DNA of 64,000 bases from Desulfobulbaceae bacterium (lineage in GTDB: Bacteria; Desulfobacterota; Desulfobulbia; Desulfobulbales; Desulfocapsaceae). The stretch covers positions 1-64,000 of the forward strand of contig JAGXHG010000020.1 of the NCBI GenBank assembly GCA_024636345.1, given 5' to 3'. Numbering within the stretch: the stretch's first letter is position 1; each line of letters begins with the position of its first letter. Under the pieces are notes generated by a model. That model was not told where the DNA came from. It searched no databases and worked only from the letters and a program-made list of their open reading frames with translations. A program made the position numbers and the translations under genes. Shown here one piece after another: positions 1-64,000 of this stretch.

Positions 1-314
1 GCCATCTTCCGCCTCGACCAGCCCAGCTGGAGGATGGCCACGACTTCCTCGCCGTTGACATTCGGCCATTCCTCCAGATTACGGTTGATGGCATGGCCCA
101 GTGAACCTATGGCGCGCATCATGTCCATGCGGCAGCTCTCCTTGATGTCTCCTAGCGGCCGTTCCATCTGCATGATGCAGGCCGCCTTCTTCCGGATCTT
201 GATGAGCTCCTCCACCAGATCCTGCTGTCCGGCCAAGGCCAGCGCCCCATGGATATCGCTGCAGCTCTCCAGGATCTGCCTGGCGGCCTCGTGTACTTGA
301 TTGGGCATGGACAT
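1..314 (-). CDS. Mu-like prophage early protein, unknown function (partial)
   Basis: The minus-strand frame starts at an ATG at 314, with GGAG seven bases upstream, and stays open for 104 codons to the window edge, so the C-terminus is not seen. It begins MSMPNQVHEAARQILES and looks mostly helical. I recognise no domain. It follows the DUF3164 gene by about 118 bases in the same direction and so belongs to the early block of the prophage. Other open frames over the same bases lack a ribosome site and give low-complexity products, so this frame is preferred. Confidence 0.6.
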   Translation of the reverse strand, partial: MSMPNQVHEAARQILESCSDIHGALALAGQQDLVEELIKIRKKAACIMQMERPLGDIKESCRMDMMRAIGSLGHAINRNLEEWPNVNGEEVVAILQLGWSRRKM

Positions 315-432
315 TTTTTTTCTCCGTTGTTGAATTTGTCGCTAAAGCATAATGGGCTGTATTCAAAGGAGCCCAAAAAGACGGGCCCCTTTGAACATCC
401 CCTAAATTCGTAATTCGTAATTCGTAATTGTC

Positions 433-1221
433 TCACACCCCCGAGAAATCAAGACTGATCTGCTGGTAATTGCCCTCCTCATCCCGCTCATAGATGCGGT
501 AGTAGGTGCTTGAGCCGACCACCGTCACCGCATCGGCGATCGCATCCATGGCCTGTTTCCAGACCGGGTGCTCGATCTTCAGGGCGCGCAGGGACAGGAT
601 CCGCTTGGCGTTGATCCGCCCTTTTTTATCGACCTGGAAGGCGCTCTCGATCAGGGTCCGCAGCTCCGGCCCGGAATCCTTGCTCCACTCCCGGAGGCAG
701 GCGTCCACCAGTTCCTTGGCAGCCTGCAACCGCTCGTCAAAATCGAGCCGTTCGCTGACCGCTCGCAGCACCTTATAGCGGCCGTCATAAGAGGTCAGCG
801 ACAGGTTGCCGCGGGCCCCGCCCAGATCGGCCCCGTATTTTTCGGCGGACAACTCCAGAAAGGCCTGCATATCACCGGCCAGGGCCTGCTTGAATTGGTC
901 GAGGATATCGTTGACCTTGCCGGCCTGGGCGACGACGCCTTTGACGAACTCGTCGCGGGCCAGGTCAATGTCCTTGATGCTCTCGATCGGCACCAGATGG
1001 CCGATGCCGTTGACCATGTAGCCGCTTGGCACTTCCTTTGTATTCACGAGCTTCCCTCCGTAGACTTCCATTATTTTTTGAGCTATCCTGGCAGTATCGC
1101 CGGGATAGATCCCGGCCACCGTCTGTGAGATAGTGGCCGGGCTGTAACCGAGCTTTACGGCAACTTTCGATTGGCTGCCTTCAACCAGGATCGCCTTCCG
1201 CAACAGCTCACGCCAGTCCAT
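433..1221 (-). CDS. HTH-DUF3164 fusion protein of Mu-like prophage
   Basis: Predicted 262 aa when started at the ATG at 1221, which has AAAGGA upstream; a longer TTG start at 1260 is possible but has no better site. Residues 1-55 (MDWRELLRKAILVEGSQ onward) read like the small Cro/LacI-type helix-turn-helix proteins found in Mu-like phages, with SKVAVKLGYSPATISQTVAG as the HTH core. From about residue 75 the protein matches the DUF3164 family, with ELSAEKYGADLGG, SYDGRYKVLRAV, FDERLQAAKELVDACLREW and the C-terminal ISLDFSGV. DUF3164 proteins occur in early regions of Mu-like phages and their role is unknown. The HTH is usually a separate small gene, so the fusion is unusual. The start overlaps the upstream gene by 14 bases, suggesting translational coupling. 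Confidence 0.8.
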   Translation of the reverse strand: MDWRELLRKAILVEGSQSKVAVKLGYSPATISQTVAGIYPGDTARIAQKIMEVYGGKLVNTKEVPSGYMVNGIGHLVPIESIKDIDLARDEFVKGVVAQAGKVNDILDQFKQALAGDMQAFLELSAEKYGADLGGARGNLSLTSYDGRYKVLRAVSERLDFDERLQAAKELVDACLREWSKDSGPELRTLIESAFQVDKKGRINAKRILSLRALKIEHPVWKQAMDAIADAVTVVGSSTYYRIYERDEEGNYQQISLDFSGV

Positions 1222-1450
1222 TTTCCGTCCTTTTGCGTTGATATAACTTCCGCAATCCAAAGTTGAGTCGGCATAACCTCTTCACAGTCATGGCGGTGTT
1301 CTCGGCGGCCAGCGCCATCACCATCAGATCCCGTTCATTCCGGCCGTCACAGCACTCGATCATCGCCTGCAAGGCGTTCAGCTGTTCTTTCGCCTCACAC
1401 CGGTAGCCGTCACGGATGGCGGCTATTCTTTTTCTCTCCGTTTTATTCAT
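1208..1450 (-). CDS. small prophage early protein, unknown function
   Basis: 80 aa, basic at the N-terminus (MNKTERKRIAAIRDGYRCEA) and otherwise helical, with four cysteines but no spaced metal motif I can assign. It starts directly after the stop of the winged-helix gene at 1451 and overlaps the next gene, so it is part of one translated chain of early genes. Function unknown. Confidence 0.6.
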   Translation of the reverse strand: MNKTERKRIAAIRDGYRCEAKEQLNALQAMIECCDGRNERDLMVMALAAENTAMTVKRLCRLNFGLRKLYQRKRTENGLA

Positions 1451-2002
1451 CTATTCTTCCTCCAATAGTAGTTGTTTGAGCTCGGCCAGGAGTGTGCGGA
1501 TGCTGTCGATCCTGGCCAGGGCCTTTTTCTTCTTTAAGCGGATATTGCGCAGTCGTTCCGCCTTGTCGCTATCCTGCGGCATCTCGGCGCAATCGTTGAT
1601 CAGCACCCACCGGCCCGGCTGACCGGGCTCCTGGATGCAGCTGACCACTTCCCGCTTGACCAGCAGCCGCAGCCACTCATTGGCATAAGCCCGGCTGACC
1701 GCCGCCATCTCCATCAGGTCGTCAACCGTCACCCGGCGCCGCATCTTCAGCAGCCGCCACATGATCTCGCGTTTATCCGGCTCGCCGGCAGCGGGGGCCG
1801 GGGCGTAAACACCCTGGCGCACCCTGACGATCTTGCCGCGGCGGGACAGGTCAGACAGCGTATTGAGCAGGCGCTTATGTTCTTGCCGGGTCTGCAGATG
1901 GAGCAGGCAGGACAGCTTATTTGCGTCCGCCTCTCCGCCGCCGCTCCGGGCCGCGGCCTGCAGGGTATCGTTCACTGTTTTGGCAAATGATTGCTGGGCC
2001 AT
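1451..2002 (-). CDS. winged-helix DNA-binding protein of prophage
   Basis: 183 aa. Residues about 35-70 (RQEHKRLLNTLSDLSRRGKI, then VRQGVYAPA) look like a winged-helix fold with its wing, and a second wHTH-like stretch covers about 78-130 (KMRRRVTVDDLMEMAAVSRA, then a WVLIND wing). The C-terminal 45 residues are Lys/Leu-rich and probably form a coiled coil (NIRLKKKKALARIDSIRTLL). Proteins of this layout are common just downstream of the MuB ATPase in Mu-like prophages; the exact role is unknown. The gene begins two bases after the ATPase stop codon. Confidence 0.65.
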   Translation of the reverse strand: MAQQSFAKTVNDTLQAAARSGGGEADANKLSCLLHLQTRQEHKRLLNTLSDLSRRGKIVRVRQGVYAPAPAAGEPDKREIMWRLLKMRRRVTVDDLMEMAAVSRAYANEWLRLLVKREVVSCIQEPGQPGRWVLINDCAEMPQDSDKAERLRNIRLKKKKALARIDSIRTLLAELKQLLLEEE

Positions 2003-2004
2003 GA

Positions 2005-2724
2005 TTATCCCCTCAAACTCTGTTTAATGGCCACCTTGACCATGCCTATATCCGGCTCGCTTTTACCCCTGGCATTCATGATATTGACCAGGGATATCAG
2101 GTCGCGCTTGATCACCCGAAAACAGCCGCCGGCCTGACCGTGCAGCAGCTCCGCCACCTCGGTCGGCAGCTCCAGTCCGGCCGCTTCCCTGGCAAACATC
2201 ACCACATCACCCACCCCCAGCGCCTCGAACTCCAGGAGCTGAAAGGTCCGGTTCCAGATGCGGGTCACCTGCTGCATATGGCTCTGCAGCTCGTCCTCGC
2301 CCACCAGCACAAAAGGGGCCGCCGACAGATCGGAGAGATCGCGGACCAGCTCCAGGTGCAGCCGGGGCAGCTTCTCAATTTCCTCGATAAAAACCGGCCT
2401 GCCGCCCTGGGCGTTGAGGGCATCCATGACCGCCAGGAAGGCCGGGTCCTTACGATGGGCAACCTTCTTGACGCCCAGCTCGCGGCCCAGGGCCTGCAGG
2501 AAACCAAGCTCGCTGCCTCGCCAGATGGAGAGGCAGCGGACGAAGGCGCAGCGGTTATTGGCCGCATACCACTGGGCCGTCCGGGTCTTGCCGCGCCCGG
2601 CCGGGCCGATCACCGCCGCCAGACGGCCTTCGCCGGCCGACATCATCAGGGCCTCAATCATGGCCTGAAAATTGCGGACATTCTTTACATTGACAAACTT
2701 CGGGAAAAATCGTATTTCTGGCAT
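2005..2724 (-). CDS. MuB-like AAA ATPase, transposition target-selection protein
   Basis: 239 aa, close to the length of MuB/TniB-type ATPases. It shows a Walker A motif, GPAGRGKTRTAQ, at about residues 40-51, a Walker B, GRPVFIEEIEKL, at about 110-121, and a sensor-like PFVLVGEDEL at about 136-145. In Mu, MuB binds target DNA in an ATP-dependent way and directs the MuA transpososome away from the element itself; by family this is the expected role here. It lies directly after the transposase gene, the conserved A-B order. The start ATG at 2724 follows GGTTGATGAA, a modest ribosome site. Confidence 0.9.
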   Translation of the reverse strand: MPEIRFFPKFVNVKNVRNFQAMIEALMMSAGEGRLAAVIGPAGRGKTRTAQWYAANNRCAFVRCLSIWRGSELGFLQALGRELGVKKVAHRKDPAFLAVMDALNAQGGRPVFIEEIEKLPRLHLELVRDLSDLSAAPFVLVGEDELQSHMQQVTRIWNRTFQLLEFEALGVGDVVMFAREAAGLELPTEVAELLHGQAGGCFRVIKRDLISLVNIMNARGKSEPDIGMVKVAIKQSLRG

Positions 2725-2762
2725 TACTTTTCATCAACCTCCATGGTTCAAGAATTTAGGGG

Positions 2763-4976
2763 TTACCCGGCAACCGCTTCATCGGTTGCCGGGTTTTTTT
2801 GTCTGTAGAGGACCGCCAGCGCTGCCCGTTGGCCCTCCCAGTATTCGCGTTCAAATTCGGGCATCATCTGCTCATACACCCGCATAAACCTTCGCCAGTC
2901 AGCGGTCAGCTCTGCGCCGCTCATCTCCATTTCGATGAATTTGCCGTAGCGGTCCGCCTCACTCAGATCCTCCAGATCGGCGCTCAGTTGAGCGGCCTCC
3001 ATCTCGCGTTGATAACGCTGCCCCTCGTCGGCTTCTTTCAGGACCTGTTGCAACTCTTCATTGCTGAGCTTTGCCGGCTTGGACGGCAGCAGCCTGACGT
3101 TGTTCCTTTTGCTGCCGTTACCGCCGGGCAGCAGCTTCTGGCCGGCAGGAGCGCCGGAACCGAAACCGGCATCGGCGATCAGGCGCTGCGCCTCGGGGAT
3201 GACAAACTCGTCAGCCATGGCTTTGGCGTGGGAGACGGTTTGCTTCCTGAGGTTGCCGATCATTTCCAGCTGCGTTTCCAGCAGGGCAACATCCGCCTCG
3301 CTGCCGAGGATCCGGGCCGCAGGGTGCACCTTGGCCGCCCGTGAGGCCTCGCAGATAAACTCGTCGGTGCGCTGGTCATAGATCAACACGGAGTCCTGCT
3401 CCTGCAGATCGTAGCGCACAAAGACCTTGTGATTCCGGCCGTACAGCGCCGGGTGATAGTACCATTCGCCCTTGTCGTACACCTTGACGCCGCGGCCGTA
3501 GACCTTGCGTTCTTCTTTTTTCATCATCAGCAGGCGCAGGGCCAGCGGATCCACCCCGGGGCCGCGCCCGGCATCAAACAGCTCCTGTGGGCATTGCCCG
3601 GCCAGATGGCTGTTTGGTCCCTGCGGGCGGGCGGCGTAGACATCAAACCAGGCGGCAATGGCCCGGTGGCTGTCAATCAGGGTCGGCACAAAGCCGCCGG
3701 TGATCTTGTCGTTGATGCTCCGGTGCAGTTTTTCGCCCCGGTTCAGATGGGCAGGCTTGCTGTCGATGGCCGTGCCGATAAAGGACGGCGCCATCCGCTC
3801 CAGCTCCGCGAATGTTCCGAAAAATCGTTCAATGGTCTTGGACTGGCCATGATAGGGCTTGGCGATGATCAGCTTGATGCCGAGCCGTTCATACAAGCCG
3901 GGCAGCTCGGTCTGCTCAAAATCGGTACCGGTGAAATAATGGCCCTTGAAGGCGCGGCCGTTGTCGAGATAGACAATCTTGGGCACCATGCCCAGGCGGA
4001 TAATCGACCGGCGCAGGGCAGCGGAGATGGAGGCGGTATTCTCGGTCGGCAGGATCTCCCAGCCGCAGGGCATACTGCTCTTCATATCGAAGAATAGCAC
4101 CAGCATCATGCGCTGGGCCTTGCCGGTCCAAGGGTTGAGGACCAGGAAGTTGAGGACATGACCGTCGGCCACCAGGATGTCGCCGACCTTGATTTGATCA
4201 TAATCACGCTCGGTCCAGAACATGCACTTGTCTTGCAGGCCCTTATCGCCTTCCCGCCACCAGGTCCATTCGTCATAGTTGACCGCGATCCAGTCATCAA
4301 GAAAGCGCCGATAGGTGGCGTCGGAGAGGGTGTCGATCCCTTTTCCCTGCATGACGTCCCGCGAAAAACGGATAATTTCGCTCTTCGGCAGGCTCTTGCC
4401 CTTCGGCTGGCGGACAAAGGCCAGGATGATCTGGGCCTGCAGGGGCGTGATAGTCCGGCAGCCCCGCGTCTTGCCGCGCCGATCGGCCAGCTGCAAACTG
4501 TCGCCGCAGGTCTTTTTCAGCTTGGTTTTCCAGCTCTCGATCGTCTTCCAGCTCAATTCGCCCAGGGCCTTATACAGCTCCGGCCAGGCGGCGCCGCTGT
4601 TATAGCCGACCATGAAGTTGTCGCGGGCCTGTTCTTTGTGGCCCCAGGTGGCGGCGGAAATGGCCTGCATATACAACCTCACCAGCGAGGCCTTGAGGTT
4701 GGCCTTGCCCGCCTGGGCGGCGCAGACGAGGCCGGTATCGGTAATTGAACTCTGCACCGGGACCAGGGCGTTGATCTTCTTCTGGCCGAGGATGGCCTGG
4801 CGGATCCCGTCCGGCAGCAGGTAGGCGCGGTACATCTTGCAGGAGCCGCCGCGCCCGGCTTGCCAATAAAAAGGCCAGTTCTCCTGGTCTGCCTTGCGGG
4901 CGATGCTGCGCTCAGTACCCGGCAGCACCGGCAGCTCCAGGGCGGCCAGCTCTTTGGCGGAATAGGCTGCGTTCAT
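2763..4976 (-). CDS. MuA-like DDE transposase
   Basis: 737 aa, slightly longer than Mu A (663 aa). The N-terminal 65 residues resemble the Mu-type winged-helix end/enhancer-binding domain. The catalytic core shows D271 in ILVADGHVLNF, D338 in IVYLDNGRAFKGHYF and E383 in GQSKTIERFFGTF; the 67-residue spacing of the two aspartates equals that of Mu A D269 and D336. The C-terminal part matches the Mu-transposase beta-barrel domain (VKVYDKGEWYYHPALYG) and ends in a Glu/Leu-rich tail, the place where Mu A contacts MuB. It catalyses strand nicking and transfer for replicative transposition. All three catalytic residues are present, so the enzyme looks active. Its last codons lie inside a strong hairpin at 2766-2793. 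Confidence 0.95.
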   Translation of the reverse strand: MNAAYSAKELAALELPVLPGTERSIARKADQENWPFYWQAGRGGSCKMYRAYLLPDGIRQAILGQKKINALVPVQSSITDTGLVCAAQAGKANLKASLVRLYMQAISAATWGHKEQARDNFMVGYNSGAAWPELYKALGELSWKTIESWKTKLKKTCGDSLQLADRRGKTRGCRTITPLQAQIILAFVRQPKGKSLPKSEIIRFSRDVMQGKGIDTLSDATYRRFLDDWIAVNYDEWTWWREGDKGLQDKCMFWTERDYDQIKVGDILVADGHVLNFLVLNPWTGKAQRMMLVLFFDMKSSMPCGWEILPTENTASISAALRRSIIRLGMVPKIVYLDNGRAFKGHYFTGTDFEQTELPGLYERLGIKLIIAKPYHGQSKTIERFFGTFAELERMAPSFIGTAIDSKPAHLNRGEKLHRSINDKITGGFVPTLIDSHRAIAAWFDVYAARPQGPNSHLAGQCPQELFDAGRGPGVDPLALRLLMMKKEERKVYGRGVKVYDKGEWYYHPALYGRNHKVFVRYDLQEQDSVLIYDQRTDEFICEASRAAKVHPAARILGSEADVALLETQLEMIGNLRKQTVSHAKAMADEFVIPEAQRLIADAGFGSGAPAGQKLLPGGNGSKRNNVRLLPSKPAKLSNEELQQVLKEADEGQRYQREMEAAQLSADLEDLSEADRYGKFIEMEMSGAELTADWRRFMRVYEQMMPEFEREYWEGQRAALAVLYRQKNPATDEAVAG
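2765..2800 (+). terminator. intrinsic-terminator-like hairpin at the transposase stop
   Basis: An 11-bp GC-rich stem (2766-2776 with 2783-2793), a 6-base loop and seven T residues on the plus strand form a textbook rho-independent terminator. It faces against the transposase gene and overlaps its final codons and stop. No plus-strand gene feeds into it, so it may block antisense transcription, or act on the minus-strand mRNA only as a stem between the A and B genes. Confidence 0.45.
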
Positions 4977-4979
4977 GGC

Positions 4980-5879
4980 TTATCCCCTCAGGTGCATGTC
5001 ATCCTGCAGGAGCGTCCTGAACGCCGCGTCCATCTCCTTGATCGTCGCGTAAGGGCCGCTGTGCTTCTCCCAGCCGCCAGTGCCGCTGCGCTTAAGGGTC
5101 ATACTGGTCCGGTCCGCCCGAAAGAGGGAATAGCCGGCCCGTTTGAGTTTATTGGCATCATCTGAGCCGCCCTGGAAGGCCGGTTCATCGATCGAAGCGC
5201 CGTCCTCGGCGATCTCGGCCCGCAGTTGGTCCAGGGTATTAATGATAAAGCCGCGCGAGGTGTATTTATAGTTGGAATTTCGCTCTATCAGGAGCTGCTC
5301 GGAGAACTTCTCAAAAGCCTCGGTGAAGTCAACACGGGCCGTCTGGCTCACTTTCTTCTGCGCCTGGCGGACGGTCTTGGTGATCTTGTCGCCGAGATAT
5401 TGTCTGACTGTTTTATTGACATGACTGGCGGTTACCTTGCCGTTTGGTGCCGAAGCGGAGGCTTCTTGCCAGATTGCTGTTATCTTTTCAGGAGAGTTTT
5501 TAAACTTTGTTAACGGTCGAACCTGAGCCTCATTCAGAGGTAATTTTCTTTCCGGCGAGTCTTCTTCTAAATGTCCGCAATTTGCGGACAAAAGATTTTC
5601 ACACTGTAATTGCAAATGGCCATATACCCCCGACGCATCTATCAACTGGTAGGCCTGGGTCTTTGACATATCCCAAAGCTCTCTACAGTATCGCTTAAAG
5701 GTCCGTCCCTCTTCGTTTCGATAAAGGCGCAGCCTGTTGATTTCAGCTAGCGCCTGGCCGACACGATAAAACGCGGCAAAATCTTTGACTATCGTGTGCT
5801 CATACTCGGCCAGCATCATCGCTTCTCGGGCCGACAAAGGTTTTTCAGACTCTTCCAGTTTAATAGTTGTGTGTGTCAT
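4980..5879 (-). CDS. prophage early protein, possibly ParB-like nucleoid/DNA-binding
   Basis: 299 aa. Residues 20-85 (EYEHTIVKDFAAFYRVGQAL, then KRYCRELWDMSKTQAYQLID) resemble the helical region of phage and plasmid proteins often annotated as ParB-like or DUF3102-like, with an HTH-like stretch at WDMSKTQAYQLIDAS. The middle is a linker (about 95-150) and the rest is helical and of unknown fold. It ends four bases before the transposase start and overlaps the preceding small regulator by 4 bases (ATGA type), so it is translated with them. The functional assignment is weak; that it is a prophage early gene is firm. Confidence 0.6.
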   Translation of the reverse strand: MTHTTIKLEESEKPLSAREAMMLAEYEHTIVKDFAAFYRVGQALAEINRLRLYRNEEGRTFKRYCRELWDMSKTQAYQLIDASGVYGHLQLQCENLLSANCGHLEEDSPERKLPLNEAQVRPLTKFKNSPEKITAIWQEASASAPNGKVTASHVNKTVRQYLGDKITKTVRQAQKKVSQTARVDFTEAFEKFSEQLLIERNSNYKYTSRGFIINTLDQLRAEIAEDGASIDEPAFQGGSDDANKLKRAGYSLFRADRTSMTLKRSGTGGWEKHSGPYATIKEMDAAFRTLLQDDMHLRG

Positions 5880-6118
5880 CTCTTGACGCTCCTTGCCTTA
5901 CGTTTGACTTTTCTTCTCTCCATATCTGCCGGCAGATCCAGGTACTCAACCGGACACCCCTTATCCATCAGGTACTGCAGCACTCTTCTTAAATGCTCCC
6001 GGCCTGAAAGCGTGTTGGAGATGCCGGTGTGGGTCTTATATTCCAGCGCCAGTTGGATCTTGCCGACGCTGAGACCATTACGCTTCATCCACACTTCAAT
6101 CTCAATCCTGTTTCTCAT
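5876..6118 (-). CDS. small HTH regulator, Ner-like position
   Basis: 80 aa. The segment IEVWMKRNGLSVGKIQLALE, followed by ISNTLSGREHLRRVLQYL, has the spacing of a helix-turn-helix and resembles small regulators next to Mu-like transposase genes. In Mu this slot holds Ner, which turns down early transcription. A very basic tail follows (ERRKVKRKARSVKR). The gene overlaps both neighbours by a few bases. The role is inferred from fold and position. Confidence 0.6.
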   Translation of the reverse strand: MRNRIEIEVWMKRNGLSVGKIQLALEYKTHTGISNTLSGREHLRRVLQYLMDKGCPVEYLDLPADMERRKVKRKARSVKR

Positions 6119-6534
6119 AGCTCATCCTCCAGTTGCTTCATCTGCTTGCGCAGATCCTTGGCCTGGTGATAGCGCTTCGCCCAGTTCAGCATGGTGATGT
6201 CTTGTCCCTCAATGATATTCCCGCCCAGCAGCATCACCATCGCGGCCAGTGGCTTGGTGGTCTGCAGCACGGCGCAGAAAACGGTAACCCCTTTCATGCT
6301 CGGCAGGCGGTTCTCTTCTTCGACGTTCAACCATTTCTCAAAGCTGTCCTTACTGAGACCGGCCCGGCCGTTCAATCGCATGCCATACCTGGTCGCCAGA
6401 CCGTTCATCATATCCAGCACCTGGTCGCGTGATTTCCCCGAATCCTTGATCGCGTCATTCATGGCTATTTTGATATCCCGCATGACCGTCGCAAGGTTCG
6501 TCTGGGTGAAAAGATTGAGTTGTCTGGGTGTCAC
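6115..6534 (-). CDS. first early-operon protein of prophage, probable regulator
   Basis: 139 aa starting at a GTG (6534). It begins MTPRQLNLFTQTNL and has a helical middle including DQVLDMMNGLATRYGMRL and SKDSFEKWLNVEEENRLPS, resembling the HTH-like regulators that open early operons of Mu-like prophages in this group. No catalytic motif is visible. As first gene after the operator region it is the first product made when the repressor leaves. Function is otherwise unknown. Confidence 0.6.
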   Translation of the reverse strand: MTPRQLNLFTQTNLATVMRDIKIAMNDAIKDSGKSRDQVLDMMNGLATRYGMRLNGRAGLSKDSFEKWLNVEEENRLPSMKGVTVFCAVLQTTKPLAAMVMLLGGNIIEGQDITMLNWAKRYHQAKDLRKQMKQLEDEL

Positions 6535-6846
6535 CGTTTACCTGTCCGCTGTTTTAAGTTTTCTTGTCCGAAATTCTCTACACATCGGACATTGATAATT
6601 TGCCTGGAGTTAAGTATTCTGTTTTAAGTGCATAACAACCGTTAGCTGTACGATTAATATAAACACAATATATTCTACCTGTAAATATATTTTTTTATGT
6701 CCAGCTTAATTTATTTGCCTTGTTTGTCTCACCCTGCTTATGTGTTTGTATTTGCTGTTTTAAATTAGTCTTACTGATTTTTCCGGCGTGTCCAGCTTTC
6801 TGTCGGACTTTGGCTTATTAAAGCTAGACGTTAAAAAGACAATATT
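6535..6846. promoter_or_regulatory. prophage repressor/early operator region
   Basis: The 312-base AT-rich gap between the divergent early operon and the repressor carries repeated short motifs. TGTCCG lies at 6543-6548 and 6565-6570 and its inverse CGGACA at 6586-6591, spaced 21-22 bases (two helical turns). TGTCCAGCTT occurs at 6698-6707 and 6789-6798, with a degenerate inverse at 6821-6829. CTGTTTTAA occurs at 6549, 6619 and 6755. This is the arrangement expected of a multi-site repressor operator controlling both promoters. Which protein binds which motif is inference. Confidence 0.65.
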
Positions 6847-7401
6847 ATGTCCATTGCAAACAAATTAAAATATGCCAGAAGCCACTTAGGAAAAACTCAA
6901 GCCGAGATGGCTGAGGCTGTTGGTAAAACTAAAGGAGGGTGGCAGACATACGAGAAAGGGAGCGCTGTTCCTGGAGGAAATGTCTTCAAGGCGCTATCTG
7001 AGCTGGGCTTTAATGCAAGCTGGTTCTTTAATGACAATGTGCCGATGCTGCTGGATGAAGAGCCCAGGAGCCCACAAGCACCGGCTGACGGCCAGCCGGC
7101 AGCCGACAACAAATCTATTCCCCATCTGCCCAGCGATAAACTGGGCCTGGGTGAGAGCGTGGAGCTGCTCGCCAAGATCTACAATTCCGGCAACACCGTC
7201 CTGATCCGGGCTATCGCCGCCAACCTGCACGCCTTCAGCGAAGCTATCGACAACAAGGCCTTAGCTCAAAGGGCTATAGACATGATGGATGAAATGAATC
7301 AACGCATGTTTGCGATGGAGAAAGACCTGGCGCTACTGAAAGAGGAAAATGAAGATCTCAAGAAAAAGCCGCCTGGCGACAGTCAACAGGCCTCAGGCTA
7401 G
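6847..7401 (+). CDS. XRE-family prophage repressor (Mu c analogue)
   Basis: 184 aa. Residues 4-60 form an XRE helix-turn-helix (GKTQAEMAEAVGKTKGGWQT, then YEKGSAVPGG). A Pro/Ala-rich linker covers about 75-100. The C-terminal half ends in a coiled coil (MNQRMFAMEKDLALLKEENE) likely used for oligomerisation. There is no S24 peptidase domain, so it is not a LexA-type self-cleaving repressor. Being divergent from the early operon and next to the repeated operator motifs, it most likely holds the prophage silent. The start ATG at 6847 lies 41 bases after the last operator copy. Confidence 0.8.
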   Translation: MSIANKLKYARSHLGKTQAEMAEAVGKTKGGWQTYEKGSAVPGGNVFKALSELGFNASWFFNDNVPMLLDEEPRSPQAPADGQPAADNKSIPHLPSDKLGLGESVELLAKIYNSGNTVLIRAIAANLHAFSEAIDNKALAQRAIDMMDEMNQRMFAMEKDLALLKEENEDLKKKPPGDSQQASG

Positions 7402-7535
7402 CAGGATGGCGGGGAGCCTTAAACAAGGTAATCATAATAAAGCTTTCAAAAAAACAATGGCAATACAGTCCCTGCGGCAAAATCATTTATCCCTTTATGG
7501 CATTCAATTAACAAACAGGACAACGGAGATAAGCA

Positions 7536-7706
7536 ATGAAAAACGACAAAAAAGAAGATAAATCAAGGAATCGTCAAGAAATCACCGGCAAAAAGGATTA
7601 TAATGGTTTTATACAAAATATAAGCGAGAAGAATAATCCGATATTAAACACCAACCCACCGCCCAGGTTTCCACCGAAAGGAAGGGACCAGGACAAAAAA
7701 GAGTAA
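7536..7706 (+). CDS. 56-residue charged protein paired with SLATT gene
   Basis: A short frame of 56 codons starts at the ATG at 7536, seven bases after GGAG (7525-7528), and stops at 7706, two bases before the ATG of the SLATT gene. The product begins MKNDKKEDKSRNRQEITG, is very rich in Lys, Asp, Glu and Asn, and has a Pro-rich patch NTNPPPRFPPKGRDQ near the end. It has no membrane segment and no family I recognise. The good ribosome site and tight spacing argue that it is real and co-translated with the next gene. It may be an antitoxin-like, immunity or sensor partner, but that is inference. Confidence 0.6.
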   Translation: MKNDKKEDKSRNRQEITGKKDYNGFIQNISEKNNPILNTNPPPRFPPKGRDQDKKE

Positions 7707-7708
7707 TC

Positions 7709-8254
7709 ATGCCGAAAGCTGAAAATTTATCACAAGAAATCTGTGGCATGCTTTTCGATGCGCGTCGCTCTATCCGTTACCACACAAGGAGAAGATTGTT
7801 TTTTGACCGTATAAGCAAATGGTCGGATGCAATCACCGCAATCAGCGGATCGGGCACAATAATTTCCATTCTTTCCAATACCGGAGCTCAAACACCGACG
7901 ACGATCCTGGCCGCGATAACCGCTATCGCCTCAGTCATAAACCTTGTCTTTGACACAAAAGGAAATGCCAGAGCGCATCACGACTTTGCTAGACAATTTA
8001 TCCAGATAGAAAAAGAGTTGGTAAAAAAGAATGTCACAGAAGAAGAGCTTGAAAAACTCACAGCTCAAAGATTAGATATAGAGGCAGAAGAGCCTCCGGT
8101 ATTAAGAGTGCTTGATTCGATGTGTCACAACGAACTATTAAAAGCCATGGGCTACGAAGAAACAGAGTTTTTGAAAATCAGCTTACCCCAAAGTTTTCTA
8201 TCTCCCTTCATCGACTTCTTCCCCAGCTACATAAAAAAAATCTCCAATGCATAG
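7709..8254 (+). CDS. SLATT-domain two-TM membrane protein (prophage cargo)
   Basis: 181 aa. After an N-terminal helix containing ARRSIRYHTRRRLFFDRISK there are two membrane segments, about residues 38-58 (DAITAISGSGTIISILSN) and 63-82 (PTTILAAITAIASVINLVF), followed by an amphipathic helix with ARAHHDFARQFIQIEKEL. This is the layout of the SLATT family (SMODS- and SLOG-associated two-TM effector domain), proposed to form membrane pores in nucleotide-signalling conflict systems. No SMODS nucleotidyltransferase, SLOG or reverse transcriptase gene is next to it; its only partner is the 56-residue protein. The site behind the repressor is a usual place for prophage cargo genes, so superinfection exclusion or antiphage defence is plausible but inferred. 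Confidence 0.7.
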   Translation: MPKAENLSQEICGMLFDARRSIRYHTRRRLFFDRISKWSDAITAISGSGTIISILSNTGAQTPTTILAAITAIASVINLVFDTKGNARAHHDFARQFIQIEKELVKKNVTEEELEKLTAQRLDIEAEEPPVLRVLDSMCHNELLKAMGYEETEFLKISLPQSFLSPFIDFFPSYIKKISNA

Positions 8255-8327
8255 TTGGAGGTTTCAAAAAAAGTGCATAAATCGCTGGCGCAAATATTCT
8301 GAGTTTATCTGCAAAAAGCTTTTAATC

Positions 8328-8366
8328 ACGCCATAAAATAAGCAAATTTTCTGGCGTTTAAATTTT
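8328..8366 (+). terminator. probable terminator after SLATT gene
   Basis: A stem of 11 pairs with one mismatch (8328-8339 with 8346-8357) and a 6-base loop is followed by TTAAATTTT. It lies 73 bases after the SLATT stop codon and would end the cargo transcript inside the prophage end. Confidence 0.4.
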
Positions 8367-8433
8367 CCCTATTTTCCACTCTCATTCAACACACTGATAA
8401 TCCCGCAAACGCCCACCAGTTCCCAGAAAATCT

Positions 8434-8481
8434 CATAAAAGTTTCATAAAAGTTTCGCCAAATTTCTATATATAAAGTTTC
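8434..8481. repeat. MuA-binding-site-like repeats at the prophage end
   Basis: CATAAAAGTTT is present twice in direct tandem with an 11-base period (8434-8455), closing with another C, and a related TATAAAGTTTC follows at 8471-8481. Read inward from the junction these give repeated GAAACTTT cores, comparable to the repeated transposase sites at Mu ends. Their place between the cargo gene and the interrupted adenine deaminase gene supports the reading as transposase end sites. Confidence 0.5.
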
Positions 8482-8506
8482 TACGTCTATCTGCCCCCCT
8501 ATACTG

Positions 8507-8998
8507 GTGGTAAGCGATACCGAAAGAGATATTTTAAAAATAGTTGTCATGAACAGGTATCAGGATAGCCGACCGGCAGTAGCCTTTATCCGGGGATTTG
8601 GCCTGAAAAAAGGGGCGCTGGCTTCAACCGTTGCCCACGACAGCCATAATATCATAGCAGTAGGAACATCAGACAAAGAGATCGTCAATGCCATCAATAT
8701 GCTGATTGCGTCCAGGGGTGGGATCGTCGTGATTGATGATCAGGAACAATTGCATCTGCCACTGCCCGTTGCCTGCATCATGACCAATCAGAACGGGCAG
8801 GAAGTAGCGAGCATATACCGGCAGCTTAACATGGCCGCCAAAAAGTTGGGCACACCCTTACATGCCCCTTTCATGACACTTTCATTCATGGCGCTGCTGG
8901 TTATTCCAGAACTCAAACTAAGTGACAAGGGATTATTTGACGGATCCAAGTTTGACTTTACTTCTTTATTCAATTCTCACACTCCACTCATAGCTTGA
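8507..8998 (+). pseudogene. ade: adenine deaminase, C-terminal fragment interrupted by prophage
   Basis: The frame encodes the last ~163 residues of an adenine deaminase; complete enzymes are about 560-600 residues. It reads VSDTERDILKIVVMNRYQ, AFIRGFGLKKGALASTVAHD, SHNIIAVGTSD, and near the end APFMTLSFMALLVIPELKLS, all characteristic of the family C-terminal domain. Adenine deaminase converts adenine to hypoxanthine in purine salvage; the metal-binding catalytic domain is not here. There is no convincing start: the frame runs upstream without a stop into the Mu-like end repeats at 8434-8481. The simplest reading is that the prophage inserted into ade and the 5' three quarters lie beyond the other prophage end. 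Confidence 0.85.
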
Positions 8999-9043
8999 AA
9001 ACAATCATCAAGCCTTAAAGGGTTTTCACTGGACTACACTGGA

Positions 9044-9079
9044 CAACAAAAAACCCGCTAGCCTTTTCAAGCTGCGGGT
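9044..9079 (-). terminator. intrinsic terminator of tRNA-Arg
   Basis: On the minus strand a bulged stem (9053-9058 with 9074-9079, inner 9060-9062 with 9071-9073) is followed by TTTTTTGTTGT. It lies 35 bases after the tRNA 3' end and is the expected terminator. Confidence 0.75.
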
Positions 9080-9113
9080 CATTGTTCTTCTTGAGACTGC
9101 CTGGGTTTTGAAA

Positions 9114-9190
9114 TGGTGGGCGAGGCGGGATTCGGACCCGCGACCTTCGGCTTCGGAGGCCGACACTCTATCCAGCTGAGCTACCCGCCC
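9114..9190 (-). tRNA. tRNA-Arg (CCG anticodon)
   Basis: On the minus strand the acceptor stem GGGCGGG pairs with CTCGCCC (one G-U), the D arm AGCTCAGCTGGATAGAG and the T arm with GGTCGCGGGTCCGAATCCC are intact, and the anticodon stem-loop TCGGCCTCCGAAGCCGA exposes CCG. The 3' CCA is encoded (9114-9116). It reads CGG arginine codons. It is transcribed alone, with a terminator just downstream. Confidence 0.96.
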
Positions 9191-9401
9191 ACATTGCATA
9201 ACTTTCCCAGAAAACAGTGCATTAGCTTTAAACTATTTTCCAGACTCGTGCATTATCTTTTTCTATAAAAAAAACCTTCTAGCCTGGAGGAGACAACAAC
9301 GAAACAAAATACTTTGTTGTTACCCTCGGCTTGATTAGAATCACTCTTTGAGAAGAGATTTCCATCTAAGTCATCCAACCATCAATATCTCGGGATGACA
9401 G

Positions 9402-9490
9402 CAACCAGACAAAAAAATCCTAATTGAACTTCTGCAGGCAGATCAACGTATACTGACTGATCCAGCGCCCCAAATTGCCATCGCGGAGCT
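9402..9490 (+). pseudogene. remnant of MscS-family mechanosensitive channel
   Basis: About 30 codons in one frame read QPDKKILIELLQADQRILTD then PAPQIAIAELA, matching the start of the C-terminal vestibule domain of small MscS channels (typical ILLEIL..D.R.L.DPAP.VAV.ELA). The similarity fades on both sides, and no start, membrane segments or C-terminal barrel are present, so this is a decayed fragment with no expected function. Confidence 0.55.
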
Positions 9491-9581
9491 TGCGGGATCA
9501 GCATCCAGACCGTTGAACGGATTCACTCCAGAACAGAACTCCAAAAAGCGATCGCCAGTGACTGCTGGGTACGACATTCTG

Positions 9582-9887
9582 TCACTTGTCAAGATTCAGC
9601 ATTTCCAGATATTCTTCCCACTCCAGGGGAAGCATGTTCTTTTTTTCATTATTGCAGATTTTGCAGGAAGGAACCAGATTATCTCTGGTACTACGTCCGC
9701 CACGGGTGAGAGGAACCAGATGGTCCATAGTCAGTTCTTTAAAGGGGACTATCTGCCCACAATAATAACACTTTCCAGAGGCAGTCTTCTGTTGCCACCA
9801 GCGGCTCTTGCGCATCTCTCTGGCCTTGGCCCGCTCTGTACGGATCTGATCCTCATCCATCCCATCAAAACCGAAAAAATCCTTCAC
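9582..9887 (-). CDS. HNH endonuclease-fold protein
   Basis: 101 aa with a zinc-binding HNH layout: CYYCG at about residues 40-44, MDHLVPLTRGGRSTRDNLVP at about 54-73 and CKICNNEKK at about 75-83. The central DH and N residues of the HNH motif and both CxxC pairs are present. Its start overlaps the end of folC (ATGA type), so the two are co-translated. HNH proteins of this size occur as stand-alone nucleases of unknown target; nothing here marks it as a homing or restriction enzyme. Confidence 0.8.
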   Translation of the reverse strand: MKDFFGFDGMDEDQIRTERAKAREMRKSRWWQQKTASGKCYYCGQIVPFKELTMDHLVPLTRGGRSTRDNLVPSCKICNNEKKNMLPLEWEEYLEMLNLDK

Positions 9888-11227
9888 CCTGTCACCAATT
9901 CGCCCAAAAGAATCTTGCGCACCGCCCCGACCAGGTATAAAGAACCGGCTACCACAATCAGGTCTCCGGCCGCAGCCAAGGCCTCAGCCCGCAGCAGGGC
10001 CTGATCGACCTCCTGGATACACTCACAACGTTCTTGCATCCCTGCGTCAAGATGTTCCAGCAACTGCTCCGGCTCGGCAGCACGTTCCCCCTCCGGTCTG
10101 GTGAGCAGCAGAACCCCTGCCAAGTCACCAATCAGCGGCAGGGTCTTCCGCAGATCCTTATCCAGCATAGCCCCCCAGACCACTATCAGTCTTTTATATT
10201 CATACTCATGGCGCAGGGTAAGCACCAGACTCTCCACCCCGGCGGGATTGTGCGCCCCGTCCAGAAGATAACACACGGCATGTTCATCCGTTCTCTGCCC
10301 CGGTTCACGCACAGTCCGACTTTTCCGGTCCAGACAGATATGCTCCAGCCGACCTGGCCACCGCACCGCCTCAAGAGCTGCCCGAATTGTCTCCGGAGAA
10401 AGTAAGAAACCATGCGGTTGTAACAGGGCCAGGGTGGCCAAGGCAAGGGAAGCATTTACAATCTGATAGCTGCCGCGCATGAAACAGCGCAAGGAATTCA
10501 GAGGCAGAAGTGACAGGCCTATGTTCTCCGGCAGCCATGACCAGGACCGATCATGGCCCTGGTCGGCACGGAAATCCCGGCCATAAAGATAGAGAGGCGC
10601 GTTTCGCTCATGACAGGTCCGACTCACAACCTCCAGCCCCTCGTCTGCCGCCACTCCAGAGACTACGGGCACAAAATCTTTAATTATCCCGGCCTTTTCC
10701 GCTGCCACCGCCGCCACAGTAGTGCCAAGATAGGCCTCATGGTCCATGGTCACATTGGTAATCACCGAAACCAGGGGCACAACCACATTGGTAGCATCCA
10801 GTCTACCACCAAGCCCGGTCTCGAGAATCACCAGATCAAGCCCTGATTCTGCAAACCAGAGCAGGGCAAGAGCAGTAGTAAACTCAAAGTAGGTTATTTT
10901 TTCTGCACCAAGCACACCCTTGATCCGAGTTGCCAGTTCAGCGAATTTTTCCCTGCTGATAAATTCATCATTAATCCGGAAGCGCTCCCTGACCGAACTG
11001 AGATGGGGAGAGGTATAAAGGCCAACACGATACCCAGCCCCGGCCAGAAGAGTCAAAAGAGTGACACTCACCGATCCTTTGCCATTGGTACCGGCCACAT
11101 GGACATATCGAAACTGCTGCTCTGGATGGCCAACCTTGGCCAGAAACGAGCGCATGGAGCCAAGGCCAAGCTTTATCTTATGAAACTGCAAGTCTTCAAG
11201 ATAGATTTGTGCTTCCTGGTAGTTCAT
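9884..11227 (-). CDS. folC: bifunctional dihydrofolate/folylpolyglutamate synthase
   Basis: 447 aa from the ATG at 11227 (a GTG lies one codon upstream). The P-loop HVAGTNGKGSVSVTLL is at about residues 44-59, followed by LYTSPHLSSVRERFRI and TNVTMDHEAYLG, and the C-terminal ligase domain has YLLDGAHNPAGVESL. These are FolC signatures. The enzyme adds L-glutamate to dihydropteroate and to reduced folates using ATP, in the cytoplasm. In the same window a PabB-PabC fusion supplies 4-aminobenzoate for the same pathway. It is transcribed with the HNH gene downstream. Confidence 0.93.
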   Translation of the reverse strand: MNYQEAQIYLEDLQFHKIKLGLGSMRSFLAKVGHPEQQFRYVHVAGTNGKGSVSVTLLTLLAGAGYRVGLYTSPHLSSVRERFRINDEFISREKFAELATRIKGVLGAEKITYFEFTTALALLWFAESGLDLVILETGLGGRLDATNVVVPLVSVITNVTMDHEAYLGTTVAAVAAEKAGIIKDFVPVVSGVAADEGLEVVSRTCHERNAPLYLYGRDFRADQGHDRSWSWLPENIGLSLLPLNSLRCFMRGSYQIVNASLALATLALLQPHGFLLSPETIRAALEAVRWPGRLEHICLDRKSRTVREPGQRTDEHAVCYLLDGAHNPAGVESLVLTLRHEYEYKRLIVVWGAMLDKDLRKTLPLIGDLAGVLLLTRPEGERAAEPEQLLEHLDAGMQERCECIQEVDQALLRAEALAAAGDLIVVAGSLYLVGAVRKILLGELVTG

Positions 11228-11281
11228 CACAATAAAAAGAATAAATAGTTTTTCTCATGACATTCTCTCCACAAGACAGAA

Positions 11282-11323
11282 AGGCGCCGAGGAAAAAACA
11301 AATTTTGTTCTTTCTCAGCGCCT
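11282..11323 (-). terminator. possible terminator between helicase and folC
   Basis: An imperfect stem pairs AGGCGC near 11282-11287 with GCGCCT near 11318-11323, with an A/T-rich inner stem around AATT. It lies just after the helicase stop codon. The T-tract is poor, so it is only a candidate. Confidence 0.35.
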
Positions 11324-11352
11324 CTGAGTTTCTGCGGGAGATCTGCCTGCCC

Positions 11353-13566
11353 TTAATCGGTCACAATCGTTAGTTTCGCATAATCAAGATGCAGGGTTTT
11401 TAAGCCATGCCGCTCAAAGAGGACATCAACCGATCGGCCACTGCCTAGAGTCACAACCGCTCCTTGCCCAAAAAAAGGATGGCTGACACGTGTGCCTTTC
11501 GCCAGATCTTTTACGGAGACCTTACTCCGGCTTTTTTTCAAAGAAGCAAGACAAGTATCCCTTGGGAAGGCTCCACCAGAAGAACTCTGGGGATAGGGAT
11601 TTGCAACAAAAGAGGACTGCCGCTCCTCTTGGATTCGCTCAAAAACACCTCCCTTAAGCTCAGAGAGAAATGGCGACATTCCCACCCGCCGGAATTGCCG
11701 GTCCGGGGTCATCAGTTCCTTGGGATAACTCAGATAGAGATGTTTCTTGGCCCGGGTGGCAGCCACATAGAGCAGACGCCTTTCCTCTTCCCATTGTTCA
11801 CCAGGTTCTGCCTTGGCATGGGGGAAGCGGCCATCCGCCAGACCAATGACAAAGACCGCCTCCCATTCCAGTCCCTTGGCAGAATGGATAGTAGACAGGA
11901 CCATCCGCTCTGCATCCTCTGCCCGATGCGAGCTAGCTGATTCCGGAGGATCAAGGGTCGTATCATCAACAAAGGCCTGCAGGTCAGCGTATTCACTGAT
12001 AATCCCCTGCAACTGTTCAAGGTCCTTCTGCCGTTTGGGATAGTCATCATGATACAAGCGCTCAAAGACCGACTGATAATAAACCATGATCAATTCGTAC
12101 ATGACCGCTGGCGACTCTTCCTGGAGCAGATCCTCAAAAAGATTGGCCAGACGCCGTAATCCCTCTTCCCATGCCTTGCCCGCCGGAAACTCAGCAAGGA
12201 GCTGAAAAGGCTCGGGTGACTGGCCAATCTGGGCGGCAATCTTCTGGGCCGTCTTGGGACCCACCTTATCTAGATGGAGCAGCACCCGGTTCCAGGAAAG
12301 ATTATCCTGAGGATTGGACAGGATGCGTAAAAAAGAAAGCACATCCTTCATGTGCGCCGACTCGGTCAGCTTCAAACCTCCCCGTTTCTCAAAATCGACC
12401 CCACCGCTGGCCAACTCAATCTCCAGCTTATAAGAATGAAATCCTGAACGGAACAGCACCGCGATATCCTGGAAACGAACACCTCCGGCCACCAGTTCGC
12501 TGATCTTGCCGGCAACAAATCTGGCCTCTTCCCGTTCATCAGTCGCCGCAAAAAGCAGGGGTTTGACCGTCCCTTCCAAACGGGTAAAAAGGGTCTTGGT
12601 ATATTTTTCCGAGGCATGGCAGATAATATCATTGGTCAAGGAAAGGATCGGCTGGGTGGAACGATAGTTTTCCTCCAGCTTGATGATGTGAGTATCAGGG
12701 AACAATTTGGGAAAGCGCATGATATTATAGAAATCCGCGCCGCGAAAAGAATAGATGGATTGGGAATCATCGCCCACCACCATTACATTATCATGTCCGT
12801 GAGCAATAAGACGGACAATTTCCGCCTGCACCAGATTGGTATCCTGATATTCATCCACCATGACATGGGTATAACGGGAAGCAATGGCCTGTCGCGCCTC
12901 TGGGACCTCGGACATAAGTCGTTTCCAGTTGATAAGCAGATCATCATAGTCCATCAGACCATGGGTGAATTTGAAATCCTTATAGTGTTTCTGTAACCTG
13001 AGCAGATCTTCTGTATGTTCACTGAGATGGACGTACTGTTCAAAGACCAGGTCCTCAAGGGCTCTGGATTTATTGACTGCCCCGCTGATCATATTGATGA
13101 TGACCCGCTTGGAGGGAAACTGCAGATCTCGTCCGGTGAGGCCAAGGGATGACTTCAGGAGATTGATGATCCCTTCAGCATCGGAACGGTCAATGATGGT
13201 AAAGTTCGAACCAAAACCAAGATACGAACCATAACGCCTGAGCAACATATTGGCGATCCCATGGAAGGTACCGCCCACTACCCGGTTACAGGAATCATTG
13301 AGGAGTCTTCCGGCCCGCCATAACATCTCCTGAGCAGATTTCCGGGTAAAGGTCAGCAGCAGGATATTTTCCGGGGCCACCCCCTTTTCCAGGAGATGGG
13401 CCACCCGATAAACAAGAGTCCTGGTCTTGCCACTGCCGGCACCGGCTATGACCAGAACCGGCCCTTCAGTCCTGATCACCGCCTCATACTGGGCAGGATT
13501 CAGATCATTGAGGTCTATGACTGAAGATCCATGACTATTTAAAATGTTGGAGATAGGAGCTTGCAT
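11353..13566 (-). CDS. UvrD/PcrA-type superfamily 1A DNA helicase
   Basis: 737 aa from the ATG at 13566. Motif I is GAGSGKTRTLVYR, motif II MVDEYQDTNLVQAE, motif III GDDSQSIYSFRGAD, motif IV ENYRSTQPI, and motif VI LLYVAATRAKKHL, in normal order. The C-terminal tail (VSHPFFGQGAVVTL, then HLDYAKLTIV) resembles the PcrA tail that contacts RNA polymerase. Such 3'-5' helicases act in mismatch and excision repair and in removing stalled complexes. The start is uncertain: the frame extends to an ATG at 13647 with AGGG upstream and a TTG at 13665, but those bases also hold a strong plus-strand promoter and give no family similarity. Confidence 0.9.
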   Translation of the reverse strand: MQAPISNILNSHGSSVIDLNDLNPAQYEAVIRTEGPVLVIAGAGSGKTRTLVYRVAHLLEKGVAPENILLLTFTRKSAQEMLWRAGRLLNDSCNRVVGGTFHGIANMLLRRYGSYLGFGSNFTIIDRSDAEGIINLLKSSLGLTGRDLQFPSKRVIINMISGAVNKSRALEDLVFEQYVHLSEHTEDLLRLQKHYKDFKFTHGLMDYDDLLINWKRLMSEVPEARQAIASRYTHVMVDEYQDTNLVQAEIVRLIAHGHDNVMVVGDDSQSIYSFRGADFYNIMRFPKLFPDTHIIKLEENYRSTQPILSLTNDIICHASEKYTKTLFTRLEGTVKPLLFAATDEREEARFVAGKISELVAGGVRFQDIAVLFRSGFHSYKLEIELASGGVDFEKRGGLKLTESAHMKDVLSFLRILSNPQDNLSWNRVLLHLDKVGPKTAQKIAAQIGQSPEPFQLLAEFPAGKAWEEGLRRLANLFEDLLQEESPAVMYELIMVYYQSVFERLYHDDYPKRQKDLEQLQGIISEYADLQAFVDDTTLDPPESASSHRAEDAERMVLSTIHSAKGLEWEAVFVIGLADGRFPHAKAEPGEQWEEERRLLYVAATRAKKHLYLSYPKELMTPDRQFRRVGMSPFLSELKGGVFERIQEERQSSFVANPYPQSSSGGAFPRDTCLASLKKSRSKVSVKDLAKGTRVSHPFFGQGAVVTLGSGRSVDVLFERHGLKTLHLDYAKLTIVTD

Positions 13567-13609
13567 GGGGGCAGACTTTACCACAGCGGTGCTTTCACCG
13601 CAACGTCGG

Positions 13610-13637
13610 TTGACAAAGACGCAACTCTGTTTATAAT
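13610..13637 (+). promoter_or_regulatory. sigma-70-type promoter for the 13724 gene
   Basis: A perfect -35 TTGACA (13610-13615) and a perfect -10 TATAAT (13632-13637) are separated by 16 bases. Transcription would start near 13644, leaving an ~80-base leader before the ATG at 13724. It lies in the divergent gap behind the helicase gene. Confidence 0.65.
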
Positions 13638-13723
13638 AATGCTCCATTTGGCACCCTGTACCCAAGGCATCAGAGGCATCATCCCTGGTGACTTTTCTTC
13701 AACTCTTAACAACAAAAAACATT

Positions 13724-14119
13724 ATGGATACCAAGACCATTGACGCCCTCTTTACCCCTGAGACCCTGCAACATCTCTTCCCCAGAGAACGCTCCAATGA
13801 TTTTTTTGACGCCCTTTTCGGTGATGCCAGCGAAGGGGCCTATGATATTGAACTTGCCTATAATGGCAGCGATGGCAAAAGTATCAGCCTGGAGTTACGT
13901 CTGCACGAAAGGCCTGGCTGCTGCCTGGCCTGTAACCTGACGCAAGGACTGCCACAGGTCTTTACCAGGCATCCGGTAATTAATGTAGCAGGGTTGGTTG
14001 AGGCAGTAAATACCATGCTGGCCGGACAGGCCAGCTGCCGGGAATGGTCACTGGGACGCACCGAACAACGACGCAAAGAAATGCATATCATTCCTCTGAT
14101 TATCCAACTGGACAAATAA
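13724..14119 (+). CDS. conserved hypothetical protein
   Basis: 131 aa from the ATG at 13724; a GTG at 13688 in the same frame is less likely. It is acidic at the N-terminus (MDTKTIDALFTPETLQHLF) and contains NDFFDALFGDASEGAYDIEL, LRLHERPGCCLACNLTQGLP and a C-terminal HIIPLIIQLDK. I know proteins with this pattern only as uncharacterised ones in this bacterial group. Two neighbouring cysteine pairs (CC, ALAC-type) are too close for a clear metal motif. Strong promoter upstream, bidirectional terminator downstream: a single-gene unit. Confidence 0.7.
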   Translation: MDTKTIDALFTPETLQHLFPRERSNDFFDALFGDASEGAYDIELAYNGSDGKSISLELRLHERPGCCLACNLTQGLPQVFTRHPVINVAGLVEAVNTMLAGQASCREWSLGRTEQRRKEMHIIPLIIQLDK

Positions 14120-14206
14120 ACAGTTCCTTTTCCCCAATACCCAGAGAACAGTCAATAATTTGACAAACGAGTATTTACGGCTGACAAAATCCATTCTACA
14201 GTTGTT

Positions 14207-14251
14207 AAAATGCAAAAAGCCGACTCATGATGAGTCGGCTTTTTGCATTTT
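14207..14251. terminator. bidirectional intrinsic terminator
   Basis: A perfect 22-base inverted repeat (14207-14228 with 14230-14251) has A-rich and T-rich outer flanks on both sides of a GCCGACTCAT core. It separates the convergent 13724 gene and the diguanylate cyclase gene and works for both strands. Confidence 0.85.
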
Positions 14252-14274
14252 GATCTTTTTTAAACTTGGGAAAT

Positions 14275-15288
14275 CTAAACGAAACTCACCCTGGATCGGC
14301 CATTGGCTTTAGCATGATAAAGAATATCATCTACCCGTTCCATCCACCCATCCAGACTCTCATCTTTTTCCCACTGAGCAAGGCCGATGGAAACCCCAAG
14401 CTTGGTTTCGTTGTCAGCCCATATATCCAACTCGTCAATGGCCAGACATAATCTCTCAGCCAGAATCCGGGAACTTTTCTGATCAGTATCATCCATTACC
14501 AGCAGGAATTCATCTCCGCCCATCCTGACCAGGAGATCCGTAGAGCGTATCGCCTCAGCCATTACTGCTGCTACCTGCCGCAACACTTGATCCCCTCGTT
14601 GATGGCCGAGGTTGTCATTTATTTGTTTAAAACGATCGAGATCCATGGAGGCCATAGTCAGCGGGCGGCCAGATCGTCTGGCACTGTCCATCTTAGATTT
14701 TATCTGCTCATCAAAAACCCAGCGATTGGCAAGACCAGTTAAAGCATCACGCCGCGCACTCTCAAAAAGTTCCTCATACTCAAGGGCCCGGCGCAGTGAC
14801 TCACTTAACACCAAAAGTGACTCATTGATCAGGTTAATCTCCCCACTCTCCAAGGCCCTTCCGTCCTTTAAGACCAGGAGCAACCCCGCGTTGTCTGCTG
14901 TCTCCATCAGCCATTTATGGGCATAATGGCCATCTTCACTGACCGAACAGGTAACACTACAAGCCTCATCCGCCATCAACTGCTCAGCAAATGCAATCAC
15001 ACTGCGCCTGAGCGGCCCATGACCGGAACAGAACAGGTGCTTCTTACTGCGAATCATATTGCAATATCCAATCAGTTCATGCTCCACATGAGGCATCAAC
15101 CAGACCGAGTATGCCTCGATCATGCCGGCAAGATCAAGAACAGCAGCTAAACGGATATGAAGTTTATTAATCAAATCAAGACGTTCAGTCTGCCGCCTGA
15201 AATGATCCAGCTCTATCATCACCCTGTCAATCTCAACTACTTGATTGCTGGTAAAAGTATCTGTAGATGTCAACATTGGAGAGCTCAT
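14275..15288 (-). CDS. diguanylate cyclase (GGDEF) with N-terminal sensory region
   Basis: 337 aa. Residues about 30-165 form a soluble, GAF-like sensory part with several Cys/His (FCSGHGPLRRSV, ACSVTCSVSEDGHYAHKW). The GGDEF domain follows from about 178: RRDALTGLANRWVFDEQI, MASMDLDRFKQINDNLGHQR, then the active site VRMGGDEFLLVM. The inhibitory I-site RxxD is present five residues before GGDEF (RSTDLLVRMGGDEF). It therefore should make cyclic di-GMP and be product-inhibited. No membrane segment is visible. The start ATG has AAGGAAATAAT upstream. Confidence 0.92.
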   Translation of the reverse strand: MSSPMLTSTDTFTSNQVVEIDRVMIELDHFRRQTERLDLINKLHIRLAAVLDLAGMIEAYSVWLMPHVEHELIGYCNMIRSKKHLFCSGHGPLRRSVIAFAEQLMADEACSVTCSVSEDGHYAHKWLMETADNAGLLLVLKDGRALESGEINLINESLLVLSESLRRALEYEELFESARRDALTGLANRWVFDEQIKSKMDSARRSGRPLTMASMDLDRFKQINDNLGHQRGDQVLRQVAAVMAEAIRSTDLLVRMGGDEFLLVMDDTDQKSSRILAERLCLAIDELDIWADNETKLGVSIGLAQWEKDESLDGWMERVDDILYHAKANGRSRVSFV

Positions 15289-15615
15289 TATTATTTCCTT
15301 ATATAAATTATCAAAACAATTTTGGACTTAAAAGTATATCGACCAACCGAGAAGATATCTTTATCCATCTTTTGATAATTTTAACAAAGCAAGAACAATG
15401 CCAAACACACATTAACCATTCCATTTATCTCCTGTTGCAATTAAGTGACAAGAAGAGTAAAGGCAGTTTCAAGGGGAAAAAAGAGTTTTGCTCTCTCCTT
15501 GAGCCCTTGCCACTCACCCACAACATGAGAGTCCCGTAAAATGCCAGAGACCACGACCATTCAAAATTGAGCTGAAGAGCATAACTCATTCCCCAAAAAT
15601 ATTGGCCAAGATCCC
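15289..15615. other. intergenic gap with no supported feature
   Basis: This 327-base AT-rich stretch separates the divergent diguanylate cyclase and nagZ genes and must hold their promoters. I see no convincing paired -35/-10 elements, RNA gene or coding frame. Confidence 0.3.
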
Positions 15616-16662
15616 ATGAACATAGAACAAAAAATCGGACAGCTCTTTCTCCTCGGATTCGAGGGAGACAGTATCGATGCGTCCCATCCCGTGGCAGCAG
15701 ACATTAGCCGGAGAAACCTGGGTGGCGTTATTCTCTTTGACCGCTCCCTGGCAAAAAAGCGGGACCACAATAACATCAGATCGGCAGGGCAGGTCAAGGC
15801 TCTCACCGCTACTTTACAGGGATTTGCCCAAACTCCCCTACTCATCGGAGTTGATCAGGAAGGCGGAAAAGTCCGCAGGCTCAAACCGGAGAAGGGTTTT
15901 CCGGCAACAGCAAGCGCCGCCGAGCTTGGTCAAAAAAATGACAACACCCTGACACGCATCCATGCCATGACCACTGCCGACACCCTGCAGACCATGGGTA
16001 TTAATTTTAATCTCGCCCCGGTCGTTGATGTCAACACCTTTCCAGAGAATCCGGTGATCGGCAGACTTGAGCGCAGCTTTTCGCCGTCTCCCGCGATTGT
16101 CAGCGTCCACGCCAGTGAGTGGATCAAAGCACACAGCAAACGAGGCGTTCTCAGTTGCCTGAAACATTTTCCCGGCCATGGCAGCTCCCGGTGTGACTCC
16201 CATCTAGGATTCACCGACATTACAGATACCTGGAAACCAGAAGAGCTCCAGCCTTATAAAGATCTGATTGCAAATGACCAGGCCGATGCAATCATGACCG
16301 GTCATCTTTTCCATAAAGGAATGGACCCCATCCATCCAGCCACTCTCTCACCCCGTATCATTGGCAATCTCCTGCGCCAGGAACTGCAATTTACCGGAGT
16401 TGTCATCTCGGATGACCTGCAGATGAAAGCCATAACCGACCGATATGGCCTGGAAGAAGCCGCATGTCTTGCCCTTGCGGCTGGCGTTGACCTGCTTATA
16501 ATAGGGAATAATCTTGACTATGCCCCGGATATCCTGGCACGAATCATTCCCGCTATTCTGCAAGCAATACAGACCGGGCTACTCCAGGAAAGGCAGATAG
16601 ATGAGTCCTATGCACGGGTCCAGAAGTTGAAGAAGAAAGTTCTAAAAATTCAAGAGCATTAA
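15616..16662 (+). CDS. nagZ: beta-N-acetylhexosaminidase (glycoside hydrolase family 3)
   Basis: 348 aa, the usual NagZ size. The family marks are GVDQEGGKVRRLK, NFNLAPVVDVNTFPENPVIG, the loop KHFPGHGSSRCDSHLGF that carries the catalytic Asp/His dyad, and SDDLQMKAI with the nucleophile Asp. NagZ removes GlcNAc from anhydro-muropeptides in cytoplasmic peptidoglycan recycling, which fits the large cell-wall cluster in the same window. The ribosome site is weak (AAGATCCC before ATG 15616). No signal peptide is seen. Confidence 0.9.
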   Translation: MNIEQKIGQLFLLGFEGDSIDASHPVAADISRRNLGGVILFDRSLAKKRDHNNIRSAGQVKALTATLQGFAQTPLLIGVDQEGGKVRRLKPEKGFPATASAAELGQKNDNTLTRIHAMTTADTLQTMGINFNLAPVVDVNTFPENPVIGRLERSFSPSPAIVSVHASEWIKAHSKRGVLSCLKHFPGHGSSRCDSHLGFTDITDTWKPEELQPYKDLIANDQADAIMTGHLFHKGMDPIHPATLSPRIIGNLLRQELQFTGVVISDDLQMKAITDRYGLEEAACLALAAGVDLLIIGNNLDYAPDILARIIPAILQAIQTGLLQERQIDESYARVQKLKKKVLKIQEH

Positions 16663-16721
16663 GCCGTTGAAAACGGCCGTACTATTTTACATAAAAAAAA
16701 CAGTATAAGGAGCCAGAAAAA

Positions 16722-17123
16722 ATGCCCAAACCACAAACCCACACCCCGATCATGGGCTACCTGTTATGGATCTTCGGTTTTATTGGTGCCCATCGTTTTT
16801 ATTATGGTAAACCCATCTCCGGCACCATTTACTTTTTTACCCTGGGACTTTTTCTGATCGGTTGGCTGGTGGACCTGTTTCTCATTCCATCGATGAACAG
16901 AGATGCAGATATTCGCTTCCATGACGGGGAAATTGACTACAACCTGGCCTGGGTTCTCCTAACCTTTCTGGGGCTGTTCGGCATCCATCGCCTCTATATG
17001 GGAAAATGGATCTCCGGCGTCATCTACCTGTTAACTGGAGGAATTTTCGGATTGGGATATATCTATGACTTCTGGACGCTCAATAATCAAATCAGTCTCT
17101 TAAACGGCGGCGTCCGCAGCTGA
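16722..17123 (+). CDS. tandem TM2-domain membrane protein
   Basis: 133 aa with two copies of the TM2 domain, each with two membrane segments and the GxHRFYxGK turn: FGFIGAHRFYYGKPISG (about residues 18-34) and LGLFGIHRLYMGKWISG (about 86-102). A short charged linker with NRDADIRFHDGEID separates them. TM2 proteins are inner-membrane proteins of unknown function. Start ATG has AAGGAGCC upstream. The 3' end overlaps the convergent kinase gene by 24 bases. Confidence 0.85.
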   Translation: MPKPQTHTPIMGYLLWIFGFIGAHRFYYGKPISGTIYFFTLGLFLIGWLVDLFLIPSMNRDADIRFHDGEIDYNLAWVLLTFLGLFGIHRLYMGKWISGVIYLLTGGIFGLGYIYDFWTLNNQISLLNGGVRS

Positions 17124-19124
17124 CACCCTTGGTTTTTTCCGATCAAGAGCACGACGTACAACCTGGGCCAAGGCCTGTAAAGTTACCGGTTTCAGAAAGT
17201 ATTCATCTACTCCCGCCCGCTGCAGTAACTCTTCTGTGATCTGCTCCGGATAGCCGGTATTAAGGATAAGCGGCATATCCGGCCTGTTTTTTCTGCTCTG
17301 TTCACACAGATCACATCCGGTCAGCAGGGGCATGGTAAGATCCGTAATCAACAAATCAACATCACAATTTGTCTCCATAACAAGCAACAAAGCCTCATGG
17401 GCGGATGTCGTACTTGTCACCCTGTACCCCAATCCTTTCAAGATATTTGTGACAACATCAAGTACCTGTTCTTCATCGTCAACGACAAGAATATGTTCCT
17501 TCCCGCCAACGGGCGCAGGAACAGCCAGCACACTCTCCAGAGGACCGGGTGCACAAACGTCGACAGGGAGATAAACATAAAATGTGGTTCCCACACCAAC
17601 CTCACTTTGCACCTCCACCCTGCCGCCATATCTACTGACAATTCCGTGCACCATGGCCAGTCCCATCCCTGTTCCTCGACTCTTGTCCTTAGTGGTATAA
17701 TAAGGTTCAAAGATCCTGGGCAATACTGACGCCTCAATTCCAGTTCCGGTATCCGAAACAGTTAAGACAACCCAACTCTGCCCATCCTGATCTTCTTCTC
17801 CCTTGGCAAGACACACTGTCAAAATCCCGACTCGCCCTTCCATGGCATGGAAACTATTGGTACAGAGGTTCATCAATACCTGATGTAACTGAACCGGATC
17901 AGCAAGAACCATTCCACAGTTGATATCAAGCTCCTGACGAATCTGTATGGTACTCGGCAAAGCCACCTTTATCAGACTCATTACTTCCTTGACTATGGGA
18001 TGGACATACAAGGCAGCACTCTTCTGCTCCTGGCTCCTGGAAAAAGTAAGGATCTGATCGACCAACCCCTTGGCCCTTTTGGCAGCCATCAAAATTTCTC
18101 GGACGGAACTCTCCAGTTCACGATCCTCCTGCCCACGTTGCCGCATACGAAAACGTATAATCTCCGCCTGCCCGATGATCGGAGTCAAGACGTTATTAAA
18201 ATCATGGGCAATCCCCCCAGCCAGGGAACCGATTGCCTCCATTTTCTGCGAATGAAGCACCTGCTTTTCCAGCCTTATCTTTTCTGTGACATCCCGCGAG
18301 ATAGCCACCACGCTCTTGACCTTACCAGCCACATCTTTAATGGGTGTAGCCACAAGTTCAAAATATTTCCCTTCCCCAGTGTCTGGCTCAGAGGATACTT
18401 TTTGTATTCCTGACTCAATCTGTCCACTCAACAGACTTCGACGGACAGCACAATCCACACAAGCCTCTATTTTACCCAGCAAGAGTTGATGACAACACAA
18501 ATCAACCGGATCCGCATCAACCACATTCCCCTGTTTTTTGTCCCTATTGGACCAGATAACTTTTAAATCACAATCAAGCAAGGCCACTGTCCCTGGGAAT
18601 CCGTCAAGAATGGCCTGTTTTTGTGACTCAATCTCTCCCAGATTTTCCTGGGCCTCTTTCAGTTCCGAGAGATCAGACAAGGTAACGATGAGCCCCAGGA
18701 CCCGGTCATCTCGACCATGCACCACAGCCTTGGTAAAGATAACAGAGCGTTCCTGGCCATCCCAAGCTAAAACCCGCCCTTCAAAAGTGTCCCGCCCCCC
18801 CGTGGCCAGCAACTCTGCATCCCTCAGTCGGAACTCTTCTGCCAGAGCAGGAACCAAAAAATGATACACTCCCTGACTCAGGACACTTTCACGCTCTACC
18901 CCCAGGAAATCAGCCAAGGCTCGATTAGCGCCAAAATAATTCCCTTCGGCATCATTAATGAAAACAGGCACGGGAATGGCATCAAAAAGTTCTTGTTCAA
19001 AGACAAAACAATCCTCAGGCTTTACTGTTTTGTCCCCCAACAGATCTTTAAACAGAGAACTGTATTCTGTAGACACCTTCTTGCCGACAAAAACTTTTTC
19101 ACCAAATTGCAGTTTCGTTCCCAT
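17100..19124 (-). CDS. hybrid PAS sensor histidine kinase with receiver domain
   Basis: 674 aa from the ATG at 19124, which has AGGAGG seven bases upstream; longer frames to 19196 are not needed. Order: short N-terminus, PAS (about 42-160, IPVPVFINDAEGNYFGANRA), a second PAS-like domain (about 170-280) with several Cys (CCHQLLLGKIEACVDCAVRR), HisKA with H-box GGIAHDFNNVLTPII, HATPase with GTGIEASVLPRIFEPYYTTK and GTGMGLAMVHGIV, and a C-terminal receiver with VDDEE, phospho-acceptor LLITDLTMPLL and FLKPV. No membrane segment, so cytoplasmic. Phosphate can pass from kinase to its own receiver. The redox-like cysteine cluster in PAS2 might bind a metal or sense redox; this is inference. Confidence 0.92.
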   Translation of the reverse strand: MGTKLQFGEKVFVGKKVSTEYSSLFKDLLGDKTVKPEDCFVFEQELFDAIPVPVFINDAEGNYFGANRALADFLGVERESVLSQGVYHFLVPALAEEFRLRDAELLATGGRDTFEGRVLAWDGQERSVIFTKAVVHGRDDRVLGLIVTLSDLSELKEAQENLGEIESQKQAILDGFPGTVALLDCDLKVIWSNRDKKQGNVVDADPVDLCCHQLLLGKIEACVDCAVRRSLLSGQIESGIQKVSSEPDTGEGKYFELVATPIKDVAGKVKSVVAISRDVTEKIRLEKQVLHSQKMEAIGSLAGGIAHDFNNVLTPIIGQAEIIRFRMRQRGQEDRELESSVREILMAAKRAKGLVDQILTFSRSQEQKSAALYVHPIVKEVMSLIKVALPSTIQIRQELDINCGMVLADPVQLHQVLMNLCTNSFHAMEGRVGILTVCLAKGEEDQDGQSWVVLTVSDTGTGIEASVLPRIFEPYYTTKDKSRGTGMGLAMVHGIVSRYGGRVEVQSEVGVGTTFYVYLPVDVCAPGPLESVLAVPAPVGGKEHILVVDDEEQVLDVVTNILKGLGYRVTSTTSAHEALLLVMETNCDVDLLITDLTMPLLTGCDLCEQSRKNRPDMPLILNTGYPEQITEELLQRAGVDEYFLKPVTLQALAQVVRRALDRKKPRVSAADAAV

Positions 19125-19225
19125 ACTCTCTGCCTCCTGTTCCCCTTGACTCTTACAGATCTCCTCGGTAAAGTCGGAAAAAAACAACTCAACCAAACTC
19201 AGCCACCAAGGAGCACAAACACACG

Positions 19226-19507
19226 ATGCTGATTGATATCAAAAACACAAACCACTGTGCTACAGGAAAGCCAGAGATAACCTACCCCTGCGTCTGGCTG
19301 TACAAGGTCATTGGAGAGGATGTTAGCTCTCTGACCAAGGCAATCACCACAGTATGTCCTGCTCAGCTCTCTATTACCGCCTCAAAAACTAGTTCCAGCG
19401 GTAAATATTGCAGCCTGAATGTGGAAATCGAAGTTGCCGACGAGGCCTCCCGGCTTTCCATCTACCAGAATTTGAAAAACCATCTTGCTGTCAAGATGGT
19501 GCTCTAG
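19226..19507 (+). CDS. DUF493 (YbeD-like) family protein
   Basis: 93 aa, with the compact ferredoxin-like fold expected of DUF493/YbeD: ITYPCVWLYKVIGEDV at about residues 18-33 and KYCSLNVEIEVADEASRLSI near 60-79. The family resembles regulatory ACT-like domains and has no agreed function. Start ATG has AAGGAG upstream. It is followed after nine bases by the 19517 gene in the same direction. Confidence 0.8.
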   Translation: MLIDIKNTNHCATGKPEITYPCVWLYKVIGEDVSSLTKAITTVCPAQLSITASKTSSSGKYCSLNVEIEVADEASRLSIYQNLKNHLAVKMVL

Positions 19508-19516
19508 AGCAGACAA

Positions 19517-20032
19517 ATGGATACAAAAGAATCAAACAATCCTGGGTCACGCTTGATTCCTGTCTTGCGGGAAGGAATTTGCGTGGTACAGATGGTCCTG
19601 TTTAAAGAACTGCGTTCACTGCTGACGAGCAAACACCCTGACCGAGACTCTCTCTCAGTTTCCATGCTCACCGGAGCTATCACCAACGAGCTCTTCGGCA
19701 GCCTGAACAGAGAAGAAAAATTTCAGGATTTCCGCAGAAAAAACCGGGCAGATATTGAACAAGAGCTATTCAGCCTGGCCCAGAAACTTCCATCCCTGGC
19801 CGCAGCGCTCACCGATGCCCTACGGATACAGGCTCTCTGTGACAACATGGAAGATAAAGATAGCACAAAGCTCCTCAACCATGCCGCCGAAATTGGTTTG
19901 CTGATACAAGATCGAGAGTTGCCCCTCCCTTCCATCTTTATGACCATGGTGCGCAGTCTTGGCGACACCCATCAGCTGATTATTGCTCCGACGGCGATAA
20001 GCCAGGAAGATGACCAGAGTCTGATCCAGTAA
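19517..20032 (+). CDS. conserved hypothetical protein
   Basis: 171 aa, helical and soluble, beginning MDTKESNNPGSRLIPVLREG, with FRRKNRADIEQELFSLAQKL in the middle and LPSIFMTMVRSLGDTHQLII near the end. I recognise no domain. It follows the DUF493 gene closely and the pair ends at the terminator at 20171-20216, so they form one small operon. Confidence 0.65.
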   Translation: MDTKESNNPGSRLIPVLREGICVVQMVLFKELRSLLTSKHPDRDSLSVSMLTGAITNELFGSLNREEKFQDFRRKNRADIEQELFSLAQKLPSLAAALTDALRIQALCDNMEDKDSTKLLNHAAEIGLLIQDRELPLPSIFMTMVRSLGDTHQLIIAPTAISQEDDQSLIQ

Positions 20033-20170
20033 CAAAAGATAAAAACTGACCTTGTTACAAAGGATCTGGGAGCATCTTCAAGGAAGAAAAACGAAAAAAG
20101 TTTTTTCAAAATATCTCTATGCTACGTGCGAAAAGATACGTTTACAAAAATCTTTTTGCACCAAACAATA

Positions 20171-20216
20171 AAAATGCCCCTTACGCTCCGAGAAAAGATC
20201 GTAAAGGGCATTTTTT
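20171..20216. terminator. bidirectional intrinsic terminator
   Basis: A stem pairing AAAATGCCC(C)TTACG with CGTAAAGGGCATTTT around a GA-rich loop is flanked by A's on one side and six T's on the other. It separates the convergent 19517 gene and the chemoreceptor gene. Confidence 0.75.
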
Positions 20217-20229
20217 CCTGCCTTGTCGT

Positions 20230-22410
20230 TTATTTCACACCATGCCCACGCAGAAAAGAACTATATTTTTTATCTGTACCCTGGATATGATTGACTAACC
20301 AGTTTTTGAGAAAAGTCATGAGATCCATGGAAATCATGGCATCTCCGGACTTAAATTTTTTCTGAATATCCACAACCTGGGCCACCAGTTTCCGATGGAG
20401 CTCCACATGGGCCTTCTCTTCAGGATATCCATATTGGGCAAAGAGCTTTTCTTCAACGGCAAAATGGGTGACTGTATAGTCAGCAAGCCGGTCAAGGATC
20501 GAGCCCATGGTAGCATTGCTCCTTTTCAACTTCATGGCCTTATGCAGTTCATTGATCATCCCCACCAGCTTCTTGTGCTGGTCATCAATCAACTTGATAT
20601 CCACGCTCAGATTATTACTCCAGGGCATAAGATCAGAAATGTCGGCAGAAGCGGATGACAATGCGGAGGAGGCCACCGGCCTTGACGTTGATGTTGCCAC
20701 CTTCGTCCCCGTACCACCTGTTACTACCGCAACCATTTTAAAATGGGCCACCAGATTTTTAAGAGTCTCAGCGACATTGGCCAGTTCCTGAGCGCTCCCC
20801 TCTACGTCATGACCACTCTTGGAAAGGGAACGGGAGACATTACTGACTTCGGTAATGTCTCCGGCGATCTGACCAGCCACCATGGAACTCTGGGCCACAT
20901 TTTCATTGACCTCACTGATCCCCTGAGCCGCCTGCAGGACACTTTCTGCAATCTCAGAGGTAGTGGCCGTCTGTTCTTCAACGGACTGGGCAATATCGGC
21001 CACGATCCCGTTCATCTGACTGATGACCTTGGTAATCTGCTCGATTTCACTGACCGTCTCGTTGGTTGAGCCCTGAATAGATTCAATCCTGCTTTTGATC
21101 TCTCCGGTTGCCGCCGCCGTCTGCTTGGCCAGTTCTTTAATCTCATTGGCCACTACAGCAAAGCCTTTGCCTGCCTCTCCGGCCCGGGCCGCCTCAATGG
21201 TGGCATTCAAAGCCAGCAGATTGGTCTGATCCGAGATCTCGGTAATGGCCTCTGTAACCTTGCTGATCTCAAGTGCAGCCCGTCCTAAAGCATCCACCTT
21301 TTCAGTGGAGCTTTGCGCCAGAAGCACTGCACCACGGGTAATCTCTTTGGCTTGCTCTGTTTTGGCGGCAATCTGATGAATGGTCGAACTGATCTCCTCG
21401 GCTGCGGTAGCTACAATATTGACATTAGTGGCGGCCTCCTCGCTGGCAGCAGCCACGGAGTTCATATTGGCACTCATCTCTTCGGTTGCAGCGGCCACAG
21501 AAGAAGACAACTCCGCAGAGTTGCTGGCCCCATCTGACAGATTACGAGAGGTAGAGCTAAGCTCCTGAGAGGATGAAGCAAGCACCGCTACTTCATCACC
21601 CAAACTACCAACAATCTGCCGCCACTGCTCAACCGTAGTATTCAGGGTTTTGGCCAGGGCACCAATCTCATCTTTCTGGCTCATCTCAAGCTGTCCCGTC
21701 AGATCCCCCTTGGCCATATTTTCAGCAAAGAGCACCATTTTTTTCAGACTGCCACTGATCATCCGGACAATATTAAAACCAAAAACAACACCAACAACCA
21801 ACGCCAAACCCGTCAAAGCCAGGATAATCTGAATGGCGCTACGGACGCCTTGTTTAGCCAGTTCATTCAAAATCGTCGTTTTCTTTGCCAGCTCTCCACC
21901 TATTTTCTGTAGAATCGCGGAGACCTCTACCAAGGCCTTTTGTGTTTTTTGTTCAAAGATATCCTGCATGCCGTAAACGGCCATATCCTTGCTTTCCGCC
22001 TTGGCCAGGATCTGCTGCATCTCGGCCACAGAGTCATGCAGCAAGGCATGGGGGGCCTCAAGTTCTTTCAGCTGCGGGACCAGCTCAGGATACTTTTGTT
22101 CCGCCTCCTTGCGACCTTCACCATAGAGCCATTTTCCTAAGTTACATTTATGATCATCTGTTTGCAGATCCAGGCTTGTCATAGAGGCATCCTGAAAGAA
22201 TGTCGTAATTTTGCTCATAAAACGGAGATGATCGATCTCACGATTGGCGAGTTCAGTATTCAACGCATTGACAGACAAGGCCTCGCCCATGTGAGAATTC
22301 AACTGAGACACCTTGAGCAACCCGACCCCACTAATCCCCGCCATCAGCAGTAAGACAACTCCCAAGGCCACCCCAATCTTTATTCCAATCGACCAATTTC
22401 TCCAGCTCAT
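20230..22410 (-). CDS. chemoreceptor with CZB, HAMP, MCP and C-terminal hemerythrin domains
   Basis: 726 aa. Membrane segment 1 is about residues 10-32, followed by an extracytoplasmic region that looks like a CZB zinc-binding domain ([39 protein letters not shown]), membrane segment 2 at about 193-213, HAMP to about 270, and the MCP signalling helical hairpin with tip [20 protein letters not shown]. The last ~130 residues are a bacteriohemerythrin: [52 protein letters not shown] supply the di-iron ligands. Hemerythrin binds O2, so the receptor likely steers movement in response to oxygen or redox, and possibly to zinc or oxidants through CZB. No che genes are nearby. Confidence 0.92.
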
Positions 22411-22476
22411 CCTTCTCTCCTTTACCGCCCGTATTAATTTTTTTTAAGGCTCCATCGATTATCACCGTAACACCTT

Positions 22477-22583
22477 GTATTAGTATCTGATTTCCATGCA
22501 GGGCTTGGAAATCAGATACTAATACATAATACAAGCAGATCAGGTTTCAACCCGACGCAGGGCTTACAAAGTAAGCCCTGCGT
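22477..22583. repeat. two strong inverted repeats after the pstS-like gene
   Basis: A perfect 19-bp inverted repeat (22477-22495 with 22507-22525) encloses an 11-base loop containing GCAGGGCTT. A second perfect 13-bp repeat (22555-22567 with 22571-22583) around AAA has the same GCAGGGCTT in its arm. Neither has a clear T-tract. They could be mRNA-stabilising or terminator structures, or a small mobile palindromic element. Confidence 0.7.
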
Positions 22584-22632
22584 TCAGGCTAAAGCCCGAC
22601 CTACTATATTATGAAAGATAGTTACAAATCAA

Positions 22633-23409
22633 CTATTGAGCGATGAGTTGTTTTCCTGGCCCATTGATATAGTCGAGTACTTTTTGTACTCCTGGGGAAG
22701 GTGCACCTTTGGTGATTAAGGTGATGGGGCGTCCAAATTCAGGAATGGCAGGTGCGTTGATGGTATCATCAATCTGTGACATGGCCCCCAGGGATACTGC
22801 GCCTGAGGTGGATACCACTCTGCTCTTCAGGTCATCAGCGGTTGTTCCTTCCACAGCATCTTTACTATAGGATTGACCCATCAGAGCCTGTTTCTGGAAA
22901 ACGGTCTGGGTGCCGGGAATTTTGGTTCCCACGATGACGACCACGGGCAGGTTCGGTCCACCGACCTCAGACCAGTTTTTTGCCTTACCGGTGAAAATTG
23001 AGGCAAGCTGGTCTTTGGAAAGCGTGGTGACGGTTACGTCTTTATTGGTAAGAACTTTAATGACATCTTTGCCGATGACCTGACTCTTGTAAACGGTTGG
23101 ATCGGGGATGGCATACCCTTCTTTTGTCATCATTTTTATCCAGTCAGGGAAAGTAACTCCGCCAGATGCAGCATCAACGGTACCCGCATCCACATCTTTC
23201 AAGGCCTGCACGGGCCCACCGGAGATAATAACGAGCTTGACACCATTGGCTTGTTCCATGGGGCCTTGAATCTTTTTGAAGATATTTTCGGTTGGCGCAG
23301 CTCCGGCACCAATTTTAACCTCTTCAGCCAGAGATGTTCCCGCTACACCACCTATCAGCATTAATGCCATAACACCTTGAAGCGAATTCATGAACCATGA
23401 TTTTGACAT
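22633..23409 (-). CDS. pstS: PstS-like periplasmic substrate-binding protein
   Basis: 258 aa from the ATG at 23409, with AGGAG upstream; the longer frame to 23472 has no better site. A signal peptide (hydrophobic GVMALMLIGGVAGTSLA, cleavage before EEVKIG) precedes a PBP-like domain with PTENIFKKIQGPMEQANG, DAASGGVTFPDWIKMM and DQLASIFTGKAKNWSEVGG, which is typical of phosphate-binding-like proteins. It should capture phosphate or another oxyanion in the periplasm. No pstCAB transporter or phoU gene is adjacent, so it may instead be a stand-alone sensor or serve a distant transporter. Confidence 0.75.
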   Translation of the reverse strand: MSKSWFMNSLQGVMALMLIGGVAGTSLAEEVKIGAGAAPTENIFKKIQGPMEQANGVKLVIISGGPVQALKDVDAGTVDAASGGVTFPDWIKMMTKEGYAIPDPTVYKSQVIGKDVIKVLTNKDVTVTTLSKDQLASIFTGKAKNWSEVGGPNLPVVVIVGTKIPGTQTVFQKQALMGQSYSKDAVEGTTADDLKSRVVSTSGAVSLGAMSQIDDTINAPAIPEFGRPITLITKGAPSPGVQKVLDYINGPGKQLIAQ

Positions 23410-23634
23410 ACGTTGCACTCCTTTTTTTTTTTTGAGGTTTATTGCCCAAGGATAAAAAAACAATTCTTTCAATCCCCCGTGACAATGCTTGAAAAGCTGG
23501 AGTAGTCTTTATTGCAGAACTCTTAACACGTTATCATGACGCCGTTTTTTTTAACACTCTTATTGTATCACGACCAGGCCTGGTTTCAATATCAAGTTGC
23601 CATACGATGCATGGAAATCAGGTCAAACAGTCTA

Positions 23635-25572
23635 TCACCTATCTCTTGTCACCTGCACAACCCCCCGCACCGAGTTACAGAGAAAAACGGCATCCGCATT
23701 TTGCAGATCATCAAGTGTCAAGACCTCTTCCCGCAGGAGTACTTGTGCATTTGAAAGAAGAGATTTTCTCATAATACCTGCCAGTAAACCACAATGCAAG
23801 GACGGGGTAACGTATTCACCCTTGCGGAATAAAATAATATTGGAGATGCACCCCTCGGTCAACTCATCTCGTTCATTCAAAAAACAGTAATCCAACAGTC
23901 CATTGTCTCTGGCCCGTTGCAACTCACAGTCATACACCTCCCGCCGTGTTGTTTTATGAAAATACCAAGGTAGAGATGAGTCTGTCCGCACCGGGGAGAC
24001 CTCGATCAAGGGCAGATCAGGACAGAGCAAATCCGGATGATAAGGCAGGCAACGGGCTGCGGGCAGGGAACAGGGCAGAGAGCTGACTACAATCTCTCCA
24101 TCCTTGGCCAGGGTCAGACGGACACGCATGGGAACGTCCGCAAATAGTCGGCTTTCCCGTCTCAATCTTTCTTCAATTGATGACCGATCACAACAAAAAA
24201 GAAAATACTCAGCAGAGGCACAAAGGCGATCCAAATGGTCAGCCAGAAGCCAATAGCCAGCCCCCGTTTCCCACAGCAGGGTCTCTATGAGTTGAAAAGG
24301 TGGGGAGGAAGAGGTCAGGAACCTGCCCTTAAGCAGACACTCCTGCCACTCCTGTTCAGGGACTGAGTCAGCAACAATTCCGGAACCGATACCCATCTCG
24401 CCTTGCGTACCACGCAGTGAGACGGTACGAATCGGCACATTAAAGACCGCTTCCCCTGAGGGTGCCAGATAGCCGATAGCCCCGGTATAAACACCGCGAC
24501 GCAAGGGCTCCAGCTCCGAAATAATTTCCATGGTCCGGATTTTGGGGGCACCGGTAACAGAGCCGCAGGGGAAGAGAGCCTGAAAGAGCTGCACAAGGGG
24601 TAGGAAGGCAAGGCAATCCCGGCCGCCATCGGCGATAACCGTAGAGGTCATCTGGAGCAGAGTTTCATAACGCTCCACATCAAAAAGCGAGCTGGTGCGC
24701 ACCGGAACATCTCCCAGATCATGCATCAATCGTCCCAAATCGTTGCGCAGGAGATCAACGATCATTACGTTTTCACTGCGATTTTTCTCATCATTTCGTA
24801 AACGATTCGCCTGCTCATTATCCTCACCGGGGAAGCGTCCCCTGTGCATGGTACCTTTCATCGGCCGCACCATGATCCTATCCGCCTCTTTCCTGAAAAA
24901 AAGTTCAGGGGAGAAAGAAAGCAACGTCGACTCTCCCAGTCGCAGATAGGCTCCGTAGGCCACAGATTGATTCCGCCTGAGTATTTTATAGAGGGCCTCA
25001 GGGGTCCCCATAAAATCAAAAAACAACTTCAGGGTATAATTGACCTGATAGGTATCACCTGCCTCGATATATCGCTGAATGGCCTGGATGGCCTGGAGAT
25101 AGGCGTCCCGTTCCTGACTGGGTCGGATGTTTTTCACCTGACAGGAGATCAGAGTGTCACGCACATCCGTGTTCTGTCGATTTTCCGTCTGGTTCACAAC
25201 AGGAAAGGTGGTATTGCCTGAGCGGTGATCAAAGAAGCACGGTTCAGCAAAGACTCCGAGATCGGCCAGCAGGAGCGAGGCATCGCCTGGCCGGCAGAGC
25301 AATCCCTGCAAACTTTCTTCCAGAAGATAGCCAAATTCATAGCTGAACCAGCCAGCCACATAATGACCAGCGGCCAATGCCGACTCAATCTGGGCCAGAA
25401 ACAACCGGAAATCATCACCAATGAGACATTGCAACCGGCTAACTGGATTCAGAAAAAGGAGTGAGACCCTATTCTCAGCATCGGGTTTTACCGTATCCAG
25501 AAAAACGAACTGCTCTTTATCGGCCAGAAACATGAGCAATTCTTCCAGATTACAAGCAGAAAGAACATTCAT
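23635..25572 (-). CDS. pabB/pabC: aminodeoxychorismate synthase component I fused to aminodeoxychorismate lyase
   Basis: 645 aa from the ATG at 25572 (a GTG lies 9 bases upstream). Residues 1-420 are a chorismate-binding PabB with VNYTLKLFFDF, PMKGTMHRG whose Lys is typical of PabB rather than TrpE, MIVDLLRNDLGRL and FPCGSVTGAPKIRTMEIISE. The last ~200 residues are a class-IV PLP enzyme with HKTTRREVYD (likely PLP Lys), LTEGCISNIILFRKGEYVTP and GLLAGIMRKSLL. Together they turn chorismate plus ammonia into 4-aminobenzoate for folate. The glutaminase PabA is not in this window. The fusion is known in several bacteria. Confidence 0.9.
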   Translation of the reverse strand: MNVLSACNLEELLMFLADKEQFVFLDTVKPDAENRVSLLFLNPVSRLQCLIGDDFRLFLAQIESALAAGHYVAGWFSYEFGYLLEESLQGLLCRPGDASLLLADLGVFAEPCFFDHRSGNTTFPVVNQTENRQNTDVRDTLISCQVKNIRPSQERDAYLQAIQAIQRYIEAGDTYQVNYTLKLFFDFMGTPEALYKILRRNQSVAYGAYLRLGESTLLSFSPELFFRKEADRIMVRPMKGTMHRGRFPGEDNEQANRLRNDEKNRSENVMIVDLLRNDLGRLMHDLGDVPVRTSSLFDVERYETLLQMTSTVIADGGRDCLAFLPLVQLFQALFPCGSVTGAPKIRTMEIISELEPLRRGVYTGAIGYLAPSGEAVFNVPIRTVSLRGTQGEMGIGSGIVADSVPEQEWQECLLKGRFLTSSSPPFQLIETLLWETGAGYWLLADHLDRLCASAEYFLFCCDRSSIEERLRRESRLFADVPMRVRLTLAKDGEIVVSSLPCSLPAARCLPYHPDLLCPDLPLIEVSPVRTDSSLPWYFHKTTRREVYDCELQRARDNGLLDYCFLNERDELTEGCISNIILFRKGEYVTPSLHCGLLAGIMRKSLLSNAQVLLREEVLTLDDLQNADAVFLCNSVRGVVQVTRDR

Positions 25573-25952
25573 GAGCGGCACATATCAATTTCATTCATAT
25601 CTTGCATCAATATTTAAAATACTTTATAGTCGCAAAATGTTTTTATTAAGTTTAATTTCAGATATTATAGGGTACTTTGAAAAAGTAGCACTTCGTTGAG
25701 CAGGATGGCTTAACGATTCAAAGAGTGTAAAAATTTTACCTTAAAAATATAAACATATATTCCAAAGATAAAATTTTAAGAACGATACAGGCATTAACGA
25801 AAATAAAAATCTAAAAAAATAAACATCCTATATTTTTCAGCCTGACGCTTGTTTCCATCCCCTTGCCGTCAGGCACGCTCATCCACTATGACATCCATTA
25901 TTCCATTTTCTATGATTTGCGCAACCATTTACGCGACTCAAAGGAGGCATTT
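25573..25952. promoter_or_regulatory. AT-rich divergent promoter region pabB / CBS-nifJ
   Basis: This 380-base AT-rich gap separates divergent genes and must hold both promoters. An 8-bp inverted repeat, GCCTGACG (25840-25847) with CGTCAGGC (25867-25874), lies about 80 bases before the CBS gene and could be an operator or leader hairpin. No RNA gene or coding frame is supported. Confidence 0.35.
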
Positions 25953-26630
25953 ATGTTAATAAAAGACTGGATGGCAACCACGATTCTTACTGTGGACGCC
26001 AACACCTCGGTCATGCGGGCCACCCGAACCATGAAAGAGAACAATATCAGACGGCTGCCAGTTCTGTCCCATGGAAAACTCGCCGGCATCATCACCGACC
26101 GCGACCTGAAAGATGCATCACCATCCAGCAAGGCCGACATGGATATCCACGAGATGTACTATCTGCTCTCTGAGATGAAGGTCAAAGATGTCATGACTGG
26201 CAGCCCCATCTGCCTGAAAAAAGATGATACTCTGGAGAAGGCGGCCCTGGTCATGCTGCGCGAGAAAATCTCAGGGCTGCTGGTCGTTGATAACAACGAT
26301 CAGCTGGTAGGTCTGCTGTCGGAATCCGACGTGCTCCGAGGATTCATCCACGCCACTGGCATCCAGGACGGTGCCTATCAATTTGTCATTGACATGTCTG
26401 ACACCGGCGGCTCTGTCTCAAAGCTGATTGACATCCTGCGCCAGCACAACGCCCGCGTCCTCTCTATTCTCACCTCTTTTGACGATGCTCCCCCGGGCTT
26501 TAAACGAGTCGCGGTGCGTATCCTTCCTGAACAGGGTATTGATGCCCTTACCAGCGAGATTACGGCAATGAGCGGATACAAGATCGTGAGCCAGAGTATT
26601 GACGACCTGAGCGATCTGCCAAAAAAATAA
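25953..26630 (+). CDS. CBS-domain pair with C-terminal ACT-like domain (AcuB-like)
   Basis: 225 aa from the ATG at 25953, preceded by AAAGGAGG. Two CBS motifs are present: residues about 1-60 (MLIKDWMATTILTVDANTSV, RRLPVLSHGKLAGIITDRD) and 78-140 (KVKDVMTGSPICLKK, GLLVVDNNDQLVGLLSESD). An ACT-like region covers about 150-215. CBS pairs bind adenosine nucleotides, so the protein probably senses energy charge. It lies 63 bases before nifJ in the same direction, suggesting control of or co-expression with pyruvate oxidation. Confidence 0.85.
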   Translation: MLIKDWMATTILTVDANTSVMRATRTMKENNIRRLPVLSHGKLAGIITDRDLKDASPSSKADMDIHEMYYLLSEMKVKDVMTGSPICLKKDDTLEKAALVMLREKISGLLVVDNNDQLVGLLSESDVLRGFIHATGIQDGAYQFVIDMSDTGGSVSKLIDILRQHNARVLSILTSFDDAPPGFKRVAVRILPEQGIDALTSEITAMSGYKIVSQSIDDLSDLPKK

Positions 26631-26693
26631 TTATCAAGTTTATAAATAAACAGAAAACATTTTCTAATCAAAGTAATAAAGGAGATTCGTTTC

Positions 26694-29600
26694 ATGTCAC
26701 GAAAAATGGTCACCATCGACGGTAATCAGGCCTGCACCCATGTAGCCTATGCCACCAGCGAAGTCATCACCATCTATCCCATCACCCCATCCACCCCGAT
26801 GGCGGCTGAGGCAGATACTAAATCAGCCGGTCTGCAGGAGAACATCTGGAATTCCATCCCTGTTGTCACTCAGATGCAATCGGAGGCTGGTGTTGCCGGT
26901 TCCCTCCATGGCTCTCTGGCCACAGGTGCCCTGTGTACCACCTTTACCGCGTCCCAGGGACTGTTGTTGATGATCCCCAACATGTACAAGATTGCAGGCG
27001 AGCTGACTCCAACCGTCTTTCATGTGACCGCCCGCTCCATCGCCTGTCAGGGACTTTCCATCTTCGGCGACCATAGCGACATCAACGCCGTCCGCCAGAC
27101 CGGCTGGGGAATACTTGCTTCCCAAAACGTCCAGGAATGTATGGATATGGCCCTGATTGTCACACAAACCGCGCTCGCCTCCCGGATTCCTTTTGTCCAT
27201 TTCTTTGACGGTTTCCGTACCTCGCACGAGATCCAGAAGATTGAAGAGTTGACCCGTGAAGATATGACCGCCATGATCGATGAAGATCTGATCGTTGCCC
27301 ACCGTCAGCGCGCCCTCACTCCTGACCGCCCCACCATCCGCGGCACCGCCCAGAATCCTGATGTCTATTTTACCGGTCGTGAGACTGTCAACAAATATTA
27401 CAATGCCCTGCCCGGTATCGTTCAGGACACCATGGACAAGTTCGCCACCATCACCGGCCGCCAGTATCACCTCTTTGATTATTATGGAGATCCTGATGCC
27501 GAAGATGTCATTGTGATGATGGCCTCCGGCTGTGAGACAGTATCCGCCACCATCGACCATCTGATGGCCCAGGATAAGAGAGTTGGTATGGTCATTGTCC
27601 GCCTGTATCGTCCTTTTGACTGCAAGGCCATGGTCAACGCCCTGCCTCCTACGGTTGAGCGCATCACGGTCATGGATCGCACCAAGGAACCCGGATCCGC
27701 CGGCGAGCCACTCTACCTTGATGTCCGCACCGCAGTCGGCGAGGCCACCGAGAACAATATCGCCGCCTACCAGCCGTTGGTCCTCTCCGGTCGCTATGGT
27801 CTTGGTTCCGCCGAATTTACCCCGGCCATGGTCAAGGCTATTTTTGAAAATATGGCCTCCATGGCCCCCAAGAACCACTTCTGCGTTGGGCCCAACGATG
27901 ACGTGACCGGCTCAAGTCTGAGCTACGACAAGAGCTTCAGCATCGAGGGCAAGGACGTTGTCCGCGCCCTGTTTTACGGCCTTGGTTCCGATGGAACCGT
28001 AGGCGCCAACAAGAACAGCATCAAGATCATCGGCACCGAGACCGATAACTCAGCCCAAGGGTATTTTGTCTACGATTCCAAAAAATCAGGTTCTATCACC
28101 ACCTCCCATCTCCGTTTTGGCAAGAATCCGATTGTGGCGCCCTATCTCATCAACAAGGCCAATTTCATCGCCTGCCACAACGAAAACTTTCTCGACCAGT
28201 ATGACATGCTCCGCAATCTGGAAGAAGGCGGCACCTTCCTCCTGACCACCCATTTCAACGCCAAACAGATCTGGGCTGAGCTGCCGAACAAAGTACAGAA
28301 GGACCTGATCCAGAAAAAAGCCAAATTCTACATCATCGACGCCATCGCCCTCGGCCAGGCCCTGGGCTTGGGTGCCCGCATCAACATGATCATGCAGACC
28401 GCCTTCTTCCTGATTTCAGGCATTCTCTCCAAAGATGATGCAATTGCCGCCATCAAGAACGCCATCAAAAAGACCTATGGCAAGAAAGGAAACAAGGTCG
28501 TGGAGATGAACTACAGCGCCGTCGATGCCGCCGTAAAGAATATCGTTGAGGTAAAACTGGGTAAATCCACCAGTGGCCATGATGTGCCACCGACTGTTCC
28601 TGAGCACGCACCTGACTTTGTCAAGGAAGTCACTGCCATTATGATTGAAGGGAGGGGCGACGAAGTCAAGGTTTCCCAGATGCCGGATGATGGCACCTGG
28701 CCCACCGGAACCACCCAGTACGAGAAACGAAATATCGGAGTTCAGGTCGCTGAATGGATCCCTGAAAACTGCATCCAGTGCGGCAGATGTTCTCTCGTCT
28801 GCCCCCATGCCGCCATCCGGATAAAGGTCGCTTCTGACCTGAAAAAAGCACCCAAGGCCTTCAAATCTGCTGATGCCGTGGGCAAGCAGTTCACCGGGAA
28901 GAAATTTGTGGTCCAGGTCTTCACCGAAGACTGTTGCGCCTGCACTCAGTGCGTTTCTGTCTGCCCGGCTAAGACCAAGGCCCTGCAGATGACTCCCAAC
29001 ACTGATGAAATCCGCAAGACCGAGACCAAGAATGTGGAATACTTCCTTTCTCTGCCCGAGGTCAATGCAGCCGAGATTGATCCCTCCACCATCAAGGGCA
29101 GTCAGTTATGTCGTCCGCTCTTCGAGTTTTCAGGCGCCTGTGCCGGATGTGGAGAGACCCCGTATATAAAACTGGTTACCCAGATGTTTGGCGACCGGAT
29201 GCTCGTTGCCAACGCCACTGGTTGTTCCTCCATTTACGGCGGCAACCTGCCCACTACCCCTTACTGCAAACGCGCAGACGGACGTGGACCTGCCTGGGCC
29301 AACTCCCTCTTTGAGGATAATGCCGAGTTTGGTCTGGGTATGCGTGCCTCGGTAAACAAGCTTGGTGCTCAGGCAGTCGAGCTGGTGAATCAGGCCGTTG
29401 CCGCAAAACTGATCACCAAGAAGATGGCCGATGAGATCCTGGGTGCTGACCAGAAATCACAGACCGCCATTGAGCAGCAGCGGGAGCGTGTGGCCCAGCT
29501 GAAGAGTAAGCTTACAGGCAGCAAGGATGTTATTGCTAAACGCCTCCTGCCAGTGGCCGATTACCTGGTGAAAAAATCCGTATGGATCTTTGGCGGTGAT

Positions 29601-30230
29601 GGCTGGGCCTACGACATCGGCTACGGTGGTCTTGATCATGTCCTTGCCTCCGGTGAGAATGTGAACGTCATGATCATGGACACCGAGGTCTACTCCAACA
29701 CCGGCGGCCAGATGTCAAAATCCACCCCACGCGCTGCTACCGCTCAGTTTGCGGCAAGCGGCAAGAAAATGCCTAAGAAGGATATCGGCATGATCTTCTC
29801 CACCTATGGCAATGTTTATATTGCCAAGGTGAGCATGGGCGGTAACCCCATTCAGGTTGCCAAGGCCATTGCCGAGGCCGAGGCCTATGATGGTCCGTCA
29901 CTCATCATCGCCTACGCTCACTGCATCAACCATGGCATCAACATGACCAAGGGTCTGGATCAGCAGAAGAAGGCGGTTGAATGCGGTCACTGGCCACTGT
30001 ACCGCTTCAACCCTGACTTGGAGGCTGAGGGCAAGAATCCGCTGACCATCGACTCCAAGGAGCCCACCATTACCTTTGAGGAATACGCCATGGCTGAAAA
30101 CCGCTACCGTATGCTCAAGATGATGAATCCTGACCATGCCCAAGAGCTCATGGACTTGTCCCAGAAGGATGTGACCAAGTCCTGGAAATTCCTGGTAGCG
30201 CGGGCAGCGTCTCTTGAACCAGAAAAATAA
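26694..30230 (+). CDS. nifJ: pyruvate:ferredoxin (flavodoxin) oxidoreductase
   Basis: 1178 aa, the normal length of the single-chain enzyme. In order: pyrimidine-binding domain with YPITPSTPMAAEAD, transketolase-C-like domain with MDRTKEPGSAGEPLYLDV, the gamma-type domain with GLGSDGTVGANKNSIKIIG, an EKR linker, a two-[4Fe-4S] ferredoxin domain with CIQCGRCSLVCPHA and CCACTQCVSVCPAK, then GACAGCGETPYIKL for the proximal cluster and the TPP domain with GGDGWAYDIGYGGLDHV and EVYSNTGGQMSKSTPRAA. It oxidises pyruvate with CoA to acetyl-CoA and CO2, reducing ferredoxin: an anaerobic energy and carbon hub. AAGGAGATT precedes the ATG. Confidence 0.98.
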   Translation: MSRKMVTIDGNQACTHVAYATSEVITIYPITPSTPMAAEADTKSAGLQENIWNSIPVVTQMQSEAGVAGSLHGSLATGALCTTFTASQGLLLMIPNMYKIAGELTPTVFHVTARSIACQGLSIFGDHSDINAVRQTGWGILASQNVQECMDMALIVTQTALASRIPFVHFFDGFRTSHEIQKIEELTREDMTAMIDEDLIVAHRQRALTPDRPTIRGTAQNPDVYFTGRETVNKYYNALPGIVQDTMDKFATITGRQYHLFDYYGDPDAEDVIVMMASGCETVSATIDHLMAQDKRVGMVIVRLYRPFDCKAMVNALPPTVERITVMDRTKEPGSAGEPLYLDVRTAVGEATENNIAAYQPLVLSGRYGLGSAEFTPAMVKAIFENMASMAPKNHFCVGPNDDVTGSSLSYDKSFSIEGKDVVRALFYGLGSDGTVGANKNSIKIIGTETDNSAQGYFVYDSKKSGSITTSHLRFGKNPIVAPYLINKANFIACHNENFLDQYDMLRNLEEGGTFLLTTHFNAKQIWAELPNKVQKDLIQKKAKFYIIDAIALGQALGLGARINMIMQTAFFLISGILSKDDAIAAIKNAIKKTYGKKGNKVVEMNYSAVDAAVKNIVEVKLGKSTSGHDVPPTVPEHAPDFVKEVTAIMIEGRGDEVKVSQMPDDGTWPTGTTQYEKRNIGVQVAEWIPENCIQCGRCSLVCPHAAIRIKVASDLKKAPKAFKSADAVGKQFTGKKFVVQVFTEDCCACTQCVSVCPAKTKALQMTPNTDEIRKTETKNVEYFLSLPEVNAAEIDPSTIKGSQLCRPLFEFSGACAGCGETPYIKLVTQMFGDRMLVANATGCSSIYGGNLPTTPYCKRADGRGPAWANSLFEDNAEFGLGMRASVNKLGAQAVELVNQAVAAKLITKKMADEILGADQKSQTAIEQQRERVAQLKSKLTGSKDVIAKRLLPVADYLVKKSVWIFGGDGWAYDIGYGGLDHVLASGENVNVMIMDTEVYSNTGGQMSKSTPRAATAQFAASGKKMPKKDIGMIFSTYGNVYIAKVSMGGNPIQVAKAIAEAEAYDGPSLIIAYAHCINHGINMTKGLDQQKKAVECGHWPLYRFNPDLEAEGKNPLTIDSKEPTITFEEYAMAENRYRMLKMMNPDHAQELMDLSQKDVTKSWKFLVARAASLEPEK

Positions 30231-30244
30231 AACCTTACCATCCT

Positions 30245-30276
30245 CTTGTGCCTGTTCCTCGAGGAACAGGCACAAG
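30245..30276. repeat. perfect 16-bp palindrome after nifJ
   Basis: CTTGTGCCTGTTCCTC at 30245-30260 is followed without a spacer by its exact inverse to 30276. It lies 14 bases after the nifJ stop and just before the terminator. It could be an RNA stem protecting the long nifJ mRNA or a dimeric protein site. Confidence 0.6.
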
Positions 30277-30294
30277 CCCATCTACCGCAAAACA

Positions 30295-30339
30295 AAAAAG
30301 GGTGTTTCGGAAATAACTTTCCGAAACACCCTTTTTTTT
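30295..30339. terminator. bidirectional intrinsic terminator
   Basis: A 14-bp stem (30300-30313 with 30318-30331) with a TAAC loop, preceded by A's and followed by eight T's. It ends nifJ on the plus strand and can serve the convergent YkgJ-family gene on the minus strand. Confidence 0.88.
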
Positions 30340-30413
30340 ATCGAGTTTCTGACTAGGCCTATACAGCTAACCCCCTACAGACTATCCACCTCTGAGCAGA
30401 CCTCTTACGGTCC

Positions 30414-31358
30414 TCAGCTCTTTCCTTCCATCTCTCGCTGCTGTTTCATCTTCTCATACTCCTGAACCGATTCAATAACGGATTCATCCTGCCGCTGCTT
30501 AATCTCCCCGACCTTGGCCTGGATCTTGTCCTCTCGTATCTTCAAGCCCTGGGCACCAAACAAGGTTGCAGCCAGATACTTGAAAGAGAAGAGCATGAGT
30601 TCCACATCATCTTCCTTAATCTTGGCAACTGTCTCATCATCAACAATAAAGGTATCGAGGAATGAGCTTTCAAAGACAAAGGTCCGGAAATGATCAAGAT
30701 CGGTTGAGGCCATAAAGAACATACGTTTGGCCTGCTCCGAGAGAGTGGCCTGATGACCGAATGATTTACGGCGCATGACCAGACGCAGCCACTCCTTGTT
30801 CATCTCGTCACGCACATCAACGCCCTGATCAGCACGCCATTCACGGACCGTCCACTCTTTATCTTCTTCAAAGCCTTTACAGTGTTCTTCTTTGACTATA
30901 AAGAAAAATTTCTCTTCATCGTTCTGATCACCGTCCTTGCTCTTATTATCACCACCCTCGTGGAAATCAGCCATACCCACAGGATAATAACGACAGGCAG
31001 AAGGACGATCACTATAGACAGTACATCCCTCTGGAGTCACAAAAGGACATTTCTGATCATCTTCACGCAGCTTGATGGCCACACCGGGCATATCGGTCTG
31101 CTCAAGATAGACAGGAGTCGCATACTGATGCAGAAACTCATGGGCTGCCATATTCAGCCGTTTTTTCAATTGCAGGATATCATAAGGAGTCAGAATGATC
31201 TTAATCCCACCGCAACAGGCGGTAAAACATTTCACACCGGGATGACAGCGAAACTTGATCTTGCTGTCCAGGGTCAGTTTCCGGGGAAGGATATTGGATG
31301 GATTTGTTGCTTTGCCAAAGAGAATATTCTCTTTGGCAGACATATTTTGTTCAGTCAT
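30414..31358 (-). CDS. YkgJ-family cysteine-cluster protein
   Basis: 314 aa. The N-terminal 130 residues carry the family cysteines: KFRCHPGVKCFTACCGGIKI, then CPFVTPEGCTVYSDRPSACR and a YPVG turn, expected to bind zinc or an Fe-S centre. The C-terminal half is helical and charged, ending in a Lys/Glu/Gln-rich stretch. Members are annotated as zinc/iron-chelating proteins without a proven reaction. The ATG at 31358 has AAGGTGATA upstream. Confidence 0.82.
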   Translation of the reverse strand: MTEQNMSAKENILFGKATNPSNILPRKLTLDSKIKFRCHPGVKCFTACCGGIKIILTPYDILQLKKRLNMAAHEFLHQYATPVYLEQTDMPGVAIKLREDDQKCPFVTPEGCTVYSDRPSACRYYPVGMADFHEGGDNKSKDGDQNDEEKFFFIVKEEHCKGFEEDKEWTVREWRADQGVDVRDEMNKEWLRLVMRRKSFGHQATLSEQAKRMFFMASTDLDHFRTFVFESSFLDTFIVDDETVAKIKEDDVELMLFSFKYLAATLFGAQGLKIREDKIQAKVGEIKQRQDESVIESVQEYEKMKQQREMEGKS

Positions 31359-31672
31359 ATTATCACCTTATATCAAATAGTAATTACCGCACCATGCAAG
31401 AGCGGAGAAAGTTCCTCTACAGAATTTAATATAGTAAACATATACTCTTTCACTGTCAAACCTATTTCATACCAGTCAATCCAATGATTCCTGTACCTAT
31501 TTCGATTGCTCTTCCTTTTTCTCTTTTTTTGCAGGATATGAACGGACAAGGGGTACGCTCTTCTCATACCCCTTGCAGTTTACTATAAAAATCCTTATAG
31601 TCGCTTGTAGTTGAACTGTTTCACTAACATTAAATAAGCCATCACCTTAATTTAGCAACAAAGGTATATTCA
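31359..31672. other. intergenic gap with one hairpin
   Basis: A 314-base AT-rich gap between divergent genes. A 9-bp inverted repeat, CAAGGGGTA (31547-31555) with TACCCCTTG (31567-31575), is the only structure I can support. No coding frame with a ribosome site is seen. Confidence 0.35.
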
Positions 31673-31867
31673 ATGAAGATTTTTAGTCGACCCATCAATT
31701 ATGCAAAGGTTCAAACCCTGATCTACCATTTACCGGATGGACCTGCCTTATCCCTGAACATAGGCGGAATCGGTGAATTTCTTGATCTGGAACTGGATAT
31801 TGGTCATGTCTGTGACACTTCAGAGATTGATGGCATTGTCCATTTTTTCCCCAAGGGAAATGCCTGA
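31673..31867 (+). CDS. small conserved hypothetical protein
   Basis: 64 aa, beginning MKIFSRPINYAKVQTLIYHL and ending IVHFFPKGNA. It appears to be a small mixed alpha/beta protein with no signal peptide or membrane segment. AAAGG lies about nine bases before the ATG. It is 21 bases upstream of the PHP phosphatase gene and probably co-transcribed. No function can be given. Confidence 0.55.
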   Translation: MKIFSRPINYAKVQTLIYHLPDGPALSLNIGGIGEFLDLELDIGHVCDTSEIDGIVHFFPKGNA

Positions 31868-31888
31868 GCACCCTTTCAGCCCCTTCTG

Positions 31889-32695
31889 ATGTCACCCAAC
31901 TCCTTGATTAATCTCCATTTCGATGGTCACATGCATACGCGATACTGCCATCATGCCACCGGCAGCATGGAAGAGTATGTGCTGTCAGCAATCGAAAAAG
32001 GACTTGACCATATTGTCTTCCTTGAACATATGGAAGTAAGCGGTGTGAACTACTTTGAAACGACCTGGTTGACTGACAAGGATTTTGATGACTACTTTGA
32101 AGAGGGAGAGAGACTACAGGAAAGGTATGGAGACCAACTGGACATCGGCCTGGGCGTAGAGGTTGGGTATAATACCGCGCAGCAACAAGAGCTTCAGGAT
32201 CGGCTGCAAAGACGATCCTGGGATCAAATAGGAATTTCCTACCACTTTATGCCTGTCCCCGGTCAATCTTTTGACTTGAACTTGGTCAGCAGAAAGGCAA
32301 AAAACGTCCTGGCCATTGCTGAAACAGGCCGTGAGAGTATTCTGAACAACTACTTCGATACCCTGATGGAAGCAGTACGCATCCTTCCCGGCACTGTACT
32401 CTGTCATCTGGACGCCGCCCTCCGCTTTCAACCCGGACTTCAACTCACGCAAGGCCACTGGCAAAAAATCGAGGAACTGCTTGACACCGTCAAGGAACAG
32501 AATATGGCCCTTGAGATTAACACCTCAGGATTTGCTATCCGCGGAACACCTTTCCCGGCCCCAGCTATTATCCAGATGGCCATAAGCAGGAAAATCCCAC
32601 TGATTGCCGGATCAGATGCCCACCGACCCGAGGATGTGGGCAGAGACTTCCACAAACTTCCTGAACTGCTGGACCAGCTTTCAACGCTCAAATAA
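31889..32695 (+). CDS. PHP-domain phosphoesterase, histidinol-phosphatase-like
   Basis: 268 aa. PHP motifs: HFDGHMHTRYCHHATGSM (motif I), VFLEHMEVSG (II), a Glu in LGVEVGYN and HLDAALRF (III), and GSDAHRPEDVG (IV). These bind a trinuclear metal centre. HisJ/HisK-type members hydrolyse L-histidinol phosphate; other members act on different phosphate esters, so substrate is probable rather than shown. No other his genes are nearby. The 3' end overlaps the convergent HEAT-REC gene by 8 bases. Confidence 0.85.
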   Translation: MSPNSLINLHFDGHMHTRYCHHATGSMEEYVLSAIEKGLDHIVFLEHMEVSGVNYFETTWLTDKDFDDYFEEGERLQERYGDQLDIGLGVEVGYNTAQQQELQDRLQRRSWDQIGISYHFMPVPGQSFDLNLVSRKAKNVLAIAETGRESILNNYFDTLMEAVRILPGTVLCHLDAALRFQPGLQLTQGHWQKIEELLDTVKEQNMALEINTSGFAIRGTPFPAPAIIQMAISRKIPLIAGSDAHRPEDVGRDFHKLPELLDQLSTLK

Positions 32696-34304
32696 ACTCG
32701 GCCATGGCCGCTTTCAATGATGCCGCATTAAATGGCTTCTGAATAATCTTGTTCACCCCGGCAGCCATGGCTGCCTTATTATCCTGAACCTCATTCTGAG
32801 TGGTAACCATAATCACCGGCAATTCTGTGGCAGAATATTTTTGCCGTATCTTTTCCGTCAGGCCTACCCCGGTTATCTCCGGCATATTCAGATCCGTCAG
32901 GACCATGGCTGGTTTCTCTTTCGCCAACCACTCAAGGGCTGAGGCCGGAAACTCAAACAACACGGGATCATACCCAAGTTCATGCAGGGTAGCCTTATAA
33001 ATATTAAGAATCATCCGTGAGTCATCCACTGCCACCACTTTCAATTTAACCGATACATCTTCAGTGCCAACCAGTTTTCTGGCAAAATCATCCATGCCGG
33101 CATTCTTCAACAAATCGTGATAATGTTGACGAATATCTTTATGGGCATGAGGCAGATAGATCATAGCCATTTCCTGAAAATACGGCTCATCGGCAAGACT
33201 CATGAAAATCTTGTCAACCTGGCCATTGACGATAATCTTGGTGATGTGGTGAGCATCATCATCTTTTTCCATCAACAGGTTTTTAATACCAGCCATCAGG
33301 ATATCAGAGTAATTACGTTCTATGGCCCGGGCAGCCGCGATACAGACATGATCTTCCTTATCCGTCAGCCCTGCGGTCAAGGTGTAAGCCCCCTTTCGCA
33401 AAGGCAGAAGGGCCAGCGTCTCATAGGCCGCAAAACGCACATTGGCACTCTTGGGGTCACGTCCCAGTAACTTTCTGATCGGCATGATTGCCGATTCATC
33501 TCCGATATCACCCAAGACATTCAAGGTGTGAATCTGAAAGTCCGGATCTTCATGTAAAAGATTCTCTATAAGATTGGGAACAGCCTTCGCGCCAATACGT
33601 ACAATCTCCTGTTTCGCATAGGTCCGCATGTGGGCATAATGAGAACGCAGGGTTTCATTCAATTTCTCCAGCGACACCTGATCCTGGACATCGGCAAAGA
33701 TGGAGAGAATCATAAAATCAAGTTCATTATCCGTCCCCATCCTCTCAGCCAGCCTATGCATGGCTGTCGGCGTTCCAACCTGACCTAGCGCCTGAACTGC
33801 GGCGATAATCAGCTCTCGATTGGCGGCATAGAGATAATCAGTCAGGAGATTAATGGCCTCTGGATCACCTATCAGACCCAGGGTATCAAGAATAAGTTTT
33901 ATCTCCGACTCATCCTCAGAGCCTGCTACCAGCTGCATCAGGGCACCTGTTGTATCATCGGAGCGAAGCTCGCCCGCTATCTGAATCAGATACTGTTTCC
34001 CTTTGATCTTAGGATTTATCAAAAAGTCACTCAACAATTCCGGATAGGCCAGGAGTTGAGAGATCAGTGTCTCTTTGACAATCGGAAGCTCAGCGGCCAG
34101 CACGGGATAATCAGTAAGGATATAGAGAAGTTGAGGGATACAAAACGACACTTCACCGCGAGTCAGTTCATATATCAATCGATTCTGGGTTTTTTTATCG
34201 ACATCTCCCAGATGGGAAAGAACCAGCTGCGTTTTCATGGCATCGCCGGTTTTTATATTATCCTGTATCTCTTCAATCATATGCTGGGGATTTAAATCAG
34301 CCAT
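32688..34304 (-). CDS. HEAT-repeat protein with C-terminal receiver domain
   Basis: 538 aa from the ATG at 34304, with AGGA six bases upstream; a TTG five codons earlier is less likely. Residues 1-400 are helical pairs of HEAT type (LILDTLGLIGDPEAINLLTD, IIAAVQALGQVGTPTAMHRL, LNVLGDIGDESAIMPIRKLL). The last 125 residues are a receiver domain: VVAVDDSRMIL, phospho-acceptor MVLTDLNMPEITG, VMVTTQN and IIQKPFN. There is no output domain other than the HEAT scaffold, so phosphorylation probably changes a protein-protein contact. No kinase is adjacent. Confidence 0.88.
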   Translation of the reverse strand: MADLNPQHMIEEIQDNIKTGDAMKTQLVLSHLGDVDKKTQNRLIYELTRGEVSFCIPQLLYILTDYPVLAAELPIVKETLISQLLAYPELLSDFLINPKIKGKQYLIQIAGELRSDDTTGALMQLVAGSEDESEIKLILDTLGLIGDPEAINLLTDYLYAANRELIIAAVQALGQVGTPTAMHRLAERMGTDNELDFMILSIFADVQDQVSLEKLNETLRSHYAHMRTYAKQEIVRIGAKAVPNLIENLLHEDPDFQIHTLNVLGDIGDESAIMPIRKLLGRDPKSANVRFAAYETLALLPLRKGAYTLTAGLTDKEDHVCIAAARAIERNYSDILMAGIKNLLMEKDDDAHHITKIIVNGQVDKIFMSLADEPYFQEMAMIYLPHAHKDIRQHYHDLLKNAGMDDFARKLVGTEDVSVKLKVVAVDDSRMILNIYKATLHELGYDPVLFEFPASALEWLAKEKPAMVLTDLNMPEITGVGLTEKIRQKYSATELPVIMVTTQNEVQDNKAAMAAGVNKIIQKPFNAASLKAAMAEFI

Positions 34305-34533
34305 ATCACATCCTGCCAAATATTATTGGTTAATAATGGATATCTTACAGTTACACAAAAACTGAAACGATACTGCCCGACAAACCATTTCATCGTGGAA
34401 TTAAACTTCTCGTCAACAAACATGTAGAAAGCAGTATATATCACAAGAGGACAATACTTGTCCATAGAACCAGAATAAAATTATCCTCTAGCCTGTCTTC
34501 GGTTTAGGAAAAAGGTTTCCGGCGGCCTTAATA

Positions 34534-34573
34534 CAGGGTGAGAAGGGATGATTTATCATCCCTTCTCACCCTG
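34534..34573. terminator. perfect 19-bp hairpin before the disulfide reductase end
   Basis: CAGGGTGAGAAGGGATGAT (34534-34552) pairs exactly with 34555-34573 around TT. It lies 41 bases beyond the stop of the minus-strand reductase gene. There is no T-tract, so it may be a processed stem or dyad site rather than a classical terminator. The rest of the 34305-34613 gap shows nothing else. Confidence 0.45.
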
Positions 34574-34613
34574 TCCACCAGATTTCACACATGATAAATC
34601 ATAAGAAAACACC

Positions 34614-36350
34614 TTATTCAGGATACCAGTCGACCCCAATCCTCCGCACTACATTAAAACCACCACTCAGAACCTGACTATTTCGCAGACCGACACTGTC
34701 TAAAAAGCTCTGTATCTCAAATGAACGGGTTCCGGCATCGCAGAGGATAATCATGGTCTTATCAGCGGACAGCTCACGGTATCTGGCCCGCACTTCATTA
34801 TAGGGGACTGCCAACCATCGTTCTGACCCAAATTTCTCAACAAAGGGCCCAGTTTCTTTTAGGTGCCTGATATCAAGAGCAATCCAGTCCGGTTGCGTAC
34901 TGAAGTCCTCCATCCACAGCAGAAAAGAAATCACTGGAATCTTCCTAAGACGGCCATCACAGATATTATCAGCCACATAAGCTGCGGCATTGATGGAATC
35001 AATTGCCGCGGAGAAAGGCGGCGCATAGGCCATTTCCAGAGTCCCGAAATCATCAATCGTGGCTCCCGTACCGACAAGGGCTGCAGCCGCATCAATACGC
35101 GCCGAGATACCATCGCCCATTGGCCCGAATCCCTGAAGACCCAGGACCCGCCGTGTCCTCCGGTCAAAGACCATCTGGAAAACCACGTTATCAACTGTGG
35201 GAAAGAAATGAGCCCGGTCGGAAGGAGCAGTCAGAGCCACATCCGCGTCATAGCCCTCAGCCAGGGCAACATCAAGACTCAAGCCGGTGGCGCCGATACA
35301 GACGTCAAAAGCCTTCATGATAAAACTGCCCACTGCCCCCTTGAAGACAGAGGGAATGCCTGCCATATTATCGCCAACCACCCTTCCTTCCTTATTGGCA
35401 AGGGAACCAAGAGGTGCGTAGAATTTCTTCCCGGAGACCAGATGACGGACCTCGATGCAATCTCCGGCAGCATAGATAAAGGGATCCGAAGTCTGCATCC
35501 GCTCATTGACTACAATCGCACCCATGGGCGAGATCTGAAGTCCGGAATCACGCGCCAGTTCTGATCGGGGACGCACACCTGCGGCCATGATCACCAGATC
35601 GGCCTCTATGGTGCGGGCAGAAGTACGGACAGCTGTCACCTTGCCCTCCTCTCCCACAATCTCGGCAGCCCCTTCGCCCAGATGAACCGCCACCCCTTTT
35701 TCACGCAGGTGGCTGGCCAGCATGGCCGCCATGGGGAAATCAACGATACGGGGCAGGAGTTGAGGCATGAACTCAACCAACGTCGTCTCCACCCCCCACA
35801 GATCAGTCAAGGCCTCTGCCATCTCAACGCCGATGGCACCGCCGCCGATGACCACGGCACGCGACACCTTGCCGCCGGCTATTCTCTTCTTGATCTCAAT
35901 GGCCTTATGCAGATTACTGATGGTGAAAACGCCATCAAGTTCCACACCAGGAATCGGCAACACAAAAGGGCGGCTGCCAGTGGCTAGCATCAGTTTATCA
36001 TAAGCGATACTCTGTTGCGCCCCCGTCTCCACATGTTCAACAAGAACGATCTTATTTTTGCGATCAATGGACAGGGCACGAGTACGGGTCAGAGCATCCA
36101 CTCCTTTGGCATCTTTAAAGAAGTTTTCATTCCGTACCATATGGAAACTGGTCGAACGAAGCTCTGACTCATCAGACACGTCGCCAGAAACATAATAAGG
36201 AATGCCGCATCCGCCATAGGAGATGAGACTGTCCTCATCAATAATAGTCACCTGTGCGTCCTGCATCAAACGCTTGACCCGACATGCAGCCTTGGGGCCT
36301 GCTGCCACCCCTCCAATAATGACAATTTTCGCACCATTTTTTTCACTCAT
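34614..36350 (-). CDS. FAD pyridine-nucleotide disulfide reductase with rhodanese domain (CoA-disulfide reductase-like)
   Basis: 578 aa. FAD-binding IVIIGGVAAGPKAACRVKRL at residues 9-28, the single redox cysteine in SYGGCGIPYYVSG (about 44-56) as in CoA-disulfide reductases, NAD(P)-binding VVIGGGAIGVEMAEALTD, and the second FAD motif FIYAAGDCIEV. The dimerisation domain runs to about 455. The last ~110 residues are a rhodanese domain with the active cysteine in MIILCDAGTRSFEIQSFL. Such CoADR-Rhd proteins reduce CoA persulfide or polysulfide with NAD(P)H, a reaction suited to a sulfur-metabolising anaerobe. Alternative: NADH oxidase-like activity. Confidence 0.9.
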   Translation of the reverse strand: MSEKNGAKIVIIGGVAAGPKAACRVKRLMQDAQVTIIDEDSLISYGGCGIPYYVSGDVSDESELRSTSFHMVRNENFFKDAKGVDALTRTRALSIDRKNKIVLVEHVETGAQQSIAYDKLMLATGSRPFVLPIPGVELDGVFTISNLHKAIEIKKRIAGGKVSRAVVIGGGAIGVEMAEALTDLWGVETTLVEFMPQLLPRIVDFPMAAMLASHLREKGVAVHLGEGAAEIVGEEGKVTAVRTSARTIEADLVIMAAGVRPRSELARDSGLQISPMGAIVVNERMQTSDPFIYAAGDCIEVRHLVSGKKFYAPLGSLANKEGRVVGDNMAGIPSVFKGAVGSFIMKAFDVCIGATGLSLDVALAEGYDADVALTAPSDRAHFFPTVDNVVFQMVFDRRTRRVLGLQGFGPMGDGISARIDAAAALVGTGATIDDFGTLEMAYAPPFSAAIDSINAAAYVADNICDGRLRKIPVISFLLWMEDFSTQPDWIALDIRHLKETGPFVEKFGSERWLAVPYNEVRARYRELSADKTMIILCDAGTRSFEIQSFLDSVGLRNSQVLSGGFNVVRRIGVDWYPE

Positions 36351-36485
36351 ACTGTTTCTCCATATTCATACCTATTTAATAAAAACACCGAATTATAAAA
36401 GCGGTCCCAGCTCATTCTCCGAGGCAGGAGCGTGGAGATGTAAAGGGAAATAGTATTTTTTATCCATTGAGACGAACATCAACAA

Positions 36486-38036
36486 TCAAACTCCGGGCAA
36501 AACAATGGTAAAGGTTGTCCCCTCTCCCTCTTTGCTCTCAACCGCAATGGTTCCATGATGATGTTCGATAATATTGCGGCTTATGGCAAGACCAAGACCT
36601 GTTCCTCGGTTTTTATCGGAAAAGAAGGGCTTAAAGATCTGCTCTGCCTTTTCAGCAGACATTCCCTTGCCGTTGTCACGAACAATAATCTTCACGCTTC
36701 CCGTCGATCGCTCCTGCGCCGCCCCTGGCTCCCGTATCATTTGGCCATCCTTGGACGTCGCCAAACCAGCAGCTTCTCCTTTGGTGGTCGAGACCTGCAA
36801 CACCCCTTGATCATCCATGGCCTGCAGGCCATTCACCAAGATATTCAACAGAGCCCGATAGAACATATCCTGATCCAGTCCAATTGGGGGCAGAGCAGGG
36901 TCAAGCTCTGCCCGTAACTCGACATTTTTTTCTCGCGCATTGGGTTCAACAAACTGCAAGGCCTTGCAAACAACTGCGTTGACATCTACCCTCGACAACT
37001 TTGGTTCCTGGGGTCTTGCAAAATCGAGAAATTCCATGACGATATTATTCAGCCGTGTGGTCTCATCCACAATAATCCTGGCCAATTGTTCATTCCCTGG
37101 AGCCACCTTTTTAATTCTCTTTTCCAGAAGCTCAGCCGTACTTCTAATAATACCCAACGGACTTTTGATCTCATGGGAAACGGTAGCCACCATAGTTCCA
37201 AGATGAGCAAGCCGTTCTGACTGGTTCAATTTTTCTTCCAGACGAAGCCGCTCAGTGGCCCGAATCTCCATAAACCTGTCACCACGACTGACAATTGTAC
37301 GAAGAACAAGAAACAATACCGCCATAATAATGCTGGAAACCAGAATAATCCGTCCCTGCAATTCGATTATGGCACCGTACTCCTTGGAGAGATCCTGTGT
37401 AATTTCTATAACCCCCATGATCTGTGGACTGGCAGCCCCGCTGTTACTGACCTGACGAAAGGGGATGTAGGTCTTGAGCTGACATTGAACCGATGGAGAG
37501 CCTGGCATCAGACTCCAGAGGGAACCACTGAAGACAATTTGAGAAATGGGGCTGTTTTTCAAGGCCTTCTGATATTCAACACCTCCTACATCTTTCCTGC
37601 CTACGAGTTCCGGACGAGTCGAATAAGAGATAATATTGATACTGGAGTCATAGATGGTAACTGATTCAGTCTTAAGCCCCTGAGTGGCATTTTTAACGAT
37701 ACGATCCAGCATCTCAAACTGATCTGGATGACTAAGGGCAATTTTACCGAAACGAACAACAGTCGGCAGAACAAAGCTACGAAAAACCTGTTGATTCAGA
37801 TTTTCCGCCAGCAAGAGTGAATAATCCTCACTCTGCTCAAGCATGATCTTTCGGGCATGATTAGAGATAACCCAGGAGAGAATCAGGGTAAAGACAAGAA
37901 TAACCCCAAGACTGGTAAAAGAAAAATACTTGACCAGCTGAAAAGGACGCAAACCAGCCTGCATTTCCTCCCTCCGCAGGGGTTTTTCCACTGCCAACGA
38001 GATCATCTTTCCAGGCGGACTCTCATGATCAACCAT
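36486..38036 (-). CDS. membrane-bound sensor histidine kinase
   Basis: About 516 aa from the ATG at 38036; 11 more residues are possible from 38069. Two membrane segments (about 37-58, FTSLGVILVFTLILSWV; about 228-248, IILVSSIIMAVLFLVL) flank a ~165-residue periplasmic sensor domain (VTIYDSSINIISYSTRPELV). Then HisKA with H-box ATVSHEIKSPLGIIRS, and HATPase with NILVNGLQAMDD, RDNGKGMS, and RGTGLGLAISRNI. The domain layout is that of NtrB/ZraS-type kinases. No response regulator gene is adjacent, so its partner is unknown. Confidence 0.88.
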   Translation of the reverse strand: MVDHESPPGKMISLAVEKPLRREEMQAGLRPFQLVKYFSFTSLGVILVFTLILSWVISNHARKIMLEQSEDYSLLLAENLNQQVFRSFVLPTVVRFGKIALSHPDQFEMLDRIVKNATQGLKTESVTIYDSSINIISYSTRPELVGRKDVGGVEYQKALKNSPISQIVFSGSLWSLMPGSPSVQCQLKTYIPFRQVSNSGAASPQIMGVIEITQDLSKEYGAIIELQGRIILVSSIIMAVLFLVLRTIVSRGDRFMEIRATERLRLEEKLNQSERLAHLGTMVATVSHEIKSPLGIIRSTAELLEKRIKKVAPGNEQLARIIVDETTRLNNIVMEFLDFARPQEPKLSRVDVNAVVCKALQFVEPNAREKNVELRAELDPALPPIGLDQDMFYRALLNILVNGLQAMDDQGVLQVSTTKGEAAGLATSKDGQMIREPGAAQERSTGSVKIIVRDNGKGMSAEKAEQIFKPFFSDKNRGTGLGLAISRNIIEHHHGTIAVESKEGEGTTFTIVLPGV

Positions 38037-38125
38037 GATATTTCCATAATAAAATATCAAATGATTCAACCACGCAACAAAGAGAACCCTGCGAAACTCC
38101 GGTAACGGTCAAATACGAAACGCCA

Positions 38126-39877
38126 TCAATCATCACACACTCCACAACGCCTGCAAACATTGGTATCGCAGGCTATGGTGGCTTTTTCCGCAAAGGCCTT
38201 CATGTATTCATCCCATAGATATTGCTGTTTAATCCCGTGATCGACGATACTCCAGGGCAAAGGTTCATCACTCCCATATCCACGTATTGCATACTGTTCA
38301 GCTTGCAGATGGTTCTTGCGCATTGCCTGTTTCCATGAGAGCCCCTCTGTTGCCATATCAAACAAAACGGGGGCCAGCCTGCGATCTCCCCGTGCCAGTA
38401 CCGCCTGAAAGAGGACGTTTTCAGGTTTATCACAGGTCATACGAACATTGGCCTCTTTCTTCAGTCCCCTTTGTAAAAATTTAATCTTTTCCTTCAGTGC
38501 CCGCACAGCATCTGCCCCATCACGTGTTTCTCCTGGCGCAAGTCGCTCACTCACCCCAAAGGGATGAAACTGAAACGGAGTACATGGTTTGGGGGTGAAA
38601 CTGTTAACAGAAAGGGTAATTTCACAAAGCCGCCCTCGCTCCCGTCCTATGGGCTGGATTCGCTCCTTGATCCTCCGAATAAGCACCAGCATCTCTTCGA
38701 GATCTTCCAGCGTCTCTGTTGGCAGGCCAATCATCAGATACATCTTCAATTTATAAAGACCAGCACGGGCCAGAGCTTCCGCCGCCGCCAGCAAGTCGTC
38801 AGCGGTTAAACCCTTATTGATCACTCGGCGTAAACGCTCTGAAGCCCCGTCGGGCGCAATGGCCACACTCTTGAGCTGGCTTTTTTCAAGAAGACTCAAC
38901 AATGGCCCGGATATTCTATCAGCACGGAGAGAAGAAAAAGCAAGCGAACAACCACTGTCAAGAAGATAGCGGGAGAGGATGGTCAACGAATCATGATCCG
39001 CCATCTCCATCCCCAACAATCCGATACGATTTACCGCATCGGGACGCTCAGCCAGACCACTCAATACGGCATCGACATCCCACAGTCGAGGCGGCCGATA
39101 GATGAAACCGGCAGCACAGAATCGACACCCCCTTGAACAGCCCCGTCCAAGCTCGGTGAGATAGAGATCAGAAAACTCCGCATTCGGCGTCAGAAGTTGA
39201 GAGTGCGCCGCCTGGTCACAGGTCCTGGTCGTCACCTTTTGAATACGCTGTGGCAAACCAGGTGCAGGAGTATGTCCGGCAAATGAACCGTTCTGAGTAT
39301 ATCTCGGGGTATAGAGGGCGGGAGCATAACAGCCAGGAAACTCAAGGCTGACCTCTTTTAACAGATCAGCACGTCTTTCCTCTTTCATATGCAGGGCGAG
39401 GAAAGAGACCAGAGACGCCAGCACTGGCTCTGCCTCGCCAAGGACAAAGAGGTCAATAAAGGGGGCCAGAGGTTCAGGATTCATAAAGGTGGCAACACCT
39501 CCACAAACGACCAGTGGTTGTGAAGCACAAACTTTATCTTCCCGATTTTCAGCAAAAGGAGGAAGAGATCCGGCAAGAAGAAGCCGGACAAGGTTCAGAT
39601 AATCATGTTCAAAACTGATGGAAAAAAAAACCAGGGGGAAGTTGTCAAGAGTGCGGCCAGACTCTATCGATCGCAGCGGGGCATCTGTTCCGGAAAAGAA
39701 AAAACGTTCACAGACAATCCCTTCCATCTCGCCCAGCAGGGCATAAACCAGTTGAAATCCCAAGCTGGACATGCCAACAGAATAGGAATTGGGGTAAATC
39801 AGGGCAATTGGCAGCTGCCCTGTCCATTTCTTTAGATAGCTCCCTCTTTCAAGATCAAGTAGTGAGCGACGATCCAT
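38126..39877 (-). CDS. B12-binding-type radical SAM protein
   Basis: 583 aa from the ATG at 39877. The N-terminal ~190 residues look like the cobalamin-binding-like domain of this subfamily (IALIYPNSYSVGMSSLGFQL, LVVCGGVATFMNPEPLAPFI). The radical SAM motif is GRGCSRGCRFCAAGF, followed by EMADHDSLTILSRYLLDSG and VNSFTPKPCTPFQ. A C-terminal CDTNVCRRCGVCDD cluster probably binds another Fe-S centre. The reaction is not known for this subfamily. Fifteen upstream codons (to 39922) are open but come from a repeat-like sequence, so the shorter start is preferred. Confidence 0.85.
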   Translation of the reverse strand: MDRRSLLDLERGSYLKKWTGQLPIALIYPNSYSVGMSSLGFQLVYALLGEMEGIVCERFFFSGTDAPLRSIESGRTLDNFPLVFFSISFEHDYLNLVRLLLAGSLPPFAENREDKVCASQPLVVCGGVATFMNPEPLAPFIDLFVLGEAEPVLASLVSFLALHMKEERRADLLKEVSLEFPGCYAPALYTPRYTQNGSFAGHTPAPGLPQRIQKVTTRTCDQAAHSQLLTPNAEFSDLYLTELGRGCSRGCRFCAAGFIYRPPRLWDVDAVLSGLAERPDAVNRIGLLGMEMADHDSLTILSRYLLDSGCSLAFSSLRADRISGPLLSLLEKSQLKSVAIAPDGASERLRRVINKGLTADDLLAAAEALARAGLYKLKMYLMIGLPTETLEDLEEMLVLIRRIKERIQPIGRERGRLCEITLSVNSFTPKPCTPFQFHPFGVSERLAPGETRDGADAVRALKEKIKFLQRGLKKEANVRMTCDKPENVLFQAVLARGDRRLAPVLFDMATEGLSWKQAMRKNHLQAEQYAIRGYGSDEPLPWSIVDHGIKQQYLWDEYMKAFAEKATIACDTNVCRRCGVCDD

Positions 39878-39879
39878 AT

Positions 39880-39991
39880 CAGGGAACAGGGAACAGACTG
39901 CCGGAAGCAGGGATGAAGTCAAATCTCCTGCAACCTGTTACCTCTCTCCTGTCACCTCTCTCCTGAAGTCGGCCTCCTGTCACCTTTCTCC
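39880..39991. repeat. short purine-rich direct repeats between ftsZ and the radical SAM gene
   Basis: The gap contains three imperfect copies of a unit reading CTCTCCTGTCACCT on the plus strand (near 39942-39985) and, next to them, a double CAGGGAA (39881-39894). The repeats resemble ribosome sites on the minus strand (AGGAGAGAGGT). They look like a short unstable intergenic repeat and give no gene. Confidence 0.5.
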
Positions 39992-41218
39992 TCAATTTGC
40001 CTTTTTCCGAAGATATGTTGGGGTCTCCAGATAATCCTCATTCCAAGGCCGCGATTCTTTCTGGCTACGTCCGACCTCTTTACGGGACGAGGAAACACCG
40101 AGATTATCAAAACCTTCAAAATTAGATTGCAGCAGAGGGGTGACAAAAGTTGGCCGCGGGTTGGTAGGAGCCGGTGCGGCAGGGGTCTCTTGCATAGAAG
40201 CAACCTTCACTGTCTTACGAGGTTCATCCATCAAGGTGATCGGCTCATTTTTTTTGACTACATTGCCTATTCCTGTTGCAATAACAGTAACACGCAATTC
40301 ATCACCAAGGGTTTCATCATAAAGCACTCCCAGAACCACCTTGGCATCCTCATCCACCTTACTTTGAATGAGAGCCGATACCTCCATATATTCAGCCAGA
40401 GTCAAACTCTCTTGTGTTGCCGAAACATTGATAATTAAGCCGCGGGCACCATCTATCCCCACATCTTCAAGAAGTTGATTATCAATGGCCCGCTTGGCCG
40501 CCTCGGTGGCCCTGTTTTCGCCAACGGCAGCGCCGGACCCCATGATGGCAGGCCCCACTTCCCGCATGACTGTGCGCAGATCTGCAAAATCAGCATTAAT
40601 CATTCCCGGCACATTGATCAGGTCAGTGATCCCCTTAACCGCCTGTAACAGAACAAGATCGGCCATAACGAGCATGTCGGCAAGTCTGGTATTTTTCTGC
40701 ATCAGAGAGAGAAGCCGATCATTGGGAACAGTAATGATCGTATCCGCATACTTCCGCAGTTCTTCCCAACCTGCTTCGGCATTGCGCATCCGGGACTTAC
40801 CTTCAAAATGAAACGGTTTGGTCACCACTGCTACAGTGAGCGCACCCATCTCCTTACTCACTTTGGCTACAACGGGGGCAGCACCTGTTCCGGTACCACC
40901 GCCAAGCCCGGCTGCAACAAAGACCATATCACTGCCTTTCAGAGCCTTCTTGAGTTCCTCGAGTGATTCATGAGCGGCCTGGGCACCAATATCCGGATCA
41001 GTACCTGCCCCCAACCCTTTGGTGATACTGGGCCCGATCTGCAGACAGATATCCGCAAGAGACTGGTTCAGGGCCTGCTTATCCGTATTGGCCACAATAA
41101 ACTCAACACCCTGCAGCTTATTGTTAACCATGGTGTTGATGGCATTCCCACCGCCCCCACCGACACCAATAACCTTTACCACTGCAACACCTTCTGTTTC
41201 CGCCATTCTAAACGGCAT
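39992..41218 (-). CDS. ftsZ: cell division GTPase FtsZ
   Basis: 408 aa. Tubulin-type GTP-binding loops: [15 protein letters not shown] (T1), [20 protein letters not shown] (T4), and the T7 loop with [11 protein letters not shown]. The C-terminal linker is about 70 residues and ends in [11 protein letters not shown], which corresponds to the conserved tail that binds FtsA and other partners. It polymerises into the cytokinetic ring at the membrane. It is the last dcw gene, 119 bases after ftsA. AGGGGTGAG precedes the ATG. All GTPase features look intact, unlike the degenerate FtsI-like protein upstream. Confidence 0.98.
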
Positions 41219-41337
41219 AATCTCACCCCTGAGTACGATTTGCCAAAGCCCCCTGTTTTTTGCAGGCTTGTTAATAACAATATCACCAGATAGAATATAG
41301 CACCTGCTGACACTCGCTTAAACAAAAATCATCAAGA

Positions 41338-42609
41338 TCACATGATTTTTTTCATCAACATCTTCATGCGCCCGAACATCGAAGAATCACCACTTATTCT
41401 CTGCACCCGATGCTTACGACCATACATGACCAGACCGACAGCAGTCGTGCAGCGCGGGGTATGAACCTCTTCAACCAGCCCTCCAATCTTCACCGGATAT
41501 CCGATTCGTACCGGCAGATCAAATATCTGTTCGGCAAGATCCACCAGATTAGCCAGCAAAGCTGTTCCACCAGTAATTACTACCCCGCCGTGGATCTTGT
41601 TTTTTTTCCCTGAATGAATAAGTTCCTGGTTAACCATCTCCAGGATTTCCACAATACGGGCCTGCAAAATATCCACAAGGACCTTCTGGGTCACCTTACG
41701 TGGTTCCCGATCGCCTACGGTCGGCACATCAACCACGTGATTCGGTTTAATCAATGAGGCGATAGCACTGCCATAATCCTCCTTTAAGCGCTCAGCCTCC
41801 TGGAGTGGCGTCCGCAATCCCACCGACAGGTCGTTGGTCAGGTTATGTCCACCAAGACCTATCTCACAGGTATGCCTGATAGTCCCGTCGCAGAAGACCG
41901 CAAGATCGGTGGTACCGCCTCCGATATCGACAAGGGCCACCCCCAGCTCCATTTCATCGGCACTGAGTACGGCATAGGCTGAGGCGATGGATTCCAGCAC
42001 CATATCCAACACCTCCAAGCCTGCTTTCCGACAACAGGTATAGAGATTATGCACGGCGGCCATATCAGCGGTCACAATATGCACATTTGTGACAAGACGG
42101 ACACCGGTCATTCCCAAAGGGTTCTGAATTCCAGTATGATCATCTACCATATACTCCTGAGGCAGGACATGAATAATCTGCTGATTTTCAGAGATCTTCA
42201 CGGTCTTGGCCGCCACAATCACATCTTCAACATCCGCTTCTTTGATCTCTCTGCCGTTAATGGCCAGGATTCCTGGACTGTTAAACCCTTTAATATGATT
42301 ACCGGCAATTCCCACATAGACAGTATGCAGTTCGCATCCGGCCGCTTCTTCCGCCTGCTCCACGGCCTGCCGTATAGACTTTACGGTTGACTCGATATTG
42401 ACCACAATCCCTTTTTTCAACCCCACTGAGGGCGCAGTACCAACACCGATAATGTCCACCCCATCATCGAATACCTCGCCCACGACGCAGCATATCTTCG
42501 TGGTTCCAATATCGAGCCCAGCCACGACCTCACCTGGTGCCCGTCTCTCAGGAGCCTGCTCCACGTCAACCACTGGTACTCTATCACTCATTTCATTTAT
42601 TTCATTCAT
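41338..42609 (-). CDS. ftsA: cell division protein FtsA
   Basis: 423 aa, actin-like: phosphate-1 AGLDIGTTKICCVVGEV (about residues 30-46), phosphate-2 LVDIGGGTTDLAVF, adenosine motif GVVITGGTALLANL. The 1C domain region is present between. The C-terminus, MFGRMKMLMKKIM, is a short basic amphipathic helix that would anchor FtsZ to the membrane. It lies between ftsQ and ftsZ as in most bacteria. The first residues MNEINEMSDR offer two in-frame ATGs. Confidence 0.96.
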   Translation of the reverse strand: MNEINEMSDRVPVVDVEQAPERRAPGEVVAGLDIGTTKICCVVGEVFDDGVDIIGVGTAPSVGLKKGIVVNIESTVKSIRQAVEQAEEAAGCELHTVYVGIAGNHIKGFNSPGILAINGREIKEADVEDVIVAAKTVKISENQQIIHVLPQEYMVDDHTGIQNPLGMTGVRLVTNVHIVTADMAAVHNLYTCCRKAGLEVLDMVLESIASAYAVLSADEMELGVALVDIGGGTTDLAVFCDGTIRHTCEIGLGGHNLTNDLSVGLRTPLQEAERLKEDYGSAIASLIKPNHVVDVPTVGDREPRKVTQKVLVDILQARIVEILEMVNQELIHSGKKNKIHGGVVITGGTALLANLVDLAEQIFDLPVRIGYPVKIGGLVEEVHTPRCTTAVGLVMYGRKHRVQRISGDSSMFGRMKMLMKKIM

Positions 42610-42615
42610 CAGCTT

Positions 42616-43668
42616 TCAACCCGATCCGCTGTGTGCCACCAGCACCTTATTCTCCAAATAATCCATACGGATATACGCAACATCTGCAATGGTCATTCCC
42701 TGCTCTGTTTCTTTATACAAAACCTCCAGCACCCTTTTCAAACGACTGTATTTCGTTCTGACAGCACCGAAACCAAAATAAATGGGAAAGGGGTAATCAG
42801 CCAGATAGATGGTCATCCCCGCATCTCGGTCAACATGGATCTCAGAAAGATTCTGGAACGGTAAATTAGGATTATTCTGTCTGACAAGTTTGAGCAAGGC
42901 CAATGCCTCACTGATCATCTCCGGCCGACCTCCATCGCTACTTCCGCCATCCTTGTCTCGCACGGCATTAGACCGCCCCTGGCCGTAATTTCCCTTTGCC
43001 TCAAGGCCGGTTATAACCGGAAGATCCATGTCCTGACCCGGCTCAACCGGCGCAAACACAACTCCGCTCTTATCCAAATAAAAAAACTGCCTGCCGCCAG
43101 GGACATCCTGAGTAATCAAAGCCTCAGCCGCATATTCCTTAATAGAGACTATAACCACATCGGGCCAGTCACGCGTAACCTCTACCGCCGCTATCCATGG
43201 GTGCGCTTTGAGAATGGCCGCAATATGTTCCGGATTGACCCTGACCAGACTGGCTTGGTACCTGATGCCTGTAAGTTCACGAATCATGGCCGGAGAGGTC
43301 TTCCGGCAACCGTTAATGCTAATTTCCTGAATCTTGAAAATGTTCATGCCTGACACAGCATTCAACAACGGTGAATAGAGCAGGAACACTAACAGTACGA
43401 CAAAAGCCAGAAGACATACCGAAATAAGCCCCCTCGGCGTTTTCCTTTTTGCCACAACAGGCACCCGCTTCAAGTCCTTACGTTTGGACGATCTCTGAAA
43501 CCGTGCTCGTAGGCTGCTGACTATCCCGCCACGTTTCTGATTTTGAACAGCAGACCTTGAGGTAAATACAGGTTGATTCCCACGGCCCGCAATACCACCA
43601 CGAACACTTCTGTTTCTCTTCTTAGGTAAGCGAAAGAGAGATCCTATATTTTTCAGAGAGTTCAACAC
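42616..43668 (-). CDS. ftsQ: cell division protein FtsQ
   Basis: 350 aa from the GTG at 43668, which has GAAGGG about nine bases upstream; the frame is open to 43740 inside murB. A basic cytoplasmic tail is followed by one membrane segment (SVCLLAFVVLLVFLLYSPLL) and a POTRA domain (IQEISINGCRKTSPAMIREL, AHPWIAAVEVTRDWPDVVIV), then the beta domain. FtsQ links the early and late divisome through FtsB/FtsL. It is intact, so the divisome scaffold is kept. Confidence 0.9.
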   Translation of the reverse strand: MLNSLKNIGSLFRLPKKRNRSVRGGIAGRGNQPVFTSRSAVQNQKRGGIVSSLRARFQRSSKRKDLKRVPVVAKRKTPRGLISVCLLAFVVLLVFLLYSPLLNAVSGMNIFKIQEISINGCRKTSPAMIRELTGIRYQASLVRVNPEHIAAILKAHPWIAAVEVTRDWPDVVIVSIKEYAAEALITQDVPGGRQFFYLDKSGVVFAPVEPGQDMDLPVITGLEAKGNYGQGRSNAVRDKDGGSSDGGRPEMISEALALLKLVRQNNPNLPFQNLSEIHVDRDAGMTIYLADYPFPIYFGFGAVRTKYSRLKRVLEVLYKETEQGMTIADVAYIRMDYLENKVLVAHSGSG

Positions 43669-43702
43669 TTTTTTTAGCCCTTCACCATACGTCAACAAAG
43701 AT

Positions 43703-44635
43703 TCAGAGAAAATGAACTTCCGGTTCAAGCACAACTCCACTGTCCTCCTGGACCTTGAGCCGCACTTTTTCCATCAACGCCAAGACATCGGCAGCCGTAG
43801 CCCCACCGCTATTCACCAGAAAATTAGCATGAACGGGTGACACCATGGCGCCTCCAACCCTGAGCCCCTTCAGACCACTGGCCTCTATAAGGCGACCTGC
43901 TGCGTCTCCTTCCGGATTTTTAAAAAAAGATCCGGCATTGGGCTCTCCCTTAGGTTGCTTCATCCTGCGCTTTGCACGATACGACTGACAGAGGTTTCGT
44001 ACCTGTTCCTGATCCGCCACCACACAGTATAATTCCACCCCCACCACCACCCTATCTTTTTCTGTACGATAATGGTCATGCCAGGTTCGATAGCCAAATT
44101 TGAGCTCTGCTCGCGGCAGAGTACAGACTTGACCTGATGAGCTGACACACGTGACGGAAGCAAGGACCTCAGCCAGTTCTCGCCCCCAGGCCCCGGCATT
44201 CATGATCACTGCGCCCCCAATCGTCCCTGGAATTCCAGCCGCAAATTCGACTCCCGAAAGGCCTTGATCCACGTACCAGTCAACAAGACGGGTAAGGCTG
44301 CATGCGGCTCCAGCCTGAATGACACCCCCGCCCTTCCCTGCTCCATCTCTACGGGTAATAGAAGTAAATCCTTTGCCCAAGATAAGGACAACCCCGTCAA
44401 ATCCGGTATCACTCACCAACAGGTTGGTTCCCCGACCAATAACACGCCACTCGATCTTCTGCTTCTTGAAAAACACAAGTAATTTTTGAAGCTCAACAAT
44501 GCTCTCGACCGTTATCAAGGCTGCAGCAGGACCACCTATAGCAAAGGAGGTATAACCTTTCAATGGGCAATCCCATAGTACAGGGCTGCTTACCAGCGAT
44601 ACCAGCTCCTTCTTCAGTTCACTATCCATACCCAC
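43703..44635 (-). CDS. murB: UDP-N-acetylenolpyruvoylglucosamine reductase
   Basis: 310 aa. FAD-binding segments YTSFAIGGPAAALI and GRGTNLLVSDTGFDGVVL, AAGIPGTIGGAVIMNAGAWG, the catalytic Ser in EPNAGSFFKNP, and the C-terminal Glu in LEPEVHFL. It is MurB type I/IIb-like and reduces UDP-GlcNAc-enolpyruvate to UDP-MurNAc with NADPH in the cytoplasm. It starts with GTG immediately after the murC stop codon. Confidence 0.96.
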   Translation of the reverse strand: MGMDSELKKELVSLVSSPVLWDCPLKGYTSFAIGGPAAALITVESIVELQKLLVFFKKQKIEWRVIGRGTNLLVSDTGFDGVVLILGKGFTSITRRDGAGKGGGVIQAGAACSLTRLVDWYVDQGLSGVEFAAGIPGTIGGAVIMNAGAWGRELAEVLASVTCVSSSGQVCTLPRAELKFGYRTWHDHYRTEKDRVVVGVELYCVVADQEQVRNLCQSYRAKRRMKQPKGEPNAGSFFKNPEGDAAGRLIEASGLKGLRVGGAMVSPVHANFLVNSGGATAADVLALMEKVRLKVQEDSGVVLEPEVHFL

Positions 44636-46015
44636 TTATGTCTTCCCGAGCAGTTCCAGCAGGTCTTCTCCGGCCCTCACAATATTGCCGGCACCGAGGG
44701 TCAACACCAGATCATCCTTATGCAGCAGAGGCAACAACGCTTCGGCCAGCCCTTCCACCGCCGGAATCAATTGGGTGTGACGCTGCCCATGCTGCTTAAT
44801 ATCCAGCAACAAAGTCTCACTACTGACCCCTGGAATCGGCATCTCACTTGCGGCATAAATATCTGTCATCACGAGGAAATCCGCCTGATGAAAGGCCGTC
44901 AGAAAGTCCTTGTACAGGGCCTCGGTCCGGGTAAAGCGATGGGGCTGGAATAGGACCACGAGCCGTTTTTCAGGCCAGGCTTCTTTGATGGCAGACAAGG
45001 TTGCCCTGATCTCAGTGGGATGATGGCCATAATCATCAATGATCGTGATTCCCCGCGCTTCCCCTTTCAACTGCATCCGGCGCTGCACCCCCTCGAAGCT
45101 GCCGAGCGCCCCGGCAATAACTGCAAAAGGGATTTCCAGTTCAAGCCCAACACAGACCGCGGCCAAGGCATTATATACATTATGACGGCCCGGCAGAGAG
45201 AGGTGGATCTCACCCAGTTGTGTGTCACCTTTCTTGACCACAAAGCGAGTCCTTCCCCCTGCCGCCTCCAACTGCTCTGCATGCACATCCGCCTGAGCCG
45301 TGAGTCCATAGGTGATCATTCTCTTCCTGATCGCAGGCAGCAGATCGGCAATATTGGCATCATCGAGACAAAGGATCACCGCACCATAAAAGGGGATCTT
45401 GTCGATAAATTCCATGAACACCGATTTGATATGTTCAATATCCCTATAATAATCAAGATGTTCCAGATCAATATTGGTGACCACCTCAAGCACGGGAGAA
45501 AGCTTGAGAAAGGAGCCATCACTCTCATCGGCCTCAGCCACCAGGAATTCACCTTCTCCCAGCTTGGCATTACCGCCCAGGCTGTCTACCTTCCCGCCGA
45601 CAACAATAGTTGGATCAAGTCCGGCCCGGGTCAGCATCCAGCTGACCATGGAGGTGGTAGAGGTCTTGCCGTGACTGCCGGCAATGGCAATTCCAAATTT
45701 CTTCAGACGCATCAGCTCGGCCAACATCTCCGCCCGCTGGATCACAGGGATACCCGCTTCATGGGCAGCCACTACCTCCGGATTAGTCACGGCAATGGCC
45801 GATGATGTCACCACCACATCGGCACCACTCACCCACTGTCCCTGATGACCCGTATAAATCATTCCACCAAGAGATGCCAGATTGGCAGTAATGGCAGAAC
45901 TGTAGAGATCAGAACCTGAGACCTTATATCCCAGGTTCAATAACAGTTCGGCAATACCGCTCATGCCGATGCCGCCGATTCCGACAAAATGAATATGTTT
46001 AGTTTTCTTATACAT
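44636..46015 (-). CDS. murC: UDP-N-acetylmuramate:L-alanine ligase
   Basis: 459 aa. Rossmann start [19 protein letters not shown]-loop [14 protein letters not shown] at about residues 110-123, [27 protein letters not shown] and FQPHRFTRT are all typical of MurC. It adds the first L-Ala of the stem peptide. Located between murG and murB in the dcw order; 9 bases after murG. Confidence 0.97.
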
Positions 46016-46024
46016 GTTGTATTA

Positions 46025-47239
46025 TCATTTGGTTATCAGTTCCAAACAAACATCGACTATCCTTTCAGCGGCATCAGGCCGTGCCATGGACTGCATGGCC
46101 TCGGCCATCTCCTGCAACCGTCCAGGACTGCTGACAAGTGCAGCCAGGGCCTCTGCCAGTTTCCTGCCCGTCAGTTCCCGCTCCACTAACACCACGGCGC
46201 CACCACTGTCAGCATAATAGCGACCATTCTTATATTGATGGTCATCAGCGGCAAAGGGATAAGGGATCAGCAGCGCAGGTTTTCCAAGAACTGCTAACTC
46301 GGCAAGGGTGGTGGCGCCAGCCCGTGAGACCAGCAAATCACTTTTACCATAAATCTCTGCCATATCGGTAAAAAAAGCTGCCACCGTGGCCTTGATCCCG
46401 GCCTGTTCATAAGCCAACCGCACCATCTCCTGATCCGCGGCGCCTGTCTGGTGAATAACCTCTATCCCCGGTGGCAGGATCTTGCCATATTTGGTCAAGA
46501 CATCCACCATCAGTTCATTGACCCGGTGCGCTCCCAGACTGCCTCCCAGGATCAGAATCCTTACTTTATCACCGATTTTCCTGGGTGGTCGCTCTTCATC
46601 CATCCCTGGAGCGAGCGACACGGGGACATCCTTGGCCTGCGGTCGCTCTTCATCCGTCCCTGGAGCGAGCGACACGTCGCCATCCTTGGCCTGCGGCTTC
46701 CCGACCAGTTCCAGGATCTGACGACGTACAGGATTACCGGTCAGCACCGTTTTTCCTGCCGGGAAAAAGTCCTCACTGCCGGGGAGTGACAGACAGATTC
46801 TTGTGGCCAAGCCACCTAGTTTTCTATTGGCTAGCCCCGGCACCGAATTCTGTTCATGAATCACGGTTGGAAGCCCCAGAATCTTTGCTGCAACCACCAC
46901 CGGTCCCGTCACATAGCCACCGACACCCACCACCAGATGCGGGTGAAAACGGAGGATATGCCAGAGGGCCTCCACCAAGGAGAGCGGAAGTAGAACCAGG
47001 GCCTGAAGCAGAGCCAACGCCCCCTTTCCTTTTAATCCCTGGCAATGGATGGTCCTGGTACTGAAACCATAGTGGGCAAGGCTGCTCTTATCCATCTTCC
47101 GTCGCGTCCCCACAAAAAGTATCTCGGTACCTGGAAGACGACGGCACATGGCCTCTGCCGTGGCAATGGCCGGGAATAGATGTCCCCCGGTCCCGCCACC
47201 GGTAAGCAGCAGCCGTATAGGTTCCTGCCTCTTCCCCAT
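46025..47239 (-). CDS. murG: UDP-GlcNAc:lipid I GlcNAc transferase MurG, with tandem peptide insert
   Basis: 404 aa from the ATG at 47239, whose A is the last base of the murD stop (TGATG). Glycine-rich loop 1 LLTGGGTGGHLFPAIATAEA, VGVGGYVTGPVVVAAKILG, HEQNSVPGLANR, then loop 3 LILGGSLGAHRVNEL and SRAGATTLAELAVLGKPALL. It makes lipid II on the inner face of the membrane. Between the two domains (residues about 183-217) there is an unusual insert of two near-identical peptides ending SLAPGTDEERP and SLAPGMDEERP, encoded by a 54-bp tandem repeat. The catalytic loops are not disturbed. Normally ftsW separates murD and murG; here the genes touch. Confidence 0.95.
   Translation of the reverse strand: MGKRQEPIRLLLTGGGTGGHLFPAIATAEAMCRRLPGTEILFVGTRRKMDKSSLAHYGFSTRTIHCQGLKGKGALALLQALVLLPLSLVEALWHILRFHPHLVVGVGGYVTGPVVVAAKILGLPTVIHEQNSVPGLANRKLGGLATRICLSLPGSEDFFPAGKTVLTGNPVRRQILELVGKPQAKDGDVSLAPGTDEERPQAKDVPVSLAPGMDEERPPRKIGDKVRILILGGSLGAHRVNELMVDVLTKYGKILPPGIEVIHQTGAADQEMVRLAYEQAGIKATVAAFFTDMAEIYGKSDLLVSRAGATTLAELAVLGKPALLIPYPFAADDHQYKNGRYYADSGGAVVLVERELTGRKLAEALAALVSSPGRLQEMAEAMQSMARPDAAERIVDVCLELITK
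46587..46694. repeat. 54-bp tandem repeat (two copies) within murG
   Basis: Two direct copies, 46587-46640 and 46641-46694, differ at only a few bases and keep the reading frame (18 codons each). Each copy contains an internal inverted repeat, GTCGCTC with GAGCGAC. The insertion lies in the linker between MurG domains. Confidence 0.9.
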
Positions 47240-48681
47240 CAGATAGCACCATCCTGACATGCGACAGGTACTGGCTGGTCAATCACCCTCTGTACTGCCG
47301 CCGCAAAGACCCTGCCCCGATGGCCATAATTCTCAAACATATCGAAACTGGCACAGGCAGGAGAAAGCAGCACCGTATCTCCAGCTCTTGCAATGGAAGC
47401 CGCCAGCAGCACCGCCTCTTCCATTGAGCAGGCCGCTCGCAGCTCCGTCACCCCTGCCAGGGCCTGGGCAATCAGCTCTGCGGCCTCACCGATCAGGATC
47501 AGAGTGCGCACCTTCCGAGCGACACTCTCTTGCAGCAGAGTATAATCATCGCCCTTGTCACGACCGCCGGCAATCAGGATCACGTTCCCCTTAAAATTTT
47601 CCAGAGCACTGAGAACAGCTCCGGTATTGGTGGCCTTGGAGTCATCATAATAAGAAACCCCGGCAGCCTTCCCCACTAAGGCCATTCGATGAGCCGCCAC
47701 CTGAAAGGCAGCCAGACCCTGTGCGGTCACCTCCTGGCCACAACCCAAGCTGCGGACCGCAAGGATGGCAGCGGCACTGTTCAATGCGCCGGTTGCTGTA
47801 TCAAGCATGGAACCCGCAAGGTCATAGCACTCTTCGCGTCCTTGCCACAAAAGCATAACCCTATGATCTTCAATCCGCGCCTGACAGTCCTGGTCATGCC
47901 CAAAAAGCAGCTGCCGCTGTCCCCCACCAAGGCCAGGCAACATCTCTCGACAATAGTAATCATCACCGCTGAGAATTGCCGTGTCACTCTGGCCCTGCCC
48001 GGAAAAAATCTTCATCTTGGCCGCTACATAGCAATCCATGCTGCCGTGACGGTCCAGATGATCCGGAGTCACATTAAGGAGGATCGCCACATCGGCTTTA
48101 AAGTCGCCTGCTGCCTCCAACTGAAAACTTGACAGTTCAAGAACAAGCACATCAACATCTTCAGGATTATTGAGATAATCAAAAAGTGATGTTCCAATAT
48201 TGCCACCGACAAAAACCTTTTTCCCGGCCCCTTGCAGCAACTCGCCAATCAGGGCAGTGACAGTGGTCTTACCGTTGGTGCCGGTGATTGCAACTACCGG
48301 TTTGTTGATGAGCGATGCAGCCATAGCCAGTTCACCCAGCACCGGAATTTTAAGGGCTCGAAGCTGCTGCAGAATCTCCAGATCCTGCCTGATTCCAGGA
48401 CTGACCAAAATTTTATCAGCCTGTCTGAGAAAGGCCAGGCTATGACCTCCACATTCGTATTCCACCCCATATTCTGCAAGAAAGGCCAAATCAGTTGCCG
48501 GCAACAGATGAGCGTCCCTGGCATCAGACACCAACACCCTCACTCCGTGTAAAGCCAGATAACGTACCGCCGACCGGCCTGAGACTCCCAGCCCCATCAC
48601 CGCGACACAGGGCATGGACGTTCCCGGGATAGATATAGAGGGGGCATGACTGCCGAGTGCTTTGTTAACTTGCCTGGTCAT
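47239..48681 (-). CDS. murD: UDP-N-acetylmuramoyl-L-alanine:D-glutamate ligase
   Basis: 480 aa from the ATG at 48681, overlapping the mraY stop. Rossmann part VAVMGLGVSGRSAVRYLALH, P-loop VAITGTNGKTTVTALIGEL, LLNVTPDHLDRHGSM, YYDDSKATNTGAVLSAL, LIAGGRDKGDDY and LLSPACASFDMFENYGHRG match MurD. It adds D-Glu. The stop codon is shared with the start of murG, leaving no space for ftsW. Confidence 0.97.
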   Translation of the reverse strand: MTRQVNKALGSHAPSISIPGTSMPCVAVMGLGVSGRSAVRYLALHGVRVLVSDARDAHLLPATDLAFLAEYGVEYECGGHSLAFLRQADKILVSPGIRQDLEILQQLRALKIPVLGELAMAASLINKPVVAITGTNGKTTVTALIGELLQGAGKKVFVGGNIGTSLFDYLNNPEDVDVLVLELSSFQLEAAGDFKADVAILLNVTPDHLDRHGSMDCYVAAKMKIFSGQGQSDTAILSGDDYYCREMLPGLGGGQRQLLFGHDQDCQARIEDHRVMLLWQGREECYDLAGSMLDTATGALNSAAAILAVRSLGCGQEVTAQGLAAFQVAAHRMALVGKAAGVSYYDDSKATNTGAVLSALENFKGNVILIAGGRDKGDDYTLLQESVARKVRTLILIGEAAELIAQALAGVTELRAACSMEEAVLLAASIARAGDTVLLSPACASFDMFENYGHRGRVFAAAVQRVIDQPVPVACQDGAI

Positions 48682-49760
48682 CAACGCAGCTTCAAAGTGG
48701 CAACGGCAATAAGGCCCAGGATCACAGAAACAATCCAGAACCTGACCACCACCTTTGGTTCATGCCAGCCTTTTTTCTCAAAATGATGATGAAAAGGTGC
48801 CATAAGGAATATCCGTTTGCCATTGGTCATCTTAAAATACCCCACCTGCAAGATGACGGATAGCGCCTCCATGACAAAGATCCCGCCGACAATGGCCAAC
48901 AAGATCTCTTGTTTGATAATGATAGCCACCGAACCCAGGGCACCTCCCAGGGCCAGCGATCCGACATCACCCATGAAGATCTGGGCCGGATAAGCATTAA
49001 ACCACAGAAATCCAAGAGACGCCCCGACCATCGCCCCACAAAAAATCGCCAGTTCGCCTGCTCCCGGCACAAAGGGAATTTGCAGATACTCCGCCAGCAC
49101 GGTATGCCCGGCCAGATAAGAAAAGATAAGATAAACCGATCCGGAGATAACCGTTGGACCAGTGGCAAGACCATCAAGACCGTCGGTAAGATTTACTGCA
49201 TTCGAGGCTCCGACAATGACCACTACCGCAAAGACAACATAAAACCAGCCAAGATCGGGATGAATATTTTTAAAAAAAGGGACGCTTAACTGCCCGTCAA
49301 ATCCTGGATGCAAAAGCACAAAAAGACCAACCACGGAAGCGCCGCCAATCTGCAGGATCAGTTTTCCTCTGGCACTCAGCCCTTTGCTGTTTTTCTTGCG
49401 CACCTTCTTCAGATCATCAATTGCCCCAATCATGCCGAAAAACAAGGTCACAAAGAGCAGCAACCACACCAATGAACTGTCCAGCCGGGCCCACAACAGC
49501 GTCGAGCAGGTAATGGCAGAGAGAATCAGCACCCCACCCATGGTGGGCACTCCCTGCTTTGCCAGATGAGTTTCCGGCCCGTCATCCCGTACCACCTGTC
49601 CAATCTGAAAACGCCGCAGAGCCCTGATAAACATTGGCCCCAGAACAATCATCAACAGAAAGGCCGTCACAGCTCCGCCGATGGAACGTACGGTGATATA
49701 GCGGAAGATATTAAAACCGCTGAAAATCGTATGCAGTGGATAGAGTAGATGGTAGAGCAT
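48681..49760 (-). CDS. mraY: phospho-N-acetylmuramoyl-pentapeptide transferase
   Basis: 359 aa, polytopic inner-membrane protein with about ten membrane segments. MraY signatures: [31 protein letters not shown] (catalytic Asp pair), [16 protein letters not shown] and [15 protein letters not shown]. It transfers the UDP-MurNAc-pentapeptide to undecaprenyl phosphate, forming lipid I. Placed between the murE-murF fusion and murD as usual. Confidence 0.97.
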
Positions 49761-49838
49761 AACTTACGAGTTTCTAGGTTTAATTTTTAAACAACTCAAG
49801 CTGTTAAATCTGCAGGGCTTTAGCTGACAGCCAAAAGT

Positions 49839-52800
49839 CTACAAACTCTCCTGCAACTGTTCTACCACATTTTCAAGGCGCATCCCCCTTGAACCTTTGA
49901 CCAGCAGCCAGTCACCAGCCTGTAACTGACGTGCGGCCAGAAGCTCTTCAATCCAGGTGACCACATCCTTCTTCTCCTGAAAAACCCTGATCCGCTGACT
50001 GTCCATCCCTGCCATTCTCGCCCCCGTAGCAGTCTCTGCCGCAAAACTGCCGATCAAGGCCAGATAATCAAGGAGCTTACCTGCCGCATACCCTCCCACT
50101 TCCTGATGGGCCTCCGCGCTGGTTGGTCCCAGTTCCAGCATATCTCCCAGGATGGCCACCCGCCTTCCTTTACCCTGCTGAGCAAGGGTCGCAAGACCTG
50201 CCCGCATTGAAGCCGGATTGGCATTATAAGTATCATTGAGAATATACAAATCTCCCTTGCCTTTGACAATCTGCATTCGTTTATCAGTTGGCTTGAATAC
50301 GCTAAGCCCTGCCCCGATATCTCCTATACCGAGGCCTGCGGCATGGGCAATAGCCGCTGCAGCCAAGGCATTGGAGACATTATGAACACCCGGAACATGC
50401 AAGGTCACAGAGATCGTCTCCAAGGCAATATGAAGGACAAAGGTCTGGGCACTGCTTCCCACATGCCCTAAGTCAGAAGCCCAGACCTGAGGTCTGTGAC
50501 GCATACCTTCTTCACCTGCTGCATAAAAAACCTTTTTCTGCGAATACTTTTCAGCACATCTCCGCACATGGGGATCATCCAGATTAACCACCAGGGTACT
50601 GTCTTCACCACTTCCGGCAAAGAGCTCTTCCTTGGCTCGAGCAACCCCTTCGATGGAGTGCAACCCCTCAAGATGCGCGGCATGGACATTGACAATACAG
50701 GCGATATCAGGGTCAGCAATACGGACAAGCCTGTCAATCTCACCTGGCCGGTTCATCCCCATCTCCAGAATAACAGCTCTGTGGCCAGGATTCATGGGCA
50801 AGAGAGAGAGGGGTAATCCGATAAGATTATTAAAATTCCCTCTGGTCTTCAACACCTGATCAAAAGACCCCTGAGTCCCTGAATTCAACCCCTGCCAATG
50901 CTGTTCAAAGATCGCCGCAGCCATCTCCTTGACCGTCGTCTTGCCACAACTACCGGTAATCCCCACCACCAACGGCCCACTGATCGCCTTCATCACCTGC
51001 CGCCGATATGCGGCCAGATCACCCAAGGCCTGTAAAGTATCATCCACAAACAGACAGGGAATGGCAGGAAGCACCTCTAAAGGAGTTTCCCGGCGAATCA
51101 CAAGACATCCTGCACCTGCAGAGGCCACCTCTTTCAGAAAATCATGACCGTCAAACCTCTCTCCGGCCAAGGCCACAAAGATATCACCCGCTACAACTTT
51201 CCGGCTGTCGGTGACAACTGATCCCAGATCAGTTACTCCCCTCCTCTCTCCGATCAGCTCACCGTGAACAGCGAGACGAAGATTTTCAACCCTCCAGCTG
51301 GTCAGTCCTTTTTTGGCCTCAAGACTATCATCAAAGAAACACCTACCATCCCGCCCAAGCTGATATCGTTCATGTCCTTTCCCCGCAATAAGCACAATAT
51401 CTTCAACCGTTGCCGCAGCAATGGCCAGGGATATCGCCTGGGCACGATCATGAAGCACCAGAAATCCCTTTTCATCTCCGGCCGAAACCATAAGCCAGGA
51501 AGGTTCCCGTTCTTCCAGATCCGTCATGCGGACACCGGTGACAATCTGGGCTACTATCTCCCGGGGTGATTCACTCCGGGGATTATCGTCGGTCACCAGT
51601 ACCACATCGCTGCAGCGACCGGCGATCTCACCCATGATGGCCCGTTTCCCCTTGTCCCGATCACCGCCGCAGCCAAAGACACAGATCAATCTCCGATGCG
51701 GAAGGCGGGAAAGAGTTTCTAAGACCTTTTCCAAAGCATCCGGGGTATGAGCATAATCAACAAACACTGCTGGCCGGAAGTGCCTTTCCTGTTCTGCCGC
51801 CATTATCCGCTGCAGGCGTCCAGGCGCCCCGGAGGCCTGCCCCAACATCATTGACAAAGCTTGGACCTCAACTCCCAGTGCCAGCCCAATTCCCATGACG
51901 GTCAACAGGTTTGCCACATTAAAATCACCCACCAGAGAAGTCGTTACCTGGATTTCATCGCCGGAAGTATGCAGGGCTATGGTGGTGGAATTCAAACCTG
52001 ACTGGACACGCAAAGAAGTGATATCACCGTTCCCGCCACACTGCCACACCTGAGCGCCCTGCGCTTCACACAAGTCAAGCAGTTGTTGCGTCCTTTTTTC
52101 TTCTTCAGGATCACGACCTGCTGTCCGGGTAATAACAGCCTTACCGCTCTTTTTCAGATGATTACGAAACAGGAGGGCCTTGGCGGCAAAATAATCATCC
52201 ATATCCTGATGATAGTCCAGATGGTCACGCGAGAGATTGGTAAAGGCAACCACATCAAATTGCAGATCTCCAAGACGGCGCTGAACCAGGGCGTGGGAGG
52301 AAACCTCCATGATCACATGGGTCACACCGGCATCTGCCATCTGCCGCAGAAGAGACTGGAGCAAGAGTGGTTCAGGAGTCGTGAAAGGAGCTGGAATCTC
52401 GGCATCCTGCCCCTTAGCATCACGATACCGATAGTTAATCGTGCCGATAACCCCAACCGCCAGACCCAGCTGCCGAAGGACACTCTCAAGGAGATAACTG
52501 ACCGTGGTCTTACCATTGGTACCGGTGACTCCAACCAGGGTCAATCCCTGCGCCGGCTGGCCATACAGATTGGCTGCGATCTGCGCATAGGCCAGATGGC
52601 TGTCCGCAACGACAATCATACACTGACTACAATCAGCAAACTGTTCTGGCCTCACCCGACCTTCTTCAAGCACCAATACCGCAGCCCTACTGGCCATCAC
52701 CTGCTCCAGATAGGCATGACCATCAGTCCTACTTCCGGCAAGGGCCACAAACAGCGACCCGGGCTGTATTTTCCGGGAATCAATCGTTACACCAGAGACG

Positions 52801-52925
52801 ATTATTCCTGAGGGCAGCTTTTTACCCCAAAGCGAATAAGTGACAGAAGTCAGAAGCGTCTCAAGCAAATAGCCCTTGCAGCTACACTCTTCAACAATCT
52901 GCTTTTTGGGTCTTACACTATCCAT
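49839..52925 (-). CDS. murE/murF: MurE-MurF fusion ligase
   Basis: 1028 aa in one uninterrupted frame. Residues about 1-510 are MurE: SRKIQPGSLFVALAGSRTDG, P-loop GVTGTNGKTTVSYLLES, NLSRDHLDYHQDMDDYF, and TDDNPRSESPREI, where DNPR marks meso-diaminopimelate specificity. Residues about 540-1028 are MurF: SRKVVAGDIFVALAGERFDG, P-loop GITGSCGKTTVKEMAA, EMGMNRPGEI, DTYNANPASMRAGL and LVKGSRGMRLENVVE. Together they add meso-DAP and then D-Ala-D-Ala to the stem peptide. Both halves keep their key residues. Such fusions are known but uncommon. About 100 bases separate it from the FtsI-like gene. Confidence 0.95.
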   Translation of the reverse strand: MDSVRPKKQIVEECSCKGYLLETLLTSVTYSLWGKKLPSGIIVSGVTIDSRKIQPGSLFVALAGSRTDGHAYLEQVMASRAAVLVLEEGRVRPEQFADCSQCMIVVADSHLAYAQIAANLYGQPAQGLTLVGVTGTNGKTTVSYLLESVLRQLGLAVGVIGTINYRYRDAKGQDAEIPAPFTTPEPLLLQSLLRQMADAGVTHVIMEVSSHALVQRRLGDLQFDVVAFTNLSRDHLDYHQDMDDYFAAKALLFRNHLKKSGKAVITRTAGRDPEEEKRTQQLLDLCEAQGAQVWQCGGNGDITSLRVQSGLNSTTIALHTSGDEIQVTTSLVGDFNVANLLTVMGIGLALGVEVQALSMMLGQASGAPGRLQRIMAAEQERHFRPAVFVDYAHTPDALEKVLETLSRLPHRRLICVFGCGGDRDKGKRAIMGEIAGRCSDVVLVTDDNPRSESPREIVAQIVTGVRMTDLEEREPSWLMVSAGDEKGFLVLHDRAQAISLAIAAATVEDIVLIAGKGHERYQLGRDGRCFFDDSLEAKKGLTSWRVENLRLAVHGELIGERRGVTDLGSVVTDSRKVVAGDIFVALAGERFDGHDFLKEVASAGAGCLVIRRETPLEVLPAIPCLFVDDTLQALGDLAAYRRQVMKAISGPLVVGITGSCGKTTVKEMAAAIFEQHWQGLNSGTQGSFDQVLKTRGNFNNLIGLPLSLLPMNPGHRAVILEMGMNRPGEIDRLVRIADPDIACIVNVHAAHLEGLHSIEGVARAKEELFAGSGEDSTLVVNLDDPHVRRCAEKYSQKKVFYAAGEEGMRHRPQVWASDLGHVGSSAQTFVLHIALETISVTLHVPGVHNVSNALAAAAIAHAAGLGIGDIGAGLSVFKPTDKRMQIVKGKGDLYILNDTYNANPASMRAGLATLAQQGKGRRVAILGDMLELGPTSAEAHQEVGGYAAGKLLDYLALIGSFAAETATGARMAGMDSQRIRVFQEKKDVVTWIEELLAARQLQAGDWLLVKGSRGMRLENVVEQLQESL

Positions 52926-53025
52926 TTAAAATGGTTAAAAGATAAAATTTAGAACCTTAATCAGTCACCAGACACGAGTGAATGAGGTTTTCAGTTGAGA
53001 GTGTTTTGAAAAGTACTTCTGTCAT

Positions 53026-55020
53026 TTATTTTCTCAAGGCACCCTTTATTCGTTCAATTTTGTTTTTTATATTACCTTCGCTCATGGGTTGACCGTTCCC
53101 AGTTGCATGATTGTCTACTTGTTCTTTTTTCTTCAAGGTGAGCAGGCACTCTTTCACTCCATCAAGCGATATCCCTGCAGCAGGGCTCTGAGCCACAACA
53201 CGCCCTGTCCCCTGGATCCGCACCTTTACGTTCTTGTCCTGCAGCAAATGCAAGGCCCGCCTCAAACTCATGCCGGAAAGGTCAGGCATGGTTGGATGAT
53301 GCCTCTCAAGCATGGTTTCCAGCCCGACCGGAACTTTTTTCTCTTGTTCCTGCTGGTAATTAATCTCTTTCCTTTCAGACTTAGTCATCATATCAGAAAG
53401 ATTTTTATGAACCTGCTGCAGTGCCACCATCGACGGCAGGATCTTCCCAGCCGGCCCGACAAGATCAAACACATCTTTAGCTGAGGCAATGGACGGTTCC
53501 AGGTATGGCTGACGTACCATCACCATAAGAATCAGTTCCGGTTTATCTGCCGGCAGCAAGGCAAACATCACTCTGGTTCTGATATATTCGCCATTTTTAC
53601 CAACCGGCTGAAAAGAGAGGTCTTGAGCATCAAGAAAAACTGAATCAAGCACCCCCTTATGCCCCTGGGCCTTTAACAATCTCCATGTTTCTACTGTTGC
53701 CGGATGGGATATCAGCGCACGTTCTTCAGCGATCCCATCGTCTCTGGCTCCTACATCTTCAGGACCGCCTTTTCCGTCACCTGGCGCAGAAGATCTGAAA
53801 AAATACTCGCGGGCACCGTTCCTCTCCAGGATGCGATCAAGCACATGCGGCAAGACCTGATGGCCACCATTTAACAGAGAGTTCAACCCAAGAAGTATCT
53901 GCATGGGCGTTGCTTTCAACGGCACGGTTCCCATTTCACTTTCCGGGGCGACAGCTTTTCCTTCAGTCCCGCCAACATCAGGACGAACATCCTCCGTTGA
54001 AAAATCCAGATCCGGCACAGCACTCAAGCCCAACCGCTGCCACAAACGAAATTCACTTCCGCTGTCAACAGATCCTGCCATGATACTCCAAGGGTAGATC
54101 TGTTTCCCCTGTTGCCAATCGGCCTGTAACAAAGCAGAATCGTGAAAAAAATTCCTTATTTTACGAGGAATAACAACAGGTTCAAACAGGATATTGGCAA
54201 GATCCTGTTTCTTATATTGATAAAATAAATTCGGGTCGAAGGAGGGAAAATTTGCACTGGCAACGATGGCACCCGTCTCTGTCTCCATGAGAAGAGTTAC
54301 AATCTCCGCATCCTCATGCACCGTACCAAGCGAAGCCACGTATTTCTCAAGAAAGTCCTGTATTTTCAGATCGATGGTCAAGACAAGATGTTGACCACTG
54401 ATACCAGTCTTATAATGGCCAGCCAAATCGATATGGGGAAAATCATCCCGACTGATACTGGCCTGATCAAGGAGACGATTATAATAATGCTCCACACCGG
54501 CCAATCCCATATTCCGATCTGCAAAACCAATTACATGGGCGGCAATACTCTTATACGGATAATAACGAACCTGTTCCCGATGCAGAAAGACACCCGAAAG
54601 ATGAAGATCCGCCACTGCCTTTTCTTCTTCCAGGCTGATGTCTTTTGCCAGCCAGATCCGCTGTGCATCCTTATCCAAAAGGGCCAGCAACTCTTGCTCA
54701 TTCAAACCCAGAACTGTGGCAAGCTGCCCGGCACTGCCATGCACATCTTCAAGCTCTCTGGGTCTTACATAGAGAGAAACCCGGTCAAGAGACAAGGCAA
54801 GTTCCTTGAAGTTCCTGTCAAAAATCGTCCCGCGCCCATTTTTGTTCTTATCTGTCGCCTTCTCCTGCCCGGAAAACATCTTGCTGGCAAAGTCTGTAAT
54901 CTCCTGCTTATACAAAACAGTACCAGTTACAACTCCTGCGACGACAACCAGGGCCATACCTAAAACCGCCAACCCGCTTCGCCCGCTCTTTTTTCCCCTC
55001 CGACGCGACTGGATGACCAT
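53026..55020 (-). CDS. ftsI: FtsI/PBP2-like protein without transpeptidase catalytic motifs, with PASTA domain
   Basis: 664 aa. One membrane anchor (about 17-37), a class B PBP pedestal with RGTIFDRNFKELALSLDRVS (63-82) and YYPYKSIAAHVIGFADRNMG (153-172), and the start of the transpeptidase fold with VLTIDLKIQ and METETGAIVASANFPSFDPN (245-264). Where EPGSTFK should be, the sequence reads FEPVVIPRKIRNFF (279-292): the nucleophile Ser and its SxxK Lys are missing. No SxN follows, the stretch to GLS is only about 45 residues, and the KTG position reads VGKNGEYIRTRVMFALLP (473-490). A C-terminal PASTA domain (577-630, MPDLSGMSLRRALHLLQDKN) is kept. The frame is unbroken and the gene sits in its usual place after ftsL, so it is probably a retained structural divisome protein and not an enzyme. 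Confidence 0.85.
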   Translation of the reverse strand: MVIQSRRRGKKSGRSGLAVLGMALVVVAGVVTGTVLYKQEITDFASKMFSGQEKATDKNKNGRGTIFDRNFKELALSLDRVSLYVRPRELEDVHGSAGQLATVLGLNEQELLALLDKDAQRIWLAKDISLEEEKAVADLHLSGVFLHREQVRYYPYKSIAAHVIGFADRNMGLAGVEHYYNRLLDQASISRDDFPHIDLAGHYKTGISGQHLVLTIDLKIQDFLEKYVASLGTVHEDAEIVTLLMETETGAIVASANFPSFDPNLFYQYKKQDLANILFEPVVIPRKIRNFFHDSALLQADWQQGKQIYPWSIMAGSVDSGSEFRLWQRLGLSAVPDLDFSTEDVRPDVGGTEGKAVAPESEMGTVPLKATPMQILLGLNSLLNGGHQVLPHVLDRILERNGAREYFFRSSAPGDGKGGPEDVGARDDGIAEERALISHPATVETWRLLKAQGHKGVLDSVFLDAQDLSFQPVGKNGEYIRTRVMFALLPADKPELILMVMVRQPYLEPSIASAKDVFDLVGPAGKILPSMVALQQVHKNLSDMMTKSERKEINYQQEQEKKVPVGLETMLERHHPTMPDLSGMSLRRALHLLQDKNVKVRIQGTGRVVAQSPAAGISLDGVKECLLTLKKKEQVDNHATGNGQPMSEGNIKNKIERIKGALRK

Positions 55021-55139
55021 CTTAGTTCTAGTTTAACCCTTCTTTGCAAAGAATAATTTTTTGATCTTAAAATAATAGGAGAGACATAAGAATTCGTCAG
55101 GAAACAGTCAGAAGAGTTCAGTTATCTTCTGTTCGCCCC

Positions 55140-55505
55140 CTAAAAGCGGGTAACCTGCTCTTTTCCAGGGACATAGAGAGCGAGCTGACTTGCCGCTATC
55201 TTATTGAGATACTCAGGGGAATAAAGACGGGCTCGCTCAGCCCTGAGCTTAATATGTTCATCCATAAGGACATAACGACCTTTCTCTGCATCCGCTAAGA
55301 CTAAAGCTATCTGATCTGCTGAGGATGACAACCAGACGTTCACCAGAAGAAGCAACGGACAGAAAATGAGCAACACCTTCCCTACAGACATCCACAATAT
55401 TTTCGGACCGAGCAGACCAAGAGCATTTTGCCGCAATTGCTGCTGGCGAATTGATGATGGCATCATGGGACGGCTATATGCTTGAACAGATTGATTGATA
55501 AACAT
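55140..55505 (-). CDS. ftsL: FtsL-like divisome protein
   Basis: 121 aa from the ATG at 55505, with GGAGGAG six bases upstream; the frame extends to 55553 but without a site. A cytoplasmic N-terminus of ~45 residues, one membrane segment (KVLLIFCPLLLLVNVWLS) and a short periplasmic coiled coil (LMDEHIKLRAERARLY) are typical of FtsL. Sequence similarity in this family is low, so position between rsmH and the FtsI-like gene carries weight. FtsL with FtsB and FtsQ normally activates FtsW-FtsI. Confidence 0.75.
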   Translation of the reverse strand: MFINQSVQAYSRPMMPSSIRQQQLRQNALGLLGPKILWMSVGKVLLIFCPLLLLVNVWLSSSADQIALVLADAEKGRYVLMDEHIKLRAERARLYSPEYLNKIAASQLALYVPGKEQVTRF

Positions 55506-55554
55506 AGTATGCTCCTCCATTGATTTCTCAAAAAACATTACGATCAGGTTCAAA

Positions 55555-56457
55555 CTATCTCTTCCTGGCCGCCACTCTTAATCGTGCACTACGCGCCCTG
55601 TAATTTGCCGCGATCTCTGCAGATGTTGGCATTATGGGTTTGGAGGTTAAAATCTCCATCTCACTCTGCTCTCTAAATTTTCTTTTCACCAGCCGATCTT
55701 CCAGAGAATGAAATGATATCACACAAAATATTGCCCCGGATCGAAGCAGTGACGGCGCATCATCAAGAATTCTGGCCAGATTCTCCAACTCGCCATTCAC
55801 TGCGATTCGCAGGGCCTGAAACACCTTGGTGGCCACATGAATTTTATCTGGATGAAAACGCCGCGGGATTGCCCTGGCCACAACAGCGGCCAGTTGCCGA
55901 GAGTTTACAATCTTCTCTGCAAACCGGGACCGTACAATCTCCCGGGCAATGGGTCTGGCCTGTTTTTCATCACCATAATAAAAAAAAATGTCTGCCAGCT
56001 CTTCTTCAGTACATGATGCGAGTAGCGATGCTGCCGTCACTTCCCGCCTGGTATCCATCCGCATATCAAGGGGTTCATCATGCCGAAAGCTGAATCCTCG
56101 CCCCCCTGAATCCAGTTGCAGGGAAGAAAGGCCTATATCAATGAGGATGCCATCTACCTGCTCGACTCCGATCTCTGCCAAACCGGTACTGATCTCAGCA
56201 AAATTACGCCTGACAATGGTCAGACGGTCGCCAAAAGGCTGCAATCTGATCCGACTTCGGGCTATGGCGTCCTCATCCCATTCAAAGGCAATGACCCGAC
56301 CATCAGGTGCAGAGTGGCGCAAAATCGACTCGGTGTGACCGCCAAGACCTAATGTACCATCCACATACAACCCGCCTGAGCGAGGCGCAAGATAATGGAG
56401 TACCTCTGCGGGCAGTACCGAACAATGTACAGCTTCTTCCTGCGGCGCAGGCTCCAT
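55555..56457 (-). CDS. rsmH: 16S rRNA (cytosine1402-N4)-methyltransferase
   Basis: 300 aa from the ATG at 56457, overlapping the mraZ stop (TGATG). Motifs: HCSVLPAEVLHYLAPRSGG, YVDGTLGLGGHTESIL (SAM binding), DGILIDIGLSSLQLDSGGRG, PLDMRMD and CVISFHSLEDRLVKRKF. RsmH methylates C1402 in the ribosomal P site. It is the conserved second gene of the dcw cluster. Confidence 0.97.
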   Translation of the reverse strand: MEPAPQEEAVHCSVLPAEVLHYLAPRSGGLYVDGTLGLGGHTESILRHSAPDGRVIAFEWDEDAIARSRIRLQPFGDRLTIVRRNFAEISTGLAEIGVEQVDGILIDIGLSSLQLDSGGRGFSFRHDEPLDMRMDTRREVTAASLLASCTEEELADIFFYYGDEKQARPIAREIVRSRFAEKIVNSRQLAAVVARAIPRRFHPDKIHVATKVFQALRIAVNGELENLARILDDAPSLLRSGAIFCVISFHSLEDRLVKRKFREQSEMEILTSKPIMPTSAEIAANYRARSARLRVAARKR

Positions 56458-56927
56458 CAGAAAATACCCAATTTGGCCAGGCTTTCGGTATAATCGCCAA
56501 AATTCTCCCGGGTAGCCTGATTCTCCAGCTCCCAAGCCTCTTTGTCCCAGATCTCAACATAGTCCAGCATACCGGTCAGCACCACATCCTTGACTATTCC
56601 GACCTCACTGCGCAGCGAGGGAGGAAGCAACACTCGACCCTGCTTGTCAGGTTGACAGGGAGTGACCCCGGAGACCACCAAACGGATAAAACCGGTCAGG
56701 CCAGGTTGTTCACGGCCATTGGTCAACAACTTATTTTCCAGAATCTCCCACTGAGAGACAGGGAAGACGCGAAGATGGGCGCCCCAACTGGTCACCATCA
56801 ACTCCTCAGAATCATACTGCGCAAGGACGTCCCTGAATCTGCTGGGGACATTCAATCGCCCTTTGATATCAAGCGCATGTTCCGATCTGCCGCGAAATCT
56901 GCTGGTTGTTAAGTTGCTGTTTCCCAT
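56457..56927 (-). CDS. mraZ: transcriptional regulator MraZ
   Basis: 156 aa, with the two SpoVT/AbrB-like halves: EHALDIKGRLNVPSRFRDVL (about 16-35) and PCQPDKQGRVLLPPSLRSEV (about 90-109). MraZ binds repeated boxes in its own promoter and represses the dcw operon; five such blocks at 10-base spacing lie directly upstream (56931-56980). First gene of the operon. Confidence 0.95.
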   Translation of the reverse strand: MGNSNLTTSRFRGRSEHALDIKGRLNVPSRFRDVLAQYDSEELMVTSWGAHLRVFPVSQWEILENKLLTNGREQPGLTGFIRLVVSGVTPCQPDKQGRVLLPPSLRSEVGIVKDVVLTGMLDYVEIWDKEAWELENQATRENFGDYTESLAKLGIF

Positions 56928-56930
56928 GGC

Positions 56931-57018
56931 CTCCCGCCACCCTTTTCCACCCCACTCCCTTTTTCACCACTTTACACCACTATCTACCCTTTTATAGCAG
57001 GAAGAACCCACTTGTCAA
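56931..57018 (-). promoter_or_regulatory. dcw promoter with 10-bp-phased MraZ boxes
   Basis: On the minus strand -35 TTGACA (57013-57018) and -10 TATAAA (56991-56996) are 16 bases apart, so transcription starts near 56983. Just downstream, 56931-56980 splits into five 10-base blocks, four of which start with GTGG on the minus strand (CCAC at 56937, 56947, 56967 and 56977 on the plus strand). This is the direct-repeat pattern of MraZ operators. Confidence 0.75.
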
Positions 57019-57697
57019 GATTTTTCCCGAATTTTATAAAAAACGATTACCTTCAGACAGTTAAAGGCAAAAAGTACTATATAAAGTACAACACCGATCA
57101 AGTCTACACAACAGAAGACACATTAGACACATCATTCAAAAATTAATTCCTGAATTGCTTGTCTGTTAAAAAAAGCATCCTACTGAAATCACGACTTAAA
57201 TTAAAAAAACATTATTTTTGGTTTCAACAGAGAGTGCAACAAGAAGCCTTGACCTGAATAAAACTGGTCAGAGAGAGAGCAAGAAAAGTTAGTTCCAGGG
57301 GGGAAGAAAGGATGAGTAAAAAAAATTCGACAAAGGACTTCTGGGACCAATGACCTCTGCCGTAGAAAGGCGCTGAGAGTAACCCGACGGGAAAGAAATT
57401 GGATAGTTTATCAGGAAACAGATCTGAAAACAAACCATGACACACCAGCTTGGCTGGCAAATCACATATTTCTTGATCAGAGGCAAGAGTTTAGAGCTCT
57501 TGACACTACAAGTAAAAACATTAACAAAAATTCCGAACAGTTATCGACAATCAACACCTGACCGTCACAATGAACACCGTTATAGGTACCGCCGGTGTTC
57601 ATTGCAACAACTTCCATAGAAGCAACTGAGCAAATCCGTCAATAAACTTACAAGTAGAAATCAACGGATTTGCCCGCCAGGAAAAAGAGACCTTACC
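57019..57697. other. long intergenic gap with two hairpins, no gene seen
   Basis: Between the dcw promoter and the multicopper oxidase stop there is an AT-rich stretch without a supported gene. A 12-bp inverted repeat (57568-57579 with 57593-57604) and a 10-bp one (57630-57639 with 57664-57673) lie on the oxidase side and may terminate its transcript, though neither has a T-tract. Open frames at 57224-57486 have no ribosome site and no recognisable product. Confidence 0.4.
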
Positions 57698-60600
57698 TTA
57701 ATTTACAATTTTCCAGTACAGATCGAGAATGGTGGGGAGAAGTGGTACCTCCCCAAGTCTTACCATCCCATCCATATACCAAACCCTGTTTTCGCCTGAC
57801 ACATTGTTCCTCCAGAGAATATCGGGCTTAATATCATTGTTAAAATCACCAACGCCTACAATTTCCCAAGTAAGATCAGTTTCTGATGTAGTAGACTCTG
57901 GGGCTCCATTCCTGGTCACTCCGTTCATATACCAAGCTGTTACATCACCTGTTGATGTATTTCTCCAGAGGATGTCAGACTTACCATCTCCGTCAAAGTC
58001 CCCTGTACCCACAATTGTCGCGTCTGGAGTGGCGTCTGTTTCTATCACTCCACTTCCTGCATACAGTATTTTATTCATATACCAAGCCCGGTTCTGGCCC
58101 GTAGTCGCATTTCTCCAGAGAATATCACTTTGACCATCACCATTAAAATCACCTGTACCCACAATTTTCCAATTCTGATCGGCAACAACAGGGACAATGG
58201 GCACTTGCCCAATTCGTATGTCTCCGTCCATATACCAAACCCTATTTGCACCGGTCAAAGTGTTCCTCCACAAGATATCGGGCTTGCTGTCACCATTAAA
58301 GTCACGCCTGCCGACAATATTCCAGTTCTGATCAGGCTCGAATGGAAGGAGTGTTTGTGAGACTGTAGTTATCCCGTCCATAAACCAGGCCATGTTTTTT
58401 CCATCACGGATGTTTCTCCAGAGAATATCCACTTTGGTATTGGGGTTGAGGACAATCGGACGCATCATGTCGCTTTCTTCGTGGCTGAGGATGTGGCAAT
58501 GCCACAAGTACTCATGACCGAAGTTGTACATTATATTGACCGTCGCAGGAGTAAGTGCTTGAGCGGTCACCGGGTCAAGATTCGAAAAGCCAACCGTAGA
58601 TCCTAGAGGAAAGGCCGGGTTAAGTGGTCGAATACTCTCAGGGATAGTAAAGGGAAACGTAAACTGAGCCGGCCTGATAGCCACGATCGTGTCTTCCAGC
58701 GGACTTATCCTGACCGTGTCTTTCCAACCCAACTCATTAGGATCAGGCGGATAAATAAAACCATCCCAGCCAACCCGGTTAAGAACCTGTACATCAGATA
58801 TATGGAAATGCACAGGGTGGGTATCCACTCCATTATGGGTAATCTTCCAAATCTGTACCTGATCCTTAGCTATGATCTCAGTGGGCGGATCAACAAAGTT
58901 TTGCAGGACAAAGGTTTGAATTCCAGCATTGGTAAATGCCAGCTCAAGACCAAGTTTGGCACTCATGCGTCCGAACTCATCAAAAACCTCACCCATCTCA
59001 TCCTGGATAGCCTTAGGCTTCATCGGATAGTGAGAGACTATTGACCCATCAACCCTCATGAAACTCAGAGAGGTATCAGTGATGCGCGACAGTCCCCAAT
59101 TAGGAGCGGTAGCGGGAAAGCTCTTGGCATAAGCGGTGTTGTAAGCAGACTGCCCGACAATGATCGGGTCCTGCCCGGTTGCAAAGACACCAGTCGGTCC
59201 TGCAAATGCCGCCTCCAAAGTGGCCAAGGTCGTTGAATTATAGTCATCAACGGGCGCTGTTCCGCCGGTTCCGGAAACCTTAATCTGCATGATCGTTCGG
59301 GTATTAGGGCCATAGCCGAACGGAGTCGTATTGGCACCACCCATTGATCTGTTGTCAGGAGCGCCCGTGTAGTAATCATAATGGGGGTCGAGTGCCGGCC
59401 ATGGTGCCGGAGCATCATTATAGAGGATCAGGGTTTTACCGGCAAATTTGGAAAAGTCAACAATGATATCCGCCCGTTCCGCAGGTCCCAACATCAGTGT
59501 ACCGCCCCCCTGGTTCTGTTGCAGCACCAATCCGGCAGTGAAGGTTGTCGGATCAATATTCCAATTAATCGGCTGATTAGGCAACAACACCGGAGCTGGC
59601 AAAAAACCGCCTTCAGTTCCGATCTGGATCATGGCTGGACCTCTGGTAGCCGGATCAGGCACCCCACCTTCCCTATCGTCTGCCGGCCAGCCCTCCGGAA
59701 ATCCGGCAGTCGTTACTGCCGGAACCATTTTTACTTCCGTCAACCGTCCCTGAAAGACCCGGCCAGGATCCGCCACATACATCTGCAAATTCCAGAATCG
59801 GTCATGGGCTCCATTCAAAATCCGAAATCGATATTCTTTGGGATCAACCTTCAGTACAGGATAGGCTGTTCCATTGATTAGCGGGGTATCCATGAAAGCC
59901 TCCGCCCCCCACGACGGATTGGGGGTATCGGGCCGCTGCGGCGGCTGACAGAAAAAATTATTGAAGGCACTTGGTTCACAGGTTGAGTCATAATATTCGT
60001 TCGCAACCGGCCCATTAGAGATATTAGTGGTAGGCGGCCAGAACCAGGGGCCATAATGCCATCGACCGTAAGCGTTTATCCCGCTCTCATCTGGATTCCA
60101 TGGATTCTGGGCCGGCATATAGACATGGGGCCACCAGAGGTCTCCGGTTACGGGAAGTGCACCGATGGGGTTCCAAGGAAGAATTGTTCCCGGTTGACTT
60201 CCCCATATCCAGGTCGGGTCCGTTTTGAGAACATACGTGGGTCTCGTTGGAACACCATCTACGAAGGTCTTGTCAACAATGATCAAGGGAATCTCTTCAC
60301 CGGCGACAGCACCAGGAATTGTTCCGGCATCAATAAGAGCCTGTTCGGTAGGATCCTTGATCAAATAGCCGGCTACTCCACCGACATAAACACCAAGACG
60401 GGTAATTCCCCAGCTATGATCATGATAAAACATCATCCTTGCGCTCTGCTGGTTGGTATAGTAATAGGTTTGCGCTCCTGGTCCGGGATTATTTGTCGCA
60501 CCCGCAACTCCGCAGGACGTCTTTCCCGCACAATTTGAGCCAGGATAAGTAACATTTGTGATATGTGTCCCAGCAGCATCAAACCACATATCCGGCACAT

Positions 60601-61318
60601 AAGAGACACTGACACCTTTGGGATAGTCTGTAATTTCGTCCTTTGGAGTAATCCACTGATGGGCGGTTCCATCACTGATCCACGGAGTCCGTCCACCATG
60701 AAGATGGATAACAGACCGATTCTGGGTAAACACGCCATATTTCGTAGTTATCGGTTCCTTCGTCTCTGGATCATAGTCAATCTCAAATTCACCAGAACCC
60801 ATAATACTAGTATCAACCGGGATAAAAAGATCACCGGCGTCACCAGTTGGCAGCGAATTGGTAAACTTGATGCGCACCGCACGGTCCTTGGTACTGACGA
60901 TCAGTGGCCCCAAACTATGAAATTTACTCACCCCAGGTGCTGTCGTATTGGTCTGCCGATAGCCCCGCATTAAGGTGCCCCCAGTATTTACGACTATCGG
61001 TGGCAGATCACTATGCACCTGCTCCCGGTATTGGCCAATTTCGATTTCATAATAATCCGTTCCCGGATAGGTTTCTGTATCTGGAACAGCTACAGGGATA
61101 TACTGTCCGAGATTATTTGCGTTGCCAACATTCAGCCCTGGAAGTCCATCAACAAATTTCCGGAGCGGCGGGCTATTGGCCCAATTAGGTGTATTATAAT
61201 AATCCGGAACACCGCTATCACGGGGTCCGGCCACTGCCTCTCCCTGACCAATTCCTGAGACCTGGACCGCCAATACCGCAAGCATAGCAATCATGGTTGA
61301 AAACCGTTGTCTATTCAT
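57698..61318 (-). CDS. exported multicopper oxidase with C-terminal FG-GAP-like repeats
   Basis: 1206 aa from the ATG at 61318, preceded by GGAGGAAGG. A signal peptide ([20 protein letters not shown]) is followed by three cupredoxin domains. All four copper motifs are present: [42 protein letters not shown] and [17 protein letters not shown], giving the type 1 and trinuclear sites. The layout is that of CotA/bilirubin-oxidase-type enzymes, which oxidise phenols, metals or bilirubin with O2. The last ~260 residues are five FG-GAP/VCBS-like units (for example [38 protein letters not shown]) with DxDxDG-type calcium loops. This repeat tail is unusual for the enzyme and suggests cell-surface display. 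In an anaerobe, metal oxidation or O2 removal are possible roles; substrate unknown. Confidence 0.9.
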
Positions 61319-61381
61319 TCCTTCCTCCACTTATAATAAGAGTGTTTTAGAGGGTATCGGTTATGGTATCACCAATGACGT

Positions 61382-62221
61382 TCATTGCATGACATTCAGA
61401 ATTTCATCCTGAATTCCATTTTGAGTGTCATTCTGACCGCTACTCACCGCTTGCATTATCAAGGTATTCCGACTGGCTATTGCTCGCGTTCTAATATCAC
61501 GCTGATTCATAACTAACTCTTTCCAGGAAATACCTGCCCTTGGCCGTATAATCTGATCACCTGTTGCAGGTGTCTGCCCCGGTTTTTGTGATACCTGAAC
61601 CGGCAAACTACTACTCGGGACTACTGGTTCAGGATCCTTTGCGGCTGGCTCTTTTTGAGAAATATCCATTCCTGAAGGTCTGGCCTGATCACTCACTGCC
61701 GCTGCCTGCGCCTGTTCTTGCTGAATCGGCTGAAGACTCTCCGGCTTGACGAGTTGCCCCCCGCTCACAGCCTGCTCCTTCCGATAATTATCCTTCCCCG
61801 ATGCATCAATCTGGTCACTTTGTACGGATTTCTGCTCCGGAACTTGTTGCTCCTCAACAGACAGGCTGTTATTCGACCAAGCAGGTTCAGCTTTCCTCAC
61901 AGCCTGCTCATTGCGGGAATGATCCACTCCTGACTCCATAGTTTGGTCACTCTTTGCGGATATCTGCACCTGTACCTGTTGATCCTGAACAGACAGGTTG
62001 TTATTCGATCCAGCAGATTCAGCCTTACTCGTAACCTGCCCGTTCCCATAAATATCCCCTGAGCCTCCGACCTGGTCATTCTGTACTGATGGCTGGGTCT
62101 GTCCCTGTAGTGGCTGCATCCAGGGACTGCTATTCGTCCTGTTGTTCGTTCTGGCGCTCACCAGATAAATCCCCGTCAACGAGAGCAAAACACAGACGAT
62201 TATATAAGAAATTTTTTTCAT
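61382..62221 (-). CDS. exported Gln/Ser-rich repeat protein, unknown function
   Basis: 279 aa. An N-terminal signal or anchor helix (ISYIIVCVLLSLTGIYLV) is followed by four to five imperfect repeats of about 43 residues, each with SDQ...SG.D....EQAV, a KAEP or PEP step, NNSLSV and a QQV.Q end (QAVRKAEPAWSNNSLSVEEQ in one copy). It is low in hydrophobics and probably disordered. The last ~55 residues differ (SWKELVMNQRDIRTRAIASR) and may form helices. It lies just upstream of the multicopper oxidase in the same direction and may be a surface linker or matrix protein; this is inference. Confidence 0.6.
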   Translation of the reverse strand: MKKISYIIVCVLLSLTGIYLVSARTNNRTNSSPWMQPLQGQTQPSVQNDQVGGSGDIYGNGQVTSKAESAGSNNNLSVQDQQVQVQISAKSDQTMESGVDHSRNEQAVRKAEPAWSNNSLSVEEQQVPEQKSVQSDQIDASGKDNYRKEQAVSGGQLVKPESLQPIQQEQAQAAAVSDQARPSGMDISQKEPAAKDPEPVVPSSSLPVQVSQKPGQTPATGDQIIRPRAGISWKELVMNQRDIRTRAIASRNTLIMQAVSSGQNDTQNGIQDEILNVMQ

Positions 62222-62324
62222 CTCCTCTCCTCCCTTTCAGCTCAATGGTACGACAAACTCATCGGCAAATAACTCTTCAATCATATTTCACTTGTATTGC
62301 ACTCTTTTCATAAACTGCCGACAT

Positions 62325-63143
62325 TCATTTAATAGCAAGCAACTCGACCTCAAAAATAAGTGTGGCGTTCGCTCCAATTGTACTACTTGCCCCCCGCTCA
62401 CCATAAGCGAGCTGGGAAGGAATGAAAATCTTCCATATAGAACCAACCGGCATAAGCTTGAGAGCCTCGCCCCAACCGGAGATAATATCACTAACCTTGA
62501 ATGTTGCTGGATGGCCCATACGGTACGAGCTATCGAACTCTTTACCGTTAATAAATTTTCCACGATAATGACACTCGACGGTATCGTTTGCTGTTGGCTT
62601 TTTGCCATCTCCATACTTCAGGATTTGGTACTGTAAGCCACTGGGCAGGGTCACGACCCCTTCTTTTTTCTTGTTCTCCAAGAGAAACGTCTCTCCCGCC
62701 TTTTTGTTTTCTTCCGCTTCCCGGATTATAATTTTCGCCCGCATTCGCCGCGCTTCAGCCTGATACTGCTTAATAGCCCTTCCAACCTCGGCATCAGACA
62801 GGAGCAGTTTATTTCCAGCGAATGCATCTTCCATGCCTTTCATCACTAAGTTCAGGTCAATATCAACGCCCTGTTTTTTTAAGTTGCCGATCAAATTGAC
62901 GCCAATGGCGTAATTAACCTGATCCTTTTGGGTCTTGAGAAGAGAAGCCTCATCGGATTTACCCGAAGTGGCCAGGCCTCCCGATTCTGATTCTGGCACG
63001 CTCTCTGACTGAGACTGCGCGCGAGCGTCCCAATCCATTCCCCAAACTACAGAAATCATGAACGCAACCAGACACACAAGAAAAGACAACCTGCTATTTT
63101 TCAATCCGACCCTCTTTGATATATTTTCACAATAATTAACCAT
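62325..63143 (-). CDS. FKBP-type peptidyl-prolyl cis-trans isomerase, exported
   Basis: 272 aa. A hydrophobic signal (LSFLVCLVAFMISVVWG) precedes an FkpA/Mip-like helical dimerisation region (about 60-155; NYAIGVNLIGNLKKQGVDID, ARRMRAKIIIREAEENKKAG) and a C-terminal FKBP domain with VECHYRGKFINGKEFDSSYR, VGSIWKIFIPSQLAYGERGA and ATLIFEVELLAIK. It speeds proline isomerisation during folding of exported proteins, plausibly its neighbours. It begins directly after the stop of the small two-cysteine protein gene. Confidence 0.93.
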   Translation of the reverse strand: MVNYCENISKRVGLKNSRLSFLVCLVAFMISVVWGMDWDARAQSQSESVPESESGGLATSGKSDEASLLKTQKDQVNYAIGVNLIGNLKKQGVDIDLNLVMKGMEDAFAGNKLLLSDAEVGRAIKQYQAEARRMRAKIIIREAEENKKAGETFLLENKKKEGVVTLPSGLQYQILKYGDGKKPTANDTVECHYRGKFINGKEFDSSYRMGHPATFKVSDIISGWGEALKLMPVGSIWKIFIPSQLAYGERGASSTIGANATLIFEVELLAIK

Positions 63144-63449
63144 CTATTTCTTTGAATCTGATGCTCTCCTAGCAAAGTAGGCCTCTGGATCTTGCATCAA
63201 CAACTGCACATTCGTCTCATGCCGAACGGTATGTTCACGCACACACCGGGCATAACTATCAGGATTAACCTCCTTGAACTGATTACAATTCATCAATGTT
63301 TTTTTCCGCTCTGACTCAAGTTGCATCCGCTCGGCACGAATTTGTACCTGCTGCTCCGGCGTTGGAACCGCCGCAGCACCGGCAATGCTAAAAAAAGACA
63401 TTGTGAACATGACGACAGGGACGATAGAGAATATAAATTTCTTATACAT
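63144..63449 (-). CDS. small exported two-cysteine protein
   Basis: 101 aa from the ATG at 63449, with AAGGAG upstream (an earlier start at 63479 is unlikely). A clear signal peptide (IVPVVMFTMSFFSIAGAAA) leaves a ~75-residue helical protein with two cysteines (MNCNQFKEVNPDSYARCVRE) that could form a disulfide, and a basic end. Function unknown. It is in one operon with the FKBP gene, one base apart. Confidence 0.65.
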   Translation of the reverse strand: MYKKFIFSIVPVVMFTMSFFSIAGAAAVPTPEQQVQIRAERMQLESERKKTLMNCNQFKEVNPDSYARCVREHTVRHETNVQLLMQDPEAYFARRASDSKK

Positions 63450-63499
63450 AACTGCTCCTTTACTCAAATATTGAGACAAATCTTTCTGCGGGAGGCAAC

Positions 63500-64000
63500 T
63501 TACATGTGAATAATGACGATTTTGCCATCTACCGCACGGACAGGGAAAGAAATATGTTTCTTCAACACAAAATTGGCGGTAATGCTTCTGGCTGAATAAA
63601 CCGGGAATCCCAGAGGGTTTGTTGTTGCCGTGATATCTCCACTCCAGCCGGTAAAGACATAATTTCGTGCCGGAGTTGCTGTCAATATGGCAGTATCACC
63701 ATAAAGATAAGTGATGTTCCCACCAGTAACCGTACCACCAGCAGCCGGAAGCACCGACGTCGTCACCAGATAAGGGATCCGGTCAAAATTGGCGATAATA
63801 GCTGTGTCTGCATCAACCGTGATATTCAGAGGATTAACCAGAGGAGTTGTTATTATCGTGGTGGCACTACTCCAATTGCCAAAGGTATAGCCTGTTGCCG
63901 GTGTTGCCTCTAAGATCGCGGGATCTCCCGAGAGATAGGTACCGCCGCCGGTAATAATACCGCCTGCAACAGGGATTGCCGATGTCGTCACCAAATAAGC
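63500..64000 (-). CDS. InlB-type bacterial repeat protein, C-terminal part
   Basis: The minus-strand frame enters from beyond the window and ends at 63500 with IVIIHM. At least two ~75-residue repeats are visible with the divergent InlB B-repeat pattern (AGGIITGGGTYLSGDPAIL, TGYTFGNWSS; AGGTVTGGNITYLYGDTAIL, NYVFTGWSG). Such repeats build exported surface proteins. The N-terminus and total length are unknown. It precedes the small exported protein and the FKBP gene, making a block of exported proteins. Confidence 0.8.
   Translation of the reverse strand, partial: AYLVTTSAIPVAGGIITGGGTYLSGDPAILEATPATGYTFGNWSSATTIITTPLVNPLNITVDADTAIIANFDRIPYLVTTSVLPAAGGTVTGGNITYLYGDTAILTATPARNYVFTGWSGDITATTNPLGFPVYSARSITANFVLKKHISFPVRAVDGKIVIIHM

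Follow-up and report, generated by a model that had tools for sequence, protein, structure and literature searches.

An FtsI protein without transpeptidase motifs in the FtsW-less order Desulfobulbales

How does a bacterium build its septal wall if the FtsI protein of its dcw cluster has none of the three transpeptidase motifs? The question is raised by a stretch of 64,000 nucleotides (the window) from a Desulfobulbaceae bacterium, whose draft genome comprises 2.96 Mb in 41 contigs and is 83% complete. The dcw cluster lies on the minus strand, in the order mraZ, rsmH, ftsL-like, ftsI, murE-murF fusion, mraY, murD, murG, murC, murB, ftsQ, ftsA, and ftsZ. The names mraZ and murB come from position and similarity, with no domain scan. 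The ftsI gene follows rsmH and ftsL and precedes murE. The ftsL-like gene is weakly recognized, with an NCBIfam ftsL_broad match (E 1.5e-4, 21.7 bits) below the cut-off of 42.45 and no Pfam match. The features discussed here are as follows.

53026..55020, minus strand: ftsI without its catalytic motifs, 664 aa (open reading frame; Pfam PBP_dimer and PASTA; profile alignment; motifs absent)
54898..54966, minus strand: N-terminal hydrophobic stretch, presumed membrane anchor, residues about 19-41 (by eye in the translation)
54391..54837, minus strand: pedestal (PBP_dimer) region, residues 62-210 (Pfam PBP_dimer over residues 62-167; lowest dN/dS in most pairs)
53461..54390, minus strand: eroded transpeptidase half, residues 211-520 (partial Pfam match; S-to-KTG identity collapsed across the order)
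54160..54186, minus strand: nucleophile site FEPVVIPRK, residues 279-287, replacing FEPGSxxK (translation and alignment)
53575..53604, minus strand: VGKNGEYIRT, residues 473-482, originally taken as the former KTG site (translation; aligned column without KTG)
53131..53295, minus strand: PASTA domain, residues 576-630 (Pfam PASTA over residues 577-616, 2.4e-9)
55140..55553, minus strand: ftsL-like gene, 137 aa (position between rsmH and ftsI; weak NCBIfam match)
55555..56535, minus strand: rsmH (mraW) (Pfam Methyltransf_5)
49839..52925, minus strand: murE-murF fusion, 1028 aa, one open reading frame (Pfam, two sets of Mur ligase domains)
47239..47260, no strand: murD-murG junction, 22-base overlap of open reading frames (the ftsW slot in FtsW-bearing relatives)
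42616..43740, minus strand: ftsQ (Pfam POTRA_1 and FtsQ_DivIB_C)
41338..42609, minus strand: ftsA (Pfam)
39992..41218, minus strand: ftsZ (Pfam)

The FtsI protein and its lost motifs

The ftsI gene is a single unbroken frame on the minus strand, and the plus-strand frame is interrupted by stops. Pfam recognizes the PBP_dimer domain (1.1e-11) and the PASTA domain above their cut-offs. The transpeptidase model also matches above its cut-off (27.4 bits versus 22.1), but only over positions 3 to 38 of its 299, corresponding to residues 242-281. The intact frame of 664 residues with its pedestal, fold remnants, and PASTA domain was therefore as originally described. We aligned the family (f1) with nine active FtsI proteins. 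The profile-profile match extends over residues 19-635 of a 668-residue open frame, with an E value of 8e-67. The translation reads FEPVVIPRK and VGKNGEYIRT at the two sites where the original prediction had placed the losses, and the window protein lacks SxxK, SxN, and KTG in the alignment, in agreement with that prediction.

The motif alignment contains 114 rows, of which 107 are from the order (window included) and 7 are from outgroup genomes without ftsW, plus the nine active controls. It omits seven order rows that are truncated and ten outgroup proteins that are short. None of the 114 rows has SxxK at the aligned site, and none has KTG; all three motifs are present in 9/9 controls. An SxN-like triplet is kept in four rows (L036, L047, L134, and L186), and the window protein is not among them. 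The canonical string is still legible, with substitutions, in several families; for example, L036 reads NRAVVDPVFPGGIGRLFRCAAAYE and an active relative reads NRAISDVFEPGSMFKAFLAAAVLE. Similar patterns occur elsewhere in some proteins: a PxSxxK-like pattern in L040 (inside PASTA), L135, and L141, and KSGT or RSGT in L048, L126, and L191. These matches miss the catalytic sites in the alignment, from which L141 is absent. An AlphaFold model of FtsI from 10 sequences had a mean pLDDT of 31, and the placement of the sites rests on the sequence profiles. By its sequence, the window protein is FtsI in descent and dcw place and lacks the motifs of the active enzyme. It is a true FtsI orthologue that has lost its transpeptidase site.

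The loss extends through the order Desulfobulbales, to which we assigned the window via its named relatives. These relatives (11 loci) are MAGs labelled Desulfocapsa, Desulfocapsaceae, Desulfobulbaceae, or, loosely, Deltaproteobacteria or Proteobacteria, and Desulfocapsaceae is a family within the order. The protein was matched in 54 of 58 related genomes and in all 63 further genomes of the order. At E 1e-3, it was unmatched in G006, G010, and G012, which are 55-63% complete, and in G023, a genome of the same family that is 93% complete. We read the protein in 113 of the 117 matching genomes (unread in G022, G041, G050, and G100), drawing on all 15 families of the order that were sampled. The 113 genomes gave 114 protein rows, as one gene is represented by two pieces. 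None of these 114 order rows shows PGSxxK at the nucleophile position or KTG at its own, some truncated rows not extending over both positions. The nucleophile motif is gone in 113/113 genomes, the window genome included.

FtsW, RodA-PBP2, and class A PBPs in the order

The murD and murG frames of the window overlap by 22 bases, at the point where ftsW-bearing relatives carry a SEDS gene. No SEDS gene is present at any of the 13 murD-murG junctions read in the order, including that of the window. Among 146 order genomes, exactly one SEDS match was found in 135, none in 6, and two or three partial pieces in 5. Two full-length SEDS matches occur in none of the 146, and an ftsW gene elsewhere in the genome was therefore rejected. 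A PBP2 with KTG stands directly before the SEDS gene in 20/20 order regions read, which come from several families (with the S..K pattern in 19), and 10 further SEDS loci agree on KTG in the adjoining PBP2. This arrangement identifies the surviving SEDS protein as RodA.

The same 146 genomes were searched for class B PBPs. Exactly two PBP_dimer matches were found in 132 genomes, one in 13, zero in 1, and three in none. We rejected a second active class B PBP as a stand-in for FtsI, because no genome has more than two matches and the other match is PBP2 where read. Together with the missing ftsW, this supports the suggestion in the original prediction that septal cross-linking is done otherwise; the second, active class B PBP that it proposed to look for was not found in the 146 genomes beyond PBP2 where read. 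It is probable that the order has lost the standard pair of septal-wall enzymes and that its cells divide in another way.

The window's own draft, at 83% completeness, gave no match for SEDS/RodA or PBP2 and no MreB-grade match. The PBP2 and MreB-grade matches are present in its near relative G016, so the mre-mrd locus of the window draft probably lies in an assembly gap. In a separate locus, L081 5590-6785, from the single-contig genome G047, rodA is divided between two frames that overlap, reflecting either a sequencing error or decay.

Matches to PF00912, which are class A PBPs or single-domain glycosyltransferases, number at least two in 48 of 49 order genomes tested and at least one in 29/29 outgroup genomes. 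In the window's own draft, three class A PBPs were identified, each having S..K and KTG. Among the matches listed, one class A PBP stands out by its unusually long frame of 1079-1238 aa; it occurs in at least 41 of the 49 order genomes and in 0 of the 29 outgroup genomes (e.g., G000:C5, on L266). This long-frame protein is a candidate septal synthase.

Two genomes of order family f12 lack any SEDS match. The first, G073, is 99% complete in 100 contigs (loci L139, L257, L264, and L265). It has no PBP2, and its sole PBP_dimer match is the motif-less FtsI. It also has no MreB-grade match; the best hit, at 2.4e-15, falls on the FtsA gene of its dcw cluster. Its four PF00905 matches are three class A PBPs and the motif-less FtsI, and the two class A PBPs that we read both have S..K and KTG. 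G073 is therefore a candidate for a bacterium whose only known wall polymerases are class A PBPs, if the assembly is right. The second, G156 (2.0 Mb, 90% complete), lacks not only SEDS but also PF00912 class A PBP, PF00905, and MreB-grade matches. It keeps a complete dcw cluster with the motif-less FtsI (loci L255, L256, and L151). Its congeners G066 and G144 have 4.8-5.4 Mb. G156 is possibly a reduced bacterium without wall polymerization, or possibly an incomplete assembly.

Loss of FtsW and of the FtsI motifs across the phylum

By a hand count, two or three SEDS matches were found in about 174 of 237 genomes outside the order, one in about 58, and none in 5. We fetched the dcw regions of 26 outgroup genomes, a non-random sample that was enriched for one-SEDS genomes. 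In one of them (L208), the contig ends before murD, and FtsI is intact. In 8 of the other 25 loci, murD and murG are separated by a SEDS gene, and FtsI has the complete set of three motifs in all 8. L172 belongs to this group; its genome gave a single SEDS match, so FtsW was the SEDS protein kept there. The remaining 17 loci have no SEDS gene, and none of them has SxxK or KTG in the FtsI slot. For L160, whose contig ends after murD, the absence of ftsW was deduced from the single SEDS match in the genome. The single SEDS gene adjoins PBP2 in the five FtsW-less outgroup genomes read.

The ftsI slot of the other FtsW-less families holds progressively shorter proteins (L158 and L163-L171). The open frame has 643 aa in f31; 523-569 aa in f75, f96, f91, f79, and f69; 412-457 aa in f43 and f78; 334-340 aa in f42; and 248-329 aa in f38 and f68. 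Four proteins represent f38 and f68: PASTA is recognized above cut-off in L167 and L170 and below it in L166, and nothing recognizable is left in L171.

In a FastTree phylogeny of eight dcw proteins, f38 and f68 lie among FtsW-keeping families, apart from the order. We carried out an AU test on 25 taxa with the eight proteins concatenated (2706 columns) and trees from fast searches. A single FtsW-less clade was rejected (p 5e-5), so the FtsW/FtsI pair was taken apart on two or more occasions. A single loss shared by the order and f31, f75, f96, f69, f43, f79, f91, f42, and f78 is compatible with the test (p 0.26). The FtsW-positive L174 (f52) falls inside that clade in both unconstrained trees, and further losses are therefore possible. 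Thus, loss of FtsW and loss of the FtsI motifs go together, and they have done so at least two independent times in the phylum.

Possible roles of the motif-less FtsI

We lean towards a model in which the protein is a non-catalytic part of the divisome in a lineage without FtsW, a class A PBP makes the septal wall, and RodA-PBP2 serves elongation. In this model, FtsI has been kept as a membrane-anchored component after both its transpeptidase site and its partner polymerase were lost. The pedestal may dock on FtsQ/FtsL, and the PASTA domain may meet the nascent wall or other partners. The protein may also have a part in bringing in or regulating a bifunctional class A PBP. We infer the order of the losses, the docking partners, the function of PASTA, and the class A PBP as the septal enzyme; a scaffold role in divisome assembly is the best reading of the protein itself. 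Precedent and one draft genome, G073, suggest class A PBPs as the makers of the septum. Because they are the only known wall polymerases in G073, septation by class A PBPs is the economical model for the order. G156, which has the motif-less FtsI and no class A PBP match, is not explained by a scaffold for class A PBPs. Furthermore, the f38 and f68 proteins, with PASTA alone or nothing recognizable left, argue that certain FtsW-less lineages can do without the pedestal. G023 and the three less complete drafts in which the protein was unmatched also weigh against the model, as does the lack of RodA, PBP2, and MreB matches in the window's own draft.

The precedents come from other bacteria and are cited here from excerpts of the reports. 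In C. difficile, the class A PBP1 is the septal synthase of the divisome, and RodA and PBP2 serve elongation (PMC10693644). PBP3, a class B PBP of C. difficile, forms a complex with PBP1 and stimulates synthesis of the septum by a non-catalytic action (PMC12539705). In B. subtilis, PBP2B serves a structural function that does not depend on its catalysis (PMC5656894), and FtsBLQ represses PBP1b in E. coli (PMC6325244). By analogy, the motif-less FtsI most likely works like the non-catalytic class B PBPs of these systems. Like FtsI/PBP3, the class B PBP of dcw clusters, it has the dcw place, pedestal, PASTA domain, and end-to-end profile match. However, it has lost SxxK, SxN, and KTG, and the order lacks the gene for the FtsW partner. 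As excerpted, the C. difficile divisome resembles that proposed here, in that the canonical FtsW/FtsI pair is absent, RodA-PBP2 is kept, and class A PBPs are present. It differs in that SpoVE and SpoVD of the dcw cluster are kept for sporulation, whereas the order lacks ftsW and has lost the FtsI motifs. Moreover, the septal role reported for the class A PBP1 of C. difficile is a proposed one for the class A PBPs of the order. The structural role that we propose resembles that described in the PBP2B excerpt. However, PBP2B is an active enzyme that was inactivated by laboratory mutation, whereas the loss in the order is natural and lineage-wide. In addition, a class B substitute resembling PBP3 was not found in the 146 genomes of the order.

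Alternatively, RodA-PBP2 might serve both the septum and elongation, with the motif-less FtsI recruiting the Rod pair to the divisome as an adaptor. RodA is the sole SEDS polymerase and PBP2 the sole motif-bearing class B PBP where read in the order, and the pair also persists in the five FtsW-less outgroup genomes read. However, G073 has the motif-less FtsI and yet none of RodA, PBP2, or MreB, and the excerpted report on C. difficile assigns its RodA and PBP2 to elongation. We regard a septal Rod pair as unlikely, though it is the rival to be taken most seriously.

Could the gene instead be a relic on its way out, surviving by its place in the operon after its function has gone? The shrinking proteins of the FtsW-less outgroup lineages, from 643 to 248 aa, form the kind of series that this would produce, and the catalytic half of FtsI has lost most of its identity. 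The pattern of selection in the order speaks against it. The frames are unbroken throughout the order, and in eight within-genus pairs, dN/dS of the whole gene is 0.16-0.29, indicating purifying selection. The pedestal has values of 0.06-0.21, the lowest of any region in most pairs. Short windows with low dS are noisy; in one pair, for example, the first 61 residues give a value of 1.57.

We also compared the identity of 15 order representatives with that of the 9 active FtsI proteins; because divergence is not the same in the two sets, the values that follow are more safely read by contrasting domains inside one set. The pedestal is equally conserved in both (0.384 in the order versus 0.359), and PASTA is more conserved in the order (0.453 versus 0.308). 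In contrast, identity has collapsed between S and KTG (0.203 versus 0.428) and after KTG (0.183 versus 0.431). A relic is thus quite improbable, and the original argument from the unbroken frame against simple decay holds. The missing motifs, the purifying selection within the genus, and the order-wide occurrence strongly support the pseudoenzyme that had been predicted.

Residues 351-520 of the eroded half have a dN/dS of 0.26-0.33, so constraint persists, and there may be some further role in this part. The retained constraint is also what might be expected of a cryptic enzyme performing transpeptidation with another nucleophile or geometry. However, the alignment offers no conserved replacement: counting the gap, 15 states occur in the nucleophile column of the 114 rows, the most frequent being G with 28 rows, and the KTG strand likewise shows no conservation. 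We rejected a cryptic alternative nucleophile on this basis, and consider a cryptic enzyme very improbable. Finally, a sequencing or assembly artefact, to which a draft in 41 contigs at 83% completeness might be prone, has practically no probability as an account of the finding, because 112 other genomes of the order, including single-contig assemblies, show the same loss, which excludes a frameshift or the misassembly that the original prediction had allowed for.

The order is a natural case among diderms, repeated at least once more in the phylum, in which the polymerase is gone and a motif-less FtsI is under selection. Here evolution, rather than laboratory mutation, would have separated the structural role of FtsI from its catalysis, and division by class A PBPs can be put to a second natural test in these bacteria. 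The model predicts that their septation is insensitive to FtsI-directed beta-lactams. More tentatively, and somewhat short of probable in our judgement, loss of FtsW may repeatedly free FtsI from catalysis and make of it a non-enzymatic protein that senses the wall through PASTA and activates class A PBPs. In that case, the whole order, which by taxonomy includes the cable bacteria, would divide by a non-SEDS septal synthase, and a few members, such as G073, would be bacteria without any SEDS polymerase that live on class A PBPs alone.

Part of the gene content was reported before. In four Desulfobulbaceae, namely two cable bacteria and two Desulfobulbus species, ftsW, ftsN, and zipA are absent and rodA and PBP2 are present, according to the available parts of the report (PMC7873302). 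Those parts do not name ftsI among the missing genes, nor do they mention the lost FtsI active site found here. We found no description of an FtsI without its motifs in these bacteria in the open-licence PMC literature, as judged from titles and the openings of abstracts, and a report may exist elsewhere. The absence of ftsW is thus already published for the four species, and the motif-less FtsI appears to be unreported. Four findings go beyond the original prediction: the missing ftsW, the spread through the whole order, the independent second case, and a genome in which no synthases other than class A PBPs were found.

Two further features of the window were seen by eye. MurG (46025-47260, minus strand) has a near-tandem repeat in the middle of the protein, KPQAKDGDVSLAPGTDEERPQAKDVPVSLAPGMDEERPP. 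At 57698-61330, also on the minus strand, an open reading frame of 1210 aa resembles a multicopper oxidase and has FG-GAP-like repeats at its C terminus.
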